Source of the DNA: Kiritimatiellales bacterium
Lineage (GTDB): Bacteria; Verrucomicrobiota; Kiritimatiellia; Kiritimatiellales; Pontiellaceae
NCBI GenBank assembly: GCA_003230915.1
Contig: QIHI01000048.1
Span: 1-47,951 of the forward strand
Direction: 5' to 3'
Length of the DNA stretch: 47,951 nt
Below the pieces are notes generated by a model. The model was not told where the DNA came from. It made no database searches and saw nothing but the letters and a program-made list of their open reading frames with translations. Numbering within the stretch: the stretch's first letter is position 1; each line of letters begins with the position of its first letter. This document shows positions 1 through 47,951 of the stretch, in pieces. A program made the translations under genes and the position numbers.

Positions 1-1
1 C

Positions 2-763
2 GTGGAATATGAAATCGGCGAGCGTGTACGCGCCTATATCGTTGCGGTGTGCGAGCGTGAGCGCGGTCCGGAAATCATTCTGTCTCGGAACCACCCCGAC
101 TTTGTCCGCCGCCTGTTCGAACTGGAGATTTCCGAGATTGCCGATGGCACGATGGAGATCAAGGGTATTGCCAGAGAGGCGGGCTACCGCAGCAAGGTGG
201 CCGTTATTTCCCACGACGACCGCGTCGATCCCGTTGGAGCCTGCGTCGGCATGCGCGGCATGCGCGTAAAGAATATTGTGCGCGAACTCTCCGGTGAGAA
301 AATTGATATCGTGCGCTGGAGCGACGATATCAATACGCTGATTACCAACGCCTTGGCTCCGGCTCGCCTGAAGCATGTCGAGGCCGATGAAGCCACGCAG
401 ACGGTCACCGTTACAGTGGAGCCAGATCAACTTTCACTGGCGATCGGGAAGCGCGGGCAAAATGCACGCCTGACCTCCAAATTGACCGGTTGGCGTGTCG
501 ATATCCAGAAAGACGAAGAGAGTATGGACTTCGAAGAGCGCGTTGCGGTTGCCGTTAGCAAACTGGCGACCGTCGAAGGGATTGGCGATGAGTTTGCTGA
601 GCACTTGGTTTTCGCCGGGTTCCTAACCCTTGAAGGCATTCTGGCGGCCGACCAGTCCGATCTTGAAGCGATCGAGGATATTTCCGCCGATCAAGCGCAA
701 GCCATTTGGCACGCCGCCGAAACCGCATACATAAAAGAACATGGTGAGATAGAAGATGATTAA
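2..763 (+). CDS. nusA: Transcription termination/antitermination factor NusA, C-terminal part (truncated by window start)
   Basis: Protein has KH-domain-type sequence (VDPVGACVGMRGMRVKNIVRELSGEKIDIVRW; LAIGKRGQNARLTSKLTGWRVDI); directly upstream of and overlapping infB. Confidence 0.95.
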   Translation: MEYEIGERVRAYIVAVCERERGPEIILSRNHPDFVRRLFELEISEIADGTMEIKGIAREAGYRSKVAVISHDDRVDPVGACVGMRGMRVKNIVRELSGEKIDIVRWSDDINTLITNALAPARLKHVEADEATQTVTVTVEPDQLSLAIGKRGQNARLTSKLTGWRVDIQKDEESMDFEERVAVAVSKLATVEGIGDEFAEHLVFAGFLTLEGILAADQSDLEAIEDISADQAQAIWHAAETAYIKEHGEIEDD

Positions 764-2849
764 ACTCCACGAAGTAGCCAAAGACGTCGATGTTTCCGCC
801 GAGGAGCTTATCGAAATTCTGCAGGACATCGACATTGCCGTCGAGGGACCCGATTCTGAACTTACCGACGAGCAAATTGCCAAGGTTTGCGACGAACTGG
901 GCTATAACTCGATCGAGACCGCACGCACCGAAAACGCTCCGGCCGAAACTGCGGAACCGGAAGCCCCTGCCACGGAGGAGCCTACCGCCGAGGTAGCCAC
1001 CGACGCGGCGCCTGCTGCTGAAGCGTCTGAATCGGAAGCCGATGCCGTAGACTCCAACCTCATCGAACTCAAGAAACCGAAGGTCATCGTCAAAGATTTT
1101 GCCCTGATGATGGATATGAAGCCAAACCAGGTGATTACCGAGTTGATGCGGATGAATATCTTCGCCTCCATCAACGCCGAGATCGACCTAAAGGTTGCGA
1201 AGGCAATCGGTGAAAAACACGGGTTTACCGTCCGCAAGGAAGAAAAGAAAAAGGCTCCGGCCTCGCAGCCAAAGGCCAAAAAGATCGCCGCCAAAAAGGC
1301 CGCTGCCGCTCCAGATTCTCCGGACACCCTGTTGCCGCGTCCGCCAGTGGTTACCTTCATGGGTCACGTCGACCACGGTAAAACCTCATTACTCGACCGC
1401 ATTCGCGACACCCGCGTAACGGCGGGCGAGTCCGGCGGAATTACCCAGCACATTGGCGCATACACGGTCGAGATCAACGACCACAAGATTACCTTCCTCG
1501 ATACACCCGGCCACGCCGCCTTCACGGCGATGCGTGCCCGCGGCGCAAACCTGACCGATGTGGTGGTGCTCGTGGTGGCCGCTGACGACGGCGTGATGCC
1601 GCAGACGATTGAGGCCATCAAGCACGCACAAGCCGCTGGGGTCTGTATCATCATTGCGATGAATAAGATGGATCTGCGCTCGGCCAATCCCGACCGCCTG
1701 AAGCAGCAGCTTCAGGAAAACGAAATCATGGTCGAGGACTGGGGCGGATCGATCGGTTGCTGTCCTGTCAGCGCCATGACCGGAGAAGGTGTCGATGGAC
1801 TGCTCGAACGCATTATTCTTGAATCCGAAATGCTTGAACTCAAGGCCAACCCCAACAAGCCAGCGAACGGCTTTGTGGTGGAGGCTCAGATGGAGCCCGG
1901 CATGGGGCCAACCGCCAGCCTGCTCGTCAAAAGCGGAAGTCTCAACGTGGGCGACAGCGTGGTTTGCGGATCATACTGGGGACGAGTCAAGGCGCTCATC
2001 AGTGACCAAGGCAAGAAGGTTCGCTCGGCAGGGCCATCGACCGCCGTTAAAATCATGGGCTTGACCAGTGTTCCGGGCGCCGGCGACGAATTCCAAGTGA
2101 TGGAGAACGATCGGGAAGCCCGGGGGATTTCCGAAGAGATGCAGCAGGAAGACCGTACGCAGGCACTCGAAGGGGCCGCCACTCCGAAGAAGATGTCGCT
2201 CGACGACCTGTTCGGAGCCGCCGCCACGGCTGAAAAAAAAGAACTTAAAGTCATTATTAAGGCCGATGTGCAAGGTTCCCTCGAAGCGATTAGCCACTCC
2301 CTTAAAGGCATCAAGAGCGACAAGGTCGACATTAAAATCATTTCCAACGATGTCGGAAATATAACCGTAAATGATGTGATGCTTGCTAGTGCGTCGAACG
2401 CGATCATTCTTGGCTTCCACACCGGCAAGGAAAACGGAGCCAACGCCGGCGCCAAGCGCGAAGGGGTCGAAGTCCGTCTTTACAGCATTATCTATGAACT
2501 CATCGACGACGTAGAGAGCGCCATGAAGGGGTTGCTCGATCGAGAGTTGCGTGAGCAGGTGATCGGTGAGGCGGAAATTCGCGAGGTATTCGAACTCAGC
2601 AAGAAGAGCAAGATTGCCGGTTGCATGGTGATGAGCGGCCGCGTGACCGCGAAAGCCAGCATCCGCATCAAGCGCGGAAAGGATATCCTCTTTGAAGGGT
2701 TGATCGGTTCGCTCAAGCGATTCCAAAACGAAGCCGCCGAAGTCCGCCAGGGGCAGGAGTGTGGTATTCGACCGAACAATTTCACCAACTTTGAAGCGGG
2801 CGACACAATCGAGGCCTATCTTGTCGAAAAGATCACGCAGGAGCTGTAG
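756..2849 (+). CDS. infB: Translation initiation factor IF-2
   Basis: GTPase motifs [27 protein letters not shown]; canonical nusA-infB order; start overlaps nusA stop. Confidence 0.98.
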
Positions 2850-2874
2850 GGCGCTCTGCCATTTTGACTCTAAT

Positions 2875-2906
2875 AAGCCGTCCTGTTGCAGGGCGGCTTT
2901 TTCGTT
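2875..2906 (+). terminator. Rho-independent terminator after infB
   Basis: Stem AAGCCGTCCTG-TTGC-AGGGCGGCTT followed by a T-rich tract, 25 nt after the infB stop. Confidence 0.8.
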
Positions 2907-2989
2907 TTAAAAGTGGATACCTACACGTCAATTTGAAGGGGCTTAGTGAGTGCTATCACCACCAATATCTTCGATGCTCTCGGATTTTA

Positions 2990-3755
2990 TCCAAAGCCTT
3001 GAGGTTCTTTCGGAGGTCGGTACATCTGCCGGGCGAACCACCGGCTACACCTATGCACCGGACAAGCGTGTTACCCCCCTAACCCAGTATCTGGAAAAAG
3101 ACGAACAAACCCTCCCTGTTCGCACCGACTTCGACCTCGACGAACAGGCCAATGTCCTACGTATCTCCGAACCACGCGGCCCGCTATGTCGAAAGCTATC
3201 AGCGCGACATCCAAGATCGCGCCATCGCCGTCACCAACATTGAAAACCAAGTCATGACGATCGACTACGCCCTCGGCGACTTTATCAACCAAATCACCCA
3301 CTTCGATCAGTCCGCCATCACCAACGTATATGATTCAGCCGGTCGTTTGACCCAGATGGCCTACTCCGGTGGAACCACCCTCGACTACAGTTATTATCCC
3401 GATGGCGAATTGAAGACGAGTGCCGATAGCTTAAGCTCGATTTCGAATTCTTATGATCGACTCAACCGCCTCACAAACCAGATTGTTCAAGTCGGCAATC
3501 TGCAATCGGAAATTGGCAATACGTTTGATTCAGTCGGCAACATCACCAACACCACCATCCAGACCGGCTGGATACCGCAGGTCGAGGGGGCAAACTTCTG
3601 GATCGCCGCATCAGCCGTATCGCAGGAAGCAAAACGAATTTATTCGTTTACGCCGACAACCAAGTCGTCGCCGATCTCGATGGCTCGGGTAACCTCCTGC
3701 GCACCTATGTCTGGGGCAAGGCATCGACAACTTGCTCAGCTTCACCGACCTATAA
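2990..3755 (+). pseudogene. Decayed RHS/YD-repeat protein fragment
   Basis: YD-repeat-like segments spread over more than one frame: GRTTGYTYAPDKR..., NVYDSAGRLTQMAYSGGTTLDYSYYPDGEL, SYDRLNRLTNQI, then LDRRISRIAGSKTNLFVYADNQVVADLDGSGNLLRTYVWGK; a further 1-nt shift restores GIDNLLSFTDL-stop. No intact start. Confidence 0.8.
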
Positions 3756-3899
3756 AATTGAGCTTCCATTCGTATATTTGGTTTCTCATATTTTATAGCT
3801 CACCTTTGAGTGCAGACTGATTGAAAAGCCAGATAAATAGGCGAAGATGATCGGAGAAGAGAAGGTCAATCCGGACGCAATTGCCCTTGGATATTCCTA

Positions 3900-4853
3900 T
3901 TAGAGTTCTTTCCAGAAGCCGGTCGGCTCCTGGCCGATACGCCAGTAGGCGGTACCGCGGATGGGGTGGCGGGCGTAAAGATCGACCTTGGCCTTTAGGG
4001 ACTGGACGGTTTCGTAGTGGACATTGATCGTGACGGTTTCGGTGAAGAAGTAGCTTCCGCCGGTCTCGGGGTTCCATGTGGATGTAATGTCTTTTTCCAG
4101 TAGCTCCTCCACGATTTCTGCGTTTTTGTAGGCTCGCGCAAGGGTGGGGGTTTGCCAACCACGCCCGTAGAGTGGGATTCCCATAATAAGTTTATCGGAG
4201 GGGATGGTTGAGCGCGCGTAGTCATAGATTTTCTCACACCATGGCAACGAGGCGACGGGGCCGGGGCCGCCGCCGCGGTAGTGTTCGTCGTAGGCCATGA
4301 CGATGATACGGTCGGCGATCATGCCGATGAAGGGATAGTCAAAGGCATCGTTGGGGTTTGTCCGTTTATGGTCGGCCCAACGTGCCATGACGGCCACGCT
4401 GAAAAGCTTGTCTTTGGGTAACGCTTTCTTGACGCCGGCAAGAAAATCGAGATAAGCGGTTCCGTCGTTTCCCTCGATGCTTTCGAAGTCGATTTGGATG
4501 CCATCGAAAGGAGCCGCGCGCTCGGTAATTCCGGCAATGATCCGGTTGCGAAAGGGGAGTTCGGGATTGAGATAGATGTGCGCCAGCGTCGGATTCCAGG
4601 GGAGGGTGATAACGAGATGATAGCGGGCTCCAGGGCGCGCACCGGGCAGAGTGGGTGGTAGAAGGTGGCCACCCTTTAGATTGCCGTCGCCATCAATCTG
4701 CGCACTGAAGCAGGCAATATCGGTGATGGGGGATTGGGCGGGAAAGTGCTTTTCCTCGCCCTTCATGAGATAGGCCCATGTTTCAGGGAGGGAGGCAGCT
4801 TGGCTACACGTTGCAGAGCAGCTCAGCAGGAGTGCGATAAGAATATTTTTCAT
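3900..4853 (-). CDS. Secreted glycoside hydrolase family 18-like protein
   Basis: N-terminal signal peptide (MKNILIALLLSCSATCSQA); catalytic-type motif FDGIQIDFESIEG (DxxDxDxE-like); IIVMAYDEHYRGGGPGPVASL and IMGIPLYGRGW are typical of the family. Confidence 0.85.
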   Translation of the reverse strand: MKNILIALLLSCSATCSQAASLPETWAYLMKGEEKHFPAQSPITDIACFSAQIDGDGNLKGGHLLPPTLPGARPGARYHLVITLPWNPTLAHIYLNPELPFRNRIIAGITERAAPFDGIQIDFESIEGNDGTAYLDFLAGVKKALPKDKLFSVAVMARWADHKRTNPNDAFDYPFIGMIADRIIVMAYDEHYRGGGPGPVASLPWCEKIYDYARSTIPSDKLIMGIPLYGRGWQTPTLARAYKNAEIVEELLEKDITSTWNPETGGSYFFTETVTINVHYETVQSLKAKVDLYARHPIRGTAYWRIGQEPTGFWKEL

Positions 4854-4903
4854 AACCGCCCACGGTAGATGGAGGGCGGCGACCTGTCAAGAAAGGGCGA
4901 GAA

Positions 4904-7900
4904 TTATGCCGCTCCAGCCTTAGGTTCGGCATTCTTGTTGGGCATGACAATTTCCGAGGCCACCTTTTTAAAGGGAAGGCTGATTGTGAGTGCGGTGACA
5001 TCACCCTTCCGGTATTCGAGATCAATTGTCCCGCCCATCATCTGGACATAGCGCTGGGCGAGAGAGAGGCCATACTGCATCTCCTCGATTTCGCGATCCT
5101 CTGTACCGAAAATCCGGGAGAGCCGCTCGTCCTCTTTCGCCGCTCCGGTGTAGGCCAGTTCAAAGTTTACAGAAACGGAGTTACCTTCTTCCGACTTATG
5201 CGCAGCATGCAGGCCGAGTCGGCCTTTATCGGTATGGGCGAGGGCATAGCCCAGTACGATACCCAGCACTTTACGAACCTTTTCCTCATCGCCCTCCACG
5301 AGTTTGGGCAGATTGTGGGCGGACTGGTATTGCGCATAGCTTACCGCAAAGAATAACTTCTTGGTTTTGGCACGGGCGGAAAACTGTTGGTCAAGGTCGT
5401 GGATCAGTTCGTGCAGGTTGCATTTGGTGGGTTTAACATCGTCGGAGCCGTCGGCGAGGTGACTGAGTTCTCGGCGATAGTTCATGGTATCGATCAGGGT
5501 GCGGCAGTTTCGATTAATGATTTCCATATTAAACTTTTGTGCCTCCGTGAGATTCTCGGCCGTTCCAATTGCGGTGGCAGACTGCACCACGGGATCGAGC
5601 GAGGTTTGGATGGCTTCCGTAACTTCATCAACAATTTTACTGTTTTTTTGATTGGCGGTCTGAGCTTCATCAAGATTTTGCTGGAGTTCGGCCTGCCGTT
5701 TTTTCAGTTCGGAAATATCGTTTACGACGGCAAGAACCAGTTGCCGTTCTTCGATCTGGATCATGCTTAGGGAGACAAGACTATGGAAGGTTGCTTTGTC
5801 GGCTTTCCGGAATTGCCACTCGAAGTTGGCATGCCCAGTCTTCAGCACCGAACGAAACTGCTCGTTGGCCAGATCGAGGGAGAGGTTGTTTCCGGGTTGC
5901 TGCTTCGGGGAAAGGGCCTCAATGGTTTTGCCTACCAGAGTTTTGGTGGTTTCTTCGCCAAACAGATGAGCAGCGGCCAGATTGGCAGATCCAATCTTTC
6001 CGGTTTTCGGATCGATCTGGAAGAAGGCATCGGCCGATGCCTGGAAAAGGGTACGGTAGTATTTTTCCTTTTGGCGTAACTCCTTTTGCTCGTCCTTGAC
6101 GTGTTTGATTTCGGCGAGGTTATCTTTTTTTATTCGCGCGATTTCCGCCTCGATTCCTTTGGCATCCTGTCCGGAACGTTTGATCATTTCCGCAAGGTCA
6201 AATTCGGCATTCTCTCGCCCTTTTTGAGACTCGGTCAGTTCGTTGCTACGTGTGTCGATGGTTTGCTGAAGAGTCTCGGATTTCTTTTTCAGGGTTGCTT
6301 CAGTTTTCTGCATTGCGGTTTCGTTTTTCTTGTGCAGTTTAATCTGTGTATTGAGTTCTTCTGTTTTTTGTTCGATCAGCGCATCGAGATTTTCTTGGCT
6401 GGAATTGAAGGCCAACTGGAGCTCCTTCAGCTCTTTTTCAGAGCGGATACGGAGGTCGGTTTCGGTCTGTAGCTTTTCGGAAAACGTTTGGATGGTTTTC
6501 TCTAGCTCGGTTCTCTGTTTCCCGAGGAGCTCTTTCTGCTGGCGGAGATCGCCTTCTGTTTGCTTGAGTACTTTTATCTCATTTTGAAGGGATGTGGTTT
6601 CCTTTTCAATCAGTTGGGTTTGATCGGATTTTTCTCGCTCAAGATATTCCTGCGCCTCGGATAGGGCAGCCGCGAGCTGTTGCTGCTCTTTAATGGCCTT
6701 GGCCAAATCCTCGGCTTGAATTTTAGATTGCTCCTGAAGTGCCTCTTTCTCTTGCAGAAGGTCGCCAGCTTGCTTGCGCAACCGAATTTCCCCGAGCCGA
6801 ATTTCCGCGATGTTAAGATTTAATTTTTGAGTTTCGCGCTCAATCAGCTGATCTTGACGGGTATTTGTTTGTTCAAGCTTTTGCTCGGCCTGTTGCCGTT
6901 CGACCTCTGCCTCCTCGCGCGCCTGAACTTGGTTGCTATTTTCCCGAGCCTTTGATTCCAACGCTTTTTCCAGATCTTTAATGCGTTCGCCGAGCGACTT
7001 TTCCTGCTGGCGGAGGGCTTTTTCATGAATTTGTTTTTTGGCCAACTCCCGCTTCAAGGTCTTGGTTTCTTCCTCGATTCGAAGGTTGAACTGCTGCTTG
7101 AGTTCGTCGAGTTCTTCCGTATTCTTGATCAGTTTTGTGGTAGCATTTTTACGTTCATCCACTTCATGCTCAAGCTCGGTGGTGTGCTGCTCCGTGAGTG
7201 TTTGAATACGTTCCTGAGCCGCCTTCAGTAGGACATCGATTTTCTTTAGCTGATTTTCCGCAGTACGGCGGGCGGTATGCTCGGTGCCGAATTCTTTCTT
7301 TTGCGCTTCGGCGAGTTTGTCCGCTTTCTGCTTGCTCGTTTTTTCAAGTGATTCGAGTTCCTTTTGGTAGGTAAGCAGTCCGGCCTGGTTGGTTTCAAGA
7401 GTGGCTTCGGTTTGTTTGTGGCGGGTAATTTCCTGTTTAAGCAGCTTTCCGCGGTCGGTGGCGAAGGCTTCGAGCTTCCGCAATTCGTTCTCCTTGATCT
7501 CGATGAGCTCTTCCCACTTCTTGCGCTTATCGGTTTCGTTTCCGAGTTCGGTCAACCGGCTGGCCAGCTGCTCTTCAAGTTGTTTTTGGTGGGTTAGTAA
7601 CGTCTTTTCGTTGCGCCGCAATAGTTCCTCGGTGCGTTTGCGTTCGTTGAACTGTTCCTTGAATTCGTGTTGGCGGTTGTCGAGTTCGGCCTCGCGAATC
7701 GTGAGCGTTTGGTTGGTGTTGCGCAGGTCGGTGACCGTCTTGGCATATTCGATTTTTGATTTTTCAAGTTCGCTGGTGCGCCGGCGAAGATGTTGTTCGA
7801 GTTGCTGGCGTTCGTGTTTGGCCTCGCCCTCTTTTTCTTTCCGGTCGGTGATCTCGAGGGAGAGTCCAACGGTGCCCTCGACCAGTCCGTCGTCGGAGAC

Positions 7901-9313
7901 GAGAGGAATCTGGACGGTTTCCATCCACCCGGATTTTTTGCGGGTTTCATATGGGCGCTCGATTCGGCTGAGGGTGCCGCTCTTCATGACGTCGATGGCG
8001 TTTTTATCGTGATCACGCGGCGTGGCGGGCATAACTTCGAAAATAGTTTTTCCAATCCAGGCTTCCTGGGGAATACCGGTTCGGTCGGCCAGTTTCCGGC
8101 TGGCATAGAGATAGCGACAGCGGGTGTCCTTCACGTGAACATCGGCCGGAAGAGCATCGAGTATACGGTGCATGAAGCGGGTTTGGCTGGTCAGTTCTTC
8201 CAGTTCACGCCGTTGCTGACTGACATTCTGCTGAGCCCCGCGGATGCCGACGAGTGTACGGTCTTCGACGAGTCCGATTACGTTGTTAACCAGGTTAAGT
8301 CGGTTCCCGCGCGGGTCTTGCCGGACGGATTCGAAGTTGGACAGTTTGTAATTTGAGGCAATCAGCTTTTTGATGGCCTCGTGATTTTTGAAGGGGCCGC
8401 ACCCACCGGTGAGTTCGCTGATTCCTTTACCAACCAGTGCTGAGGGGGAGCTTCCGTACAGTGCGGCGAATGTTTCGCTACAGGCGACAATTTTCATCTT
8501 TTCCATGATGGCTACAGCCATTTTTTCGGCGGAATCAATCAGCGGGATAGGAGCTTCGGGGGCGAGGTGGTAATACCCCTCGATGGTTTCTCCAACGAAG
8601 CGGGCGTGGCGTGCAGTTTCTGCCTTTTCCAGAAGCTGCTCTTTGTGGAATGGCGTAACATCCGAAATCCAACCCATATAACTTTCAACATCCTGGCGAG
8701 CATTGAGTACCTTGTTTGCACGGCAGGCCACGTGGGTTTCAACCCCTTTGGCCTTCTGGAAGCGGAAGGTGATCGAGAGGGGATCGTTCCCTTTGAGAAA
8801 AGTAGCCCACGCTTGGTTGAAGCGCTCGCGATCTTTGGGATGGATGGCGCTTTGAAAGCCTTCTTTTAGAGCCTTTTTGGGATAGAGACCGGAGAGCGTT
8901 TGCAGCGCCGAGTTAATGTAGATGCATTTCCCAGTCAGATCTATTTGAAACATGCCGATCTCGGCCTCGAAGAGAATATTTTGGTAACGGCTTGTGGTTT
9001 GCTTTAGCGCTTTTTTGGATTGTTCGAGCTTCTGATTGGTTCCCGTGAGGGATTCACGAGTGCTTCCAAGTTCGGAGGTTACGTCTTTAAGCTGTCGGCA
9101 GGCCGCGTTGAATCGCTGTTGGAACAAAAAGAAGAGGGTGATGGAGCAGAGAAGAAGGGCGCCGATAATAAAAAAGGCAGTCATATTCATCTCGACTGGG
9201 AAAGTGGCATTCAGTCGTTCGGCAGTCTGAGCGTGAGAGGTTCCGGGCCACAACATAGCAAGTGCTGCTCCTGCAAGGAGGGCAATGAATTTTGTATTTG
9301 GATGCATTCTCAT
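4904..9313 (-). CDS. Membrane multi-PAS protein with long coiled coil and degenerate histidine-kinase C-terminus (putative pseudokinase)
   Basis: 1469 aa: signal/TM N-terminus, three PAS-like regions, several hundred residues of E/K/Q-rich heptad-like sequence, a fourth PAS (YYRTLFQASADAFFQIDPKTGKIGSAN), then a HisKA/HATPase-like tail (VEGDEEKVRKVLGIVLGYALAHTDKG ... YGLSLAQRYVQMMGGTIDLEYRKGDVTALTISLPF). Confidence 0.85.
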   Translation of the reverse strand: MRMHPNTKFIALLAGAALAMLWPGTSHAQTAERLNATFPVEMNMTAFFIIGALLLCSITLFFLFQQRFNAACRQLKDVTSELGSTRESLTGTNQKLEQSKKALKQTTSRYQNILFEAEIGMFQIDLTGKCIYINSALQTLSGLYPKKALKEGFQSAIHPKDRERFNQAWATFLKGNDPLSITFRFQKAKGVETHVACRANKVLNARQDVESYMGWISDVTPFHKEQLLEKAETARHARFVGETIEGYYHLAPEAPIPLIDSAEKMAVAIMEKMKIVACSETFAALYGSSPSALVGKGISELTGGCGPFKNHEAIKKLIASNYKLSNFESVRQDPRGNRLNLVNNVIGLVEDRTLVGIRGAQQNVSQQRRELEELTSQTRFMHRILDALPADVHVKDTRCRYLYASRKLADRTGIPQEAWIGKTIFEVMPATPRDHDKNAIDVMKSGTLSRIERPYETRKKSGWMETVQIPLVSDDGLVEGTVGLSLEITDRKEKEGEAKHERQQLEQHLRRRTSELEKSKIEYAKTVTDLRNTNQTLTIREAELDNRQHEFKEQFNERKRTEELLRRNEKTLLTHQKQLEEQLASRLTELGNETDKRKKWEELIEIKENELRKLEAFATDRGKLLKQEITRHKQTEATLETNQAGLLTYQKELESLEKTSKQKADKLAEAQKKEFGTEHTARRTAENQLKKIDVLLKAAQERIQTLTEQHTTELEHEVDERKNATTKLIKNTEELDELKQQFNLRIEEETKTLKRELAKKQIHEKALRQQEKSLGERIKDLEKALESKARENSNQVQAREEAEVERQQAEQKLEQTNTRQDQLIERETQKLNLNIAEIRLGEIRLRKQAGDLLQEKEALQEQSKIQAEDLAKAIKEQQQLAAALSEAQEYLEREKSDQTQLIEKETTSLQNEIKVLKQTEGDLRQQKELLGKQRTELEKTIQTFSEKLQTETDLRIRSEKELKELQLAFNSSQENLDALIEQKTEELNTQIKLHKKNETAMQKTEATLKKKSETLQQTIDTRSNELTESQKGRENAEFDLAEMIKRSGQDAKGIEAEIARIKKDNLAEIKHVKDEQKELRQKEKYYRTLFQASADAFFQIDPKTGKIGSANLAAAHLFGEETTKTLVGKTIEALSPKQQPGNNLSLDLANEQFRSVLKTGHANFEWQFRKADKATFHSLVSLSMIQIEERQLVLAVVNDISELKKRQAELQQNLDEAQTANQKNSKIVDEVTEAIQTSLDPVVQSATAIGTAENLTEAQKFNMEIINRNCRTLIDTMNYRRELSHLADGSDDVKPTKCNLHELIHDLDQQFSARAKTKKLFFAVSYAQYQSAHNLPKLVEGDEEKVRKVLGIVLGYALAHTDKGRLGLHAAHKSEEGNSVSVNFELAYTGAAKEDERLSRIFGTEDREIEEMQYGLSLAQRYVQMMGGTIDLEYRKGDVTALTISLPFKKVASEIVMPNKNAEPKAGAA

Positions 9314-9328
9314 TTCGGATACCTTTGA

Positions 9329-10546
9329 TTAATAGTCTGTGGTGTTCTCGGTGGATGCGGGAGAATTTTCCTCGAGTTTCGTCGGGCGCAGGAAAAAGAA
9401 GACCGCGCTGAAAAAAACGATATAGCCGGTCAGGGGCGCGGAAGAATTTTGAGAGGCCTCTTTTTTCGAGGAGTCGGATTTAGCATTTGGTTGCGCCATG
9501 GCAACCTCGGGGCTTGAGCTGGAGGTCTTCATTTCTTTAAGCAGGGCTTCCAGCCGAGAGGGCTTGATTTCCTCGGGGGAATTCGGTGTGCTAGTGGGGG
9601 TGGAGGCCAGGGCAACGGGTACCGGAGTGGTCTGTATCTTGGTTTCGGTGCTTTTCTTAATATCGGAAAGCAGCATGTCAATAGAGCGCGGGTTAACAGA
9701 GGTTTTGGCTTTGATTAAAATCATATCTCGCTGAAAAACAGGGGTCATGAGTTCGCACCCTTGTGCAGCGACGATCCGCTTTTCGGTAATCATTCTTAAG
9801 ATTACATCTTTCTTGAGCTGTATAACCCATGTGGAGTTGATCTTTAGCTTTCCATAGTCACCGATAATGATCTTACGGCTGGAGTCGGCAAGGAAGGTAT
9901 CGAATGGATTAGCCTTGGTTTCGATGTGTACCGTTCCGCCCAAAATGTGGAGTTCGGCGGCTCCGCCTTTGTCCGCCAAGGTGTTGAGATCTAGTTTTTG
10001 AATGCGATAGGTGGATTGATCGCGAATAAAAATCTTTCCGGAACCGCTGCCGTTATTGCCGATCGATAATGTTCCGGTCACCGTTGAGCGATCCTTGAGG
10101 GTAACGGATCCTTTGCTGGCGGAGGTTCCAAACGATTTGGCCGCCAGGGCCAGCCGCCCGTTCAAGGAGAGATTATCGCTGATCGTAAGGTTGGCATGAC
10201 CCGAAGAGGAGGCCGGGATGTTTACGGTGCGCTTGTGCTCGATGGGACTCCACATGTTGATGTTCCCGTTCCCTTGTAGGAATAGATCCTGACCATAGAG
10301 CATCATGCCGTTGTCGAGTTCGATGGTGCTGTTCACGGCAATTACGGCGTTGGGAGTACGGAAGTGCACGGACTCTTCTCCAGTGGGAACATGCTTGAGT
10401 TTCCACTTATAAGGGTCACTCCATTCGGCTTTAATTTCGTTGCCGCGCCAGAGATTTATTGATTGTGCCGAGGAGGAGATGGCCGCTCCGAAAAGTACGG
10501 CCAGTGTGAGTAAAGTATTTAGTTGGATTCTGTTTTTCATGTCCAT
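9329..10546 (-). CDS. Secreted/anchored protein with a probable beta-helix-like passenger and C-terminal TM segment, unknown function
   Basis: Signal peptide (TLLTLAVLFGAAISSSAQ); repeated short beta-like segments with LTISDNLSLNGRLAL, VTGTLSIGNNGSGSGKIFI; C-terminal hydrophobic PLTGYIVFFSAVFFFLRP; ends 15 nt upstream of the 4904-9313 gene on the same strand. Confidence 0.7.
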   Translation of the reverse strand: MDMKNRIQLNTLLTLAVLFGAAISSSAQSINLWRGNEIKAEWSDPYKWKLKHVPTGEESVHFRTPNAVIAVNSTIELDNGMMLYGQDLFLQGNGNINMWSPIEHKRTVNIPASSSGHANLTISDNLSLNGRLALAAKSFGTSASKGSVTLKDRSTVTGTLSIGNNGSGSGKIFIRDQSTYRIQKLDLNTLADKGGAAELHILGGTVHIETKANPFDTFLADSSRKIIIGDYGKLKINSTWVIQLKKDVILRMITEKRIVAAQGCELMTPVFQRDMILIKAKTSVNPRSIDMLLSDIKKSTETKIQTTPVPVALASTPTSTPNSPEEIKPSRLEALLKEMKTSSSSPEVAMAQPNAKSDSSKKEASQNSSAPLTGYIVFFSAVFFFLRPTKLEENSPASTENTTDY

Positions 10547-10755
10547 CTCTCCCGTAAATTATCGGTGTTCTGGTTTAACTTTGATGGGAATATAAAAGCA
10601 GGATGCATGCCTTCTTTGGGGCAACATTTCTTATTGGGTGGAATTCGGGGTGATGGAGTCTGGCTGGGGTTTTAAAAATCAAACCTTGCCGGGTGTGTGG
10701 CATGGATGATGCTTAAAATAGTTGCAATTGAAGCAAACCCAACAGGGACGAATAG

Positions 10756-11499
10756 ATGAAAAACGCACAAAACTATTTATATGCAAAAGACGCGGAAACG
10801 CTGCAGGTTCCTTATGCCGACTATACCGCGCTAATGAAGAAGGTGGAGGAGGCACAGTGCCTTCAACAGGTTAAGGCAACCGTACTGGCCGATCTCCAGA
10901 AGTTTGTGGAGGATGCTCCGGTGGCTACTCGGAATACGCCGCCGGTAGCACCTGTAGCTCCGGTTGAGCTGAAAGCCGAACCGAAAATGACAGTGTCGGC
11001 CGATCCGGTCGAAGCGCTTAAAACGGAAAAAATCTCGGTCGAGTTTACATCGGAAACTCCCGAAGTTCCAAAGGCGGCGGAGCCCGTAATGATACGCACC
11101 GAGATTTCGGATGTCCCGCCGGTTAAAAAGGATATCATCGGGCATTTCAACAAGCTCGACGAGTCGGGCCGATTGCTCAACGTCTTTAAACAATACTACA
11201 CCTGTTTGAATGAAAATTGCGGAGGAACTGTGCGCGTGACCATGAAGGACGGTTTCTGCAGTCTGTGGAACTACGACGAATGGGAAGAGTTCGCATTCGT
11301 GGATATTTTTGAAAATCTTCTTCGTATCACGATCGACCCGCGCTACACGGAGGCGCTCAAGTCGCTGAACCTTTGCGAAGCGCCTCGCCTTATTTCCAGC
11401 CGCCGGAATGTGGTTTCCGTGCAGGTTGACGGTCTCAATAATATAGTACTCGAAACTCTTGCCAAGGCGTTTGCCGAGGTAGGCATGCAAATAAAATAA
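10756..11499 (+). CDS. Hypothetical cytosolic protein
   Basis: Complete 247-aa ORF after AACAGGGACGAATAG-ATG; no antisense competitor with recognisable content; no family recognised. Confidence 0.75.
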   Translation: MKNAQNYLYAKDAETLQVPYADYTALMKKVEEAQCLQQVKATVLADLQKFVEDAPVATRNTPPVAPVAPVELKAEPKMTVSADPVEALKTEKISVEFTSETPEVPKAAEPVMIRTEISDVPPVKKDIIGHFNKLDESGRLLNVFKQYYTCLNENCGGTVRVTMKDGFCSLWNYDEWEEFAFVDIFENLLRITIDPRYTEALKSLNLCEAPRLISSRRNVVSVQVDGLNNIVLETLAKAFAEVGMQIK

Positions 11500-11512
11500 C
11501 GTGGAGGGGACC

Positions 11513-12595
11513 ATGAAAAATGAAGCTCAAAAAAATATATTGTTTCTGGCGATAGCCGGAGTTGTTCTCGTTGCGCTCAACGTGGGCATTTTAATGGCAA
11601 CGAAAAACGGCAGTCTTGCGCCGATCGAAAACCTGACTCTTTGGGGCGCGTTCGTTGTGCTGAATATAAGCTCACTGCTATGGGCAGTTAGCCTTCTGGG
11701 ACTGCAGCCACTAGTGATTGCCTTTTCCTATCTAGCGGGTGGGTTTGTAGCCTTTCTAGGTGTTCGGCTGCTGCCGGAAGTGAATGTTGCCGAAGTCACC
11801 ACCGCCGGAGCCACCTACGGTGCGTTTGGTGCGCTGGCCGTCGGCAATGTCACAACCAAGGTGCGGCTGGCTTTCTTCGATAAAAAGCAGGTGCCCTTCG
11901 TATTTGTGATCGCCGCGCTTCTGCTGATGGATGGTTTCCTCAATAGCAGTGTCTCAAATGCGGGCTTGGGCGTAGTCGTTAATGCGCTGGTTCTTCCGTT
12001 TGTGATTTCCGGGGTGATCGTCGGCCTGATATGGGCTGGGTTGGCCCGGTTCGGCATCGGGGAAGGTTTTGTTCCTAGTTCGATCGAAGCCATGGCCGGA
12101 GCGCCGAGGGAAGAGCGCGTAGAAGCTATCGAAGAGAACCAGATCATGTTCCAGACTCCCGATACCATTGATGAGTCCGAAGAGCAGGAGCCTGCTGTGG
12201 CCATGGTCGTTATGGAACCTGTGGACAAACCTGAAGCTTTGGTTGAACCCGAACCCATCGTGATGGAGATCGTTGAAGGAACCGTCAGCTCGGAACCTGT
12301 GGAAGAGGATTCGGTCGACGAAAATAATTTCTTCCCGCTGGAGATTGATAAGGAAGACGAGATCATCCTTCCGCAAGAAGAGCTACAGTCGTTGGCTTCG
12401 GTCATCGGGGTGGCGGAATATATTCCAGAGCCGATTGTAGAGCCTACCCCCGTACAGGAACTTGAAGTGGTTGCCGAAGAACCTCCAGTACTAGAGGTGG
12501 AAGTAGCCTCGGAACCGGAAGAGAAAAAGGATTCTTCTCAGGATTGGTTGAGCGGTCACATGGATCTGTTGAACAACATTAAGAAAGCAAGCTAA
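11513..12595 (+). CDS. Multi-TM membrane protein with acidic cytoplasmic-type tail, unknown function
   Basis: ATG at 11513 preceded by GTGGAGGGGACC ribosome binding site (the longer ORF starts at 11501); about 5-6 hydrophobic helices, then a roughly 150-residue Glu/Pro/Val-rich tail ending DWLSGHMDLLNNIKKAS. Confidence 0.8.
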   Translation: MKNEAQKNILFLAIAGVVLVALNVGILMATKNGSLAPIENLTLWGAFVVLNISSLLWAVSLLGLQPLVIAFSYLAGGFVAFLGVRLLPEVNVAEVTTAGATYGAFGALAVGNVTTKVRLAFFDKKQVPFVFVIAALLLMDGFLNSSVSNAGLGVVVNALVLPFVISGVIVGLIWAGLARFGIGEGFVPSSIEAMAGAPREERVEAIEENQIMFQTPDTIDESEEQEPAVAMVVMEPVDKPEALVEPEPIVMEIVEGTVSSEPVEEDSVDENNFFPLEIDKEDEIILPQEELQSLASVIGVAEYIPEPIVEPTPVQELEVVAEEPPVLEVEVASEPEEKKDSSQDWLSGHMDLLNNIKKAS

Positions 12596-12618
12596 ACAAA
12601 AAAATAAAGGAGAAAACC

Positions 12619-12783
12619 ATGAACAACGATAACGTACAGATATTCTATGATGGTAACGGAAGCGCAGTTGCGGTTCAGATGCCGATCTCGGACTACGAGA
12701 AAATCATCAAGAGTGCAAAGGATGCGGTTGAAACCAAAGAAGCGATCTCGAAAGCAGTCACCGCCCTGCAGGGTATACTTTAA
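12619..12783 (+). CDS. Small protein (54 aa), unknown function
   Basis: Absent from the supplied ORF list. ATG preceded by AAAGGAGAAAACC (strong SD). Translation MNNDNVQIFYDGNGSAVAVQMPISDYEKIIKSAKDAVETKEAISKAVTALQGIL-stop; resembles the N-terminus of the 10756 product. Confidence 0.75.
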   Translation: MNNDNVQIFYDGNGSAVAVQMPISDYEKIIKSAKDAVETKEAISKAVTALQGIL

Positions 12784-12784
12784 G

Positions 12785-13529
12785 TGGATTAGACACGATG
12801 AGATCTAACAGTGTTCCGATTAAAAATGTTACCCTGATTAGGAACGCACAAAACAAAGCCACGCGCTTAACCCCGATTTTAGGACCACCGGGTTAAGTGG
12901 AACCTGCGTCCGTAAGAGGATAAAAAAGGACGCATAGAAAATGGGAAGAAAACGAAGAACATTCACGGACAAGTTCAAGGCAAAGTGGCAACCGAAGCCA
13001 TCAAGGGCATAAAGACACTTAACGAGCTGGCCTAAGAAATACCAGGTTCACCCGAATCAGATTTCGGATTGGAAGAAGTCATTTCTCTCGAATGCGCCGG
13101 AGCTTTTTTCACCGGGAAAAAAGAAGCAGACCCAGACGGAGGAAGAGCTTACGACTCCACTTTTACGAAGAGATCGGGCGATTGAAAATGGACGCGAAGT
13201 GGCTCGAAAAAAAGCTATAAACCTGCCGCTTTCAACCCGCCATGACTGGGAGGAACCCCGGTGCCGATTATTCGATTCGGCGGGCAAGAACCGGGTTGAC
13301 GAATGCACTGAATCCGCTGGGGTGGCCATGGCAATCGATACAACCACGAACGAACCCACCAAGGAAAGATGTGTTGTGGCCGTACACCGATGGATACATT
13401 TATCGATAGGAAATCCATTGGGTTTGAAAAAGTTAACCGATTGCATAGTAATGCAGAAGTCAGTCCATAGCTGTCTGATACTGAATCGTTCCTGACAGGG
13501 GGCTGTCAGATCTCATCGTGTCCAATGCA
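12785..13529 (+). mobile_element. Degenerate IS3-like insertion sequence with terminal inverted repeats
   Basis: Left end TGGATTAGACACGATGAGATCTAACAG (12785-12811) is inverted at 13503-13529 (reverse complement TGCATTGGACACGATGAGATCTGACAG); TG...CA ends. Interior has OrfA-like MGRKRRTFTDKFKA / VATEAIKGIKTLNELA / KKYQVHPNQISDWKKSF in different frames. Confidence 0.85.
12941..13230 (+). pseudogene. IS3-family transposase OrfA-like pseudogene
   Basis: HTH_Tnp_1-like sequence interrupted by frameshifts and in-frame stops; trailing fragment similar to LYEEIGRLKMDAKWLEKK. Confidence 0.75.
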
Positions 13530-13713
13530 AATTAGATGATGCACACTGGTTTTTTTACCGCCCCAGTGTTTTACTTCACTTTCAAGTGTCCCTTACTGTA
13601 CTTTCATGCGGCTGTTTACGCCGTACTTTACGGGTTTTATGGATTTGTAACGGGTTTGGATTACGGGTAAAATTGTCTTCTGTTTTTTGAATGAAAGATT
13701 TGGAGCAAGTTCA

Positions 13714-14676
13714 ATGAGAATACTTTCGGGCATACAGCCGTCGGGCAAACTGCATATCGGCAATTATTTCGGCATGATGAAGCCGGCGATCGAATTGCAG
13801 GATCAGGGCGAGGCCTATTTGTTTATCGCGAACTACCATGCGATGACCACGGTGCAGAGTGCCGACGTGTTGCGGAGCATGACGGCGAATGTGGCACTGG
13901 ATTTTCTGGCGTGCGGGATCGACCCTGAAAAGACGGCGTTCTACCGCCAAAGCGATGTGCCAGAGGTGCACGAACTGGCCTGGTTGCTTTCGACCCTGAC
14001 CCCGATGGGACTGCTGGAGCGTTGCCACTCCTATAAGGATAAGGTTGCGAAGGGCATTGCGGCATCGCACGGCCTGTTTGCCTATCCGGTGCTGATGGCG
14101 GCGGACATTCTTGCGGTAAACTCCAACGTGGTTCCGGTGGGGCGCGACCAAAAGCAGCATGTGGAGGTGACGCGTGATCTGGCGATCCGCTTCAATAACG
14201 CCTTTGGCAAGGTATTCACCATTCCGGAACCGTCGATTCGTGGGGACGTAGCGGTGGTGCCGGGGGTTGACGGCCAGAAAATGTCGAAATCGTACGACAA
14301 TACCATCGAAATTTTCCAAGAAGGCAAACCGCTCAAAAAACGGGTAATGAAGATTTTGACCGACAGTAAGGAGCTGGAAGATCCGAAGGATCCAGACACT
14401 TGCAATGTCTTCGCGCTCTACAAGCTACTGTCAGCCGAAGAGGAACAGGCAGAGCTTGCGGGACGTTACCGTGCTGGAGGTATGGGATATGGTCATGCTA
14501 AGACGGCGCTACTTGAAAAAATCAACGAGCACTTTGCGCCAATGCGCGAGAAGCGCGCCGAGCTCGCCGCCGATATGGATTATGTGAACGACGTTCTGTG
14601 CAACGGGGCGAAAAAAGCATCGGCACTCGCCCGCAAAACGCTTCAAAAAGCTCGCCAAGCGGTGGGCTTGGAATAA
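13714..14676 (+). CDS. trpS: Tryptophanyl-tRNA synthetase
   Basis: MRILSGIQPSGKLHIGNYFG (HIGN motif), PVGRDQKQHVEVTRDLA, KMSKSYDN (KMSKS); likely start is the ATG at 13714 rather than the upstream TTG at 13687. Confidence 0.97.
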   Translation: MRILSGIQPSGKLHIGNYFGMMKPAIELQDQGEAYLFIANYHAMTTVQSADVLRSMTANVALDFLACGIDPEKTAFYRQSDVPEVHELAWLLSTLTPMGLLERCHSYKDKVAKGIAASHGLFAYPVLMAADILAVNSNVVPVGRDQKQHVEVTRDLAIRFNNAFGKVFTIPEPSIRGDVAVVPGVDGQKMSKSYDNTIEIFQEGKPLKKRVMKILTDSKELEDPKDPDTCNVFALYKLLSAEEEQAELAGRYRAGGMGYGHAKTALLEKINEHFAPMREKRAELAADMDYVNDVLCNGAKKASALARKTLQKARQAVGLE

Positions 14677-14680
14677 AGCA

Positions 14681-15502
14681 ATGGAAAATGTAACGGATGT
14701 GAACAATCAGATGGATTTAATTAAAGACGACTACAAGGTCATGCTCGAGGTGTTCGAGGGGCCGTTGGATCTGCTTTTGTACCTGATCAAAAAGGACGAG
14801 GTGGATATTTATGATATCCCGATCGGGCGAGTGACTGACCAGTACATGGAATATCTGAAGCTAATGAAGGTGCTCGACCTGAACATTGCGGGCGACTTTA
14901 TCGTGATGTCGGCGACGCTGATGCTCATCAAAAGTCGCATGCTGCTGCCGGTGGAATCGCGACCGGATATGGAAGAGGAAGACGCGGAGGATCCTCGTTG
15001 GGATCTAGTGCGCCAGTTGGTGGAGTACAAAAAATTTAAGGATGCCGCCGACCACCTCGAAGACCTTGAACTGCACATGGAAAACGTGTTTGGCCGTGAG
15101 AGCGAGCATGTCGAACTGGGCGAAGCTCTGGATGTGGATCTTCGCGATGCGAGCATCTTCGATTTGATTTCATCGCTGAACGATGTGCTGGGCCGAGTGC
15201 AAGAGGAGGATCTGCAGGAAATCTTTGCGGAGGAATATACCGTTTCGCAGAAAATAACCTATATCGTCGAGAACCTGAAAATTGTGAAGCGGCTGAGCAT
15301 TACGGACTTGTTCACGGGCATGAATTCGCGGCAGGAGATTGTATGCACTTTCCTTGCAGTACTCGAACTGATAAAGCTCAACCGGATTGCAGCGGTGCAG
15401 GACGACCATTTCGGCGACATCATGGTGGAGCCGCGCGAGCCGGAGAAAGACGGGATTGAAGCGTTCGAAGAAGCGCTGGTGGTTGAAGGAGAATTACTTT
15501 AG
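14681..15502 (+). CDS. scpA: Segregation and condensation protein A
   Basis: YKVMLEVFEGPLDLLLYLIKKDEVDIYDIPIGRVTDQYMEYL is characteristic of ScpA; followed by scpB. Confidence 0.95.
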   Translation: MENVTDVNNQMDLIKDDYKVMLEVFEGPLDLLLYLIKKDEVDIYDIPIGRVTDQYMEYLKLMKVLDLNIAGDFIVMSATLMLIKSRMLLPVESRPDMEEEDAEDPRWDLVRQLVEYKKFKDAADHLEDLELHMENVFGRESEHVELGEALDVDLRDASIFDLISSLNDVLGRVQEEDLQEIFAEEYTVSQKITYIVENLKIVKRLSITDLFTGMNSRQEIVCTFLAVLELIKLNRIAAVQDDHFGDIMVEPREPEKDGIEAFEEALVVEGELL

Positions 15503-15517
15503 GTAGGGAGAGGCGGA

Positions 15518-16261
15518 ATGAGCGAGAGCACGGTTGATGTACTTCCGGAACTGAAACAGATTGTCGGGGCGCTATTATTTGCGGCCAGGGAGCCGCTGAG
15601 CATCAAGCGCATGCGCAAGGCAATGATTGAAACCGGGAATGGATTCAGTGGCCCTTACGAGCAATATGCCAAGGCGACCGACCGGCAGATCGAAGGCGCC
15701 TTGGAAGAGCTTCAGGAGGATCTTGAAAAAGCGAAGCTGGGACTGGACGTGGCCAAGGTTGCCGACGCGTATCGCTTGCAGAACGATGCCGCCTGCGGTC
15801 CGTTTGTCCGAGCCTTGCTGGAAAAGAACCAAACGATGCGCCTTTCCAAGCCGGCGCTTGAAACACTCGCGATCGTGGCCTACCGCCAGCCGTGCCTGCG
15901 CTCGGAGATCGAGGAGGTGCGCGGAGTTTCTGTCGATGCCGTGCTACGCAAGTTGATCGATATGCAGCTCGTGCGCGTCGTCCGTCGTAGTGAATTACCC
16001 GGTCGGCCATGGCTATTCGGTACCACGCAAAAATTTCTGGAACATTTCGGCATCAACACGATCGACGACCTTCCCGGTAGCGGTGAGCTTAAGCGCACTA
16101 TCCCGGAAGAGGGCAAGAAGCAGACCACCGAACCCTTCCCTGAAATGGAAAAGGACCTCGGCGAAGAGCAGCCCAGTGCCGAGGCTGCGGAAGACGAATC
16201 GGTCGCGGCGCTCGATGAGAAAATCAAGACCGCAGAAGAAACGGTCGGGGAAGAGGTGTAA
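15518..16261 (+). CDS. scpB: Segregation and condensation protein B
   Basis: LSKPALETLAIVAYRQPCLRSEIEEVRGVSVDAVLRKLIDMQLVRVVRRSELPGRPWLFGTTQKFLEHFGI is characteristic of ScpB. Confidence 0.95.
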   Translation: MSESTVDVLPELKQIVGALLFAAREPLSIKRMRKAMIETGNGFSGPYEQYAKATDRQIEGALEELQEDLEKAKLGLDVAKVADAYRLQNDAACGPFVRALLEKNQTMRLSKPALETLAIVAYRQPCLRSEIEEVRGVSVDAVLRKLIDMQLVRVVRRSELPGRPWLFGTTQKFLEHFGINTIDDLPGSGELKRTIPEEGKKQTTEPFPEMEKDLGEEQPSAEAAEDESVAALDEKIKTAEETVGEEV

Positions 16262-16263
16262 TA

Positions 16264-17328
16264 ATGAATCTCGACGACTTGAGAAACCAGATCGATTCGC
16301 TCGATAGTGAAATTGTCCGCCTGTTGAACGAACGCATCAACGTGGTACTGGACATCGGTGCGGAAAAGAAAAAGGCGGGATCGGAAATCTATGTGCCTGC
16401 ACGTGAGCGCGCGGTGTTCGACAAGATTAGGCGGCTGAACGACGGACCGCTGCCGGAGGAGTCGGCGCATGCGATCTACCGCGAAATCATGTCCGCTGCG
16501 CTGGCGCTTGAAACCGATATGAAGATCGCCTACCTCGGCCCAGAGGCCACCTTTACGCACCAAGCAGCGCGGAGTAAGTTTGGCGTGAGCGTCGACTACA
16601 TCCCGACCGGAACCATTAGTGCGGTATTCGATGCTGTCGAAAATCGTTCGACCGACTATGGCGTAGTACCGGTCGAAAACTCGACCGAGGGGGCTGTCAC
16701 ACATACCTTTGACCAGTTCGCGACCACCCCCTTGAAAATTTGCGCGGAAATTTATCTACCGATCTCGTTGACTCTTCTGGCCAGCCAGTCAAAGGAAGAG
16801 GTTAAACTCATCTTCAGCAAGCAGGAGGTGTTTGGGCAGTGCCGTAGTTGGCTGAACGCCAACATGCCTCAGGTGAAGCTCTCCCCAGTGGAAAGCACCA
16901 CCAAGGCTGTTCAGCTTGCGCTCGAAACTCCCGGCGCGGCGGCGATCGCCAGTGTGATGGCTTCCGATATGTACAACATCGAAGTCCTTGCCGAAAATAT
17001 TCAGGATATGCAGGGTAATACCACCCGCTTCCTCGTGATCGCACCGAAATACGGCTCCGCCACGGGGAGCGATAAAACCTCCATTGTCTTCGGCGTGAAG
17101 CACAAGGTCGGCGCGCTCTACGACGCGCTTTCCGTCTTCAAGGCCGATAATATTAACATGACCAAGATTGAATCACGCCCTAGCAAGAACAAGGCGTGGG
17201 AATACTATTTCTTCGTCGATATCGACGGCCATGCCGCCGACCCCGTCGTTGCCCGCGCCCTCGAAGAGTTGCACGGACACTGCTCCCTCATGACCGTCCT
17301 CGGCTCTTATCCCAAGGCAGTGGTCTAA
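16264..17328 (+). CDS. pheA: Bifunctional chorismate mutase/prephenate dehydratase (P-protein)
   Basis: N-terminal chorismate mutase helix (LDDLRNQIDSLDSEIVRLLNERINVVLDIG), prephenate dehydratase (IAYLGPEATFTHQAA, VVPVENSTEGAV), C-terminal ACT domain (KTSIVFGVKHKVGALYDALSVFKADNINMTKIESRPS). Confidence 0.95.
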   Translation: MNLDDLRNQIDSLDSEIVRLLNERINVVLDIGAEKKKAGSEIYVPARERAVFDKIRRLNDGPLPEESAHAIYREIMSAALALETDMKIAYLGPEATFTHQAARSKFGVSVDYIPTGTISAVFDAVENRSTDYGVVPVENSTEGAVTHTFDQFATTPLKICAEIYLPISLTLLASQSKEEVKLIFSKQEVFGQCRSWLNANMPQVKLSPVESTTKAVQLALETPGAAAIASVMASDMYNIEVLAENIQDMQGNTTRFLVIAPKYGSATGSDKTSIVFGVKHKVGALYDALSVFKADNINMTKIESRPSKNKAWEYYFFVDIDGHAADPVVARALEELHGHCSLMTVLGSYPKAVV

Positions 17329-17390
17329 TTTTTTGCTGCACGGGTTGACCTTTGAGTGATTTTGGTGTTGATTACAGTTCTCCCTTGATT

Positions 17391-17744
17391 GGGGGCGACT
17401 GGTTTCGACGGGTAAGTTGAAGCTTCAGTGGCGTGTCGAGGTTGGCCTCCAGGCCTCGTAAAAAGGAGTCCAAAAAACATAAATGCTGACGAAAGTTACG
17501 CACTAGCGGCATAGTTCCGCTACGTCTCTACCCTGAAGCTTGTTAGGGGATAGAGGCGACGATAACAAGCTGGCGCCAAACCCGGGGATGCGGGGGGAGG
17601 AGCGAGAACCAACAGGATCCTAGCGACCAAAGTGGCTCAGACAGGCGGCAGCGGCGGCGGCGAATCCTTTAATGCCTGACTACACACGTAGAAGCTGCTG
17701 TGACTCTTATTCGGACGGGGGTTCGATTCCCCCCGCCTCCACCA
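17391..17744 (+). ncRNA. ssrA: Transfer-messenger RNA (tmRNA)
   Basis: 5' GGGGGCGACTGGTTTCGACGG and 3' GGGGGTTCGATTCCCCCCGCCTCCACCA tRNA-like ends; reading frame ...AACATAAATGCTGACGAAAGTTACGCACTAGCGGCATAG gives a tag ending NINADESYALAA. Confidence 0.96.
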
Positions 17745-17806
17745 GTACAAATTTCCATTGCGGGAGATTTGTGCCTCTATCATTGGTTTATTCTTGTTAT
17801 TTGGTT

Positions 17807-17837
17807 CTCGTCTAAAGACGAGGCGAGGGCGGTTTTT
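17807..17837 (+). terminator. Possible terminator downstream of tmRNA
   Basis: Perfect stem CTCGTC-TAAA-GACGAG followed after a GC-rich spacer by TTTTT. Confidence 0.4.
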
Positions 17838-18322
17838 ACTAACCACACATCACCATTACTCGCGACCGGGAATTCGTGAAATTCTTAAACTCATACGCTC
17901 TGTACTGGATTATTTCCGTCTTCGTATGGAACCCTTGTGGACGATGGCACGGTAGGCACCGGATAGGTCGATACCAAACTACCTTGACGCGCTCTCGGCA
18001 TTTTAAGGGGATCAGGTCAACCGATTGCGCGAATACTAAGAAGAGTCTTTTTGTTGAGCTCACCTATCGTGTTATCCGGAAAGGATAATATCTCATTCTC
18101 TGGATTAAGGGGGAATTCGTGGAAGTTTTTTCTGGATTTTATCGACGGGATCTCTATGGTGCTCACCTTTCTCCGGATTCATGTGGAGTGTGGCGCAAGC
18201 ACTGAACGCTACGAGAAGCATGAGCTGCGGGGAGTCATATGAATAAAGTTGAATCTTTCGCTTGCGATGAGTGGGGGGGATGTCTACATTCCTGCGCTTG
18301 TCTTTTTTAAGGAAGGGATGTT

Positions 18323-18697
18323 ATGCCGACAATTAATCAATTAGTAAGAAACCCGCGCGGAGTGGCGAAGAAGAAAAGTAAGTCGCCCGCACTGACAACC
18401 TGCCCGCAACGCCGAGGCGTTTGTTTGCTTGTTAAAACGCAAACCCCGAAAAAGCCAAACTCGGCTTTGCGGAAAGTAGCCCGTGTTCGCCTGACCAATG
18501 GTAAGGAGATCAACGCCTACATTCCGGGCGAGGGGCACAACCTTCAGGAACACAGCATGGTGCTGGTTCGCGGCGGCCGAGTGAAAGACTTGCCGGGCGT
18601 GCGTTATCACATCGTCCGCGGTGCACTGGACTGCCTTGGTGTGGATGGACGCAAGCGTGGTCGTTCCAAGTATGGCGCGAAGAAACCCAAAAGCTAA
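18323..18697 (+). CDS. rpsL: Ribosomal protein S12
   Basis: [12 protein letters not shown]...[22 protein letters not shown]...[12 protein letters not shown]. Confidence 0.98.
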
Positions 18698-18711
18698 CGA
18701 GAGTTTGAATT

Positions 18712-19185
18712 ATGGCAAGAAGACGCAGAGCTGAACAAAGAAAAGTGATCCCGGATCCGCGCTACGGTAACGAGTTGGTCGCTTATATGATCAACACCGT
18801 AATGAAGGCGGGAAAAAAATCCACCGCTGCCAATATCGTGTATGGAGCGATTGAGGACATAAAAAGTCAAATGAAGGATGAAGATCCTCTAGTGGTCTTT
18901 TCGCAGGCGATTGAAAATGTCTCCCCGCGCCTTGAAGTAAAGTCCCGTCGTGTCGGTGGAGCCACCTATCAGGTTCCGCTAGAAGTTCGCCCGAAGCGCC
19001 AAACGGCTTTGGCCGCACGCTGGCTGATTCAGTATGCGAGCAAGCGGCGGGGCGTTCCGATGCGCCGTGCATTGGCCATCGAGCTGATGGATGCATATCG
19101 CGGACAGGGAAGTGCGATCAAAAAACGTGACGACACACATAAAATGGCCCAAGCCAACAAAGCTTTCGCACACTACCGCTGGTAA
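18712..19185 (+). CDS. rpsG: Ribosomal protein S7
   Basis: [31 protein letters not shown]...[18 protein letters not shown]...; follows rpsL. Confidence 0.98.
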
Positions 19186-19209
19186 GCCCCAGCCCTTTGG
19201 AAAAAGAGA

Positions 19210-21348
19210 ATGCCTAGCGCCGTGAAACAGCAGAATAATAGCCAATCCAGTAATTCGGATTCCCCCCGGGAAGCCGAAGGTCGCGGTAGTGCTTTGTCTG
19301 CGACACGGAATATTGGAATTATTGCGCACATTGATGCGGGGAAAACCACGACCACCGAGCGCATTCTCTACTATAGCGGAAAGGTACATAAAATTGGCGA
19401 AGTTCATGATGGTACGGCCACCATGGATTGGATGATTCAGGAGCAAGAGCGCGGCATCACGATCACGAGCGCCGCCACGACGTGTTTCTGGAATAAACAT
19501 CAAATCAATATTATCGACACCCCCGGCCACGTGGATTTTACCGTGGAAGTGGAGCGTTCGCTTCGCATTCTTGATGGTGCTGTCGGCGTTTTTTGTGCCG
19601 TCGGCGCTGTTCAGCCGCAGTCCGAAACTGTTTGGCGCCAAGCCAAGAAATATGAAGTTCCGCGCATTGCATTCATCAACAAGATGGATCGCATGGGAGC
19701 AGACTTTGAGAATGTGGTTCAGCAAATGCGCAACAAGTTGACCGCCCCCGCGATTCCCGTTCAGATTCCATGGGGAGCCGCCGAAGATTTCAAAGGGATT
19801 GTTGACTTGATTAAAATGCAGGCGATCCTCTTTACGGGCGAAGACTCGCTCGGATCTACAGTCGAGTATACCGATATTCCGGCGGAGCTCGCCGCCAAGG
19901 CTGAGGAGGCACGTGCCACTCTGATCGAGTACGTTGCCGAACTGGATGAGGGGCTGCTTGAAGCCTTTATGGAAAATACCGATGTTTCCGAAAAGGCCTT
20001 GGTTGATGCCATTCGCCGCACGACGATCTCCAATTTGCTTGTTCCTGTATTCTGCGGATCCTCGCTAAAGAACAAAGGCGTTCAACCTTTGCTCGATGCG
20101 GTGGTTGATTATCTTCCTTCCCCGCTCGATATTCCTTCGATTACGGGGATTGCTCTGAAGGGGGAAGAAAATGTGTCGCGCGAAGCGAGCGACTTCGAAC
20201 CCCTCAGTGGACTCGTTTTCAAGATGACCACCGATAAATTTGTCGGGAAACTGGCCTTCCTGCGCATCTACTCCGGCCAGTTGAAAAAAGGCCAGAACAT
20301 CTATAATCCCCGCACCCGCAAGCGCGAGCGCGTGGGTCGTCTTCTGCGGTTGCATGCCAACCTTCGCGAAGACGTCGATGTACTCTATGCCGGTGAAATC
20401 GGCGGAATGGCTGGGCAAAAACTCTTTACGACTGGCGACACGGTTTGTGCTGAGAATGATGCCATTCTTCTCGAAAATATTGAATTCCCTGAGCCGGTGA
20501 TCTCGATGGCTATCGAGCCGAAAACCACGGCGGATAAAGACCATCTTGTCGATGCTTTACAGGATCTTTCCGACGAAGACCCGACCTTCCATATTTCGCT
20601 TAATGAAGAGACCGGGCAGACCATTATCCAGGGCATGGGTGAGCTTCACCTTGAGATTATTAAGGATCGCATCCTGCGCGAATACAAGGTTCGGGCTAAC
20701 GCTGGCAAGCCAACGGTTGCTTACCGTGAAAGCGTACAAAAGACTGGTATCGGTCGCTTTGCCTTTGACCGTGAAATCGGTGGAACCACCCATTTTGCAA
20801 GCCTGCACCTACAGGTTTCTCCAAAGCCGCAGGGTTCGGGGAATACGGTGATATTCGATATTTCTTCAAGCATCATCCCCAATGAGTTCCGCACGTCGAT
20901 CGAAGAGGGAATTCATGATGCGCTGATGACCGGTGTGCTCGGTAACTTTGCGATCATTGACACGGAGGTCAAAGTAATCGGCGGCGAAACCGACTCGGTC
21001 AATTCGACGGACGTGGCTTTCCGTTCGGCAGCGGTTATGGCAGTGCGCGAGGCGGTAAAAAATTCTAAACCCACGCTACTCGAACCGATCATGCTGCTCG
21101 AGATCGATACGCCGGAAGAGCACCTTGGCGATGTGCTGGGCGACCTGAGCTCGCGCCGTGGCCGAGTTCGTGAAATCAAAGCTTTAGAAGATGTACATGT
21201 CGTGCAAGCGGATGTTCCGCTTGCGGAAGTTTTTGGATATGCAACATCGTTGCGTTCATTAACAAAGGGTAGGGCGAGTTATACGATGGAGCCGCAAGCG
21301 TTTGAATCGGTCCCCGCGTCCATGCAAGATTCTATCCTAAATAGGTGA
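19210..21348 (+). CDS. fusA: Elongation factor G
   Basis: [66 protein letters not shown]; follows rpsG. Confidence 0.98.
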
Positions 21349-21354
21349 TAAAAT

Positions 21355-21663
21355 ATGACAAATCAACGTATTAGAATTCGGTTGAAGTCGTTCGACCACA
21401 GAGTGCTCGACGTTTCAGCCTCGGAGATCGTGGAAACGGCCCGCCGTACCGGCGCCCGTGTTGCCGGACCGATTCCGTTGCCGACCCGCATTGAGCGGTT
21501 CACGGTGAACAAGAGTCCGCACGTGAATAAGAAGGCCATGGAACAGTTCGAGATCCGCACGCACAAGCGTTTGCTGGACATCATCGACCCCACGATCAAG
21601 ACGGTCGACGAACTCAAAAAGCTTAATCTGCCGGCGGGTGTAGATATCACCATCAAAATCTAA
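21355..21663 (+). CDS. rpsJ: Ribosomal protein S10
   Basis: [69 protein letters not shown]. Confidence 0.98.
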
Positions 21664-21674
21664 GTGGTGCTGTT

Positions 21675-22304
21675 ATGAAGGGTTTAATTGGAAAAAAATT
21701 AGGGATGACCTCGGTCTACGACGAATCCGGTGCTGCGGTTCCGGTGACGGTCATCGAAGCGGGGCCATGCGTTGTTGTTCAGCAGAAGAGCAACGAGAAG
21801 GAAGGCTACTCCGCCGTCCAGCTGGGTTTTGAAGATCAAAAAGAGCAACGTTTGAATAAGCCAGCCAGTGGTCATTTCAAAAAAGCGGGTGTTTCGGCTA
21901 AGCGCATCCTGCGAGAACTGCGCGTGGAAGGTTCAGCCGACGTCGCTATTGGCGATGTAATCAACGCCGACGCGTTTGAGGGTGTCAATTATGTCGACAT
22001 CACTGCAACGGGCAAGGGCCGTGGATTTCAGGGCGTAGTTAAGCGCTATGGATTCGGTGGCGGCCGTGCAAGTCACGGTGGTGGCTGGACCCGCAAGCCG
22101 GGTTCGATTGGTATGTGCGAATTTCCCGGTCGTGTGTTCAAGGGCAAAAAGATGCCTGGCCAGATGGGTGACAAGCGCGTAACCACACAAAATCTAAAGA
22201 TCGTTCAGATTCGTCCCGAAGAAAACCTCATTCTCATTAAAGGGTCGATCCCTGGTGCGAAGGGCGGAATCGTGGTCATCAAAGAAGCGCTCAAAAGGAA
22301 GTAA
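21675..22304 (+). CDS. rplC: Ribosomal protein L3
   Basis: MKGLIGKKLGMTSVYDESGAAVPVTVIEAGPCVV...GKGRGFQGVVKRYGFGGGRASHG. Confidence 0.97.
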   Translation: MKGLIGKKLGMTSVYDESGAAVPVTVIEAGPCVVVQQKSNEKEGYSAVQLGFEDQKEQRLNKPASGHFKKAGVSAKRILRELRVEGSADVAIGDVINADAFEGVNYVDITATGKGRGFQGVVKRYGFGGGRASHGGGWTRKPGSIGMCEFPGRVFKGKKMPGQMGDKRVTTQNLKIVQIRPEENLILIKGSIPGAKGGIVVIKEALKRK

Positions 22305-22316
22305 CCGAGGAAGATC

Positions 22317-22940
22317 ATGAGCAAACTACCTTTAAAAAGCAGTAATGGAGATAACGTCGGCGAATACGAATTTGCGGATAGTCTCCTCGTTCTCGATAAG
22401 GGCGATCAGGCGGTCCATGAAGCGGTGGTGGCATACAATGCACACCAGCGCGCTGGAACGGCATCGACCAAGAGCAAGGCCAATGTTTCCGGAACAGGCG
22501 CTAAGCCTTGGAAGCAGAAAGGTCTTGGCCGTGCACGTGCTGGCTACAAACAGTCGCCCATCTGGCGTGGCGGTGCAGTAGCCCACGGGCCGCACCCCAG
22601 CAAGTATAAGAAGAAACTTTCCAAGAAAGTCGCCAAGTTGGCCTTCCAGCGCGCATTTAGTGCCAAGGTAGATCAGGGCGAGATTACCGTGATCGAGAAT
22701 CTGGCGATCTCCACACCGAAGACCAAAGAGTTCACTGCCGTTCTAAAAGGACTCGGCTTGGATCGTGGCGCGCTGTTCATTGTGGATGCAAACACGGATA
22801 ATGTGTTGCTGGCCGCCCGGAACATCCCGCAGGTTGAAGTGGTTACCGCCGCACTGGCCAACACCTACCAGATCCTGCGCTATAAAAACGTGGTCATCAC
22901 TAAGGCCGGCATGGAAGCGCTGGAAAAACGCCTGGCATAA
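22317..22940 (+). CDS. rplD: Ribosomal protein L4
   Basis: GTASTKSKANVSGTGAKPWKQKGLGRARAGYKQSPIWRGGAVAHGP; S10 operon position. Confidence 0.97.
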   Translation: MSKLPLKSSNGDNVGEYEFADSLLVLDKGDQAVHEAVVAYNAHQRAGTASTKSKANVSGTGAKPWKQKGLGRARAGYKQSPIWRGGAVAHGPHPSKYKKKLSKKVAKLAFQRAFSAKVDQGEITVIENLAISTPKTKEFTAVLKGLGLDRGALFIVDANTDNVLLAARNIPQVEVVTAALANTYQILRYKNVVITKAGMEALEKRLA

Positions 22941-22953
22941 AGGAATCGCCGAT

Positions 22954-23238
22954 ATGAAAAGTTCAGCTGATGTTATTAAGAAGATTTTGTTGACGGAAAA
23001 GGGCACCCGCCTTTCGGAGGAGCAAAACCAATATCTGTTCCGTGTGGCCAAGGAAGCTAACAAAGTAGAAATCAAGAAAGCAGTGGAAGCACTCTTCAGT
23101 GTCCGTGTTATGGCCGTCAATACGATGCGCCGAAAAGGGAAGAAGAAGCGCCAACGCACTGCCCAATACGGAACAACGGCTTCGTGGAAGCGCGCTGTTG
23201 TTACCTTGCATAAAGAAGACAGTATCAATCTGATCTAA
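22954..23238 (+). CDS. rplW: Ribosomal protein L23
   Basis: [66 protein letters not shown]; internal ATG of the listed 22765 ORF, between L4 and L2. Confidence 0.95.
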
Positions 23239-23251
23239 GGAGTTTGTTGCA

Positions 23252-24079
<828 letters not shown>

Positions 24080-24081
24080 TC

Positions 24082-24360
24082 ATGGCACGTTCACTAAAAA
24101 AAGGACCTTTTGTTGCAGCAAAGCTGGTTAAGAAGGTCAGAAAAATGGATGATTCAGGGCGCAAGAGTCCGATCAAAACTTGGTTCCGCGGCTCGATGAT
24201 TGTTCCCGAGTTCGTGGGACATACCTTCAATGTACACAACGGCAAGATATTCGTTCCGGTATTTGTTACAGAGAACATGGTGGGTCATAAACTGGGTGAG
24301 TTTTCTCCCACTCGCGGGTTCAGAACCCACGGTATGGCAACGGAAAAGACTGCCAAGTAA
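24082..24360 (+). CDS. rpsS: Ribosomal protein S19
   Basis: [19 protein letters not shown]...[12 protein letters not shown]-like...[13 protein letters not shown]. Confidence 0.97.
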
Positions 24361-24451
24361 ATTTTCTGAAGGAAGTACTGGATTTTAGAAACAATACACG
24401 TAGACTGTCCGCCTTTTGCATATCGTGGACAAAATCGAGAGTGAGAGCACT

Positions 24452-24787
24452 ATGGAAGTCTCAGCAATAACTAAATATGTTAGAATGTCGCCTACCAAGG
24501 CGCGCGATCTAGCAAACGAGATCAAAGGATTGCCAGTAGCGGATGCCTTGCGCATTACAGAGTTTAACGCTCGTAAGGCGGCCCTTCAGATCGGAAAGAC
24601 CTTGAAGTCGGCGATTGCAAATGCTGAGAATAACGAGGGACTTTCGGTGGATAGCCTGTATGTGAAGAACGCCATTGTGGACGGAGGGCCGATGCAGAAG
24701 CGTTTTCGTCCGCGTGCAAGAGGTATGGCGAGTCCGATTCAGAAGAAGACCAGCCACATAACTATAATTTTAACCGACAACGCATAG
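24452..24787 (+). CDS. rplV: Ribosomal protein L22
   Basis: MEVSAITKYVRMSPTKARDLANEIKGLPVADALRITEFNARKAALQIGKTLKSAIANAENN...RFRPRARGMASPIQKKTSHITIIL. Confidence 0.95.
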   Translation: MEVSAITKYVRMSPTKARDLANEIKGLPVADALRITEFNARKAALQIGKTLKSAIANAENNEGLSVDSLYVKNAIVDGGPMQKRFRPRARGMASPIQKKTSHITIILTDNA

Positions 24788-24806
24788 TTGACGAAAGGAG
24801 ACCGTT

Positions 24807-25439
24807 TTGGGTCAGAAAGTAAATCCAATTGGGTTCAGGCTTGCTTTGAACAAAGACTGGCGATCACGCTGGTTCGCGGACAAGCGTAGCTTCGGAAAAT
24901 TGCTGAAAGAGGATATTGAAATCCGTGAGAAAATTACCGGCCGTCTCAAGGATGCCGCCGTCTCGGATATCTATATCGAACGCTATGCGAACCGCATCCG
25001 CATCACGATCAAGACCGCACGTCCGGGTTTGGTGATCGGTCGAAAAGGCGAGGATATCGATAAACTGCGTGAGCTGATCGCTAAGCAGACGGGCAAGGAA
25101 ATCTATGTCGAGATCGCAGAGATCAAAAAGCCGGATATTGATGCCCAGCTCGTGGCCGAGAATGTGGCTATGCAGCTCGAACGTCGAGTCTCCCATCGCC
25201 GCGCCATGAAGCGTGCTCTCCAAATGGCTATGGACAACGGTGCTCTGGGAATCAAGATTCTTGTTGCGGGGCGTTTGAACGGTGCAGAAATCGCGCGTTC
25301 GGAAAGCTACAAGGAAGGCAAGATCCCGTTGCACACGTTGCGCGCGAATATTGATTATGGAACAACCGAGGCAAATACTGTGGCAGGAATCATCGGAATT
25401 AAGGTGTGGATCTGCAAGGAAGCCGAAACCAAAGCCTAG
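24807..25439 (+). CDS. rpsC: Ribosomal protein S3
   Basis: MGQKVNPIGFRLALNKDWRSRWFADK (TTG start), KH domain GLVIGRKGEDIDKLRE. Confidence 0.97.
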   Translation: MGQKVNPIGFRLALNKDWRSRWFADKRSFGKLLKEDIEIREKITGRLKDAAVSDIYIERYANRIRITIKTARPGLVIGRKGEDIDKLRELIAKQTGKEIYVEIAEIKKPDIDAQLVAENVAMQLERRVSHRRAMKRALQMAMDNGALGIKILVAGRLNGAEIARSESYKEGKIPLHTLRANIDYGTTEANTVAGIIGIKVWICKEAETKA

Positions 25440-25450
25440 GAGTTTGACCA

Positions 25451-25870
25451 ATGCCTTTGATGCCAAAAAGAGTTAAGTTTAGGAAGGTTCAGCGTGGTTC
25501 GCGTAAAGGTCTTGCAACGACCGGAAACCAGCTTGCCTATGGAGAGTACGGGCTTCAGTCCTTGGAGCGTGGATGGATCTCAGCAGTCCAGATCGAAGCG
25601 TGCCGTGTGGCTGCCAACCGTGCTATGAAACGTAAGGGAAAGCTGTGGATTCGCATTTTCCCCGATAAACCCATTACTAAGAAGCCGCTAGAGGTGCGCA
25701 TGGGTAAAGGTAAGGGAGCGGTCGACCAGTGGGTTGCCGTAATCAAGCCCGGAACCATGCTGTTCGAACTCGACGGAGTTCCGGAATCGCTGGCTAAGGA
25801 ATGTCTGCGTCTTGCAGCCACCAAGTTGCCGGTTCGCGTTCGTTTTATTCAGCGGCATTCACACGACTAG
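25451..25870 (+). CDS. rplP: Ribosomal protein L16
   Basis: [89 protein letters not shown]. Confidence 0.98.
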
Positions 25871-25885
25871 TTGATAGGATTTGCT

Positions 25886-26077
25886 ATGAAGGTAAAAGAG
25901 ATTAAGGAATTGACGATGGAAGAGCTGGAGCAACAGCTGCAGGACATCAAAAAGGAGCAGTTCAATCTGCAACTTCAACAGGTGTCTGGACAACTTGAGA
26001 ATTCGGCACGCGTGAAAGAATTGCGCCGGACGGTTGCTCGCATTAAAACCATCCAGAACCAAAAAGTTGAAGGGTAA
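25886..26077 (+). CDS. rpmC: Ribosomal protein L29
   Basis: [56 protein letters not shown]. Confidence 0.95.
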
Positions 26078-26081
26078 AGGT

Positions 26082-26348
26082 ATGGAAGAGGCTAAAAGAC
26101 ATTTGAGAAAAACGCGTGATGGGCGTGTGTGCAGCGATAAAGCCGATAAGACGATCGTTGTGATGATTGAAAGGCGTGTGCGCCATCCATTATATGGGAA
26201 GGAAATCCGCATTACGAAGAAGGTTCACGCCCACGACGAGGAAAACCGTGCCAAGCTTGGCGATGTGGTCCGCGTGATGGAAACCCGCCCGCTCAGCCGC
26301 TTGAAGCGCTGGCGTTTGGTGGAAATTATTTCTGAATCTTCTAAATAA
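26082..26348 (+). CDS. rpsQ: Ribosomal protein S17
   Basis: [77 protein letters not shown]. Confidence 0.96.
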
Positions 26349-26362
26349 ATAGGTGAAGTTCA

Positions 26363-26728
26363 ATGATTTTGGAACAAACACGTTTAAAAGTGGCGGATAA
26401 CTCGGGGGCGCGCAGTGTCATGTGCATTCGCGTTCTTGGAACCAAGCGCAAATTTGCGCGAGTGGGCGAGTTGATTCGGGTTACCGTGAAGGAAGCACAG
26501 CCGAATGGTGTGGTGAAGAAGGGCGAACTCTGTCGGGCTGTGATCGTTCGCACCAAGAATACGATTCGTCGGGCAGACGGTTCCTGCCTGCGGTTCGATA
26601 GCAATGCTGCTGTGATCGTCGATGAAAAGGGCAATCCGGTTGGGACTCGTATCTTCGGACCGGTCGCCAGAGAATTGCGCGAGGCGAACTACATGAAAGT
26701 GGTATCGCTTGCGCCAGAAGTGCTGTAG
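26363..26728 (+). CDS. rplN: Ribosomal protein L14
   Basis: [26 protein letters not shown]...[37 protein letters not shown]. Confidence 0.98.
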
Positions 26729-26749
26729 GCGTATCGAGAGGAATTTAGA

Positions 26750-26986
26750 ATGAAGAATATTGTAAAATGCCATATCAAAAAGGGTGATAACGTAACCGTG
26801 ATCGCCGGTGATGAAAAGAACAAGTCCGGCAAGGTGCTCCAGATTATTCCACAGAAAGGCCGCGCTTTGGTCGAAGGTGTGAATTTTGTAAAGAAGCACA
26901 TACGTAAAACAGAGGACAACCCGCAGGGCGGAGTGGTTGAAATGGAATCCTCCATTGCGATCTCAAACCTGAAGGTGTCGAAATAA
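26750..26986 (+). CDS. rplX: Ribosomal protein L24
   Basis: CHIKKGDNVTVIAGDEKNKSGKVLQIIPQKGRALVEGVNFVKKHIRKTEDNPQGGVVEMESSIAISNL. Confidence 0.96.
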   Translation: MKNIVKCHIKKGDNVTVIAGDEKNKSGKVLQIIPQKGRALVEGVNFVKKHIRKTEDNPQGGVVEMESSIAISNLKVSK

Positions 26987-27028
26987 ACGTTCCGGGTGCG
27001 GAATAGGAAATTTTGGAGGACGGGTTCG

Positions 27029-27577
27029 ATGGCCCCAACAATGAAAACAAAATATAACGATGTGGTTGCTCCGGAGCTGATTAAGTCTCAGGGATACACC
27101 AATAAAATGCAGGTTCCTAAGATCGAAAAAATTGTACTGAACCTGTGTGTGTCAGTCGCGAATGATCGCGATGTTCTACAAGCCGTTGCTGACGATATGG
27201 GAAAGATCACAGGCCAAAAGCCGGTAATCACCAAGGCAAAAATTAGCGTATCGAACTTTAAACTGCGTGAAGGTATGTCGATTGGCGCCAAGGTAACATT
27301 ACGAGGCTCTCGAATGTATGAATTCATGGATCGTCTCGTGAATGTGGCGTTGCCGCGTATTCGCGACTTCCGTGGAATCCCCGGAAACTCGTTCGATGGA
27401 CAGGGCAACTATTCGATGGGCATGCAGGAGCAGACCGTGTTTCCTGAAATCGACCCGGATAAAGTGAAAAAAGTGCACGGTATGGATATCACGTTTGTAA
27501 CTTCGGCGAAGAGCGATGGAGAAGCCAAAGAGCTTCTTACGCTCATGGGTATGCCGTTTGCAACCGGTAATCAATAA
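27029..27577 (+). CDS. rplE: Ribosomal protein L5
   Basis: IEKIVLNLCVS...ITGQKPVITKAKISVSNFKLREGMSIGAKVTLRGSRMYEFMDRLVNVALPRIRDFRGI; start ATG 27029 is more likely than the upstream 26996. Confidence 0.96.
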   Translation: MAPTMKTKYNDVVAPELIKSQGYTNKMQVPKIEKIVLNLCVSVANDRDVLQAVADDMGKITGQKPVITKAKISVSNFKLREGMSIGAKVTLRGSRMYEFMDRLVNVALPRIRDFRGIPGNSFDGQGNYSMGMQEQTVFPEIDPDKVKKVHGMDITFVTSAKSDGEAKELLTLMGMPFATGNQ

Positions 27578-27592
27578 GCGAAAGGTATTAAA

Positions 27593-27991
27593 ATGGTTTT
27601 AACGGATCCAATAGCTGATATGTTGACCCGCATTCGCAATGCGAATATGGCGGAAAAGAAAATTGTGCAAATGCCGCATTCCAAGATGAAGAGCGAAATT
27701 GCGCGCTTGCTGAAATCGGAAGGTTTCATCAAGGATTACACCATGGAGAACGAAGAGGGCAAAAGTGTTCTCAATGTATTCCTGAAATACACGGTCGAGC
27801 GCGAGCCGGTGATCCAGGGGTTGCGTCGCATTAGTAAGTCAAGTTGTCGTAAGTATGCGGCAGCCAACGAGGTTCCTCGCGTACTCGGAGGAATTGGTGT
27901 GGCTATCTTAAGCACCTCTTCCGGGGTGATGACCGACAATGAAGCCAGAAAACAGAATGTCGGAGGCGAAGTCCTCTGCTATATTTGGTAG
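27593..27991 (+). CDS. rpsH: Ribosomal protein S8
   Basis: [45 protein letters not shown]...[35 protein letters not shown]. Confidence 0.97.
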
Positions 27992-28009
27992 GAGATTTGG
28001 GGTTAAGTT

Positions 28010-28546
28010 ATGTCTAGAATAGGAAAACAACCAGTTTTAATTCCCACGGGCGTAACGGTGGAAGCCGCCGCCGGAACAGTCACCGTTAAGGGATCCAAGG
28101 GCGAATCTGCCTATACGGCTCCTGACTGCATCGCAGTTCAAGTGGAGGGCAGTAGTGTTGTGGTCTCCCGCACGGACGGGAGTCGACATAGTGCTACTAT
28201 GTTCGGCACAGTACGCAGTATTATCAACAACATGGTGATCGGTGTGAGTACGGGCTACAAAAAGACCCTGCTCATCGAGGGCGTTGGCTACAAAGCCCAA
28301 TTGAAAGGAACGGAAGTTGTTCTTTCGCTCGGATATTCCCACGACATCATTTACAGCATTCCGGTGGGCATCAAGCTCGATGTCCAAGGGGGGACTACGA
28401 TTGTTATTGAAGGAATCGACAAACAAGCGGTTGGGCAAGTGGCGGCGTGTATCCGCGACTTCTCCCCAGTCGAGCCATACAAAGGTAAGGGCGTACGCTA
28501 CTCTGATGAGCAGGTTCGCCGTAAAGAAGGCAAGGCGGTTGCATAA
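28010..28546 (+). CDS. rplF: Ribosomal protein L6
   Basis: MSRIGKQPVLIPTGVTVEAAAGTVTVKGSKGE...EPYKGKGVRYSDEQVRRKEGKA. Confidence 0.97.
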   Translation: MSRIGKQPVLIPTGVTVEAAAGTVTVKGSKGESAYTAPDCIAVQVEGSSVVVSRTDGSRHSATMFGTVRSIINNMVIGVSTGYKKTLLIEGVGYKAQLKGTEVVLSLGYSHDIIYSIPVGIKLDVQGGTTIVIEGIDKQAVGQVAACIRDFSPVEPYKGKGVRYSDEQVRRKEGKAVA

Positions 28547-28548
28547 TC

Positions 28549-28884
28549 ATGAGCGTTAAAACGAAAAAAGAATTTAGAGTCCGTCGGCACCTGCGTGTTC
28601 GCAAGAAAATAAAAGGCACAGCAGAACGTCCGCGCATGGCGATCTTTCGCTCCAACAAGCGCCTGGCAATTCAGTTTATTGACGATGAAGCCTGCGTAAC
28701 CCTTGCTGGTGCGTCCAGTAATGCAAAGAATGTTGAAGCGGCTAAGGCATTAGGCACAAAAGCGGCTGAGCAGGCCAAAGAAAAAGGTATTAAAAACGTG
28801 GTGTTCGATCGGGGTGGATTCGCCTTTGGTTCTAACCTCAAGGCTCTTGCTAACAGTGCCCGCGAAGCGGGACTTAAATTTTAG
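28549..28884 (+). CDS. rplR: Ribosomal protein L18
   Basis: [44 protein letters not shown]...[26 protein letters not shown]. Confidence 0.96.
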
Positions 28885-28907
28885 GATATTCAAGGAGTTC
28901 CCTACAC

Positions 28908-29459
28908 ATGGCAGAAGAACGTACAGAGCGAAGGGGTCGTAACGACCGGAACAGTGGTAGAGACCGCAAGCGCCGGGGTGACCGGAAAGATTTTAAGGAA
29001 AAATCAGAATTCGAAGAACGGGTGGTTCACATCAGCCGTAACTCGAAGGTAGTCAAAGGCGGGCGTCGGTTTAGTTTTGGCGCGCTAGTCGTTGTTGGCG
29101 ACCGTAAGGGTCGTGTAGGGTACGGACTCGGAAAAGCCGCAGAAGTGGCGGAAGCGATCCGCAAGGCAGGTGAAGTAGCCAAACGTAATTTGGTAACCGT
29201 CACGATGCGCGGAACCACACTGCCGCACGATGCGATTGGAAAGTATAGCGGTGCGCAGGTGTTGATTCGCCCCGCGTCCAAAGGTACTGGGTTGATCGCA
29301 GGCGGCCCATGCCGTGCGGTACTTGAACTGGCTGGTGTTCGCGATGTTCTCGCAAAATCGCTGGGTAGCAACAACCACTTGAACGTAACAAAGGCAACCT
29401 TGGAAGCTTTGGGTCAGTTGCGCACCAAAGAAGCCGCACTGGCGGCTCGCAAGGGTTAA
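28908..29459 (+). CDS. rpsE: Ribosomal protein S5
   Basis: [47 protein letters not shown]...[31 protein letters not shown]. Confidence 0.97.
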
Positions 29460-29480
29460 TTTTATTAAGAGGATTTAGTC

Positions 29481-29921
29481 ATGGATTTGCATTCATTGCA
29501 GACAGCAGAAGGTTCGAAACACCGTAGAATCCGCCTTGGCCGCGGTCGTGCTTCCGGAAAAGGGAAGACTTCTGGGCGCGGTCATAAAGGTCAGATGGCT
29601 CGTACCGGAAGTGTGCATAAGCCGCTTTTTGAAGGGGGGCAAATGCCGCTCGTACGAAAATTACCGAAACGGGGGTTCACCAACTTCACCCGCAAGACTA
29701 TTGTTCCGGTAAATCTCGATGCACTCGCCAAATTCGACGATGGTAGCGAAGTTACAATCGAGTTACTTCAAGAAAAAGGGCTGGTTAATGGCCGCTTCGA
29801 CGGTGTGAAGATTTTGGGCGAAGGAACACTGGAGAAAAAGCTGACTATTAAGGTCAGTGCCTTCTCAGCCTCGGCAAAGGAAAAAATCGAAGCCGCTGGC
29901 GGCACTTGCGAAGTTGTATAA
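29481..29921 (+). CDS. rplO: Ribosomal protein L15
   Basis: [55 protein letters not shown]. Confidence 0.97.
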
Positions 29922-29939
29922 CCGATAAGGTTCAATCCC

Positions 29940-31289
29940 ATGCTTTCTGCGTTCGTTAATACTTTCAAGATTGTTGAGCTTAGACAGCGAATTCTTTTCA
30001 CGTTCGGTCTGGTCTTTGTATGCCGGCTGATTGCCGCCATCCCGCTTCCAGGCGTGGATGCGCTGATGATCCGGGAATATTTTGACAGCATGGCCTCTAC
30101 GGGGGGTGGTTTTCTTGGCATGTTCAACATGTTCAGTGGTGGAGCCCTCCTGCAGTGTTCGATCGGCGCATTGGGAATCATGCCGTACATTAGTGCATCG
30201 ATCATCCTTCAGTTGATGACCTCTATCATACCGCATCTTGAAAAACTATCGAGGGAAGGCGATGTGGGGCGTCAGAAAATTACACAATATACACGTTATT
30301 TGACGGTAGTCATCTGTGCTATTCAGGCTTTGGGTATTGGATTATCGATTCAGTCCGGTAACTTCCTCGGCTCAGGACTTCCCGCTGAAGTGGTTCGAAT
30401 TCCTGGCTTTGGGTTCATATTGCTTACGATGGTTTCTATGCTTACGGCGTCGTTGCTGATTATGTGGGTTGGCGAGCAGATTACGGATCGTGGTATTGGC
30501 AACGGAATTTCACTCATCATTACCGTGAATATTATTAGCGGACTTCCGATGGCCATTAAGTCCCTGATCGACAAAATGACACGTATTGACGGCGTTGCTG
30601 AAATTGGTGTTTTCCATTTGGCCTTGTTGCTCTTCCTGCTGGCTGCCGTCATCATCTGCGTGGTAGCGATTACTCAAGCGCAGCAAAAGATTCCAGTTCA
30701 GTTCGCAAAACGGATGGTCGGACGAAAAATGATGCAGGGCGGAACGCAAAGTCTTCCGTTGCGCGTTAACTATTCTGGCGTAATGCCCATCATTTTCGCG
30801 GGTGCCATCATGGGCGTTCCCGCCTTTGTTTTCCGATTCTTTCCGTGGGAATGGGCGCATAGTGCTTCTGCGGCGATGAGCGTGGGCTCGTTCTGGTACA
30901 TGCTTTTCTTTGGGCTGATGATTTTATTCTTTTCCTATTTTTGGGTGGCTACACAATTTAACCCAATCCAGATTGCCGATAACCTGAAGACACAGGGGGG
31001 GTATGTGCCGGGAATTCGGCCAGGGCGTCCGACGGCTGAGTTTCTAGACCGCACAATGACGCGCCTGACTTTGGCGGGTGCCGTTTTCCTCACGATCATC
31101 GCCCTGTTGCCAAGTGTCATCTCCTCTCAACTGAAAATTCCGTGGAATGTATCGCAGTTCTTCGGCGGAACCAGCCTGTTGATTATCGTGGGTGTGATGC
31201 TTGATACCATGCGCCAGATTGAGTCGCATTTGCTTATGCGCCAATACGATGGTTTTTTGAAAAAAGGTAAACTTCGTAGCGGTCGATGA
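29940..31289 (+). CDS. secY: Preprotein translocase subunit SecY
   Basis: 10-TM-like protein; RQRILFTFGLVFVCRLIAAIPLPGVDA, MPYISASIILQLM, PLRVNYSGVMPIIFAGAIM. Confidence 0.98.
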   Translation: MLSAFVNTFKIVELRQRILFTFGLVFVCRLIAAIPLPGVDALMIREYFDSMASTGGGFLGMFNMFSGGALLQCSIGALGIMPYISASIILQLMTSIIPHLEKLSREGDVGRQKITQYTRYLTVVICAIQALGIGLSIQSGNFLGSGLPAEVVRIPGFGFILLTMVSMLTASLLIMWVGEQITDRGIGNGISLIITVNIISGLPMAIKSLIDKMTRIDGVAEIGVFHLALLLFLLAAVIICVVAITQAQQKIPVQFAKRMVGRKMMQGGTQSLPLRVNYSGVMPIIFAGAIMGVPAFVFRFFPWEWAHSASAAMSVGSFWYMLFFGLMILFFSYFWVATQFNPIQIADNLKTQGGYVPGIRPGRPTAEFLDRTMTRLTLAGAVFLTIIALLPSVISSQLKIPWNVSQFFGGTSLLIIVGVMLDTMRQIESHLLMRQYDGFLKKGKLRSGR

Positions 31290-31942
31290 CCGCGATCGTT
31301 CTACTGGGTCCTCCGGGCGCGGGTAAAGGAACTGTATCCGAAGTTCTGGTGGCGAAGGGATTCACCCACATTTCTACGGGCGAAATGTTGCGAGAGCAAA
31401 TCCGGATTGAGACTCCACTTGGAATTGAGGCAAAAAAAAGCCTGGATCAAGGTAAGTTTGTTTCCGACGGTATCGCGATGGAGATGGTTCGATCTCTACT
31501 GGAAGCGGCGGATTCAAATCAAAAATTCCTTTTTGACGGGTTCCCCCGCACGCTGGTGCAGGCGGAGAAACTTGATGAATCGGCCGATGCGCTCGGTCTT
31601 GAATTGACCGATGTGGTTTTGCTTGAATGTCCTGCGGAGCAATTGATTGAACGCCTATCCGGGCGTCAAACTTGTAAGCAGTGCGGTACTATCTATCATG
31701 TTATCCACAATCCCTCCGATGTGACGGGAATCTGTGATCGAGATGGGGCTGAACTTGAATCCCGACCGGATGATGCAGCGGAAACCGTCCGAAAACGCCT
31801 TGAAATTTATACCGAGCGAACCGCGCCGCTAATCAAATACTATCGTAATACAAACTTAATTCATACGGTCGATGCTTCCCGCAGTATTGAACAGGTTCGG
31901 GATGAAGTTGCTGAAAAATGGGACAGCCTTTTCCATGATTAA
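31286..31942 (+). CDS. adk: Adenylate kinase
   Basis: IVLLGPPGAGKGTVSEVL, FLFDGFPRTLVQAEKLDE, Cys4-type LID (CKQCGTIYHVIHNPSDVTGICDRDG); overlaps secY stop. Confidence 0.97.
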   Translation: MTAIVLLGPPGAGKGTVSEVLVAKGFTHISTGEMLREQIRIETPLGIEAKKSLDQGKFVSDGIAMEMVRSLLEAADSNQKFLFDGFPRTLVQAEKLDESADALGLELTDVVLLECPAEQLIERLSGRQTCKQCGTIYHVIHNPSDVTGICDRDGAELESRPDDAAETVRKRLEIYTERTAPLIKYYRNTNLIHTVDASRSIEQVRDEVAEKWDSLFHD

Positions 31943-32690
31943 TATTAAGAATCCCCGCGAATTAGAATCCATGCGCGTGAGTGCAAAAAAGACGGCGACA
32001 ATCCTACACAAGGTGGCCTCCAAAGTTGCGCCCGGCGTAACCACGAAGGAACTCGACGACTACGCCGCCGAGCTAGCGCGTGAGCAAAATGGCAGTTGTG
32101 CATTCTATGGCTACCATGGCTTCTCTGGCCACATCTGCTCCTCCATCAACGAAGAGGTCGTGCATGGTGTTCCCGGGAAAAGGGTGATTCGTAATGGCGA
32201 TGTTGTCAGTATTGATTTTGGCCTCGTTTTCGATGGGTTTGTTGGCGACACCGCCACAACCGTGGCTGCTGGTGAAATCGATCCCGAATGGAAGCGCCTG
32301 CTTGATATCACCAAAACCTCGCTCCATGCCGGTATTACGATGGCAGTTGAGGGGAATCGTCTTTCAGATATTTCACATGCGGTTCAAGTGGTGGCGGAGG
32401 CGGCGGGTTTTTCCGTTGTGCGCGATTTCGTCGGCCACGGGATCGGGCGAGAACTACACGAGGATCCGCAAATTCCAAACTATGGCCCAGCAGGTCGTGG
32501 TCCGATTCTCAAAGCCGGAATGACCTTTGCCATCGAGCCGATGATCAACTTGGGCGTGCACAAGACAGAAACCCTTGGGGACGGTTGGACCGTGGTCACA
32601 AAAGATCGTCTGCCGTCCGCGCACTTCGAGCACACGATAGCCGTCGGAAAGCAAAAGCCTGAAATCCTGACCCTTCCGGATGTCGATTAA
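31935..32690 (+). CDS. map: Methionine aminopeptidase type I
   Basis: MINIKNPRELESMRVSAKKTATILHKVASKVAPGVTTKELDDYA...SINEEVVHGVPGKRVIRNGDVVSIDFG...GHGIGRELHEDPQIPNYG; ATG overlaps adk 3' end. Confidence 0.97.
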   Translation: MINIKNPRELESMRVSAKKTATILHKVASKVAPGVTTKELDDYAAELAREQNGSCAFYGYHGFSGHICSSINEEVVHGVPGKRVIRNGDVVSIDFGLVFDGFVGDTATTVAAGEIDPEWKRLLDITKTSLHAGITMAVEGNRLSDISHAVQVVAEAAGFSVVRDFVGHGIGRELHEDPQIPNYGPAGRGPILKAGMTFAIEPMINLGVHKTETLGDGWTVVTKDRLPSAHFEHTIAVGKQKPEILTLPDVD

Positions 32691-32993
32691 GTAGGAATAT
32701 TGCTCCGGTTCGGCATGCCCCTGAAAACGGGGATATAATGCGGTCTTTTTGAAAGATAGTTAAGGTGGGTATGCTTCGATTCTGGGAGACTGCACGCTCT
32801 CTTAATCAAGAAGGGCGAATGAACGTACCCGTTCTTTAAATCCTTTGCCTTTGCCGTGTGCCTGGTTTGGCCCACAATAAGCCTGATGAGAGCAGGTGCG
32901 CCACATCAACCGGAGAAGTTGAATGCGGACTCGTTCAGCGCCCACTCAAGTTCAAATCGTGCAACTTATACCATTTTCAATAACGAATCGGTA

Positions 32994-33278
32994 TTAAGTT
33001 CGTAGACGTATTGTTTGCTTGAGTATGAAGTCAGCCATCGCCCCCAGTTTCCGAGCAGAGGTGGGTTGTTCCCAGAAGGGTCGCAAGGCTTCTGTTATTT
33101 TCTCTTCTATGGGATCCAAGGTTTTAAAGATCGAGTTGCAGATTTGATCCTTCACGACATCCCACAACCGCTCGGTCGGGTTGAGTTCGGGGCTGTAGGG
33201 GGGGGTGAAAATACAATGACAAAGGTGGGGATGAAAAGTTCGATGAAGAGGGGCTCGCCCATGTAGAAACTCATGCAT
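32994..33278 (-). pseudogene. IS630-like DDE transposase C-terminal remnant
   Basis: IFTPPYSPELNPTERLWDVVKDQICNSIFKTLDPIEEKITEALRPFWEQP: the PPYSPELNP-E-W signature of the IS630/Tc1-type C-terminus; no N-terminal or middle DDE portion in place. Confidence 0.8.
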
Positions 33279-33284
33279 GGGAGC

Positions 33285-33824
33285 CTACTGTTGGTCGAGG
33301 GTGCGGACATCGTTTTGCAGGAGTTCGAGTACGGATTTAAATTTATCGAAGTTGTCGGGTTTGATATTGGCGAGGGTTTCGTGGGCTTCAAGGGTGGTTT
33401 TGGCGGCATCGAGTTTATCCGAACTATCAGGTTCGAGTACTTGGACTTCTTCCTCTTGCCCGGCCACCAGTTCCTGTTCCTCGCCGGTGCAGGAGAGGGA
33501 ATAATCGAGCACTCGATCAACGCCGAGCGTGATGAGTAATTTTTGATTTTTCTCCGATAGATTGATGAGTTTGAAGGTGGTACCGGGCTTGTCTTTGATG
33601 TGGTAGGCGAGACCGGCAAGCACTCCCATAAAGGTGCTGTCCATGCCGCAGCAGTCCGACATGTCGATCAGGATACGATTGGCCGATCCGGACTTGATGG
33701 CTTGGTGGATGAACTGCCTCATAGGCGGACTGATCTTGAACGAGCCGCGTCCTTCGACGCGGATCACGGCAGTCTGGTCGATATATGCCGCCGTAAGATG
33801 GTCTTGGTTGTTGCCTAAACCCAT
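33285..33824 (-). CDS. STAS-domain protein (anti-sigma factor antagonist-like) with C-terminal extension
   Basis: AVIRVEGRGSFKISPPMRQFI...RILIDMSDCCGMDSTFMGVLAGLAYHIK...FKLINLSEKNQKLLITLGVDRVLDY is a STAS-like pattern; helical acidic C-terminal extension. Confidence 0.8.
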   Translation of the reverse strand: MGLGNNQDHLTAAYIDQTAVIRVEGRGSFKISPPMRQFIHQAIKSGSANRILIDMSDCCGMDSTFMGVLAGLAYHIKDKPGTTFKLINLSEKNQKLLITLGVDRVLDYSLSCTGEEQELVAGQEEEVQVLEPDSSDKLDAAKTTLEAHETLANIKPDNFDKFKSVLELLQNDVRTLDQQ

Positions 33825-33965
33825 GATTTTTAACCTTATATTGCTCCAACTACGGGAATAGTAGCATCGGCGAATTTGAGTTCAACGTGAATAGTTGGGA
33901 AAAACACATAGGGTATTATGAAGGGAACGGAATGATGAAATGAAGGTCGTAAATACGGGTTTTAA

Positions 33966-34643
33966 TCAGGAGGCAGGTTGCACAATCACAACGCACTCAC
34001 CCTTAACGTTTCGCCCTTCGTAGGCTGCGCGGATTTCCGCCGCTGTTCCGGTGGTCAGCTCCTCGAATTTCTTAGTCAACTCTCGTCCGGCAAACACGAT
34101 GCGCTCGGCCCCAAGATGCTCCTCGATCTCGCCGAGTAGCTTGAACAGGCGGTAGGGCGACTCGTAGAAGACCACCGGTAGGTCGGCCTCCACCCACTTG
34201 AGCAGGTCGCGTTTGCGGCCTCCGCTTTTGTGGGGAAGGAACCCAGCGAAGATAAACCCCTTCTCGCCGAACCCGCTGAGGGAGACGGCGGTGGTGACGG
34301 CCGCCGGACCTGGGATGGAGGTGATCATCACGGCCGCCTCGCGGCAGAGCGCCACCACGCGCGCGCCGGGATCGGAGATGCCCGGCATACCCGAGTCGGT
34401 CACCATGGCGATGGCCTCGCCGTTTTGGATTCGCTCGATAATCTGCTCAGCCCGCTGCACCTCGTTGAACTTATGGCAGCTCATCAGGCGCGTGGTGATT
34501 TCATAACGACTGGTCAGCCGTCGTGTATGGCGGGTATCCTCCGCCACAATCAGGTTGGCTTCTTTCAGCGTTTCCAGCGCTCGGATCGAGAGGTCGCTCA
34601 GATTTCCGATCGGTGTGCCCACAATGTAGAGTCCTGCATCCAT
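33966..34643 (-). CDS. rsmI: 16S rRNA (cytidine1402-2'-O)-methyltransferase
   Basis: MDAGLYIVGTPIGNLSDLSIRALETLKEANLIVAEDTRHTRRL...VTDSGMPGISDPG...FAGFLPHKSGGRKRDL. Confidence 0.95.
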   Translation of the reverse strand: MDAGLYIVGTPIGNLSDLSIRALETLKEANLIVAEDTRHTRRLTSRYEITTRLMSCHKFNEVQRAEQIIERIQNGEAIAMVTDSGMPGISDPGARVVALCREAAVMITSIPGPAAVTTAVSLSGFGEKGFIFAGFLPHKSGGRKRDLLKWVEADLPVVFYESPYRLFKLLGEIEEHLGAERIVFAGRELTKKFEELTTGTAAEIRAAYEGRNVKGECVVIVQPAS

Positions 34644-34762
34644 GGAAAACAGAGTACGGAAAAACTCACCCATGGAAAAGGGGAGAGGGAACTTTATTTG
34701 GGTGCTGAATCGTTAGCGATTCAGATTTCGATATACCCCGTTCTGCGCTAAACAAGGGAGAG

Positions 34763-34819
34763 ATGAAGATTGGAATCCTATCCGACACGCATGGCAACCT
34801 CCCCGCCACTTACTTGTGA
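34763..34819 (+). pseudogene. N-terminal remnant of a YfcE/MJ0936-type metallophosphoesterase
   Basis: AGGGAGAG-ATG then MKIGILSDTHGNLPATYL-stop: SDTHGN metal-binding motif at the correct N-terminal position, stop after 18 codons. Confidence 0.65.
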
Positions 34820-34821
34820 AT

Positions 34822-35874
34822 TTAGCGCAGGATTTCGTTGATCTTTTCGAGCTGCTCGGAGCCGGGGCAGAGTTCGGTTTCGGTGAGGTTCCGAAGCGGG
34901 GTGGCGGTGGTGTTCATGGTTTCGTGGATTTCCTGCGAGTCGAGGTCGACAAACAGCAGGCCGGTGAGAACCTTGCCTTCGGCTTTGTAGTCATTAATGA
35001 GGGTGAGGGCCGATCGGCGGCTGTGGAGATCGTGTTTTTCATCGAGCTTCTGGAGGTGGATGACGGAGCCGTCGTGCATGGTGACGACTTCGGAGGTGCC
35101 GGGGGCATAGTCGGTGGTAATCTCTTCTTCCGGCGGAACAAAGTCGACGGCGTTGCTGGAGGCCATGTGCTGGCGGATATAATCGTAGGATTTGGTGGAA
35201 TTGGGGGAGTTGTTGAAGGTGACGCAGGGCGAGATGACGTTGATGAAGGCAAAGCCTTTGTGGGCGATGGCCGCCTGGATGATCGGAACAAGCTGAGACT
35301 TGTCGCCGGAGAAGCTGTTGGCAACGAAGGTGGCACCAAGCTGGAGGGCGACGGAGCATAGGTCGATGGGTTCGAGCGCATTGGGCTCGCCTTTTTTGCT
35401 GACGGAGCCGATATCCGTGGTGGCGGAATCCTGTCCCTTGGTGAGGCCGTAGACGCCGTTGTTTTCGCAGATGTAGATCATATTAACGTTGCGGCGGACA
35501 ACGTGGACGAACTGACCCATGCCGATGGAGGCGGTGTCTCCGTCTCCGGAGACGCCGATGTAAAGCAGGTTGCGATTGGCCATGTTCGCGCCGGTGGCAA
35601 CGGCGGGCATGCGGCCATGTACGGAGTTGAACCCGTGGGAATTACCGAGGAAGTAGGTCGGGGTTTTCGATGAGCAACCAATGCCGGAAAGTTTGGCGAC
35701 GCGGTGGGGTGGAATCGACATTTCAAAGCAGGCATCGATGATGGCGGCGCTGATGGAGTCGTGTCCGCAACCGGCGCAAAGTGTGGAAACGCGACCTTCA
35801 TAGTCCTTCGTCGTGTAGCCGAGTTCGTTTTGGGGTAGGTTGGGATGGCGGAAGCCGGGGACGGAATAGCTCAT
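34822..35874 (-). CDS. 2-oxoacid:ferredoxin oxidoreductase, beta (TPP-binding) subunit
   Basis: STLCAGCGHDSISAAII...KLSGIGCSSKTPTYFLGNSHGFNSVHGRMPAVATGAN...YIGVSGDGDTASIGMGQFVHVVRRNVNMIYICENNGVYGLTKGQ, typical of KorB-like subunits. Confidence 0.93.
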   Translation of the reverse strand: MSYSVPGFRHPNLPQNELGYTTKDYEGRVSTLCAGCGHDSISAAIIDACFEMSIPPHRVAKLSGIGCSSKTPTYFLGNSHGFNSVHGRMPAVATGANMANRNLLYIGVSGDGDTASIGMGQFVHVVRRNVNMIYICENNGVYGLTKGQDSATTDIGSVSKKGEPNALEPIDLCSVALQLGATFVANSFSGDKSQLVPIIQAAIAHKGFAFINVISPCVTFNNSPNSTKSYDYIRQHMASSNAVDFVPPEEEITTDYAPGTSEVVTMHDGSVIHLQKLDEKHDLHSRRSALTLINDYKAEGKVLTGLLFVDLDSQEIHETMNTTATPLRNLTETELCPGSEQLEKINEILR

Positions 35875-35887
35875 GGTGGGATTCTCT

Positions 35888-37738
35888 CTATTTTCTGCTA
35901 CTGCGGCGGGTGCGCGGTGCGGTGGCAGTTTGCAGGATGTTGTCGCGGATGATGTGTCGAATGAAGCGGGCGGTGATGGGGCTGCCGTCGTAGTGCAGTA
36001 GCGAGATTAGCTTGTGGGGGGTGAACTCGAATTCGTTGATGAGCAGGGTGCGCATCTGCGCATCGCGGTTTTGCTCGACCACAAAGACATATTCGTGCTG
36101 CTCGATGAAATCCTCGACTTCGTCGGAGAAGGGGAAGGCCTTAATGCCGAGGCTATCGAGCGAAATACCGTGGAGGCGATCAAGGTGGTGCAGAGCCTCG
36201 AGGGTGGAGGCTTCACTGGTGCCGTAGTAGATCACACCGACGTTGCAGGGCTTGCCAGTGGTGCGGATGTCGGGTTTGGGCACATTGTGTCGGGCGGTCT
36301 CCCATTTTCGTTGTAGCCGCTCCATATTGTCCACATATTTTTTTCCGTCCTCGGTATAGGTGGCGTATTCGTCTTTGGAGGTTCCGCGCGTAAAGTAGGC
36401 ACCTTTTGTGGGGTGGGCGCCGGGCAGGGTGCGGTAAGGAATTCCGTCCGCGTCGATGTCAAGGTAGCGGCCAAAAGGTTCCTCCATGGTTTCGAGATCA
36501 TCGGCTGTGAAAACTTTACCGCGATCATACGTGCGCTCGTCATCCCATTCCAACGGCTCGGACATATGTTCGTTCATGCCGAGGTCGAGGTCGGACAGAA
36601 CCAGCACGGGAGTCTGGAAGTGTTCGGCGAGGTCGAGCGCAGTGGCGGTGAATTCAAAGCACTCCTTCGGGGTGGAGGGATAGAGGCAGATGTGCTTGGT
36701 GTCGCCGTGCGAGGCATAGGCGCTGTAGAGCACGTCCGACTGCTGCGTGCGCGTCGGCATCCCGGTCGAGGGCCCCGCACGCTGGACGTTTACGAGCACG
36801 GACGGGATTTCGGCGAAGTAGGCCAGCCCTAGGAATTCGTTCATCAGCGAAAGACCCGGCCCGCTGGTGGCGGTGAAGGCGCGTGCACCGTTCCACGAGG
36901 CGCCGATTACCATACCGATTGCGGCGAGCTCATCCTCGGCTTGGACGATGGCAAAGTTCTTTTCACCGGTTTCCGGATCGACGCGCAGTTTCCGGCAGTA
37001 CTTTGCAAAGCTGTCGATAACGGAGGTCGAGGGGGTGATGGGATACCAGCCGGCCACGGTGGCGCCGCCGTAGACCGCACCCAGTCCACAAGCCGAGTTC
37101 CCATCCACTAAAATCCTGTTCCCGACCTTGTCGCGCCGAGAAAGGCGGAACGCAAGGGGGCATTCGTGGAGTTTTTTGGCTACATCATAGCCCATTTGTA
37201 GGGCTTTAACGTTTGGGGCAATCAGTTTTTCCTTGCCCTTGAACTGTTCGCCGATCAAACCCTTGAGCACGTCGAGTTCGATGTCGAGCAGAGCCGCGAG
37301 CGAGCCAACATACATGACGTTGCGGAAGAGTTGGCGGTGGCGCGCATCTTTATAGGCCTCGCGACAGTGCTCCATAAAAGGCACCCCGATGAAGTCGATA
37401 TCGTTGCGTAGCAGAATTTTGTCGATTGGCTTACTACTGTCGTAGATGAAATATCCGCCGGGTTGCAGTTCGGCCACGTCGCGCTCCATGCTCTGTGGGT
37501 TCAGGCAGACCATGATGTCGATCCCGCCGCGCCGCCCGAGAAATCCGTTTTCGTTGACGCGGACCTCGTACCATGTAGGCAGACCCTGGATGTTGGATGG
37601 GAAGATGTTTTTGGGGCTGATGGGAATGCCCATGCGGAAGATCGCTTTGGAGAACAGGCTGTTGGCACTAGCCGATCCTGTCCCGTTTACATTAGCAAAT
37701 TTGATGACAAACTTGTTGGTTTTGATATCGCGCTTCAT
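35888..37738 (-). CDS. 2-oxoacid:ferredoxin oxidoreductase, fused gamma-alpha subunit
   Basis: N-terminal gamma-like NGTGSASANSLFSKAIFRMGIPISPKNIFPSNIQGLPTWYEVRV; alpha-like GNSACGLGAVYGGATVAGWYPITPSTSVIDSF, GPGLSLMNEFLGLAYFAEIPSVLVNVQRAGPSTGMPTRTQQSD. Confidence 0.93.
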   Translation of the reverse strand: MKRDIKTNKFVIKFANVNGTGSASANSLFSKAIFRMGIPISPKNIFPSNIQGLPTWYEVRVNENGFLGRRGGIDIMVCLNPQSMERDVAELQPGGYFIYDSSKPIDKILLRNDIDFIGVPFMEHCREAYKDARHRQLFRNVMYVGSLAALLDIELDVLKGLIGEQFKGKEKLIAPNVKALQMGYDVAKKLHECPLAFRLSRRDKVGNRILVDGNSACGLGAVYGGATVAGWYPITPSTSVIDSFAKYCRKLRVDPETGEKNFAIVQAEDELAAIGMVIGASWNGARAFTATSGPGLSLMNEFLGLAYFAEIPSVLVNVQRAGPSTGMPTRTQQSDVLYSAYASHGDTKHICLYPSTPKECFEFTATALDLAEHFQTPVLVLSDLDLGMNEHMSEPLEWDDERTYDRGKVFTADDLETMEEPFGRYLDIDADGIPYRTLPGAHPTKGAYFTRGTSKDEYATYTEDGKKYVDNMERLQRKWETARHNVPKPDIRTTGKPCNVGVIYYGTSEASTLEALHHLDRLHGISLDSLGIKAFPFSDEVEDFIEQHEYVFVVEQNRDAQMRTLLINEFEFTPHKLISLLHYDGSPITARFIRHIIRDNILQTATAPRTRRSSRK

Positions 37739-39516
37739 GACTGCTGTCCTGCCTTTGTAACGGTATAGTCAAATTTTTGCATGTCCCATGCGGCAGTAGG
37801 GCAGCGTTCGGCGCACAACCCGCAGTGGAGGCAAACATCTTCATCTTTCACCATAACTCGTTGAGTGGGGAGAGTGGTTGAGACATAAATATCTTGGGAG
37901 AGGTTCAGGGCGGGTACGATCAGCTTTCTCCGTAAGGCCGCTTCCTCGTCATTATCGGTAAAGGTGAGGCAATCGACAGGGCAGATATCGACGCAGGCAT
38001 CGCACTCGATGCATTTTTCGGTGGTGAAGACGGTCTGTACATCGCAGTTAAGGCAGCGTTGTGCTTCGTCGAAGGCGGTTTGCACATCGAAGCCGAGTTC
38101 CACTTCCATCTTGCGGTTTTTCAACGACATGGCGAGATTAGCATGGGGTACGACGTAGCGGCGATCCTCGGTCACGAGGCTGGCATAGCTCCAGTCGTGA
38201 ATGCCCATTTTCTGGCTGATCAGGTTTGTGCCAGGTTCCGGTCGGTTGGCAGGATCCTGACCGCTGAGCACCATGTCGATCGAGAGTGCGGCCTGATGGC
38301 CGTGGGCCACGGCAGTAATAATATTTTCGGGGCCGAAGGCTGCATCGCCGCCGAAGAAAACCTTCGGGTGGGTGGAGCGAAAGGTGGCGCGATCGACGAT
38401 CGGCATGTCCCATTCGCCGAAGTCCACTCCAATGTCACGTTCAATCCAGGGGAAAGCATTTTCCTGACCAATGGCTAAGAGTATGTTGTCGCATTCAAAA
38501 ACGACTTCTTTTCCGGTGGGAACCAGCTTGACCTTCCCATCCTCATCTTCCACGGAATCAACAATTTCAAACAACATGCCGACAAGTTTTCCACCTTCGA
38601 CCACATAGGCCTTTGGGTTGTGATTCTCGTGCATCGGAATGCCTTCCACGCGTGCGTCATCAACTTCCCACGGCGAGGCTTTCATGTCGTGCAGCGGACT
38701 GCGGATGAGCACGTTCACCTCTTCCGTGCCGAGACGGATAGCGGTGCGGCAGCAGTCCATCGCCGTATTTCCACCACCGAGCACGATCACCTTTTTGCCG
38801 ATGGTCGTGACATGCTCGAAGGCAATGTCCGCCAGCCATTCAATGCCGATGCGGATGGCGTTGGTTTTTTCGTCGTCGTAGCCGGGTAACATGAGGTTGC
38901 GGCCCTGCGGGGCGCCAGTTCCAACGAATATAGCATCATAACTCTGGTCGAGAATTTCCTTAAGGCTTTCCACACGCGTGTTGGCCATGTGGTTTACACC
39001 GCCGCGGTTGAGAATATAGCCCAACTCCTCATCGATCACCTCTTCCGGCAACCGGAAGGAGGGAATCTGTGAACGCATGAAGCCACCGGCCTTGGCGTGT
39101 TCATCATAGAGATCGCATTCGTAGCCTAGCGGCGCAAGATCGCGCGCAACCGTTAGCGAGGCCGGGCCTCCGCCAATCAGTGCAATCCGATAGCCATTCT
39201 TTTTTGATGGAATTTCGGGCAAGCGATCTTCGATGGAATCCTTGTTATCAGCGCAGACTCGTTTGAGGCGACAGATGGCCACAGGTTTTTCCTCGATCCG
39301 CCCTCGGCGGCAGGCCGGTTCACAGGGGCGGTCGCAGGTGCGCCCGAGGATGCCTGGAAAAACATTCGATTCCCAATTGATCATGTAGGCATCGGTGTAG
39401 CGGCCGGCGGCAATCAAACGGATGTATTCCGGAACCGGTGTGTGCGACGGGCACGCATATTGGCAGTCGACGACCTTGTGGTAGTATTCCGGGTTGTTCT
39501 CATTCGTTGGTTTCAC
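37735..39516 (-). CDS. GltD/NfnB-like FAD-NAD(P) oxidoreductase with C-terminal [4Fe-4S] ferredoxin motifs
   Basis: N-terminal Cys cluster (CQYACPSHTPVPEYI; CDRPCEPACRR), FAD site IALIGGGPASLTVARDLAPLGY, NAD(P) site VIVLGGGNTAMDCCRTA, and CIECDACVDICPVDC / CLHCGLCAERCP; 4-nt overlap with the downstream alpha-subunit gene. Confidence 0.9.
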   Translation of the reverse strand: MKPTNENNPEYYHKVVDCQYACPSHTPVPEYIRLIAAGRYTDAYMINWESNVFPGILGRTCDRPCEPACRRGRIEEKPVAICRLKRVCADNKDSIEDRLPEIPSKKNGYRIALIGGGPASLTVARDLAPLGYECDLYDEHAKAGGFMRSQIPSFRLPEEVIDEELGYILNRGGVNHMANTRVESLKEILDQSYDAIFVGTGAPQGRNLMLPGYDDEKTNAIRIGIEWLADIAFEHVTTIGKKVIVLGGGNTAMDCCRTAIRLGTEEVNVLIRSPLHDMKASPWEVDDARVEGIPMHENHNPKAYVVEGGKLVGMLFEIVDSVEDEDGKVKLVPTGKEVVFECDNILLAIGQENAFPWIERDIGVDFGEWDMPIVDRATFRSTHPKVFFGGDAAFGPENIITAVAHGHQAALSIDMVLSGQDPANRPEPGTNLISQKMGIHDWSYASLVTEDRRYVVPHANLAMSLKNRKMEVELGFDVQTAFDEAQRCLNCDVQTVFTTEKCIECDACVDICPVDCLTFTDNDEEAALRRKLIVPALNLSQDIYVSTTLPTQRVMVKDEDVCLHCGLCAERCPTAAWDMQKFDYTVTKAGQQS

Positions 39517-39702
39517 GCTCTTTTTCTCCGCTATCAGCTAGAACTAGTTGGGGAATATATTTGTTTCTCCCTCAATACTATCATAATTAATTTGCGCTAT
39601 ATAAATCACAGACGTTTGCCGATTTCAGTATTAAAATGCCTAAATCGAACAATATTTATCATCGTTCGCGGAAATGACCTTTTTCGGACGTTATACTTCC
39701 CG

Positions 39703-39728
39703 AAAAAAATCCCGTCGAGAAGACGGGA
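39703..39728 (-). terminator. Rho-independent terminator for sod (minus strand)
   Basis: Reverse strand: TCCCGTCTTCTCGACGGGATTTTTTT. Confidence 0.8.
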
Positions 39729-39762
39729 GTTCATAATTTTCGGAATAGGATCGAGGCTCCAC

Positions 39763-40377
<615 letters not shown>

Positions 40378-40556
40378 AATAAACCTCTCTTCTTTAATGA
40401 GTTCCTTTTAACTGTCGGTATCTTGATGCGAAAGATGGGATAGTCAATTAAACAGTACATTATAATGCCGCTCGCCCAGCTTAATGGATTTTAGTTGAAT
40501 TAATCTTCAATCCTTGGAAAATTCCATTTTGTTTTTACAACCTCTGGCAACCGAAT

Positions 40557-41423
40557 ATGGATGAACAGAACAACATAGCTATTTTAGGCCTAGGCTTGAT
40601 GGGGGCATCGCTCTCGCTCGGGCTGAAACAACGCGGCTTTTCGGGGTGCATCTTTGGGTATGCCCGTCGTAAAGAAACCCGCACTCAAGCTTTGGAGGCC
40701 GGTATGGTTGACGAGGTGTTTTCTGATCCAGCGGAGGCCGTGCGAGAGGCCGATATCGTGGTCATCTGTGTGCCAATTTGGACGATTGTCCAACTTGCTG
40801 AACAGATTGTCCCGGCATTGAAGCCCGGGGCGGTGGTGACGGATGTGGGCAGCACCAAGTCGGAATTGCTCAAAACCATGGCACCGCTATTTAAAGAGAG
40901 TAATGCTCGTTTTGTGGGTTCGCATCCCATCGCGGGGTCGGAAAAAACCGGAATCGAAGCGGGCAATCCTGATCTTTACCAAGACCGCCTCACGGTTGTA
41001 TGTCCTTCCGAAGGCGCGCCGAAAATTTCAAATCTGTGGAAGGCGGTCGGATCGGAAGTTGTTGAAATGTCGCCCGAACAGCACGACGCAATGCTGGCTT
41101 CCACCAGCCATTTGCCGCACATGGTCGCCGCCGCGCTAGCGCGTTCGGTGGCTAACGGCGACCCGAGAAAGAAGGCAGGGTTTTGCGGCACCGGTTTCAA
41201 GGATACTACACGGGTTGCATCCGGTTCAGCTGATATGTGGGTCGATATCATCGACACCAACCGCACCGCGCTTGAGGCCGAACTCGGTCGTTTCCATGAG
41301 GAACTACAGGGCTTGATCCAGATCTTGCACGACGGCAATCAGGATGATATCCGCAAGTGGCTCGAAGATGCCGCTACGGATCGAAATCAAATTCTAAAAC
41401 TCAACCGAGTTTTGAAAAGATAG
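40557..41423 (+). CDS. tyrA: Prephenate dehydrogenase
   Basis: NIAILGLGLMGASLSLGLKQRGFSGCIFGYARR...VTDVGSTKSEL...FVGSHPIAGSEKTGIEAG; followed by aroA. Confidence 0.94.
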   Translation: MDEQNNIAILGLGLMGASLSLGLKQRGFSGCIFGYARRKETRTQALEAGMVDEVFSDPAEAVREADIVVICVPIWTIVQLAEQIVPALKPGAVVTDVGSTKSELLKTMAPLFKESNARFVGSHPIAGSEKTGIEAGNPDLYQDRLTVVCPSEGAPKISNLWKAVGSEVVEMSPEQHDAMLASTSHLPHMVAAALARSVANGDPRKKAGFCGTGFKDTTRVASGSADMWVDIIDTNRTALEAELGRFHEELQGLIQILHDGNQDDIRKWLEDAATDRNQILKLNRVLKR

Positions 41424-41444
41424 GAGTCTCCACAGATTTTTCAG

Positions 41445-42749
41445 ATGAAGAGTAAAAAAGTATTTCCAGCAAAGCTCAGTGGTTCTGTGAAGGTGCCGGG
41501 CGATAAGAGTATTTCCCAGCGCATAGCTATGCTCGCTTCGTTGGCAGACGGTACGTCGAAGGTAACGGGCTATCTCAATGGCGAGGATGCCCGCAGTACG
41601 CTCTCTGCCATGGAGCAAATGGGCGCGAAGGCGGAATTTCGCGACGACGCGCTCTATATCACCGGCGTGGCCGGCCAGCTACAACAATCAGACGACCCTC
41701 TCGACATGGGTAACTCGGGAACTGGAACACGCCTGCTGGCCGGACTTGTGGCCGGAGCCGGCGTCGAGGTTTCTATGATTGGCGACGAGTCTCTTTCATC
41801 GCGCCCGATGGGTCGTATTCGTCAGCCGCTCGAACTGATGGGCGCGCATATTGGCCTGACCGGGAAACGCGGTACGCTACCGATGATGATTACTGGAGGG
41901 AAGTTGCAGGGCATCGGCTATCTGCTGCCCATGGCATCCGCGCAGGTTAAGTCGTGCGTGCTGTTGGCCGGGTTGTTTGCGGAGGGCAAAACGACGGTGA
42001 TCGAGCCGCGGCCGACGCGCGACCATACGGAGAAACTTTTCCAGGCCTTGGGAATTCCAATTAAAATCAATGGATTGGAAGTTTCAATTGAGGGCTATGG
42101 TCAGGGCGGGCCGAGGTTCAAGGCGCGTAACTTTGTGGTACCAGGTGATTTCTCGTCCGCCGCGTTTTGGATCGCGGCCATCGCTGCCCGCCCGGATGCG
42201 GAACTACTGCTTGAAAACGTGGGTCTCAACCCGCGCCGTACCGCGCTGTTGGATGTGATGAAGCGCATGGGCGCAAACATTGAAGTGACGGTGGCGGAGG
42301 GGCGGGGCGACCCCTACGGCACGATCAAGGTGCGTGGGGCAAAGCTCAACGGTACGGTGATCGAGGGCGATGAAATCCCGAATCTGATCGATGAACTTCC
42401 GGTCATCGCCGTGGCAGGTGCATTGGCTGAAGGAAAAACAGAAATCCGCGATGCCGCCGAACTGCGCGTCAAGGAATCGGATCGTATTTCAGAAGTCGTA
42501 AAAAACCTGCAACGGTTCGGGGTCGAAGTGGAAGAACTCGAAGACGGCATGATCATCTCTGGGCCGACTAATCTAAAAACACCTGACGTTGCGATCAATA
42601 GCCACGGCGACCACCGCATTGCGATGTCGATAGCCATTCTAAATAGTTTTAGCGACGGAGCGATAACCATTGATAATGTCGGCTGCGTGGATACCTCGTA
42701 CCCTGAATTCTGGCAGCACATGGAACAACTCGGTGGAAAGGCGGAATAA
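41445..42749 (+). CDS. aroA: 3-phosphoshikimate 1-carboxyvinyltransferase (EPSP synthase)
   Basis: VKVPGDKSISQRIAMLASLADGTSKV, DMGNSGTGTRLLAGL, LRVKESDRISEV, GDHRIAMSIAIL. Confidence 0.97.
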   Translation: MKSKKVFPAKLSGSVKVPGDKSISQRIAMLASLADGTSKVTGYLNGEDARSTLSAMEQMGAKAEFRDDALYITGVAGQLQQSDDPLDMGNSGTGTRLLAGLVAGAGVEVSMIGDESLSSRPMGRIRQPLELMGAHIGLTGKRGTLPMMITGGKLQGIGYLLPMASAQVKSCVLLAGLFAEGKTTVIEPRPTRDHTEKLFQALGIPIKINGLEVSIEGYGQGGPRFKARNFVVPGDFSSAAFWIAAIAARPDAELLLENVGLNPRRTALLDVMKRMGANIEVTVAEGRGDPYGTIKVRGAKLNGTVIEGDEIPNLIDELPVIAVAGALAEGKTEIRDAAELRVKESDRISEVVKNLQRFGVEVEELEDGMIISGPTNLKTPDVAINSHGDHRIAMSIAILNSFSDGAITIDNVGCVDTSYPEFWQHMEQLGGKAE

Positions 42750-42806
42750 ATGAGTGGGCGAACACGCTGTTGTTTTCCGTGGCGGGTATGCCTATAGTCC
42801 AGCTCC

Positions 42807-43547
42807 ATGGATACATATAAAGAATCTGTAAGCCGCCGTTTTGCCCAGATATATGGAAGCCCCGGCGAGGCTCCCCGGGTGATGGGGCTATTGCGCGCTT
42901 TTTGGCCTTTGCTATTCATCTGTCTGGCCACCGGCTATTTATTTCGTGCACTGATTCCGTTCCCTGTGCTTGGACTATCGCAGGTGGGCATTCTATTTTT
43001 TCTCGTTGCTGTAGTGGCTGCCATGTTACTGGCCTGGGGAGATCGCCGCCTTGGCAATTTTCTCAAGGGCGCAAAAGGCGAAGAGTGGGTTGCTCACGAA
43101 CTCTCCTTTCTGACGTCGGAATACACCGTCTTTAACGGGCTTCGCCTCAGCGGCGGGAAACAAAACTTTGACCATATTGTTATCGGGCCGGCCGGGGTTT
43201 TTGTGGTGGAAACCAAAAACTGGAAGGGCTCGGTCGAATTCCGTGGCGGAAAACTCTACGCAGGTGGTAAAGAGCCTTCTCGTCCGCCGCTGAAACAGGT
43301 CAAGGCTGCTACCGCCGAACTGGTCTCTTGGGTGGATGATGCGGGATGGGGGGATATACCAGTCCATTCGGTACTCTGCTTCATTTCCACCGAACTCCCC
43401 GAAGAGATCATGAATGTGAATGGTATCGTGGTTTGCAGCGGCGAACGGTTGATCGACGTCTTGCAAGAAACCTTCGACAAGCCTATTGCAGAGGCCATGC
43501 GCAAGCAGGTTGTAGATGAGCTTCGGAAAGTCATGAATGACGAGTGA
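42807..43547 (+). CDS. Membrane-anchored NERD (nuclease-related) domain protein
   Basis: Two TM helices, then GAKGEEWVAHELSFL...FDHIVIGPAGVFVVETKNWKGSVEF, a NERD-type motif. Confidence 0.88.
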   Translation: MDTYKESVSRRFAQIYGSPGEAPRVMGLLRAFWPLLFICLATGYLFRALIPFPVLGLSQVGILFFLVAVVAAMLLAWGDRRLGNFLKGAKGEEWVAHELSFLTSEYTVFNGLRLSGGKQNFDHIVIGPAGVFVVETKNWKGSVEFRGGKLYAGGKEPSRPPLKQVKAATAELVSWVDDAGWGDIPVHSVLCFISTELPEEIMNVNGIVVCSGERLIDVLQETFDKPIAEAMRKQVVDELRKVMNDE

Positions 43548-43598
43548 AATGTGAGTCATGATTGTTGTTGGGTCACGCCTCACTCATTACGGATCACG
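43544..43598. repeat. TGA/TCA-rich imperfect palindromic intergenic element, copy A
   Basis: GTGAAATGTGAGTCATGATTGTTGTTGGGTCACGCCTCACTCATTACGGATCACG; similar to 47814-47877. Confidence 0.6.
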
Positions 43599-43615
43599 CA
43601 AAATGGAGATATAGT

Positions 43616-44158
43616 ATGAAAGCACTAGTACCCATCGCTAACGGCTGCGAGGAAATAGAAGCCGTCATTATCATCGACACACTGCGCCGTGCCGAGTGGG
43701 ATGTCACTGTAGTTGGCCTCTCCGAAGGAACCATCGAAGCGTCTCACGGTGTCAAGCTGGTTCCAGATACCACCTGGGATCGGATCAATCCCAGCGACTT
43801 CGATGTGCTACTCCTGCCCGGCGGGTTTGACGGAACCGTTGCGCTGAGCGAACACGAGGGAGTTCAAAAGGCGCTACGTGACTTCAACGAAAAAGGAAAG
43901 TGGATCGGTTCTATCTGTGCCGCCGCCCTCGCGCTGCATGCGGCGGGCATCCTCGAAGGCCGGAAGTTCACCTGCTATCCCGGCGTCGAAGAAAAACTAC
44001 CCTCGAATGTGCAACCTGTGAACGAAGCTGTGGTGGTCGACGGCCACCTCATCACCGGTCAAGGCCCCGGCGCAGCCTTCGAATTCTCCCTCAAGGTCAT
44101 CGCCGAATGCGGTAGCCCGAACACCGCCATCACCGTCCGCGCTGGATTGCTACTGTAA
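43616..44158 (+). CDS. DJ-1/PfpI family protein
   Basis: MKALVPIANGCEEIEAVIIIDTLRRAEWDVTVVGL...VLLLPGGFDGTVALSEHEGVQKALRDFNEKGKWIGSICAAALALHAAGIL (nucleophile elbow Cys); start ATG 43616. Confidence 0.93.
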   Translation: MKALVPIANGCEEIEAVIIIDTLRRAEWDVTVVGLSEGTIEASHGVKLVPDTTWDRINPSDFDVLLLPGGFDGTVALSEHEGVQKALRDFNEKGKWIGSICAAALALHAAGILEGRKFTCYPGVEEKLPSNVQPVNEAVVVDGHLITGQGPGAAFEFSLKVIAECGSPNTAITVRAGLLL

Positions 44159-44222
44159 TCATTCTCATCGCATTGCACATGAAGCGGGTTGGCCTCTTGG
44201 ACAAGCAAGCGAGACGCCTACC

Positions 44223-45875
44223 CTACTTTCTTGGAGCGCGGAGGGTGAGGGTGCGGTTGAAGATGGGGGTGGCTTCGGTGTGGTCGAGGTCGGCGCAGAA
44301 GTAGCCGATGCGCTCGAACTGGAAACGGTCACTAGGCTTGGATTTCGCGAGACCAGATTCAAGTTTGGCGGTGGTGATTTCTAAGGCAGCGGAGTTGATG
44401 AACTCTTTGAAGTCAGCGTCTTTGTCGGCGAGCGGGTTTTCTTCGGTAAAGAGACGGTCATAGTTGCGGATTTCGGCGTCGACGGCGTGCAGGGCGCTGA
44501 CCCAGTGGATGGTGCCTTTGACTTTGCGGCCGTCGAGGCCGTTACCCCCTTTGGAGTCGAGGTCAAGGTCGCATTGGATTTGAATCACGTTGCCGTCGCT
44601 GTCTTTTTCAACGGCAGTGCAGGTGGCAAGGTAGGCGCCGCGCAAGCGGACCTCGCGGCCCACAAAGAAGCCTTTAAATTTATTGTTGGGCGGCACGTCG
44701 ATGTAGTCGCTCCGCTCAATCCATAGCTCGCGGCTGAAGGGGACGGTGCGGATGCCAAGTTCTTCTTTCTTGGGATGGTTGGGTAGTTCGAATTCTTCGG
44801 TAAGATCGGCGGGATAGTTTTCGAGGACGACTTTGATGGGGTCGATGACGGCCATGGCGCGGAAAGAGGTTTCGTTGAGGTCATCGCGGACGAGGCTTTC
44901 GAACAGCTCGATTTCGGAGATGCTTTCGACTTTGGTGACCCCGAGGATTCCGCAGAAGTTGCGGATGGCGGCGGCGGTGAAGCCGCGGCGGCGCATGCCG
45001 CAGAGGGTAGGCATGCGAGGGTCGTCCCAGCCGTTGACGAGGTTTTCATTCACAAGTTCGAGCAACTTGCGTTTGCTCATGACGGTGTAGGTTAGGTTGA
45101 GGCGCGAGAATTCGATCTGCTGGGGGTGGAAGATGTTTAGTTCGTTGAGGATCCAGTCGTAGAGCGGGCGGTGGACTTCGAACTCGAGGGTGCACATGGA
45201 GTGGGTGACGCCTTCGAGGGAGTCTTCGATGCAGTGGGCGAAGTCGTACATGGGATAGATGCACCAGGTGTCGCCGGTGTTATGGTGGTGGGCACGTTTG
45301 ATGCGATAAAGCGCGGGGTCGCGCAGGTGCAGGTTGGGGGAGGCCATGTCGATCCGTGCGCGGAGGACACAGGCACCGTCTTCGAAGGTTCCATTTTTCA
45401 TCTGCTCAAAGAGGGCTAGATTTTCTTCGACGGAGTGTTTGCGTCCGGGCGGTTCTTTGCCGGGTTCGGTGGGAGCGCCGCGATACTCCTTAAAGTCGGC
45501 TTGTGGGAGCTGGCAGACGTAGGCCTTGCCTTTTTTGATGAGTGCGACGGCATAGCCGTGCATCTGCTCGAAATAGTTGGAGGCCCAGTAGCGGTTTTCG
45601 CCCCAGTCGAAGCCAAGCCATTTGATATCGTCCTGAATGGCCTGAACGTATTCCTCGTCCTCGGCGTCGGGATTGGTGTCGTCGAAGCGCAGGTTGCAGC
45701 GTCCATTGTATTTTTCGGCGGTACCGAAATCGAGGCAGATGGCTTTGGCGTGTCCAATGTGTAAATAACCGTTGGGTTCCGGGGGGAAGCGGGTGACGAT
45801 TTCGGTGCGCTTGCCGGAAGCGAGATCGGCCTCGATGATGTCGTGGATAAAGTTGGTTTTAGTTTCTTCGGTCAT
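44223..45875 (-). CDS. glnS: Glutaminyl-tRNA synthetase
   Basis: NFIHDIIEADLASGKRTEIVTRFPPEPNGYLHIGHAKAICLDFG...DDTNPDAEDEEYVQAIQDDIKWLGFDWGENRYWASNYFEQMHGYAVALI; MSKRKLL motif. Confidence 0.96.
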   Translation of the reverse strand: MTEETKTNFIHDIIEADLASGKRTEIVTRFPPEPNGYLHIGHAKAICLDFGTAEKYNGRCNLRFDDTNPDAEDEEYVQAIQDDIKWLGFDWGENRYWASNYFEQMHGYAVALIKKGKAYVCQLPQADFKEYRGAPTEPGKEPPGRKHSVEENLALFEQMKNGTFEDGACVLRARIDMASPNLHLRDPALYRIKRAHHHNTGDTWCIYPMYDFAHCIEDSLEGVTHSMCTLEFEVHRPLYDWILNELNIFHPQQIEFSRLNLTYTVMSKRKLLELVNENLVNGWDDPRMPTLCGMRRRGFTAAAIRNFCGILGVTKVESISEIELFESLVRDDLNETSFRAMAVIDPIKVVLENYPADLTEEFELPNHPKKEELGIRTVPFSRELWIERSDYIDVPPNNKFKGFFVGREVRLRGAYLATCTAVEKDSDGNVIQIQCDLDLDSKGGNGLDGRKVKGTIHWVSALHAVDAEIRNYDRLFTEENPLADKDADFKEFINSAALEITTAKLESGLAKSKPSDRFQFERIGYFCADLDHTEATPIFNRTLTLRAPRK

Positions 45876-46095
45876 AAGTGGATCCAGCGTTAAAAAAACA
45901 GGCGTTGTTTATCCACGATCCAAGTGCGTAGTTCAATCTTTAGCTTATGAGAAAAGAGGTTTTAGCGTGCGAATTCCGAACGGCTGAACGAGCGTAGATG
46001 TTGGTTTGTAGACGCGGGTGATCTGTCGCTCCTCCAGAATGGCTTCGCGCCAGCCGCGTTGCATCCGCACCGCCCAGCCGCACCGCTCGACGGCA

Positions 46096-46114
46096 ACGCG
46101 GCAGGATGCCGCGT
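46096..46114. repeat. Perfect hairpin in intergenic region
   Basis: ACGCGGCA-GGA-TGCCGCGT, 8-bp perfect stem. Confidence 0.5.
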
Positions 46115-46449
46115 CTATATTTTATGAACTCCACCGCCCATTGGCTGCTGATGGAATACGGCCGAATGGCTGAAGCAGGTGGTGGGAGAATAACGAATGT
46201 TGAGCAGGGAATGTCGGAACGACGAGTCTTAATAAATTGTAGGACGGGAGGGGTTGAGGAGCGAATCCTTCCCGCCGAACCTGCACGCGGCGGCGTATAC
46301 CGCCCTGTGCGCGGTGGGCGGGCGAACGGAAACAATGCGACGCGGGTGTTGAGCTGTGTGATTCGCGGGCGGTGCTGTTTAATGCTTGAAACACGGGGCG
46401 GGAGGCATGACTCTGCCTGTCACATTTTAAGCACCACGAAAGGAAAATT

Positions 46450-47025
46450 ATGAAACAGGAAGAAGTATTAGGATTATTCGAGGATGCCGGTGCGCTGCTT
46501 AATGGTCATTTTGAGCTTCGCTCGGGATTGCATAGCAATCAGTTTTTCCAGTGCGCGCATCTGCTGGAACAACCGCGCACGGCGGCCGCACTTTGTGGGG
46601 CGCTTGTTGAAAAACTTAAGGCGGAGCTTAATGATTTAGAGGTGGATACGGTAATTGCCCCGGCGATGGGCGGGATCACGATTGGCCATGAGGTGGCGCG
46701 GGAGCTGGGCCTTCGCTTTATCTTTGTGGAGAAGGAAGACAATGTTTTGTATCTCCGCCGCTTTAAGATTCGCGCGGGTGAACGTTTTGCGATTGCCGAG
46801 GATGTGGTGACGCGCGGGGGCCGGGTGCAGGAGACGGTTGATATCGTCGAGGAAAACGGCGGTGTTGTGGCGGCCATCGGGATTCTGGTGAACCGTAGCG
46901 GGGGCAAGGCGAAATTTAATGCACCGCTGGTGAGTCTACTTGAGATTAACCCGGTGACCTATGAACCCTCCGATTGCCCGCTCTGCGAAGAGGGATTAGG
47001 GCTGGTACATCCGGGAAGTAAATAG
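46450..47025 (+). CDS. pyrE: Orotate phosphoribosyltransferase
   Basis: GHFELRSGLHSNQFFQCAHLLEQP..., VDTVIAPAMGGITIGHEVARELGLRFIFVEKE, AIAEDVVTRGGRVQETVDIV (PRPP loop). Confidence 0.93.
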   Translation: MKQEEVLGLFEDAGALLNGHFELRSGLHSNQFFQCAHLLEQPRTAAALCGALVEKLKAELNDLEVDTVIAPAMGGITIGHEVARELGLRFIFVEKEDNVLYLRRFKIRAGERFAIAEDVVTRGGRVQETVDIVEENGGVVAAIGILVNRSGGKAKFNAPLVSLLEINPVTYEPSDCPLCEEGLGLVHPGSK

Positions 47026-47105
47026 TCGCAGCATCGCTTTGACTTATTCGCGGTGAAGGGGTAAATTTTCCGACTGTTTTTAGAAATTTGAATTGGAGGT
47101 CGCTT

Positions 47106-47816
47106 GTGTCTCATCCGTTGGAATCGATAGTTGCAGTGCAGAAGAAAGATCGCAGGCTTATTAAACTGATGCGGGAAATCCGAGACATCCCGCAACGTAA
47201 GCAGGATATCGAGATGCAATTGGCCGGCTCGGTTCAGAAGCTGGAGACCGCGGTTGATAGTCGGAGGCATACGGAAGCCACGCTGAAGGAGCAGGAGCTG
47301 GAGGTCGAATCCCTTAAAGAACGGATCACCAAATATAAAAACCAGCAGATGGAGGCGCAGACTAACGATCAATACCGCGCTTTCGTTAAAGAAATCGGTA
47401 CGGTAGAACGTGAAATCAACGATCTTGAAGAAAAAGAGATTGTGCTGATGGAGGCGCTTGAAAAAGGCAAAACCATCGAGACCGAGTGCGAGGAAACCTT
47501 GAATGGCGAGCAGGCCGGCATTGCCGATGAGTTGGCGGAGTTGGATGCCCGCGCGGCCGAACTGGCCGAGCAGCTCGAACGGATGAAAGCCGATCGTGCT
47601 CGTGTGGCTGAGCTTTGCGACAAAACGATCCTGCAAAAATATTCGCGCATTATGAACAACAAGCGCGATTTTGCCGTGGTGATGGTGGAGTCGGGCGGAC
47701 ATTGCGGTGGATGCCACATGAAGCTGCCGCCGCAGGTGACTCACGACGCGCGCAACCCGATCAAGGTTGTGGCATGCAACTTTTGCGGGCGCATCGTCTA
47801 TAACCCGGCGTCGTGA
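47106..47816 (+). CDS. C4 zinc-ribbon coiled-coil protein (DUF164/CT398-like)
   Basis: GTG start after TTGGAGGTCGCTT; long coiled coil, then CGGCHMKLPPQVTHDARNPIKVVACNFCGRIVY (CxxC...CxxC). Confidence 0.9.
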   Translation: MSHPLESIVAVQKKDRRLIKLMREIRDIPQRKQDIEMQLAGSVQKLETAVDSRRHTEATLKEQELEVESLKERITKYKNQQMEAQTNDQYRAFVKEIGTVEREINDLEEKEIVLMEALEKGKTIETECEETLNGEQAGIADELAELDARAAELAEQLERMKADRARVAELCDKTILQKYSRIMNNKRDFAVVMVESGGHCGGCHMKLPPQVTHDARNPIKVVACNFCGRIVYNPAS

Positions 47817-47877
47817 GCCGTGAAACATGAATCGTGATTGATTGACTTGGTCACGTATCAATCGTCACTCATCAATT
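47814..47877. repeat. TGA/TCA-rich imperfect palindromic intergenic element, copy B
   Basis: TGAGCCGTGAAACATGAATCGTGATTGATTGACTTGGTCACGTATCAATCGTCACTCATCAATT; matches copy A in order and spacing of its GTGAAA..TGATTG..GGTCACG..CACTCAT blocks. Confidence 0.6.
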
Positions 47878-47883
47878 TTAAGC

Positions 47884-47951
47884 AGGCAGGGTGTATCGGT
47901 CGCTCTTCGTTTCGGCGGAGGGAGGAAAGTCCGGACTCCGCAGGGCAGGAC
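47884..47951 (+). ncRNA. rnpB: RNase P RNA, 5' portion (truncated by window end)
   Basis: TCGGTCGCTCTTCG...GGAGGGAGGAAAGTCCGGACTCCGCAGGGCAGGAC contains the conserved bacterial RNase P RNA 5' core GAGGAAAGTCCGGACTCC. Confidence 0.88.

What the first reader, a model, noticed from the sequence alone, without database searches (positions are those of the whole stretch)
4904..9313. Giant multi-PAS coiled-coil protein with a histidine-kinase-derived but catalytically degenerate C-terminus
Seen directly: the segment SKIVDEVTEAIQTSLDPVV aligns without gaps to the HisKA H-box pattern SEFLANMSHEIRTPLNAI. The phospho-accepting His is replaced by Glu (codon at 5615-5617), and the following Glu-Ile-Arg-Thr-Pro reads Ala-Ile-Gln-Thr-Ser. 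The N-box pattern VLLNLLGNAIKFTEKG aligns with VLGIVLGYALAHTDKG, so both Asn residues are gone. The G1 region reads AYTGAAKEDERLSRIF and the G2 region YGLSLAQRYVQMMGG. The reading frame is intact over 1469 codons, so this is unlikely to be simple decay. Inference: the kinase fold has been kept as a scaffold or binding module on a membrane-anchored PAS sensor with a very long coiled coil.
Basis: partly seen in the sequence, partly recalled or inferred. Interest (0 to 1): 0.72.

Follow-up and report, generated by a model that had tools for sequence, protein, structure and literature searches.

The report
Conserved dead histidine kinase on rod
This is a membrane-anchored bacterial sensor protein whose kinase end lost its chemistry long ago yet stays under selection across a whole order (Kiritimatiellales), held on a very long repeat-built rod and encoded in a conserved five-gene module; it looks like a new family of "dead" signalling kinases that work by binding rather than by phosphorylating.

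Summary
The minus-strand ORF at 4904-9313 (1469 aa) ends in a histidine-kinase fold (AlphaFold pLDDT 84; closest solved folds GacS, RetS, DivL). Gapless alignment to intact paralogues of the same genome places Glu1233 at the phospho-His, Ile1352 and Tyr1356 at the N-box Asn, and Tyr1388 at the G1 Asp.

It is not a single-strain lesion. None of 21 aligned sequences (this one plus 20 homologues, two families of Kiritimatiellales) has the His, the N-box Asn or the G1 Asp, and the domain is under purifying selection. The Glu itself is not conserved (E/D/R/T/G).

- The coiled coil (residues ~495-1085) is a tandem 39/78-residue repeat resembling the ~40-residue signalling helix, up to ~88 nm long if fully helical.
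- The gene belongs to an all-or-none five-gene divergent module (GH18, pseudokinase, anchored exported protein / unknown protein, membrane protein).
- The intergenic region carries two divergent sigma-54-type promoter sites in all 15 loci examined.

Best reading: a pseudo-histidine kinase that signals by binding a partner, as DivL and RetS do. The partner is unknown. New variant of a known kind.

The parts
4904..9313 (-). Pseudo-histidine kinase ORF, 1469 aa: signal-like N-terminus, 1 TM, PAS domains, long repeat coiled coil, PAS D, degenerate DHp-CA
   Evidence: orthologues
9122..9178 (-). Single transmembrane helix (residues about 46-64) behind a signal-peptide-like N-terminus; places the rest in the cytoplasm (inference)
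   Evidence: hydropathy
8657..8989 (-). PAS A (residues 109-219)
   Evidence: PF00989
8204..8566 (-). PAS B (approximate, residues about 250-370)
   Evidence: further PAS stretches; exact limits inferred
7835..8161 (-). PAS C (residues 385-493), the most conserved domain of the protein (79-91% identity)
   Evidence: PF08448; conservation
6059..7831 (-). Coiled-coil rod (residues 495-1085), no Pro, tandem 39/78-residue repeat, S-helix-like
   Evidence: self-similarity peaks at offsets 39, 78, 156; hydrophobic period 3.546 = 39/11
5708..6031 (-). PAS D (residues 1095-1202), absent from many orthologues, where coil replaces it
   Evidence: PF13426; alignment
5444..5701 (-). Degenerate DHp (residues 1205-1290); Glu1233 (5615-5617) sits at the phospho-His position
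4964..5428 (-). Degenerate CA/HATPase fold (residues 1296-1450): Ile1352 and Tyr1356 at N1 and N2, Tyr1388 at the G1 Asp, lid shortened, G2 reads MQYGLSLA
4907..4918 (-). C-terminal tail AGAA; GAA-COOH in all 17 sequences of the nearer family, after a variable linker
3900..4853 (-). GH18 hydrolase with signal peptide, last gene of the presumed operon
   Evidence: PF00704; synteny
9329..10546 (-). 405-aa protein: signal peptide, C-terminal single TM (GYIVFF...LR), no Pfam family; first gene of the presumed operon
10756..11499 (+). 247-aa conserved protein of unknown family, divergent operon; C-terminal domain weakly like YjbR/double-wing folds
11501..12595 (+). 364-aa multi-TM protein with an acidic tail, divergent operon
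10698..10713 (+). Sigma-54-type -24/-12 site TGGCATGGATGATGCT in front of the + operon
10597..10612 (-). Sigma-54-type -24/-12 site AGGCATGCATCCTGCT in front of the - operon

Best explanation
The gene encodes an inner-membrane-anchored, cytoplasmic multi-PAS protein, presumably a dimer, whose C-terminal histidine-kinase core cannot accept phosphate at the usual place (no His) and is very unlikely to bind or hydrolyse ATP in the normal way (no N-box Asn, no G1 Asp, short lid). [Residue losses and predicted fold shown; biochemical inactivity inferred.] The fold has been kept by selection in Kiritimatiellales as a protein-binding head. [Conservation shown; binding inferred.] A PAS-sensed signal is passed down a long rod made of tandem S-helix-like 39-residue units and changes the conformation of the pseudo-DHp/CA head, which then binds and tunes a partner, most plausibly an active histidine kinase or a receiver domain, as RetS does to GacS and DivL does with DivK/CckA. 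[Inferred.] Its output concerns the cell envelope: it lies in a presumed operon with an exported GH18 hydrolase and a membrane-anchored exported protein, in a divergent module with sigma-54-type promoter sites. [Gene order, co-occurrence and sites shown; regulation and envelope role inferred.]
For: Mapping by gapless alignment to intact kinases of the same genome; AF2 fold and Foldseek/hmmsearch hits led by GacS, RetS and DivL. None of 21 aligned sequences has the His, the N-box Asn or the G1 Asp, including distant family-f2 proteins at 25-37% identity. Purifying selection on DHp and CA. Residues invariant in all 21 (such as P1241, F1322, D1342, G1364, G1367, H1369, F1384, L1416) argue for a retained fold and surface. 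39/78-residue repeats in orthologues match the size of the ~40-residue S-helix linker known between sensor and kinase domains (PMC1592074). The neighbours occur only with this gene in family f1, in fixed order. Divergent -24/-12 sites in 15 of 15 loci; RpoN and three clear enhancer-binding ATPases are encoded. Precedents: DivL, PMC4211667; RetS, PMC5992135.
Against: No partner kinase or receiver is encoded in the module, so partner binding rests on analogy. The phosphatase motif (HExxT/N) that RetS keeps in its H-box is gone, so at least one RetS mechanism is excluded. The head might be purely structural. The PAS ligand is unknown. The sigma-54 sites are consensus matches kept across orthologues, not mapped promoters; genome-wide the pattern is not enriched over its reversed control (4 against 3), and the left-hand sites taken singly score only about the 99th percentile of shuffles.
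Confidence: 0.55

Rival explanations
1. The protein is a structural tether or scaffold, not a signal transducer: the long rod and the dead DHp-CA head serve to space or anchor an envelope-associated complex (with the GH18 and anchored proteins), and the PAS domains act as assembly modules.
For: Rod of about 590 residues (about 88 nm if helical), far longer than needed for signal relay, built of tandem repeats; PAS D is dispensable; constant association with envelope genes; no two-component gene in the module.
Against: PAS C is the most conserved part, as expected for a sensed or relayed signal; the repeat resembles a signal-transmitting helix; a kinase fold would be an odd tether end.
Confidence: 0.28
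2. An unconventional enzyme or ligand-binding domain: the pocket still binds some nucleotide or another ligand using Tyr1356, Tyr1388 and His1369.
For: The substitutions are themselves conserved (Y18/H3 at N2, Y20/F1 at G1, invariant His1369), and the pocket fold is retained.
Against: The Asn and Asp residues that hold Mg-ATP are lost and the lid is shortened; no conserved alternative acceptor at the H position (E/D/R/T/G).
Confidence: 0.1
3. Simple decay of a once active kinase in one strain.
For: Two relatives have split frames (L039/L042 and L058).
Against: Intact frame of 1469 codons here; the same losses in 20 homologues of two families; pN/pS well below 1.
Confidence: 0.02

Closest known systems
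DivL (Caulobacter crescentus), PDB 4q20
   Same: Membrane-anchored multi-PAS pseudo-histidine kinase with its His replaced, weak ATP binding and retained dimer fold; found by fold and by profile (PMC4211667)
   Different: DivL has Tyr at the His position; here it is E/D/R/T/G. No DivK/CckA/CtrA context seen in the module. To my knowledge DivL has no 590-residue repeat rod, and it is not in a module of this kind.
RetS (Pseudomonas aeruginosa), PDB 6dk7/6dk8, and its partner GacS 7z8n
   Same: Closest kinase-core folds and profiles (fold E 4e-18 to about 1e-15, profile E 5e-24 to 3e-22); RetS also has a degenerate HATPase lacking its G-boxes and acts on another kinase (PMC5992135)
   Different: RetS keeps the H-box with its HExxT phosphatase motif and carries receiver domains; this protein has neither.
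Signalling helix (S-helix) linkers, Anantharaman et al. 2006 (PMC1592074)
   Same: Coiled-coil unit of about 40 residues between sensor and kinase domains with an ERT signature; units here are 39 residues with ET/RT/KT-EL-like motifs
   Different: S-helices are described as single linkers of about 40 residues; here 39/78-residue units are chained through about 590 residues.
ChrS pseudokinase variant (Corynebacterium glutamicum, PMC9491836)
   Same: A pseudokinase version of a histidine kinase with a physiological effect
   Different: Known here only from a search listing; not compared in detail.

Membership tests
Histidine-kinase fold (HisKA + HATPase_c) | DHp helical hairpin plus Bergerat-type alpha/beta CA domain | tested here: met
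   AF2 model pLDDT 84.4; Foldseek E 4e-18 to GacS; hmmsearch E 5e-24; PF02518 just over its cut-off
Active histidine kinase | Phospho-accepting His in the H-box | tested here: not met
   E/D/R/T/G in 21 of 21 sequences
Active histidine kinase | N-box Asn and G1 Asp for Mg-ATP | tested here: not met
   N1 = I/T/V/A/S, N2 = Y/H, G1 Asp = Y/F in 21 of 21
Pseudo-histidine kinases (broad class) | Kinase fold kept by selection but lacking catalytic residues | tested here: met
   the class is described in PMC12632262
Pseudo-histidine kinases (broad class) | Demonstrated lack of autophosphorylation or ATP binding | not testable with these tools
   needs purified protein
DivL family | Tyr at the His position | tested here: not met
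DivL family | Binds DivK~P and controls CckA | not testable with these tools
   no such genes in the module
RetS | Intact H-box with HExxT phosphatase motif | tested here: not met
   reads E-A-I-Q-T; no His in any homologue and H+1 is A/T/V/M/D
RetS | C-terminal receiver domains | tested here: not met
S-helix | Coiled coil of about 40 residues with an ERT signature | tested here: inconclusive
   39/78-residue periodicity is clear; ERT-like motifs seen by eye in several units; no S-helix profile was available
Sigma-54 promoters | -24 GG and -12 GC with 10-base spacing upstream of both operons | tested here: met
   15 of 15 loci on both sides, scores 13-17 of 17; shuffle mean 11.3, 99th percentile 14
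Sigma-54 promoters | Transcription depends on RpoN | not testable with these tools
   RpoN and three clear enhancer-binding ATPases are encoded

The most novel reading that the evidence does not exclude
An order-wide family of doubly degenerate (DHp and CA) pseudo-histidine kinases in which an array of S-helix units forms a rod of nearly 100 nm linking membrane PAS sensors to a distant binding head, at the core of a new sigma-54-controlled envelope module in Kiritimatiellales.
Probability: 0.35. Interest if true: 0.65.

Novelty: new variant of a known kind. Interest (0 to 1): 0.5.

Why it matters
Pseudo-histidine kinases are rare (about 0.9% of HisKA domains lack the His, PMC12632262) and few are understood. 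Here is one found across an order, with losses in both subdomains, an extreme repeat-built linker and a tightly co-inherited, probably sigma-54-controlled gene module. It offers a natural test of how a signal travels along a very long coiled coil and of what a kinase fold is kept for once catalysis is gone.

Tried and rejected
(1) Glu as a conserved phosphomimetic: rejected, the position varies. (2) Single-strain lesion: rejected. (3) The AGAA tail as an ssrA-like degron: the genome's tmRNA tag is ADESYALAA, which ends LAA, not GAA; left open. (4) A neighbouring two-component gene as partner: none in the block; a receiver-like gene lies about 1.5 kb from the f2 homologue in L060 among riboflavin/nusB-type genes, with no sign of linkage. 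(5) A genome-wide sigma-54 regulon: the other three pattern hits are inside, or not clearly in front of, genes and no more numerous than the reversed control. (6) Structure of the 247-aa neighbour: low overall confidence (pLDDT 64); best fold hits YjbR and phage T4 MotA C-domain at E 0.005-0.03, too weak to name it. (7) A 39-residue profile scan with a poor background gave false hits in PAS domains; only the regular 39-residue spacing was used from it. (9) A paper search linking sigma-54, exosortase and Kiritimatiellales found nothing.
Full report
What was checked. The minus-strand ORF at 4904-9313 encodes 1469 residues without a break. Pfam recognises PAS domains at about 109-219, 385-493 and 1095-1202, with further PAS stretches, and a HATPase_c at 1341-1449 that only just passes its cut-off; HisKA is not recognised. 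The genome is a 1.9 Mb assembly whose named relatives are labelled Kiritimatiellales and Verrucomicrobia.

The degenerate kinase is real. AlphaFold2 with 21 sequences gives a DHp hairpin and a CA sandwich (mean pLDDT 84.4, pTM 0.77). The closest solved structures are GacS, RetS and, a little further, DivL, by fold and by sequence profile. Two of these three, RetS and DivL, are themselves known repurposed kinases.

It is old and selected, not decayed. Homologues occur in 21 of 29 genomes of the same family and 25 of 43 of the same order; in a sample of 291 genomes of the phylum none was found outside the order at E<=1e-40, with the caveat that only two candidates per genome were scored. Among 21 aligned C-termini (this one and 20 others, two families) the H position is E13, D4, G2, R1, T1; N1 is I/T/V/A/S; N2 is Y18/H3; the G1 Asp is Y20/F1. 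Codon comparisons with the closer orthologues give pN/pS of 0.15-0.27 for the DHp and 0.14-0.34 for the CA (up to 0.49 with more distant ones), with synonymous sites near saturation. PAS C is the most conserved domain. All 17 sequences of the nearer family end in GAA after a variable linker.

The rod. Residues 495-1085 hold no proline and 48% E/K/R/Q. The sequence resembles itself at offsets of 39, 78 and 156 residues (mean BLOSUM62 0.24, 0.30 and 0.46 against -0.31 +/- 0.09 for shuffles), and hydrophobic residues recur every 3.546 residues, which is 39/11. The 78-residue period is among the top two in 12 of 12 intact orthologues tested in the family and is the top one in two of four from the second family; a third of those peaks at 110 and 39, and one shows no clear period in the segment tested. 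The unit size and its ET/RT-EL motifs recall the signalling helix, described as about 40 residues with an ERT signature between sensor and kinase domains (PMC1592074). That this is a chained S-helix array is inference. At about 0.15 nm per residue of coiled coil (general knowledge) the rod would reach about 88 nm.

The module. In family f1 the gene sits in a fixed five-gene block: on one strand the 405-aa exported, C-terminally anchored protein, this gene and a GH18 hydrolase, with gaps of 15 and 50 bases; divergently, a 247-aa protein and a 364-aa membrane protein. The three unnamed neighbours are found in 18-19 f1 genomes, all of which also have this gene, and the eight f1 genomes without it lack them too; the GH18 was tested by synteny only. 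Some assemblies are fragmentary, and the eight absences may reflect few losses. In the second family 4 of 14 genomes have the pseudokinase, and none has the three neighbours. The intergenic region 10547-10755 holds two divergently pointing sites that match the sigma-54 -24/-12 consensus; both are present in all 15 loci examined, with scores 13-17 of 17. RpoN is found in 28 of 29 genomes of the family, including those without the block, and this genome has three clear enhancer-binding ATPases.

How it most likely works. Shown: the anatomy, the lost catalytic residues, the conservation, the gene module and the sites. Inferred: a PAS sensor on the cytoplasmic side of the membrane relays a conformational change down the rod to a dead kinase head that binds and tunes a partner. 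DivL lacks kinase and phosphatase activity yet binds DivK~P (PMC4211667); RetS has a degenerate HATPase and inhibits GacS (PMC5992135). The main rival is a purely structural tether for an envelope complex.

Placement. It belongs to the broad class of pseudo-histidine kinases (PMC12632262) but meets neither the DivL nor the RetS definition. New variant of a known kind.

Noticed in passing
window 10547-10755: Two divergent sigma-54-type -24/-12 sites conserved in 15 orthologous loci, pointing at both operons of the five-gene block.
   Followed up: yes
window 17391-17744: tmRNA gene with tag peptide ADESYALAA.
   Followed up: no
window 4907-4918: GAA C-terminus shared by all 17 sequences of the nearer family after a variable linker; possible C-terminal recognition signal.
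   Followed up: partly
L039/L042 (G018) and L058 (G011): Orthologue split into two frames: in L039/L042 about 118 coil residues are replaced by about 114 bases (close to one 78-residue repeat lost); in L058 a break near residue 360. May be assembly errors.
   Followed up: partly
window 3152-3820: ORF with a weak RHS/YD-repeat match between infB and the GH18 gene, possibly a remnant.
   Followed up: no
window 10756-11499: Highly conserved 247-aa protein without a Pfam family; C-terminal domain weakly like YjbR and phage T4 MotA double-wing folds.
   Followed up: partly
window 9329-10546 and orthologues: Exported protein whose C-terminus carries a conserved GYIxFxGxxLLxLRR-like membrane segment, resembling a sorting/anchor tail.
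   Followed up: partly
family f1 genomes G005, G006, G007, G010: Small genomes of 1.1-1.3 Mb in the same genus lack the module (the pseudokinase and its three unnamed neighbours).
   Followed up: no
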